IMG/VR virus record: IMGVR_UViG_3300020731_000094 | Coordinates: 1-20,758 of that record | Origin: a virus | Length of the DNA stretch: 20,758 nt | Strand: one strand, 5' to 3' | Part shown: positions 1 to 20,758 of the stretch, piece by piece | How positions within the stretch are numbered: the first letter of the stretch is position 1 | Layout: every line of letters begins with the position of its first letter | Position numbers and translations under genes: made by a program | The notes under the pieces: generated by a model | Databases searched by the model: none | Told to the model about the DNA's origin: nothing | The model's input: the letters and a program-made list of their open reading frames with translations, nothing else

Positions 1-1712
1 TCTAAAACATCAGGTGTTCTATGGTTTGTTGTAATATCATACCAACCAGAACCTTTTTGGAAAAAAATGTCACTAGCAACATTATTTGCACGTCTAGGTA
101 AACCAGTTGTTTCATCAATTGGATAATCTGATCTTACAAATGTTGTTGATGGTTTAGAAATTGTTTGAGTATATGTAAAACCAGACGGATCAAAACTTAA
201 TATTACATTTTTTTTATTCCCTTGAATAACATCGTAAATTTGATTTTCAATATCGTTTAATTTAGGTAAATTTGTTACTTCGTATACATATTCATTAATA
301 TTTATTAATTGTTCAGGGGCACCTAAAAATTTTAAAAAGAAATTTAACGATGATTTTGTACCTTTTGATTTATAAATGTGTGCTAAATTAATTAATAGTC
401 TCCTATAAAATTCATATTCCGCCTCAATAAATGTTTTACCTTCTGGTACACCACTATATTGATTAGTACTTCTTGTATATAATGTTTGATCTATTGTGTT
501 TTCATCAAATAAATTAATGGTTTCTAAACCTAAATTATTTGCTAAATTTTTTAATAAAATATCAGGTAAGTTATTAATACCATCATAACTTACATTTCTC
601 ATAAATGCAATGTTATCAATATATTTTTTTACACTATCAAAACTTTGTCCATATAATTGAAATACTGATGTTATTTTTTGGTCTGGTGTATCGTATTCAA
701 ATAGTTGTGGTGCAGATAAAAATCTAACCATTAAATTAGATTTATAATCATCAATCAAATCAGCGGTATCACTTAGATTTTGAACATATTGATCAAATTT
801 TAATCCAACAATTTGTAAATTCCAATTATCATCTGATATTGGCCAATTATATTCAACTCTTACTAATGCGGTATTTGAACTATCAAAGGTATCTTTTGGA
901 ATATAAAATCCCGCATTATATTTTGGACTAGTGTCTTTTGTTAATAACGTACCTTCAACATCATCTAAATTATTAAAAAATTCTTCAGTGATCCCATTAT
1001 TTGGCCTAAATAATAAATTTTGATTATATGTAGTTCCGGTTCCAAATGGATTACCATTAACAGTAAAAGTAATTATATTATTAACTGGTTGTACATAATT
1101 AATGATATCATATGTTGTGCCATTAATGTCTAATACATATTTTTTATATGACAAATAAAAATTCCTTATTGGATTGTCAGTTTCAATTATAGTATTTGAA
1201 TTTGGTTTTAATAAAACAATTTCAAATGGATTAAATAATTTAGAATTTTCAATTTGAAATTGTGTTGTTTTAGAATATGTGTTATAACTGATATTAAATG
1301 CAGAATTTAACGAACCTCCAATCGGTGCATTGACATTAACCACAAAACCAGCAGGAAATTTATTGATAATTCTTGTTATTGAAACTAATAATCTACTTTT
1401 TAAAGAACCGAATAAAGATTTACCAGCATCATCTTTAGCACCTTTAAAAACAATAAGATTTTGTTTTTCTTGATCGGAAATTGTTGTTGGTGCATCTAAT
1501 TCTTGTTTTAAATTATCTAATGTTAAAAAATCTGAAAATGGACTTGTTTTAAATTTTTTAGAATCTTTTTCAGGAATGACATTATCAATAGCAAAACTAG
1601 TCATAGTCATTTGACTTGACCCGTCTGTAATTTGTACACCCACAAGATTATCTGCGAAAGTATCCGCCCCACTTGCTGCTTGACTTGGAACTTTATATCT
1701 TACTGTTGCCAT
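1..1712 (-). CDS. Virion structural protein, probable tail/baseplate component, 3' end outside window
   Basis: The frame is open from an ATG at 1712-1710 to the window edge, giving 570 complete codons with no stop, so the C-terminus is missing. The protein begins MATVRYKVPSQAASG. Around residues 430-475 it has a segment containing RRLLINLAHIYKSKGTK followed by SLNFFLKFLGAPEQL. A basic-hydrophobic stretch with KGT followed by a hydrophobic helix resembles the conserved part of P2 gpI-type tail proteins that join baseplate and fibres; this resemblance is judged by eye and is modest. The start codon overlaps the stop of the upstream gene by one base (TAATG), which suggests translational coupling within a late structural operon. 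No signal peptide or membrane segment is evident. A tail or baseplate role is inferred mainly from context; the exact part is unknown. Confidence 0.7.
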   Translation of the reverse strand, partial: MATVRYKVPSQAASGADTFADNLVGVQITDGSSQMTMTSFAIDNVIPEKDSKKFKTSPFSDFLTLDNLKQELDAPTTISDQEKQNLIVFKGAKDDAGKSLFGSLKSRLLVSITRIINKFPAGFVVNVNAPIGGSLNSAFNISYNTYSKTTQFQIENSKLFNPFEIVLLKPNSNTIIETDNPIRNFYLSYKKYVLDINGTTYDIINYVQPVNNIITFTVNGNPFGTGTTYNQNLLFRPNNGITEEFFNNLDDVEGTLLTKDTSPKYNAGFYIPKDTFDSSNTALVRVEYNWPISDDNWNLQIVGLKFDQYVQNLSDTADLIDDYKSNLMVRFLSAPQLFEYDTPDQKITSVFQLYGQSFDSVKKYIDNIAFMRNVSYDGINNLPDILLKNLANNLGLETINLFDENTIDQTLYTRSTNQYSGVPEGKTFIEAEYEFYRRLLINLAHIYKSKGTKSSLNFFLKFLGAPEQLININEYVYEVTNLPKLNDIENQIYDVIQGNKKNVILSFDPSGFTYTQTISKPSTTFVRSDYPIDETTGLPRRANNVASDIFFQKGSGWYDITTNHRTPDVL

Positions 1713-2632
1713 TATATATTTGTAATAGTATCAAAGTTTAGTGTTTCATCAATATCTGTTCTTTCTTCTCTAACCTCAAATAACGTATCATTAAATGTAT
1801 CTTTAATTTCATAAAGGTTATATTGTTTGTAGATATTATTGTCCTTATCATATATTGTGTATATACCCGGAGTAACCGCTTTAGTTTGATTACCATAAAG
1901 AGCATAAGCCAATGTATTTGTATCGTATTCAACCATTTCAACCTCCAAAGTTGTTGGGTTAACATATGTATTTGTTAATATAATTTTTTGAGATGGTTGT
2001 CCAATAAATGGTACTGTATTTGGTTTATTAGATGGGGCAGATGATGGTGTTATTGTTAAAAACATTAAGTTTGTTGCATTTTCACTATATTGATATCTAA
2101 TCGCCTTTTGTGTTGTATTAGTTAAATTTGATGTAATTGGTGTACAATAAAAAGAAGATGTTACAATCTTATAAAAATTGGGTGTTTTCTGATTTGTATT
2201 TGTATCAATATATTCCACTCTATACCCAACTAATCCTTGTGGTGTGAATTTATTCATATCGGCAGTGGGTACAGTACTTAAATCAATAACCAAACCCCTA
2301 ACAGAAGGTAATGATGCCAATATACCACAATCTGTAATTGTTGTTCTTATTTGTTTTGGTCTAATATGTATTGTATATATACCTAATTCATTAAAATCAG
2401 AAGAATTTAATTTTAAATTATATAAACCACCTAATATTTCAACATTTGGTGCATTTACGTCATCCGTGGTATCTGAATTATGATACACAGGAGTTAAAAT
2501 GTCTGTTGACGTTAATTTTTTTAACGTAACCGCAGAAGTTGTTAATCTATCCGCAGTATAATGATAAAAAATATCCACATCTGCCGGTGAAACATCACTT
2601 GGTCTTATAATCCCGTAGCTACCTATCGCCAT
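1712..2632 (-). CDS. Hypothetical virion-associated protein, 306 aa
   Basis: This is a 306-residue protein starting MAIGSYGIIRPSDVSPADVD. It is rich in T, N, S, I and Y, has few Lys/Arg, and shows the alternating polar/hydrophobic pattern of beta-rich virion proteins. I do not recognise a named domain. The stop codon overlaps the ATG of the next gene by one base (TAATG), and the gene lies in an unbroken series of structural genes, so a tail or baseplate-associated role is likely. It is the only gene of this left-hand series preceded by a real intergenic gap (49 bases), which holds an AT-rich promoter-like stretch. The ATG at 2632 was chosen because it is the first in the frame after that gap. 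Function unknown. Confidence 0.7.
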   Translation of the reverse strand: MAIGSYGIIRPSDVSPADVDIFYHYTADRLTTSAVTLKKLTSTDILTPVYHNSDTTDDVNAPNVEILGGLYNLKLNSSDFNELGIYTIHIRPKQIRTTITDCGILASLPSVRGLVIDLSTVPTADMNKFTPQGLVGYRVEYIDTNTNQKTPNFYKIVTSSFYCTPITSNLTNTTQKAIRYQYSENATNLMFLTITPSSAPSNKPNTVPFIGQPSQKIILTNTYVNPTTLEVEMVEYDTNTLAYALYGNQTKAVTPGIYTIYDKDNNIYKQYNLYEIKDTFNDTLFEVREERTDIDETLNFDTITNI

Positions 2633-2667
2633 CCTATTTATTTTTTAATTAATTTATTTGTCTCTTT

Positions 2668-2675
2668 TATAAATA
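2668..2675 (-). promoter_or_regulatory. AT-rich promoter-like element ahead of the 306-aa gene
   Basis: On the minus strand the octamer TATTTATA lies 35 bases ahead of the ATG at 2632, within the only intergenic gap of the left-hand structural cluster. The distance would fit a -10 type element with a short leader. The same octamer precedes several other genes here, but it is pure A/T and some copies are expected by chance, so this is tentative. Confidence 0.25.
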
Positions 2676-2681
2676 TAAAAT

Positions 2682-3602
2682 TTATTGTTTTTGAATATTA
2701 AAAAATCCATCCCCGTATATTTCTAACTCTCCTGTATTTTCTATTTCACCCAATCTTAAATTATTTTCCATTATACTTAATTTACCTCTTTCCACGAATA
2801 TGTCAGAATAAACAATTGGATCATCAATAAACCCTATAAAATGTTCATTTCTTGTTAACATTTGATTAAACACTTCTTCTTTTTGAAAATTATTTGTATT
2901 TCCAGTAATTGATGTAATCCCATCCGCATAATCAGTATAAAATAAATTATCAATTGTATATGAACTATAAACAACACCATCCGTAGTTATTCCACCTGTT
3001 ACTCCTGAATATGTATCAGATCCATATAATTTCAATTCACTAATCCTACTTCTACCTAATGCTGCAAATGAAAATGTAGTATATCCTGTGTTATTTGTAT
3101 AGTCTAAATCATTAATATAATCTTGTGTTTGACCTGTTATATCTGTATATGGAATTGTAAAACCACTAAATGTACCTAATGGATTTACAATAGTTAAATT
3201 TAGTGGTACATTTATATTTTTACTTAATGTTTGTGAATTCCAAGGAGAATTTAATAAAATAGATAAAGTATATCCAGAAGGTATACTATATGTATGGGTT
3301 AATGTTGGAAGATTTTCACCAATATTTTGACTAACAGTAATACCAGATATATTACCATCTCCCCAATCAATTGTAAATTCTTGAGTTACAATCGTTCTTA
3401 ATTGTGTTGAATCAACAGTATTATAAACTTGAATAGTATTACCAGTTTGTGTGTATGAAAAATTACATAATTGTTCTACCTGCGTTAAATTCCCATCAAA
3501 CCCAACCATGACACCCATTTCATCCACAGTTGATTCTAAAAATATGGGTATTTGATACGATGTTGACCCTGTAACATATAATAATTGATAACTATTTTCC
3601 AT
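2682..3602 (-). CDS. Virion protein with PKD-like motif, 306 aa
   Basis: This 306-residue protein starts MENSYQLLYVTGSTSYQIPI. Near residues 78-85 it carries FTIDWGDG, followed about 30 residues later by LTHTYSIPSGYTLSI. The WGDG strand followed by an HTY strand is the signature of PKD-type immunoglobulin-like folds, common in surface-binding and fibre proteins. The C-terminal part contains ordered short strands (MENNLRLGEIENTGELEIYG) that could form a repetitive beta structure. The ATG overlaps the stop of the 265-aa gene by one base. It is probably an exposed tail, baseplate or fibre component, possibly involved in surface attachment. That role is inferred from the fold motif and neighbours; there is no specific family assignment. 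Confidence 0.7.
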   Translation of the reverse strand: MENSYQLLYVTGSTSYQIPIFLESTVDEMGVMVGFDGNLTQVEQLCNFSYTQTGNTIQVYNTVDSTQLRTIVTQEFTIDWGDGNISGITVSQNIGENLPTLTHTYSIPSGYTLSILLNSPWNSQTLSKNINVPLNLTIVNPLGTFSGFTIPYTDITGQTQDYINDLDYTNNTGYTTFSFAALGRSRISELKLYGSDTYSGVTGGITTDGVVYSSYTIDNLFYTDYADGITSITGNTNNFQKEEVFNQMLTRNEHFIGFIDDPIVYSDIFVERGKLSIMENNLRLGEIENTGELEIYGDGFFNIQKQ

Positions 3603-4398
3603 TATTGTCTTTTTTCATAAAATATTATTGGATCTCCAGATTCACCTATTCTAGAACCAACATTAACTCCATCAAATCTAAAAACTTGATAAGAATAATC
3701 TGTTCTATCTATCACAACTTTATAATACATATCACTACTTTCATTAACTTCTTGTACTGAAGTTAATCCAGTAGTTGTAAAATCTGCAATTGTACCATCT
3801 TTTGCATTAAAGAATTTACCAGTCATCCAAAATGTGTCTCCAGTTAATGTTGTTGGTACAATTGCACTATCATCTTGAAACCAAAATAAATACATATTTT
3901 CTTTATTTCTATAATTATTACCCGTAAATACAGGTAAATATATATACTCATTTAACGGACCATAAAAATATTTTTCACCATTTGGTAATAATAAATTTCT
4001 TGTCATCACTAATCTTCTATTACTTCTATCAGGTGTAGCACCGCTAGGTGTTTTATAAAATTCTAACCTAAAAAAACTTTTAGTTGAATCTTTTAACATT
4101 AAAGCGTTTTCTTGTGTTGTTATACCAATAAGACTGTAATCTAAACCATTTGTATATGTTGAACCACTATCTAAAAAATAAAAATAAAACCAAATATCTG
4201 TTTGATTTATATTGTTTGTTGATGTGTATGGTTTATGGATATATCTAAATGTTTCAAAATTACTTATTGGGTTAATTACACTATTTAATACCTCAATTTC
4301 AAAATCAACTAAATTCTCCTCCCAACCTGCGTCAGTTTTAAAATTTTGTTCTGTGTTTAATATTACACTTATGTCATTTTTTGATTTTAAAAGTTCCA

Positions 4399-4399
<1 letters not shown>
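3602..4399 (-). CDS. Hypothetical virion-associated protein, 265 aa
   Basis: The protein starts MELLKSKNDISVILNTEQNF and is rich in aromatic residues and short T/N/G loops, with no predicted signal peptide or transmembrane segment. No known domain is recognised. Both ends are coupled: its ATG overlaps the stop of the 599-aa gene by one base, and its stop overlaps the ATG of the PKD-motif gene by one base. This strict coupling inside the structural cluster supports co-expression with tail proteins and perhaps a fixed stoichiometry. A role in the tail or baseplate is an inference from position only. Confidence 0.65.
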
Positions 4400-6197
<1,798 letters not shown>

Positions 6198-6198
<1 letters not shown>

Positions 6199-9100
6199 TA
6201 GTTAACTGTTGTAAACGCATTAGTTGGCCCAAATCTTTCTATAAATTTATCCAAACCTGTACTTCCATGTTTTAATCCAAAATAATATTGGAATGGAGTT
6301 GATAATATTTGTTTATTACCTGAATAATAATCTTGTGTTTGTGGTATTATACAACCATCCTCAATAATCCAATCTAATACATTCCAACCAGTAACACCAT
6401 CAGTTCCAGCAGGTCCATATCTCGTATATAATGTACCTCCTGTTGCAATTACTTGTCCTTGTACCAAACCAGTTCCGGTTACATACAAATATGTAAACCC
6501 CGGAAATTCTGTATTATAATCCATATGATTATCAATAAGACCATAATCAATCGTATCAAATTCCAGTACATTACTAATGATACCATTTACATTTATTGTT
6601 AAACCTGAAAATGTATTTGTTATAGGTAATAACAAATATTTATCAATTGGATGATTTGGTGCACCTGAAAATTGGTAACCATAAGTCATTCCTTGTAATG
6701 GTTGGATTTGAACATTTCCATAATCCCAAGATTGATTTACCGAATCACCAAATCCAGTTGCTTTTTTATCCCATAAATAAAAAGGTATAGGTTGAGATGA
6801 TTCTGTTAATCTACCTGGTGAATTTAAACAACCTCTTATTTTTTCACCATTTAAATTATCTAATTTAAATGTTATTGGTGTTGGTCCCCAAGATCCATTA
6901 TTAAGTTTAAAAAATTGTGGTTCAAATCTTGGTTGGATAAATTGATAATCATAACCAACGTAATATGGATTTTGTAAATCAAAAACTTCAATACCAGCTT
7001 CAGAATTTTGTGAAATTAATTGAAGTATATCACCATTTAAAGGTTCATCTGCACCAATATTAGTAAATCCACTATTAGTGAAAAAATAATCAATATCAAA
7101 ACTAATATCACTACCTAAATCTGTTAATTTTGTTTCTAATCTATAATTTATTGTCAAACCTAAAATATCACCAATATCTTGGTAAGATGTTGCACCAATT
7201 AATCTTGAGACTGAACAATTAACATCTAAACTTGGGTCACAACAAATTTCACCCATAAAAACATCTCTAGGACCTAAATCAACCATTGTAGTTGGTTTAC
7301 CTAAAAACTCAACATTTGTACCACCCTTATTTTCATTAATACCAAAATTAGTACCATCAAAAGGTGATGAACGATAATAAAACATTTGATCATTATCAGA
7401 ATATGTCACAACATTACCACAATATTTACCATGTTTTGCTTTAAATAAAAAGAAATATAAAGACCCAGATAACCAATTATCTATAAATGAATAATTAACA
7501 ATACCACCACAAAATAATTTACCAACTCTTCTTCTAACTTTATATTCAAATAATATATCAATTAAACGACCTGTTGTTTGTGTTCCCGGTACAATATAAT
7601 ATATGCCATATGAAAATTCTGAACCACCACTTTCATGAGTAATTCTACTATAATTAGGAGGTAATAAATTACCTCCTTCATTATAAATTGTTGTTGCAAC
7701 AACATCTATAATTTCATTTGATGGAGTTCCATTTGGAACTAGAACTCTAGTAAAATTATTAGTTGTACCTGTATAATATGTATTAACAATATGTGAATTA
7801 TAAGGTATATTATATAATTGACAACCTTCTTCTAATGGTATTAATGGTACTCCAGTTTTAGAAACATTATTATCATATATTGTTACAACATATGTTTCAG
7901 GGCTATATTCAAATATATTATTATTATCTTGAAAATCAATCGTATAACCAATAATTTGTGGATTAAGTGGATCGTAATCGTGATAATATATGGGTTGTGG
8001 ATTTCTAAAATATGTGGATTCCGTAAGATTTGTTGGTATTAATAAATCAGATAAATTAATAACTGTAAAAGTATTATTTGTAACACCACTAATACCTAAA
8101 CTATAACCACTTTGAATGGCATAAAAAGTTAGATAATCGGGTTGTGGTGGTGTTGTTACTTCAACAGTATCATAAGTATTTGTAATATTGTTATAAACAT
8201 ATGTTTTATATGTGTATGTTAAATTACCAATAAAAGTAGATCCGGAACATGGTGAATTAGGAAAGTCTGATGCACCTGAAAAAGTAATTGTTAACCCGGA
8301 TGATACGAAATACGATGGAGATTCTTCCGGCATCGTATAAGATGTGGAAAAAGTAAATGAACCTATCGGACAAGAATCATTAACATTTATTTCTTTTGGT
8401 GAGTTGGTTGCAGAACTTGTTGTACACTCTACACAATCGGGATATGTGACTAAATATAATTTTTTTTGTGATCCTTCTTGTACATTTCTAGCAATTCTTA
8501 AAATTGCTCTACCCACAAACCTAATTGGTCTATGATTACATGTGTTACCTAAACTATATAATGCATTTACTAATACATTAAAAAATATTAATTTTACCGA
8601 ATTAAATAACCAATCAATAAATGCCAAAACATCCGCAATCAATAATGTGAATGTATAATTTTTAATTCCAAAATTTACTGGTGGTGTATTATGTGTAGAT
8701 GAACAATCTTCCTCTTCTGCAGGTAATAATTCTTTTAACCCTAAAAAATTATCTTTTTTAAAAGTTGACCCAGGAAAAAATGAACTTTGAAATGAAGATA
8801 CTGTATAAACCTTACCGTAAGTTATTCTATAAAAATAATCTTGTGGATAATAAAAACCATCAATATTATTTAATATTAATGATTGTGAATTAGATGGGTA
8901 ACCACTATATTCTGTTGTAAAATTATAAGATTGTTGTTTTTCATTTTCATACTCTCTTATATTAGGTACTAAATAAGACCCAATAGCTCTAACCCTTTCT
9001 AAACCACCATCTTTTAAACTAAATCTAAATCTATAACATGAAGAAGTTGGTATGCCTTTATTTGGATCATTAGTATATTCTTGTTCACCAAATTCATTTG

Positions 9101-10103
9101 TATATAAAAAATCTCTGTTCATTGGAACGGGAAATGAAAAACCACCATCATCGCTAATATCTTCATGTAAATCAAAATATTCCAAAATAGGTCTATTTGA
9201 TTCATCGTTAGCATATGAAAATCTTATTGCTTCGATTTTTCCTGCTTTAGTTGTTAAATCACATTTACGACCCATTTTTTTTCTGGGTTGACAATTTTTA
9301 TTAATTGAATTTTTTCCTGTATCTGTAAATGTACCACCAATTATATATGCCTTTGGTTGTATTTTAATACCAATAGAGGATAAATCAAAATCAGTTCTTG
9401 TTATACCAATTCGACATATATCTTGATTTCCCCAAAATGGTGAAACTTGTATTGTTTTATTATATTTAAAAATTTGAGGAAGTGAATCTAAATCTTCAGA
9501 TGATTTAAATTGATATGTGTTTTTGAATTGATCGACACCTTTACCTTGTCTTATAAAATCATCGGGTCTTAATGAAAAACAACCAATATCAGATAAATCC
9601 CCATCAAAATGTATTGTTTGTTGACCTAATGGTACTCCCCATATCATAAAATCACCAGCATCATTTGTTTTAACTGTATATTTATAATATTTTTCAAATA
9701 CTTCCAAATATTCTTCACGAGTTAAAATATCTTCTTGATCCGGAAATGTTCCTGTTGGTTCATGTCCTCCATGTTGTTTTCTTGAGGGTAATAGATTATA
9801 ACGATAATTATTATCGTCTTTATCTTCTACTGTGGTATAAGGGTATAAAACTGAAATTACGGGATCATTAACATCCACATCATCTAATGGTACAAATATT
9901 GAAACTCTTATATTTGGTACACCAAATCCATTGTTTGCAGTTACTCTACCAACAACAACACCATAATCACTACAAAATGATCTATATACGTCTGTTTGAC
10001 TAATTTTTAGGGAAAGTATTTCTAATAAGTCATAAGAATTTTCCAAATTTATAGTTAAAAACTGATCTTTACCAATATTAGTTGATATTCTATACTTATT
10101 CAT
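6198..10103 (-). CDS. Giant virion structural protein (probable baseplate/tail), 1301 aa
   Basis: This is the largest gene in the window. It starts MNKYRISTNIGKDQ. Residues about 45-175 look like a carboxypeptidase-regulatory-like or transthyretin-type beta domain: GRVTANNGFGVPNIRVSIFV, then later DAGDFMIWGVPLGQQTIHFD. A Cys- and aromatic-rich region follows, and around residues 478-515 there is an unusually hydrophobic stretch (IADVLAFIDWLFNSVKLIFF). The rest is beta-rich with many S/G/T loops. Position between gp6-like and other tail genes supports a baseplate or proximal tail role; no named family is recognised. The start codon lies inside the last codons of the upstream GIY-YIG gene (8-base overlap). 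The first 30 residues have a diverged duplicate in a 37-codon fragment at 11011-11124, which suggests that the 5' end of this gene was replaced when the nuclease gene invaded. Confidence 0.75.
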
Positions 10104-10980
10104 TAATTACATATTTTTTTATTATTCGATATACAGAGTTTGGATGTAAATTTACAATTTCACTAATTTCTTTATAAGTTAGTTTATCTTTTAGTTCTCT
10201 TATTTGTTTGTGTTTTTCTATGTCAGAATTAGGTGAAAATCCATTATTAGTAGTTTCACTAAATCTTTTTAAACAATTTTTACATTTATAATTTTGTTTT
10301 TTTATGTTTTTTAAATAAACAAAACCAGCTCGTTTTAAATTAATACTTTTACAATGGGGACATTCTAATTTAAAATTGTTATTAAATTCGTGAACCCCAT
10401 ATTTTTTTTGTTTTTCTAAATCTTTATACTCCCATATAAACCCACCAAAAGTTTTACGTTCTTTTCTACAAACCATACCTATATTTGAAGAATTTTTTAA
10501 ACCTATTGTAAGTGCAGCAATTTTCATATTTTTAAATTCATTCAATTTATTTCCATTTAAATCATATTGTACTACTGGTTCACCCAGCTCTAATGATTTT
10601 TTCATTTTAGAATACGTTAATTTTGATTCTTCAGACCATTTATTTCCTAATGTAGTTCCTGCCTTTGGTGTTAAATTAAACCCATTTTTTACAGAATTAT
10701 AAGTATCAATGTAAAATTGTTCTCTTTCTATTAAAAATTTAATATCAATATTTTCTTCAATTATATAAAATCTAAAAGACTCTTCACCATGTTTATTCCA
10801 AGATCTTTGTAATTTTATGCTAGTGTGTTTTTTATTTTTTAATAAATTAAAATGAACTATTATTCTTTTTTTTAATTTAATAGTTGATCCAATATAAACT
10901 TTGTTGTTTATAATATTTTTTATCATATAAACACAATTATAACTAATAACATTAATTCTTTCTTTAAATATATATTCCAT
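10096..10980 (-). CDS. GIY-YIG homing endonuclease with NUMOD, zinc-ribbon and HTH modules
   Basis: The protein has 294 residues from the ATG at 10980; an in-frame TTG at 11004 would add eight residues and is less likely. Residues 16-103 form the GIY-YIG nuclease: CVYMI, VYIGS, Arg39 and Glu86 within LIEREQFYID. Residues 110-130 (TLGNKWSEESKLTYSKMKKS) match NUMOD3, and 136-186 (VVQYDLNGNKLNEF then FGGFIWEY) match NUMOD1. These are DNA-binding modules of phage homing endonucleases. Next comes a four-Cys zinc ribbon (C207, C210, C233, C236) like that at the start of IS1-type transposases, then a helix-turn-helix (YKEISEIVNLHPNSVYRIIK). The enzyme would nick or cut a cognate gene lacking the insert and promote its own spread. 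The gene lies between a displaced 5' gene fragment and the intact virion gene, and its stop overlaps the latter's start. Confidence 0.88.
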   Translation of the reverse strand: MEYIFKERINVISYNCVYMIKNIINNKVYIGSTIKLKKRIIVHFNLLKNKKHTSIKLQRSWNKHGEESFRFYIIEENIDIKFLIEREQFYIDTYNSVKNGFNLTPKAGTTLGNKWSEESKLTYSKMKKSLELGEPVVQYDLNGNKLNEFKNMKIAALTIGLKNSSNIGMVCRKERKTFGGFIWEYKDLEKQKKYGVHEFNNNFKLECPHCKSINLKRAGFVYLKNIKKQNYKCKNCLKRFSETTNNGFSPNSDIEKHKQIRELKDKLTYKEISEIVNLHPNSVYRIIKKYVINE

Positions 10981-11010
10981 AATTATAAATATATAAAATT
11001 TCAAAAAAAC

Positions 11011-11124
11011 CTAATGTCTGTTTAAACTTAAAATTTCAAGAATATCGAAATTTTGTTTTAGTTCTACTGTAATATTTTGATCTACACCAATATTGGTGTA
11101 AATTCTATGTTTTTGTATACCCAT
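11011..11124 (-). pseudogene. Displaced 5' fragment of the 1301-aa virion gene (37 codons)
   Basis: The ATG at 11124 opens a 37-residue frame ending at TAG (11013-11011). Its product has RIYTNIGVDQ and DILEILSL, which align with RISTNIGKDQ and DLLEILSL at the N-terminus of the 1301-aa protein; over 30 ungapped residues I count 18 identities. The homology ends where the frame closes, just before the third nuclease gene. The simplest reading is that this is the original 5' end of the virion gene, cut off by the homing endonuclease insertion, while the downstream copy got a new, diverged 5' end. Alternatives are a small functional peptide or a remnant of a paralogous gene. It keeps its own AT-rich leader directly behind gp6, so it may still be translated. 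Confidence 0.8.
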
Positions 11125-11180
11125 ATTTATATAAATAGAAAAAAATTAATTTTCTAATTTTAATATAAATAATTTTAAGA

Positions 11181-13013
11181 TCAATATGTAGTCGTTCCTA
11201 AAGTTTTTAACCTAACTTTTATATCGGTATTTGGTATTCTAATTTGAAATATTTGATTTGACTTCATAAAAATAGTCATATCTTGTTGTTGAATTTCCAT
11301 TGTTATAGAGTCAACAAAATCTTGTGCAACTTGAGATGTAGAATAATTACCACCAATTAAATTATAAACTCTAACATCAACCACATTAACCACACCATTA
11401 ACACTACCTAATTGTCTAATTAAATCACCAACAAATAATGGGTCACCCATTTTTCTTTTTGTAATATCGAAATAAGTTATTGTATCATTAATACATGTTC
11501 TAACAATATCAGTTTGATTTGAGTTTTTGTCTATTATTAAGTCAATTTGTAAACCTAAATCAATTACTTCACCACTAACAATATCCAAATAATCATTTAT
11601 CATTCTATATTCAGAAAGGTATGTTAAAATATTATTTTTTAATGTGTTTGAAACGACATCAGTTAAATTACCTAATTCATCATATGATAATAATTTAATT
11701 TGAATCTTATTATCAACTTCCATTACATTTACCTTAGCAGGAGCACCAAATGTTGATGGCATTGTTTCTATTAGTGTTTTATAATCATTTAATGTTACTG
11801 CCCTGTCTTGTGCAGCAAAATTATATGCAACCATATTTCTCATTTCTTCAACTGTTGGTTGGTCAGCACCCCCTACTGCTGGTGTTACATTTGTTACATT
11901 TAATGATTGTGTGACTTGATCATTAACACTTGAATTTGGTCCTTGTACCGCAAAGTCAATATCGTCCACACTAGTTATAACATCAACACCTAAATTAGAA
12001 TCTTTACCACCACCAATTCTATATTGAACAAATAATGTCGTTCCTACTTTTGGTGTTGCACCTAATGATAAATTATTAAGATATGAACCCAAGGAAACTC
12101 TCATATTTCCTGTCATATAATCATCTAAATTAGATAATGGGTCAACAGAACCAGAACCAAATGTTAAAGAAAAATAACCCTGTGGGGTATATTCTGTAAC
12201 AAATTTATTTGTAACAGGTAAATAAACACCAGATTTAAAATTTTGTGTATCTGATGCAGATGTTGGATCAGGTACAAATACTTTATCTTGTATCATTGTT
12301 TTAACTTCATACCATTTGTTTTGTGAAGAATAAAATTCTGATGATGTTGGGTCAGCATTAAATGATGTACCTTCCTTATGTATAACAGAAGTAACACCTA
12401 ATACATTTTGTTCAGGTAAATATAGTTTTAAAAATGGTTTTTGATCTAAATTTGTAATTACTCTTCTATAAATTTTTGTAATACCATTAACAACCGGTTC
12501 TCTTTTAGTAATAGTATATGATATTAATTTATTATTGTTATCAAAATTTGGTATCTTTAAACGATTTGATTCACCCCTATCATTAAATGGATTTGAAAAA
12601 TCAATATCATTAATTGTTTCGAATATTTGTCCACCACCAGAAACTTGTGCACCTGTTTTTAATACACCCAAATATCTACCGTCTTCTTTATCTCCTCTAA
12701 CAGGAACATTAATTGAAAAATCACATAAGGCAACTGAAGGTCTTAAACCTGGTATTCTTATTCCATATGTTTTTGCAATGTGAAATAATGATTGTGTTTG
12801 TTGTGCAAAATCCAACATTGTTTCTTGCCAAACCCTATCAATATGAAAATGTAAATTATCCGCAACTGCGGCATTTAAATCCAATAATACTGAATATATT
12901 GAAGCATCATTAGTATTACCCACTAAATTTGGGTAATAATCTGTTGTTAAGTTAACTAATTCTTGTCTTAATCCCGCAAAATCACGAACTGCGTATGATA
13001 TTTTTTTACTCAT
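11181..13013 (-). CDS. Baseplate wedge protein, gp6 / baseplate J-like
   Basis: The protein has 610 residues, close to T4 gp6 (660). It starts MSKKISYAVRDFAGLRQELV and continues with a helical N-terminal region (DASIYSVLLDLNAAVADNLH, then IDRVWQETMLDFAQQTQSLF), a pattern typical of gp6/baseplate J wedge proteins. The middle has beta strands and the region near residues 385-430 (EEMRNMVAYNFAAQDRAVTL, DYKTLIETMPSTFGAP) matches the J-like core that rings the central hub. In T4, gp6 dimerises to form the continuous inner ring of the baseplate and joins gp25, gp53 and gp7. Here it follows the gp25-like gene by three bases, the usual gp25-gp6 order. Assignment rests on pattern and context; confidence in a baseplate wedge role is high, in exact gp6 orthology somewhat lower. 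Confidence 0.82.
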   Translation of the reverse strand: MSKKISYAVRDFAGLRQELVNLTTDYYPNLVGNTNDASIYSVLLDLNAAVADNLHFHIDRVWQETMLDFAQQTQSLFHIAKTYGIRIPGLRPSVALCDFSINVPVRGDKEDGRYLGVLKTGAQVSGGGQIFETINDIDFSNPFNDRGESNRLKIPNFDNNNKLISYTITKREPVVNGITKIYRRVITNLDQKPFLKLYLPEQNVLGVTSVIHKEGTSFNADPTSSEFYSSQNKWYEVKTMIQDKVFVPDPTSASDTQNFKSGVYLPVTNKFVTEYTPQGYFSLTFGSGSVDPLSNLDDYMTGNMRVSLGSYLNNLSLGATPKVGTTLFVQYRIGGGKDSNLGVDVITSVDDIDFAVQGPNSSVNDQVTQSLNVTNVTPAVGGADQPTVEEMRNMVAYNFAAQDRAVTLNDYKTLIETMPSTFGAPAKVNVMEVDNKIQIKLLSYDELGNLTDVVSNTLKNNILTYLSEYRMINDYLDIVSGEVIDLGLQIDLIIDKNSNQTDIVRTCINDTITYFDITKRKMGDPLFVGDLIRQLGSVNGVVNVVDVRVYNLIGGNYSTSQVAQDFVDSITMEIQQQDMTIFMKSNQIFQIRIPNTDIKVRLKTLGTTTY

Positions 13014-13016
13014 GGT

Positions 13017-13469
13017 TTATATATTGATAATTATAAAATCGGAAGATGAAAATGCTCCATTATTTACAGTATAATCTATTTTTACTACTGCGGTATATGG
13101 TTCTGTGGACGCATCTGATACTCTAAATAATCTTTCATCTTCAAGTATATTTGATGTTACTTGATTATTTGGATCATCTTCTGCAGATGTTACTGTTATT
13201 GAATTAATATCTAAATTTGGGATATAATTTTTTACCGCTTCCCTAATTTCTGTTTCAATTAAATCCCAAGTAGTTTGGTCATTTGGTTCAAATATAAATT
13301 CATATAATCTAGTACCAAAATCGGGTAAATAATATCTACTACCTTTTCTTGTTAATATTAAATGAATTAAATCAGCACGAACTTCTCTTTCAGGACTTTC
13401 TGTCATTTGTACAAAATGTCCTTTAAAACTATCTCTAAATGGAAAATCTACACCATATGTTACTGCCAT
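13017..13469 (-). CDS. Baseplate wedge protein, gp25-like (GPW/gp25 family)
   Basis: About 150 residues, against 132 in T4 gp25. The family signature is clear: LILTRKGSRYYLPDFGTRLYEFIFEP corresponds to the T4 pattern TRKGSR-x-PEFG-x-L-x-LFE, followed by an amphipathic helix (LIETEIREAVKNYIPNL) and a terminal beta strand pair. This protein clamps the wedge and sheath start in contractile tails. I start it at the ATG at 13469 (MAVTYGVDFPF). A longer frame from 13511 would add a hydrophobic 14-residue stretch (MSFITILIFTIFMN) that the family lacks and that coincides with an AT-rich leader; an ATG at 13475 is also possible. The gene lies directly behind the TnpB-like gene and immediately ahead of the gp6-like gene. 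Confidence 0.9.
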   Translation of the reverse strand: MAVTYGVDFPFRDSFKGHFVQMTESPEREVRADLIHLILTRKGSRYYLPDFGTRLYEFIFEPNDQTTWDLIETEIREAVKNYIPNLDINSITVTSAEDDPNNQVTSNILEDERLFRVSDASTEPYTAVVKIDYTVNNGAFSSSDFIIINI

Positions 13470-13522
13470 ATTCATAAATATAGTAAATATCAAAATGGTA
13501 ATAAATGACATCCTATCATTGT

Positions 13523-14767
13523 CTAAAAAACAATAAAATTACCAATTGAGGAATGGTTATTACAAACATTAAAGTTCATAATTACATTAGTATAATCTAA
13601 TGGCTCTGTCATAGAAGCAAGGTGATTGTCATAATATCTTTTCAAAATATTAATAGCCGAATTTAAATCTCTATCTATTTCGACTTTATCACTTAATTTA
13701 ACAATTCTATCTTTTAATTCTACCTTATTCTTAAATATTTTTCCTGTTAAAGAATTAAGTTGTGTTGTATTTCTTTCATTTATCTTAATTAAATCACATT
13801 GTTTATTTTGTAATTTATATTTAAGAAATTCTAAGAACATATTAATATTAGATTCATTAAATGATTTTCTAATACTTTTTTTATTCTTATTAATACCTTC
13901 TATTGACATTAAAGATTTAATTGTTAATTCACCTACTACAATTGTTTTGTAGTTCATATTCACTAATTGTTTACTCTGAATATGTAGAGTTTCTTTTATT
14001 TGAGTATTTTTTTTAGAATATAATTTTTTCTTAACCTTATTTAGTTTATTGTAATTTTTACTTCCTTTTTCTTTTTTACTTAATTTAGATTTAATTTCAT
14101 TAATTTGTTTACCAAAATACTGATTAATCTTTTTAGCTTTATTCTTTAAGATAAATACATTACCTTTATTATCCACACCAGTTCCTAAATTTTTTAATCC
14201 CAAATCAAACGCCAATACCTTAGTATTAATTATAACATTATCATTATATGATATTGTGTCGTTAATCACAATATCACATAACCATTTATTATTATTATTA
14301 TTAAATTTAACACAAATTTGTTTAATATTTAATTCTGATACATTAGTTAGGTTAGATTTATAGTTAAATAATATTTTATTTATTTGTATTTTATTATCTT
14401 TAAATACCCAACCTGATTGGTTAAAAACTAAGGTATGATATCTTCCTAATTCTTTTTGTTTAGGCGGTTTTGCTGTATTATCTTTTTTAATTAGGGTAAA
14501 GAATGATTGATATGATTGGGAGACTTCGGTTGCAATTGTTTGTATTGCCTTTGCGTTAAGTAATTTCCATTCTGGTTTTGTTACATTTTTTAATTTTGGA
14601 AGAAGATTAATTAATTCGAATTTTGAATATATTTTTTTATTTATTTCGTAATATTTTTGTTGAATATCAATAAGAGTATTCCATACATCCATTCTAATAT
14701 TCGACAACTGGTTAAGTTGTAATATTTGTTCTTGAGTTGGAAATAATCTAATTGAGTATGTTTTCAT
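13523..14767 (-). CDS. tnpB: TnpB/OrfB-like RuvC nuclease without zinc-ribbon cysteines
   Basis: The 414-residue protein has the OrfB layout: an N-terminal HTH-like region (MKTYSIRLFPTQEQILQLNQ), a beta domain, then a split RuvC nuclease. RuvC-I is LAFDLGLKNLGTG (Asp188), RuvC-II is IVVGEL (Glu280), and RuvC-III is EIDRDLNSAINIL (Asp365/Asp367). TnpB proteins are RNA-guided DNA endonucleases of IS200/IS605-type elements. The zinc ribbon normally placed before RuvC-III (CxxCG...CxxCG) is present by alignment (residues 333-363) but every Cys is replaced: TTQLNSLTG and IVKLSDKVE. No TnpA gene, subterminal palindromes or element ends are seen, and only about 50 bases separate the stop from gp25, leaving little room for the usual right end and guide RNA. 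It may be a stand-alone, homing-type TnpB. Catalytic acids appear intact, so activity is plausible. Confidence 0.85.
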   Translation of the reverse strand: MKTYSIRLFPTQEQILQLNQLSNIRMDVWNTLIDIQQKYYEINKKIYSKFELINLLPKLKNVTKPEWKLLNAKAIQTIATEVSQSYQSFFTLIKKDNTAKPPKQKELGRYHTLVFNQSGWVFKDNKIQINKILFNYKSNLTNVSELNIKQICVKFNNNNNKWLCDIVINDTISYNDNVIINTKVLAFDLGLKNLGTGVDNKGNVFILKNKAKKINQYFGKQINEIKSKLSKKEKGSKNYNKLNKVKKKLYSKKNTQIKETLHIQSKQLVNMNYKTIVVGELTIKSLMSIEGINKNKKSIRKSFNESNINMFLEFLKYKLQNKQCDLIKINERNTTQLNSLTGKIFKNKVELKDRIVKLSDKVEIDRDLNSAINILKRYYDNHLASMTEPLDYTNVIMNFNVCNNHSSIGNFIVF

Positions 14768-14870
14768 ATTTTATATAAATAACTTATTACTTATTTACAT
14801 AAATATAAATTAAATTGTGAAAAAATTGGTTCTGTGGGAAATTTGACTATATTTTCTGAATCTAATAAAT
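14768..14870 (-). promoter_or_regulatory. AT-rich leader of the TnpB-like gene
   Basis: About 100 bases between the nrdA terminator and the tnpB-like ATG. On the minus strand it contains TATATTTATG about 40 bases and TATTTATA six bases ahead of the start codon. The terminator upstream implies that tnpB needs its own promoter, which should lie here. No transposon end or palindrome is visible. Confidence 0.3.
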
Positions 14871-14905
14871 AAAAAATCCCAATACTTTTAATATTGGGAT
14901 TTTTT
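14871..14905 (-). terminator. Rho-independent terminator after nrdA, possibly bidirectional
   Basis: A 14-bp perfect inverted repeat, AAAAAATCCCAATA on the left and its complement on the right, encloses a 7-base loop (14885-14891). It starts right at the stop codon of the third NrdA piece. Read on the minus strand the hairpin is followed by a U-rich stretch. The A and T runs at both sides would also serve the opposite direction. It separates the nrdA cluster from tnpB and the tail genes. Confidence 0.88.
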
Positions 14906-14906
14906 T

Positions 14907-15614
14907 TTATGAACTACAACCTATACATTCAAATATAGAATCTGTTGGTTTTGTTGTTTCAACATAATCTACTTTAGGTTTATCGGTCTTAGTTTGTTGA
15001 ATTTTTGTTGTATCTAACGCCAAGTGTTTTGCTCCCGTTGATATCGCCTTTGTTCTAACATAATAACATAATGTTTTAAGACCCCTCTCCCATGAATAAA
15101 AATGTGAAGATGAAATTTTTGATAATGTTGGGTTTGACATATATATGTTCATTGACTGAGACTGATCAATAAATGGTCCTCTATCTGCTGACATATTAAT
15201 CAATTCTTTCTGTGAAATTTCCCAAATTGTTTTATATTTTAAAATCAAATGTTCAATTCTTTGAATTTTTTTAGTATAATTCTTTTCTTCTTTATCCAAA
15301 TAATTATTAAAATTAATATTTTGAATAGAACCATCATTCATAATAATCTCATTCTTTAATTCTTCAGACCAAATACCAAGTTTTTCAAAATCATTAATCA
15401 AATATTTGTTAACAATCAATATCTCACCACCAACTACTCTTCTGTTAAATAATGCAGAGTGTGCAGGTTCTGTCATCTCAAATGAACCTGTGATTTTAGC
15501 AGAACTATTGTGACTAACACAACCATTTTCAGTTATGTAATGGTGATCATTTTCAACTTCAATATCCCATACGGGTTCTTTTAGAATTGATTTAGTAATT
15601 TTTTTTATTTTCAT
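14907..15614 (-). CDS. nrdA: NrdA piece 3: intein C-half fused to the C-terminal part of class Ia RNR large subunit
   Basis: The protein has 235 residues. Residues 1-36 are the C-terminal half of a split intein, ending GCVSHN before Ser37. Residues 37-235 are NrdA: SSAKITGSFEMTEP, NRRVVGGEILIVN, KTIWEISQKELINMSADRGPFIDQ and SFYSWERGLKT-type sequence closely follow eukaryotic RRM1. Tyr184-Tyr185 (LCYYVRT) match the radical-transfer tyrosines Y730-Y731 of E. coli NrdA. The C-terminus FECIGCSS carries the flexible-tail Cys pair (C230, C233) that re-reduces the active site. A native start at 15614 inside the end of the upstream endonuclease gene (23-base overlap), rather than a continuous frame, shows that it is made as a separate polypeptide. 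It should be joined to piece 2 by protein trans-splicing. A terminator follows the stop. Confidence 0.93.
   Translation of the reverse strand: MKIKKITKSILKEPVWDIEVENDHHYITENGCVSHNSSAKITGSFEMTEPAHSALFNRRVVGGEILIVNKYLINDFEKLGIWSEELKNEIIMNDGSIQNINFNNYLDKEEKNYTKKIQRIEHLILKYKTIWEISQKELINMSADRGPFIDQSQSMNIYMSNPTLSKISSSHFYSWERGLKTLCYYVRTKAISTGAKHLALDTTKIQQTKTDKPKVDYVETTKPTDSIFECIGCSS
15507..15614 (-). other. Split intein 2, C-terminal half (36 aa)
   Basis: Residues 1-36 of NrdA piece 3. The start is basic (MKIKKITKSILKEP), block F reads VWDIEVENDHHYITENGCV, and block G is SHN followed by Ser as the +1 nucleophile. His-Asn at the end is the canonical cyclising pair. It pairs with the acidic N-half at 17139-17483. 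Length and position after a native ATG match natural split inteins. Confidence 0.92.
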
Positions 15615-17076
15615 AATTTATACCTTTTTTATTTAAAAAATTTTTTAATTTTTCTTCATTAAAATAAAACCCATCTTCTTCCCATAATATTAAAACTTCA
15701 AAACCATTATTTATTGCAATATTAATTTTTTCTTTATCTTTATTTATTACTTTAATTGGGTCAACAATTTTATTTTTGAATTTTTTTATTGATTCGTTAA
15801 TCTCATGTTTCTCCCAATTAGGATGCCAATAACTACCATTATATTCTATAATTATTTTTTTGTTTTTTAAGGTAAAATCATAGAAATAAATGTTTTTTTT
15901 ATCTTTAATAAAATATTCTTTATTATTTTCCACACCTAAATAAACATCGTCATAATTATTTTCAATTAAAAAATCATATAATGGTTTAAAATGTCTTAAA
16001 CTACTTTTACTTGCCTTTAAGATTTTAACAAATAATTTTTCTTTAGTCTCTTGATATTTTTTAAAACCTTTTTCGTAATCGTTTTCTTTTTTAATAAAAT
16101 AACCTAAAGATTTATTATCCGATAATTTACATTTTTCTTTATACAATAATTCACCATTTTCGTCATACTTTTTTTTAAAAAAATCCAAACTATTAGAATC
16201 TTTTTTTTGATTTTTAATTTTATACTCTTTTAAACTTTTTTCTAAATCGTCATATTTTTTTAAAAAATAATTTAAACTTGAATTGTCTTTTTTAAGATTA
16301 TTTTCGATATATTTTTCAATGTATATATTGTCACCATATTTTTTTTTGAAAAAATTTAAATTAATTGTTGTTTTTTTATTTTTTTCATCAAATATTTGTT
16401 TTGATTTTTCAACATCTCCATTTGATTTTTTCAACGCCCAAGAAAGGGATGATGAATCTTTTTTAATGTAATTTTCCCATTTTTCTAACCATTCACTTCC
16501 ATATCTTATTTTAAAATTTTCTATAGTGTTTTTACTTTTATTAACATAATCGTCATATTTCTGAATACCTTCTTTTTCGCCGTATTTTTTTATAAAATTA
16601 ATTTTAGTAGTTGATTTTTTAGTTTTATAAGAAAATATTTTTTCCAAAGCTTCTTCTTCAGTAAATCCTAGATTAATATAATAATTTTTATCATAGTATT
16701 TTGAAAATTGTTTTTGATTATTTTTAAATTTTTCATTGCCAATTTCATCTCCATACATTAAACATAAAAATGTTTTACTGTTAGAATCATTTAAATTCAT
16801 CATTTTATAATTTAAAAATTTAACCATTCTATCAATATCGATATTTGTTTTATTATTTTCAATGTATTTTATAACACTTCTAATTTGTTTTTTGTTTTTA
16901 ATAAAAATATCAATTATTTCAAATGGTTTAATTTTTTCATCGCTAATTTCTAATATTTTAAATAAAAAACTTTCATCTCCATTAATTTTTATAACGTTTT
17001 CATCTAAATTTAACATAAAAAAAATAATACTGTTTTTAGTTTTAATTTTGGTATTGTTGAAAAATAACATATTCAT
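15592..17076 (-). CDS. Vsr-like (EDxHD-type) homing endonuclease with N-terminal repeat array
   Basis: The 494-residue protein sits between the two halves of split intein 2. The C-terminal domain (about 355-480) has FYDFTLKNKKIIIEYNG followed by SYWHPN, then a helix and GFEVLILWEED. Asp400, Glu411 and His418 in this spacing resemble the Vsr-like homing endonucleases found within split-intein genes (the I-Bth0305I group). Residues 157-346 hold seven related units of about 25 residues with the core SLxxFxKKYG-x-xxEKxxxY, probably a DNA-recognition array. The protein is very Lys/Asn-rich. It presumably cuts nrdA alleles lacking the insert. The stop overlaps the start of NrdA piece 3 by 23 bases. 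The ATG at 17076 is supported by an upstream AT element; Met21 is a possible alternative. Confidence 0.8.
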   Translation of the reverse strand: MNMLFFNNTKIKTKNSIIFFMLNLDENVIKINGDESFLFKILEISDEKIKPFEIIDIFIKNKKQIRSVIKYIENNKTNIDIDRMVKFLNYKMMNLNDSNSKTFLCLMYGDEIGNEKFKNNQKQFSKYYDKNYYINLGFTEEEALEKIFSYKTKKSTTKINFIKKYGEKEGIQKYDDYVNKSKNTIENFKIRYGSEWLEKWENYIKKDSSSLSWALKKSNGDVEKSKQIFDEKNKKTTINLNFFKKKYGDNIYIEKYIENNLKKDNSSLNYFLKKYDDLEKSLKEYKIKNQKKDSNSLDFFKKKYDENGELLYKEKCKLSDNKSLGYFIKKENDYEKGFKKYQETKEKLFVKILKASKSSLRHFKPLYDFLIENNYDDVYLGVENNKEYFIKDKKNIYFYDFTLKNKKIIIEYNGSYWHPNWEKHEINESIKKFKNKIVDPIKVINKDKEKINIAINNGFEVLILWEEDGFYFNEEKLKNFLNKKGINYENKKNY

Positions 17077-17089
17077 ATTAATTGTTTTT

Positions 17090-17097
17090 TATAAATA
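17090..17097 (-). promoter_or_regulatory. AT-rich element ahead of the Vsr-like endonuclease gene
   Basis: The octamer TATTTATA on the minus strand lies 13 bases before the ATG, in the 59-base gap after NrdA piece 2. It may be a promoter or leader element giving the endonuclease, and through it piece 3, independent expression. Pure A/T composition makes the call weak. Confidence 0.25.
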
Positions 17098-17135
17098 TGT
17101 TATTTTATTTTTTTTTAACACGTAAATGACAGATA

Positions 17136-18116
17136 TTATTCGTTTATATTAATTATGTCATCATTTTCATTTAAATCTTTAACTTTAACCCATATGTTTT
17201 CATTATTTCTATTAATTAAAAATTTATGTTCCGGACTACATTTAAAAATAGTACCGTCTTCCATTTCTATATTAATAATTTCAGAGTAACCGTTGTAATA
17301 AATTTTATCCGATATTGAATATCCATTTAAGGTTTTTATTAAAATTGGAGTTTTAAAATTATACCAAACACCACCATTTTCATTTTTTTCAATGTTATCA
17401 ACATCTATATCATTTAATTCACAAATCTCTTTAAAACTTAAAACACCCTTTTCAGTTATTACCTTTGTATCAGATGTTTGACAAGCAACTGGCATTTGTG
17501 CCGTAACTAAACTATTACAAACACCATATGTTTTAACATCTTCTTTCAATGTATCCCAATCCCATAAACCTGATAGTTCAACATTATCCCACATATCAAA
17601 TTGGAATATACCTTTTGACATTGGTGAACCATCAAATCCTTCATAATTCAAATATCTACCAGTTTTACAAAGATCATTACTTTCAGTAATTGCCGCAAAA
17701 TATATTGTTTCAAATATTTGTTTATTTAATTTTTTTGCCTCCTCTGATGTGAAAATATAATCTAACAAATAAAATACATCTGCTAATCCTTGAGTACCAA
17801 TTGCAATTGCTCTTTGTTCTAATCCACCCTTTCTACCTTTTTGAGTAGAATAACTATTGATATCAATTACTTTATTAAGTGCATTAACTACTTTCCTTAC
17901 TTCTTTATACAATAGTTGGAAATCAAATTTACCATCAACAATAAAGTTCTTTAAGACAATGGAAGATAATGTACAGATTGCAGTTGTTTCAGAATCAGTA
18001 TATTGATAAATCTCACAATTATGTACCAATATATCATTACCATAAAAACATTCCGTTTCTGGTACTTGTATATCATATACGTCTTCTTTTTTAATTAATT
18101 TATTTATTTTTATCAT
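17136..18116 (-). CDS. nrdA: NrdA piece 2: intein C-half, central RNR segment, intein N-half
   Basis: The protein has 326 residues in three parts. Residues 1-33 are the C-half of split intein 1, ending LVHN before Cys34. Residues 34-211 are the central NrdA segment: CEIYQYTDSETTAICTLSS (Glu35 matches E. coli E441, and Cys48 matches C462, one of the substrate-reducing cysteines), RAIAIGTQGLADVFYLLDY, LNKQIFETIYFAA, GSPMSKGIFQFDMWD and NSLVTAQMPVA. Residues 212-326 are the N-half of split intein 2, starting with Cys (CQTSDTKVITEKG). The piece is therefore trimmed at both ends by trans-splicing. It has its own ATG, overlapping the end of the upstream GIY-YIG gene by 17 bases, and ends before a 59-base gap. 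Alone it cannot be active because the catalytic Cys and the tyrosyl relay are on the other pieces. Confidence 0.94.
   Translation of the reverse strand: MIKINKLIKKEDVYDIQVPETECFYGNDILVHNCEIYQYTDSETTAICTLSSIVLKNFIVDGKFDFQLLYKEVRKVVNALNKVIDINSYSTQKGRKGGLEQRAIAIGTQGLADVFYLLDYIFTSEEAKKLNKQIFETIYFAAITESNDLCKTGRYLNYEGFDGSPMSKGIFQFDMWDNVELSGLWDWDTLKEDVKTYGVCNSLVTAQMPVACQTSDTKVITEKGVLSFKEICELNDIDVDNIEKNENGGVWYNFKTPILIKTLNGYSISDKIYYNGYSEIINIEMEDGTIFKCSPEHKFLINRNNENIWVKVKDLNENDDIININE
17139..17483 (-). other. Split intein 2, N-terminal half (115 aa)
   Basis: This half starts at Cys1 (codon 17483-17481) directly after TAQMPVA. Block A is CQTSDTKVITEKG. Block B is EDGTIFKCSPEHKFL, with S-P-E-H in place of the usual T-x-x-H. 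The C-terminal tail is acidic (VKDLNENDDIININE), complementary to the basic start of the C-half at 15614. The stop codon ends the half, so no endonuclease domain is fused. Confidence 0.92.
18018..18116 (-). other. Split intein 1, C-terminal half (33 aa)
   Basis: Residues 1-33 of NrdA piece 2. The start is basic (MIKINKLIKKED), block F reads VYDIQVPETECFYGNDI, and block G is LVHN followed by Cys at +1. All canonical residues for cyclisation and splicing are present. It pairs with the N-half at 19318-19623. Confidence 0.93.
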
Positions 18117-19272
18117 TTTTTAAATATTCAAATTTATATTTTTTATAAGTGTTTCTTTTACCTTTACATACAGATACTATTGCTGAAATATTACCATTTT
18201 CAATGCTTTTAGATGCCTCTGTCGCGCTTTGAAATACTGTTCTGTTACCATTGGAATCTATTTTAACAACAGATTTTTTTACCCCTTTAGGTATTTCAAT
18301 TTTATATTCGCTATTTTCATATCTAAATATGTTATCATAACTAGTATTTTTTTTACATTTCCTACGAATAACCTCAACACAAAATCCATGTTCTTTGGAC
18401 GCTTCGGAGGTGTTTTTATACTCAACTTCAACAGTGTCGTTTATGTTTTTTTTAAAAAAAACTTTTTTGTTAATTTTTTCTTTTATTTTAGGTTTAATAT
18501 AGTCATTTCTAAAAGATTTTAAAATAACTAAATCTTTATTTTCAAATTTCCAATGGTAATTTTTATGTGTTCCCCCATTTTTTAAACATGAATAAAGTCT
18601 AGACGGTGTTAATTTATATTTTTCAATTGCTGAGATTGTTGTTAATCTATCTAAAATTTCTTTTGTATTAATATCTATCATTTCAACAATTGGTAATTTT
18701 TCTTTTCTAGTTTTAATTATTTTTCGTTTAGTCTCATCGCTCATTATTTTACCTTTATTCCAATGATTATTGTTTATTTTACGTAAATGGCTAAAATTTT
18801 CTTCAATTGGCCTTTTAAAATTTGGATTTTTTTCTCCTGACCAATTTTTTGACAAAATTTTATTTATTTTATCTTTCTTATCGGGAATAAATTTTAAAAT
18901 ATCACCTCCTGTTCCACCATCAGTTATATTTGTTAAAATACCTCCATCAATACTTTTACCGTAAAATTTTATTAATTCACGTTCAATATTCAAAACTAAA
19001 TTTTCATCTTCACTTTCGTAAACAATTATATAATTTGGTTCATAATTGTTTTCTTTTAATAATTTTACAGTTCTGCATTTATTGGGATTAACATCCCCAT
19101 CGCATGATATCGGATTTTTAACATAATGGAACAAATGTCTTTTTATTTTATTTTTAGTTTCATGTAATCCCTTTCCAACATAAAACGGTTTGAAAGTGAT
19201 TCCAGAATAATATGGATTATCATAATTACCTGGAAATCTATCATCCAATAAAACATACACATAATAATTCAT
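18100..19272 (-). CDS. GIY-YIG homing endonuclease inside split intein 1
   Basis: The 390-residue protein lies between the two halves of split intein 1. The nuclease domain spans residues 1-118: YVYVL, PFYVGKG (29-35), Arg45, Glu98 in IERELIKFYG, and LTNITDGG. This is the YVGKG variety of GIY-YIG. Residues 145-190 hold NUMOD3-like segments (NWSGEKNPNF, HWNKGKIMSDETKRKI). Three NUMOD1-like DNA-binding repeats follow at about 195-243, 281-318 and 335-384, each with a hydrophobic helix such as ATEASKSI and a closing aromatic strand such as KKYKFEYL. The enzyme presumably targets uninterrupted nrdA near the catalytic Cys codon. The start is 42 bases after the stop of NrdA piece 1; the stop overlaps the start of piece 2 by 17 bases, consistent with translational coupling. 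Confidence 0.9.
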   Translation of the reverse strand: MNYYVYVLLDDRFPGNYDNPYYSGITFKPFYVGKGLHETKNKIKRHLFHYVKNPISCDGDVNPNKCRTVKLLKENNYEPNYIIVYESEDENLVLNIERELIKFYGKSIDGGILTNITDGGTGGDILKFIPDKKDKINKILSKNWSGEKNPNFKRPIEENFSHLRKINNNHWNKGKIMSDETKRKIIKTRKEKLPIVEMIDINTKEILDRLTTISAIEKYKLTPSRLYSCLKNGGTHKNYHWKFENKDLVILKSFRNDYIKPKIKEKINKKVFFKKNINDTVEVEYKNTSEASKEHGFCVEVIRRKCKKNTSYDNIFRYENSEYKIEIPKGVKKSVVKIDSNGNRTVFQSATEASKSIENGNISAIVSVCKGKRNTYKKYKFEYLKNDKNK

Positions 19273-19286
19273 AAAAATTGTTCATA

Positions 19287-19294
19287 TATAAATA
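19287..19294 (-). promoter_or_regulatory. AT-rich element ahead of the GIY-YIG gene in nrdA
   Basis: TATTTATA on the minus strand, 14 bases before the ATG at 19272, within the 42-base gap after NrdA piece 1. It could provide separate expression of the endonuclease. Weak, as the sequence is A/T only. Confidence 0.25.
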
Positions 19295-19314
19295 TATCAA
19301 TAATGAGTAAACGA

Positions 19315-20758
19315 CTATTTGTACACATCTAAAACATCCGTTTCAACTAATTCATCCGCTCTAATATAACCACGATTCTTAGTGAAAATCAAATGATCTG
19401 GGGTACATTTTATACTTTTTCCAGTTTCTTCATCAATTATTTCTAAAATTTCAGAATTTTTTTTAGTTAATTTTCCGGTTAATATATCAACAAATTTACC
19501 GTTTTCACTTTTTACTTTTAATTTTTCTGAAGTTTCAATTAAATCAATTACGTTTTTAATTGTTAAATTTTCAACATCACCATTTTCTCTTTGGATGTTT
19601 AATTGGACATCTCCAGTTAAACAACAGAGATTTGATTGTTTGATAACACCATAGTTTTGATGATTTGTTTTCTTATTAGCATTATCTTTAGAACATAAAT
19701 AAGGTACACCAGTTTCAACCTGAGACTCAATTATTTTATTCCATATATCTTGTGCCTTAACTTTCCTACCAATACCTAATTCTACCGCCTTATTATAATT
19801 CTCCAAATATTCATCACCATATGAATCTTGTAATGGTTTAATACCATTTTTAATGATGTCATTTGGACAGAATAAATACCAATCAGAGTCAGATTTAACA
19901 GCCTCCATGAAGTTGTCAGGTATCCATAATGCAGTAAACAAATCCCTTGCCCTTAACTCTTCCGCACCTGTGTTCTTTTTAATCTCCAAAAGATCCATTA
20001 TATCTTTATGCCAAGGTTCAAGATATATTGCAGCACTACCAGGTCTTCTACCTTGTTGGTTAAAGAATCTTAATGATTCATTTATAATTTTAAGGTATTT
20101 TAAAAGACCACCAGCATAACCACCTGATGATGAAATTCTACTTTCTTTACTTCTGATATTTGACATACATAAACCAATACCAGCAGCATCAGATGAATAT
20201 GTTGAGATATCATTCATTGTACCCAAAAGACCTTCTCTTGAATCTGCTTCATTATATTTCAACACACAAGATGCAAGTTGAGGAACTTTAGTACCAGCAT
20301 TGATCATAATTGGTGTTGCAGGAGATATTAATTGTGTTGATAATGATTTGTAATATTCAACAGCATCTTCAAAAGATTTTGTTACCCACAAAGCCACTCT
20401 CATATACATATGTTGTGGTCTTTCAGATAATTTACCCTTTGAGTTCTTTAACAAATACATTTCAGCCAATGATCTCCATGCAAAATAATCAAAATTATAA
20501 TCATTTTCATGATTAATAATATAATCTATTTTATCCGCACCATACTTTTCAATTGTGTTTATTAACTCAATATTTATAACACCCTCATCATATAGAGTTT
20601 TCATTGTCTCAGAAAAACTTGGGTTTGTTTTTTTATGATAAGAAGATATTGCAATTATGGCAGCCAATCTCGAATAATCGTGATGGCTACCAGTGTATGA
20701 TGCTGCAATTTCATATACCAATTTATCTATTTCTCTTGTTTTTATCTGACCTTCGGTT
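19315..20758 (-). CDS. nrdA: NrdA piece 1: N-terminal part of class Ia RNR large subunit fused to intein N-half, 5' end outside window
   Basis: The frame is open to the right edge (TEGQIKTREIDKL precedes LVYEIAA), so the true start, and any ATP-cone, lie outside. A TTG at 20721 is not a credible start. NrdA reduces ribonucleotides to deoxyribonucleotides for phage DNA synthesis. Strong matches to eukaryotic RRM1 include SERPQHMYMRVA, NAGTKVPQLASCVLK (its Cys equals E. coli C225), RRPGSAAIYLEPWHKDI, ARDLFTALWIPD and VIKQSNLC, where the last Cys (codon 19626-19624) equals the thiyl-radical Cys439 and the Asn equals N437. The next residue is Cys1 of an intein N-half of 102 residues that ends at a stop codon. 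The protein must be trans-spliced to piece 2 to rebuild the active site. Confidence 0.95.
   Translation of the reverse strand, partial: TEGQIKTREIDKLVYEIAASYTGSHHDYSRLAAIIAISSYHKKTNPSFSETMKTLYDEGVINIELINTIEKYGADKIDYIINHENDYNFDYFAWRSLAEMYLLKNSKGKLSERPQHMYMRVALWVTKSFEDAVEYYKSLSTQLISPATPIMINAGTKVPQLASCVLKYNEADSREGLLGTMNDISTYSSDAAGIGLCMSNIRSKESRISSSGGYAGGLLKYLKIINESLRFFNQQGRRPGSAAIYLEPWHKDIMDLLEIKKNTGAEELRARDLFTALWIPDNFMEAVKSDSDWYLFCPNDIIKNGIKPLQDSYGDEYLENYNKAVELGIGRKVKAQDIWNKIIESQVETGVPYLCSKDNANKKTNHQNYGVIKQSNLCCLTGDVQLNIQRENGDVENLTIKNVIDLIETSEKLKVKSENGKFVDILTGKLTKKNSEILEIIDEETGKSIKCTPDHLIFTKNRGYIRADELVETDVLDVYK
19318..19623 (-). other. Split intein 1, N-terminal half (102 aa)
   Basis: This half starts at Cys1 (codon 19623-19621) immediately after SNLC of NrdA. 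Block A is CLTGDVQLNI and block B is GKSIKCTPDHLIFTKN with the canonical T-x-x-H. The tail is acidic (RADELVETDVLDVYK), complementary to the basic N-terminus of the C-half at 18116. The frame then stops; the endonuclease is a separate downstream gene. Confidence 0.93.

Follow-up and report, generated by a model that had tools for sequence, protein, structure and literature searches.

How does a phage come to carry the 5' end of a virion gene twice, once in a complete gene and once as a fragment on the far side of a homing endonuclease gene? The question is raised by the window analyzed here, the whole 20,758-nt stretch of IMG/VR record IMGVR_UViG_3300020731_000094, where the genes concerned lie on the minus strand in the order gp25-like gene, gp6-like gene, 56-nt spacer, 37-codon frame, 30-nt gap, GIY-YIG gene and a gene for a 1301-aa protein. 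Most likely, the locus records a single imperfect DNA repair after the nuclease attacked a related phage, which would make it a particularly clear variant of a known process.

A complete virion gene and a second copy of its 5' end

The gene for the 1301-aa protein (6198..10103, minus strand) is complete, with its own start, and mosaic downstream. The label of its product as a virion (baseplate-region) protein is putative and derives from its position beside the gp25 and gp6 genes. No family match was found for the protein, a search against INPHARED gave no match, a scan of genome contigs for relatives found none, and the structure predicted for residues 1-300 (pLDDT 78) had no confident match in the PDB. 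The left flank is formed by the baseplate wedge gp6-like gene (11181..13013), followed by the native spacer between the gp6-like and virion genes (11125..11180). The spacer contains a promoter-like block, TTTCTATTTATATA, that is conserved before the virion gene in relatives, and a TTTCTATTTAT block was found in most relatives.

The 37-codon frame (11011..11124, minus strand) translates to MGIQKHRIYTNIGVDQNITVELKQNFDILEILSLNRH*. The sequence-only reading had proposed that it is homologous to the N-terminus of the virion protein, which was confirmed by alignment with residues 2-33 of the 1301-aa product (18/32 identical; tblastn within the record, E 5.1e-6). A profile of native 5' ends built from relatives scored both the fragment (E 3.4e-20, 66.6 bits) and the present N-terminus (E 4.8e-19, 62.9 bits), and no other frame in the window. 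The resemblance goes beyond chance because the fragment starts ~57 nt past the gp6-like gene, the position where the 5' ends of relatives begin. Native position, spacer and leader have all been kept by the fragment, with the native leader held in place. The nearest DNA is that of the native 5' ends at loci L103, L108 and L115 (77-79% identity), with which the fragment was also placed in a DNA tree (support 0.81). Together with its extent, which covers native codons 1-33 and, as a trace, reaches about codon 38, these features support the earlier suggestion that it is a native-type 5' end displaced from the virion gene. The fragment has an in-frame stop, and an internal deletion of 11 nt between two AAA runs would explain its shifted frame. 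At its end lies AAACAGACATT (11013..11023), which probably marks the break region. A word shared with the virion gene had been reported here, just before the codons QTDV, and such a word is indeed present, but it is longer than claimed: 11 nt are identical to the codons QTDI of L087, a match equaled by 16 of 5000 shuffles.

Exactly between the fragment and the virion gene, also as first read, lies an intact gene for a 294-aa GIY-YIG homing endonuclease (10096..10980, minus strand; ATG at 10980, stop at 10096), the stop of which overlaps the virion ATG by 8 nt (ATGAATAA). Its nuclease domain was recognized both as PF01541 (E 2.8e-13) and as I-TevI-like (E 1.2e-16), and its DNA-binding modules comprise a weak NUMOD1, an IS1-type zinc-binding domain and a helix-turn-helix (HTH_23). 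The tail of the protein, with its IS1/IS1595-type zinc-binding domain and helix-turn-helix, also matched NF033558 (E 5.5e-9) and resembles a transposase-like DNA-binding tail. The nuclease gene is preceded by a short, A+T-rich leader (10981..11010) with its own TATTTATA; when the leader was compared with the L087 spacer, the likeness was not significant (equaled in 258/1000 shuffles).

A nuclease gene between two pieces of one gene, with a domain that matches group I intron endonucleases, could be read as intron-encoded, with the fragment as a first exon. However, the stop within the fragment and the completeness of the downstream gene argue against split exons, and Rfam shows no intron match that would indicate an RNA core (the matches that it gave in the window were below threshold and meaningless). 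We therefore regard an intron as extremely improbable, in agreement with the view that this is no ordinary intron.

A scan for TATTTATA found it ahead of the fragment, of the nuclease gene and of each of the stand-alone genes at 14767, 17076 and 19272, in every case at a distance of 11-22 nt. None was found before the virion gene, which therefore probably depends on read-through and the stop-start overlap. The stand-alone genes belong to a region with features of its own. The large subunit of ribonucleotide reductase (20757-14907) is encoded in three pieces that end or start in intein-splicing domains, so that it looks twice fractured with split inteins, and the gaps hold stand-alone endonuclease-like genes (GIY-YIG-like, 18100-19272; Vsr-like, 15592-17076). 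Between these pieces and the baseplate genes lies a TnpB-family gene (13523-14767; NF040570, E 1.1e-41), likewise preceded by TATTTATA.

One insertion lineage and two types of 5' end

A first scan of viral contigs with residues 1-267 as query returned 80 loci, and further scans raised this to 277 loci with this 5' end, a number in which some contigs were fetched more than once. At every locus of the 80-locus set except the sister contig L001, gp6 (where the contig reaches) is followed by ~57 nt and one intact gene, which typically starts QKHRISTNIG.... Among the 277 loci, two copies of the 5' end or a nuclease in the gap were found only in the window record and in one 162-kb contig of its lineage, 3300000439_000004. 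By sequence comparison, the insertion thus appears clearly confined to this one lineage. Searches of viral contigs for relatives of the nuclease returned the sister contig and three weak matches, and no donor; DNA-pattern searches for each 5' end found no intermediate, and a gp6 search for further clade members found none. Two-copy matches in the L136/L143 clade were rejected as duplicates because the second copy was a weak domain within a single ORF (E 9.6 to 170), and the gap genes of L125, L126 and L137 encode unrelated small proteins. In that distant clade (L125, L126, L137, L160 and L164), the gap between the gp6-like and virion genes holds a conserved gene for a small, membrane-like protein with a cysteine start of the MGCNCK type.

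The same survey bears on the possibility that fragment and virion gene are old paralogues, one small and conserved and the other large, with related N-termini. In favor of this, the fragment is an open frame, and the two positions at which it differs between the records are third codon positions with synonymous changes, so that the translation is the same. Yet the small gene occurs at no other locus, and spacing and leader mark the place as a native gene start. A relative with both genes and no nuclease, named in the sequence-only reading as the case that would speak for such a pair, was not found; the survey contradicts the pair, which we consider highly improbable.

The closest nuclease-free relatives are L087 and L088, with a gp6-like gene 93% identical to that of the window (other relatives, at most 78%). 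They carry neither fragment nor nuclease and have the native start MELQKHRISTNIGKDQFLTINLENSYDLLEILSLK. Over codons 6-33, L087 is identical to the present N-terminus (within codons 1-50, 9954..10103) at 80/84 nt and to the fragment at 48/84, and the present N-terminus groups with L087 in the DNA tree (support 0.95). Judged from these alignments, the virion gene now begins with an ordinary 5' end of its clade and not with a purpose-made cassette; the proposed special, diverged replacement segment carried by the insert therefore turns out to be an ordinary clade allele. The related prediction that native 5' ends should resemble the fragment more closely held for most relatives, by the slight margin in the profile scores given above, but failed for the closest, L087 and L088. 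We consider it supported that the nuclease gene arrived together with, or beside, a second 5' end.

Breakpoints and the probable course of the insertion

Four breakpoints were located. At the start codon, L087-type spacer passes into the fragment (breakpoint 1); at AAACAGACATT, the fragment passes into the nuclease leader (breakpoint 2); at codon 5-6, the nuclease end meets L087-type sequence (breakpoint 3); and near codon 50, this sequence is followed by a gene body only ~71-74% like L087 (breakpoint 4). Codons 33-39, beside the AAACAGAC word, hold a cluster of differences between the present gene and L087, as would fit a nuclease-bearing allele with an altered target.

Two further patterns of variation were observed. 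Within the virion gene (6198-10103; L001 and L081 compared), the window and the sister contig are near-identical to codon ~239 and then strongly diverged, a cassette exchange in the virion protein. Between the two records, 11068-10110 holds 14 differences in the fragment and nuclease gene, against 2 in the 1833 nt of gp6 and none in codons 1-33; this excess suggests that older or exchanged sequence forms a patch here.

The course of events that we favor, with a probability of roughly 0.6, resembles intronless homing with a botched left junction and a co-converted donor gene. The donor would have been an L087-type phage with a free-standing GIY-YIG gene directly upstream of its virion gene, stop overlapping start. 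During a mixed infection, the nuclease would have helped to break the virion gene of a related phage that carried the fragment-type allele, the break lying close to codon 38 and next to CAAACAGAC. Illegitimate joining would then have linked the left broken end to the DNA directly before the nuclease gene, with no homology repair on that side, and the right side would have come from the donor as a complete virion gene with the donor 5' end. The product would consist of a stub made up of the first ~33-38 codons of the recipient gene, the nuclease gene and a complete virion gene, and one illegitimate join at breakpoint 2 would be the simplest event to form it. We observe the anatomy, its uniqueness among the loci compared, the alleles and the breakpoints; the cut, its site, the direction of transfer and the mode of expression we infer.

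This homing-like event is supported because relatives have gp6, the ~57-nt spacer, one intact gene and no nuclease; because the fragment, which keeps its native position and leader, ends within codons 33-39, where the present gene differs from L087; because the two 5' ends are of two types (L087-type for the present one, with tree support 0.95, and L108/L115/L103-type for the fragment, with 0.81); and because nuclease gene and virion start are both complete and Rfam shows no intron match. Against it, the gp6 gene that precedes the fragment is L087-type as well (93%), which calls for one more crossover at the start of the gene, and the AAACAGACATT match is modest (~0.3% of shuffles). Phages that carry the nuclease before an L087-type gene but lack the fragment were not found, nor were any that combine a fragment-type allele with the gene body of the window.

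In the opposite history, the L087-like 5' end would have been resident and a foreign block of fragment plus nuclease would have been inserted at about codon 6, with the left crossover in the conserved start region and the right junction at the nuclease stop codon. The gp6 gene (93% aa), the spacer (~90%) and present codons 6-50 (80/84 nt) are all L087-like, as if L087-type sequence had been split at about codon 6, and the N-terminal identity to L087 (0.97) is the value predicted from gp6 identity. However, this history requires an earlier phage with a fragment-type gene interrupted at codon ~33-38 and lacking a working gene, as well as a separate crossover at about codon 50, since the gene body is only ~71% like L087. 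It needs as many crossovers as the homing-like event. A linkage test of the 5' end against gene body and gp6 in 93 natives did not decide the direction of transfer. We rank the opposite history below the homing-like event because of the prior phage with an already interrupted virion gene that it requires, and consider it possible though rather unlikely.

Comparison with known homing systems

The layout had been likened to mitochondrial mobile ORFs, for which gene hybrids are described in fungi (Allomyces atp6; Glomus atp6, atp9, cox2 and nad3; PMC3630166). As in these hybrids, an endonuclease ORF lies beside a gene whose end occurs twice around it, as a displaced native copy and a copy that completes the gene. 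In the fungal hybrids the duplicated end is the 3' one, the closest relative resembles the displaced copy and the working copy is foreign, whereas in this phage the duplication affects the 5' end, and the nearest relative is matched by the working copy (L087, 80/84 vs 48/84). Several independent cases are known from Glomus (PMC3630166), whereas independent insertions of a nuclease with a new 5' end were not found here, where one lineage carries the arrangement. A true phage counterpart, with a nuclease inside an essential virion gene regularly bringing a cleavage-resistant 5' end and leaving the old end as a stub, is unlikely. That nuclease and recoded 5' end form a dedicated unit, inserting repeatedly at codon ~36-38 of virion genes, would follow the logic and layout of the mitochondrial hybrids transposed to the 5' end (PMC3630166), but with one insertion lineage among 277 loci and a 5' end that is the ordinary L087/L088 one, not specially recoded, we consider it very unlikely.

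Phage systems also offer parallels. In Aeromonas phage Aeh1, mobE lies between two pieces of the essential gene nrdA (PMC2988022); there both pieces are needed and assemble, whereas here the downstream gene is complete. The HNH gene 51 of mycobacteriophage Omega was inserted with an imprecise junction, a loss of 35 bp and a new 3' end for lysin A, for which the authors suggest either mistakes in repair or a donor whose context was distantly related (PMC3706429). It provides a phage precedent for an imprecise nuclease insertion that alters the end of a neighboring gene, with loss at the 3' end in contrast to the 5'-end duplication seen here.

Based on its sequence features, the element is best filed with the free-standing phage homing endonucleases, with an aberrant insertion; it works in the manner of the mobile ORFs but is not assigned to their group. 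It has an intact nuclease domain and DNA-binding modules, lies outside any intron or intein beside an uninterrupted virion gene, and is optional, being absent at the same site in close relatives. The free-standing T4-type endonucleases SegF, SegG and MobE, which act in intronless homing, show the same layout, an intergenic GIY-YIG gene by an essential gene, with overlapped neighbors, a likely target in the gene next to it and co-converted flanks (PMC2988022). Normal events of this kind replace the flanks cleanly, whereas here the 5' stub of the recipient stays on the far side of the nuclease. The locus would be a readable scar of how a phage gained a nuclease gene beside a virion gene by imperfect repair and did not lose that gene, with both parental 5' ends and the nuclease identifiable and empty sites known. 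It would show in concrete terms how homing genes generate mosaics of alleles where virion genes begin, and would mirror, in a phage and at the 5' end, the fungal mitochondrial hybrids.

What the first reader, a model, noticed from the sequence alone, without database searches (positions are those of the whole stretch)
14907..20758. A ribonucleotide reductase gene fractured into three polypeptides by two split inteins
Piece 1 ends in an intein N-half, piece 2 has an intein C-half at its start and another N-half at its end, and piece 3 begins with the second C-half. Canonical splice residues (Cys1, TxxH or SPEH, His-Asn, +1 Cys or Ser) are readable at all four junctions. Removing the inteins leaves a continuous NrdA (366 visible + 178 + 199 residues) colinear with RRM1. 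'Fractured genes' with split inteins and a free-standing endonuclease gene between the halves are known from phage and environmental data (Dassa and colleagues, 2009, including NrdA). Two in series in one gene, needing an ordered three-part protein ligation for an essential enzyme, is the striking point.
Basis: partly seen in the sequence, partly recalled or inferred. Interest (0 to 1): 0.85.

Follow-up and report, generated by a model that had tools for sequence, protein, structure and literature searches.

The report
Phage reductase gene split into three
In this uncultured phage the gene for the large subunit of ribonucleotide reductase, which makes DNA building blocks, is broken into three genes whose protein products most likely rejoin themselves through two different self-splicing split inteins, and the same arrangement turns up in several unrelated phages, one of them already grown in the laboratory.

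Summary
On the minus strand, three ORFs carry one class Ia ribonucleotide reductase large subunit (NrdA). Piece 1 ends in an intein N-half, piece 2 starts with its C-half and ends in a second N-half, and piece 3 starts with the second C-half. Each break holds a free-standing endonuclease gene: GIY-YIG type at break 1, Vsr/EDxHD type at break 2. The exteins join without a missing residue, at the radical cysteine (RRM1 C429/T430) and the phosphate loop (RRM1 605/606).

It is not an assembly error: a 162 kb contig repeats it, and 80 of 80 close relatives inspected are uninterrupted at both sites. About eight NrdA lineages (this one included) and two NrdJ loci have two split inteins in series, among them cultured Klebsiella phage KP13-7, whose sister phiKp_21 is empty at site 1. 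Splice residues are intact, all parts show dN/dS below 1, and carriers have Cys at +1 where empty sites have Asn.

Best explanation: two independent Dassa-type split-intein cassettes in one gene, removed by two orthogonal trans-splicing reactions in any order. Single fractured nrdA genes are known; I found no report of the serial form, but could not read Dassa 2009. Splicing itself is inferred.

The parts
19315..20757 (-). NrdA piece 1: extein 1 (378 visible aa; 5' end outside the window) followed by intein 1 N-half; stop at 19315-19317
   Evidence: ORF list; PF02867 profile 1-213 and PF00317; full-length 527 aa version in L086
19318..19623 (-). Intein 1 N-half, 102 aa, Cys1, block B CTPDH
   Evidence: NrdJ-1 intein PDB 8ubs E = 1.9e-20
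18100..19272 (-). Free-standing endonuclease e1, 390 aa, GIY-YIG type (YVY...YVG, RxxxH, E of IERELI), C-terminal I-HmuI/NUMOD-like DNA-binding motif; its stop overlaps the start of piece 2
   Evidence: PF22945 weak in the window copy, above cut-off in homologue L092; PF22083 above cut-off in homologues L089, L092, L103; motifs
17136..18116 (-). NrdA piece 2: intein 1 C-half, extein 2 (178 aa), intein 2 N-half
   Evidence: PF02867 profile 213-390 and PF14890
18018..18116 (-). Intein 1 C-half, 33 aa, ending VHN before +1 Cys
17139..17483 (-). Intein 2 N-half, 115 aa, Cys1, block B CSPEH
   Evidence: PF14890; alignment of relatives
15592..17076 (-). Free-standing endonuclease e2, 494 aa: helical, repeat-rich N-terminal part and a C-terminal Vsr/EDxHD nuclease domain; its end overlaps the start of piece 3
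   Evidence: no Pfam match; model residues 356-486 match I-Bth0305I catalytic domain 3r3p Z 9.5, rmsd 2.7, 95 aligned, and Vsr 1cw0 Z 8.8; invariant D, E, H and D in relatives
14907..15614 (-). NrdA piece 3: intein 2 C-half, extein 3 (199 aa) to the NrdA C-terminus
   Evidence: PF02867 profile 391-523
15507..15614 (-). Intein 2 C-half, 36 aa, ending SHN before +1 Ser
19276..19295 (-). Promoter-like element ATATTTATA..AACAATT just upstream of e1
   Evidence: 2 matches in the window against 0.02 expected (pattern chosen after seeing both sites); TATATTTATA kept in front of e1 homologues
17080..17098 (-). The same element just upstream of e2

Best explanation
Two separate mobile split-intein cassettes (N-half, own endonuclease gene, C-half) have inserted at two conserved active-site positions of one phage nrdA gene. 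Each cassette ends translation of the upstream piece and starts a new gene downstream, so three polypeptides are made. Intein 1 joins extein 1 to extein 2 and intein 2 joins extein 2 to extein 3 by protein trans-splicing, giving an 802 aa NrdA. The two reactions can run in either order and rely on the inteins not cross-pairing. The endonucleases are not needed for splicing; each most likely cuts nrdA genes that lack its cassette so that repair copies the cassette in. Shown by sequence: anatomy, splice residues, purifying selection, empty sites, recurrence. Inferred: that splicing and homing actually happen.
For: Contiguous NrdA profile across the pieces and E = 3e-186 to human RRM1, with site 1 between C429 and residue 430 and site 2 between residues 605 and 606. 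The catalytic residues are therefore divided among the pieces, and no piece can be active alone. Complete splice residues at both inteins. Same arrangement, 99.8% identical over 9.4 kb but with scattered substitutions, in a 162 kb contig from another assembly, and break 1 also in a third contig. 80 of 80 close relatives are uninterrupted at both points. At site 1, empty relatives have Asn (79) or Ala (1) at +1 while all 73 carrier contigs have Cys; at site 2 carriers have Ser or Thr. dN/dS is 0.06-0.42 for every part, endonucleases included, where it could be estimated. Between the two strains the intein halves carry no amino-acid change. Klebsiella phage KP13-7 has the same five-gene order, and its sister phiKp_21 is empty at site 1 with Gln (CAG) where KP13-7 has Cys (TGT). 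Site-1 and site-2 inteins form two separate clades. N1 and N2 are 29.6% identical.
Against: No splicing, protein or homing experiment exists for these sequences. Orthogonality of the two inteins is inferred from divergence only, and C1 and C2 are still 50% identical. Block B of intein 2 has Ser in place of the usual Thr. The cut sites of e1 and e2 are unknown. dS is near saturation in several comparisons.
Confidence: 0.88

Rival explanations
1. The three pieces assemble without splicing, like NrdA-a/NrdA-b of Aeromonas phage Aeh1, and the intein halves are dead appendages.
For: A gene-in-pieces NrdA without an intein is reported to work in Aeh1 (PMC3653736).
Against: All splice residues are intact and conserved; halves show dN/dS below 1 and no amino-acid change between strains; carriers hold Cys at +1 against Asn in empty genes. 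The breaks lie directly beside the radical cysteine and in the phosphate loop.
Confidence: 0.06
2. Assembly error or chimeric contig.
For: The window is a metagenomic virus fragment.
Against: Same order in a 162 kb contig with scattered differences, and break 1 in a third contig; relatives with the same cassettes at 60-85% identity; the same layout in a deposited complete genome of a cultured phage.
Confidence: 0.01
3. nrdA is a degenerating pseudogene accumulating parasites, and the phage depends on the host enzyme.
For: Such decay has been suggested for Campylobacter phage nrdA (PMC3653736). The phage carries many other inteins.
Against: Extein dN/dS is 0.08-0.23 in all three pieces, including those behind the breaks; between strains piece 3 has one synonymous and one conservative change; nrdB is intact next door.
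Confidence: 0.04
4. The breaks are removed at the RNA level by group I introns.
For: Group I introns do interrupt nrdA in relatives, e.g. KP13-7.
Against: No Rfam match in the window. The flanks are intein halves whose homologues have solved HINT structures, not intron ends.
Confidence: 0.01

Closest known systems
Fractured genes of Dassa et al. 2009 (split intein plus free-standing endonuclease gene; 7 nrdA and 2 nrdJ loci in GOS data according to PMC3653736)
   Same: Enzyme gene split inside a conserved motif, N-half and C-half on separate genes, endonuclease gene between them, phage origin, Vsr-like endonuclease at site 2.
   Different: Two complete cassettes in series in one gene, with endonucleases of two unrelated families. 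Whether Dassa et al. saw a serial case I could not check, as the paper is not held.
NrdJ-1 split intein (PDB 8ubs)
   Same: Intein 1 is a clear homologue (E = 1.9e-20), with the same TKNRGYVRADEL block and the same split position.
   Different: Sits in class Ia NrdA rather than class II NrdJ; about a third shorter loop before block B.
Klebsiella phage KP13-7 nrdA (OP617745; annotated as nrdA fragments and hypothetical proteins)
   Same: Same five-gene order: N1, GIY-YIG gene, C1-extein-N2, endonuclease gene, C2-extein.
   Different: Remote NrdA; a different, HNH-like endonuclease at site 2; an extra group I intron upstream. Sister phiKp_21 lacks the intron and the site-1 cassette.
Engineered three-segment (tandem) protein trans-splicing (PMC12707363, PMC7090010)
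   Same: Two orthogonal split inteins build one protein from three segments.
   Different: Man-made; here it is natural, in an enzyme of nucleotide metabolism.
Aeromonas phage Aeh1 NrdA-a/NrdA-b (mobE insertion; described in PMC3653736)
   Same: Phage nrdA broken by an endonuclease gene.
   Different: No intein; the parts work without being joined.

Membership tests
Fractured gene (Dassa type) | Conserved enzyme gene split into separate ORFs with intein N-half ending one and C-half starting the next | tested here: met
   Both breaks
Fractured gene (Dassa type) | Free-standing endonuclease gene between the halves | tested here: met
   e1 and e2
Fractured gene (Dassa type) | Uninterrupted homologues with a precise empty site | tested here: met
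   80 of 80 relatives for both sites; phiKp_21 for site 1
Fractured gene (Dassa type) | Protein trans-splicing demonstrated | not testable with these tools
   Needs protein expression
Class 1 intein | Cys/Ser at position 1, block B TxxH, terminal His-Asn, Cys/Ser/Thr at +1 | tested here: met
   Intein 2 of the window has SPEH for TxxH; the His is invariant in the family
HINT fold | Horseshoe beta fold of inteins | tested here: met
   Intein 1 by sequence to 8ubs. Intein-2 family: model of the contiguous homologue in L091 (pLDDT 87.5) matches GyrA, Npu DnaE and gp41-1 inteins, E about 1e-9 to 1e-7; the window's own split halves were not folded together
EDxHD/Vsr homing endonuclease (I-Bth0305I family) | Vsr-like nuclease fold with conserved acidic and His residues | tested here: met
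   3r3p Z 9.5, 1cw0 Z 8.8 over model residues 354-486; D400, E411, H418, D447 invariant in five homologues
GIY-YIG homing endonuclease | GIY-YIG domain with catalytic Tyr, Arg and Glu | tested here: met
   PF22945 below cut-off in the window copy but above it in L092; motifs readable; nuclease activity untested
Class Ia NrdA | Barrel domain with radical Cys and redox Cys pair | tested here: met
   RRM1 alignment, C429 and C444 aligned, first redox Cys in extein 1

The most novel reading that the evidence does not exclude
Serial fracturing of one enzyme gene by two site-specific, mutually orthogonal split inteins is a recurrent and stable gene architecture in large phages. Loss of the endonuclease gene leaves an obligate split intein behind, so breaks accumulate like a ratchet; this phage's genome then needs at least five split inteins, plus several contiguous ones, working side by side without cross-pairing.
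Probability: 0.6. Interest if true: 0.75.

Novelty: new variant of a known kind. Interest (0 to 1): 0.62.

Why it matters
It is a natural counterpart of engineered three-segment trans-splicing, in a central enzyme of DNA synthesis. It shows that phages can tolerate, and keep, an enzyme that exists only after two protein ligations. The layout of the middle piece makes orthogonality between natural split inteins a testable selective constraint, and cultured KP13-7 and phiKp_21 give a ready pair (with and without the site-1 cassette) to test trans-splicing and homing directly. The set of empty, split with endonuclease, split with remnant, split without endonuclease and contiguous alleles at the same two sites lets the life cycle of split inteins be followed in one gene. 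The sequences also offer new orthogonal split inteins for protein engineering.

Tried and rejected
Assembly error: rejected. RNA introns in the window: no Rfam match. Non-spliced assembly and pseudogene: disfavoured. 'Ordered ligation': no feature imposes an order. Duplication of one intein into the second site: rejected, as site-1 and site-2 inteins each form their own clade; the labels came from profile matches, but position in the extein agreed wherever it could be checked, except three cases with a shifted profile start. Bacterial origin: the genome scan found only four distant matches. Sequence search of e2 against solved structures found nothing; the fold search did. The seven-row site-2 alignment was too diverse for a scan; a five-row one worked. 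Literature: Dassa 2009 and Carvajal-Vallejos 2012 are not held, and searches found no report of two split inteins in series in nrdA. L208 and L209 were not compared with each other and may be one phage, so the lineage count is approximate.
Full report
OBSERVATION. The minus strand of 14907-20757 holds, in order of transcription, piece 1 (extein 1 + intein 1 N-half), endonuclease gene e1, piece 2 (intein 1 C-half + extein 2 + intein 2 N-half), endonuclease gene e2, and piece 3 (intein 2 C-half + extein 3). PF02867 matches the three pieces at profile positions 1-213, 213-390 and 391-523. Joined, the 755 visible extein residues match human RRM1 over 735 residues at E = 3e-186. The window cuts off the start of piece 1; in a 162 kb contig of the same phage, piece 1 is complete at 527 aa, so the spliced NrdA would be 802 aa, with an intact nrdB just upstream.

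ASSEMBLY. The window is a 20.8 kb IMG/VR record. The 162 kb contig IMGVR_UViG_3300000439_000004 matches it at 99.8% over 9.4 kb with scattered substitutions, and a third contig repeats break 1. So the breaks are real.

EMPTY SITES. At site 1, empty genes have Asn at +1 in 79 cases and Ala in one. All 73 carrier contigs with a readable junction have Cys there, and site-2 carriers have Ser or Thr. In one sub-group (for example TG1, L113, L124) the insertion lies one codon earlier, so the +1 residue is the native radical cysteine itself; in the window's sub-group, +1 is an added Cys in place of Asn. The clearest pair is Klebsiella KP13-7 and phiKp_21: 97-99% identical flanks, the site-1 cassette present only in KP13-7, and TGT (Cys) against CAG (Gln) at +1.

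WHERE THE BREAKS FALL. Site 1 lies between RRM1 C429 and residue 430, and site 2 between residues 605 and 606 (numbering from the alignment). From established knowledge of this enzyme, C429 carries the thiyl radical, C444 is one of the redox pair, and the 603-607 loop binds the substrate phosphates. Catalytic residues are thus spread over the three pieces.

INTEINS. Both have Cys1, a block B His, terminal His-Asn and a usable +1 residue. Intein 1 is a homologue of the NrdJ-1 split intein (E = 1.9e-20). Intein 2 is closer to Npu DnaE and gp41-1. A contiguous relative of intein 2 (L091) was modelled at pLDDT 87.5 and matches solved inteins. In a tree of 90 inteins, site-1 and site-2 alleles form separate clades, each including copies from class II NrdJ genes. 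In this phage N1 and N2 share 29.6% identity and C1 and C2 50%.

SELECTION. dN/dS against six relatives is below 0.43 for all nine parts where it could be estimated; several dS values are close to saturation. Between the two strains, e2, C1, N2 and C2 are unchanged, N1 has one synonymous change, and e1 four synonymous and one amino-acid change.

ENDONUCLEASES. e1 has GIY-YIG motifs; homologues pass the Pfam cut-offs. e2 has no Pfam match, but its C-terminal domain matches the I-Bth0305I catalytic domain (Z 9.5) and Vsr (Z 8.8). From my own knowledge this is the EDxHD family that was linked to fractured genes. Both genes end inside the first codons of the next NrdA piece, which suggests translational coupling (inference). 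Both are preceded by an ATATTTATA...AACAATT element, and TATATTTATA is kept in front of e1 in relatives; a promoter role is inference.

RECURRENCE. Among the NrdA contigs that carry these inteins, site 1 is split with an endonuclease gene in 47, split with a remnant in 8, split without one in 13 and contiguous in 5; site 2 is split with one in 19, split without in 5 and contiguous in 5. Two split inteins in series occur in nine NrdA contigs (the window's phage as L086, L088, L124, KP13-7, L138, L144, L185, and L208/L209, which may be one phage) and in two NrdJ contigs (L170, L183) (NrdJ identified and by position). The sample was collected by intein queries, so these are not population frequencies.

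MECHANISM. Most likely each piece is translated separately, intein halves find their partners, and two independent trans-splicing reactions give full NrdA. Because piece 2 has the layout C-half, extein, N-half, cross-pairing of C1 with N2 would cyclise extein 2, and N1 with C2 would skip it. The separate ancestry of the two inteins is what makes the double arrangement workable. HEG-less split alleles suggest that once the endonuclease is lost the split can remain; L091 site 2, with a Met at the old start of its C-half, looks like a split intein fused back into one chain, though the direction of that change is not shown.

KNOWN AND NEW. The kind is known: Dassa et al. 2009 described fractured genes, including nrdA (as cited in PMC3653736). 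Phage nrdA with two inteins is on record for Campylobacter phage IBB_35 (PMC3322345). Three-segment trans-splicing has been engineered (PMC12707363). What I did not find reported is two split inteins with two endonuclease genes in series in one natural gene, and its repeated occurrence. As the founding paper could not be read, I rate it a new variant of a known kind.

Noticed in passing
162 kb contig IMGVR_UViG_3300000439_000004 (same phage): L193, L195, L194, L197: At least three more split inteins: a Clp-type ATPase and a dUTPase, each with a Vsr-like endonuclease gene between the halves, and an unusually split large terminase (about 31 aa N-half). Contiguous inteins also sit in terminase, portal (two), prohead protease and PhoH: about ten inteins in one phage.
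   Followed up: partly
L129 (Klebsiella phage KP13-7), 3753-4417: A group I intron (RF00028, E = 1.2e-9, just below the curated score) with an HNH gene, absent from phiKp_21. This nrdA would need RNA splicing and two protein trans-splicings.
   Followed up: partly
L185, 2694-5216: A third split intein in an nrdA that already has two, followed by a probable group I intron. Its C-half ends in His-Asn but +1 is Gly, so it may not splice.
   Followed up: partly
L119, 2154-5520: A different double fracture: an unusually split intein (42 aa N-half) with an HNH gene at an upstream site, plus the site-1 split intein.
   Followed up: no
L170, L183: NrdJ (class II reductase) genes with the same two intein sites both split, each with an endonuclease gene.
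   Followed up: partly
L091 site 2 (8981-9436): Contiguous mini-intein with a Met exactly where the C-half start codon lies in split relatives, perhaps a split intein fused back after endonuclease loss.
   Followed up: no
window 13523-14767: Lone TnpB-like (OrfB_IS605) gene right after nrdA, before baseplate genes.
   Followed up: no
window 10096-11004: Another GIY-YIG endonuclease gene between structural genes, overlapping the next gene start.
   Followed up: no
window 4399-6198: Structural-region gene ending in a run of about a dozen Asn codons (AAT repeat), a candidate length-variable tract.
   Followed up: no
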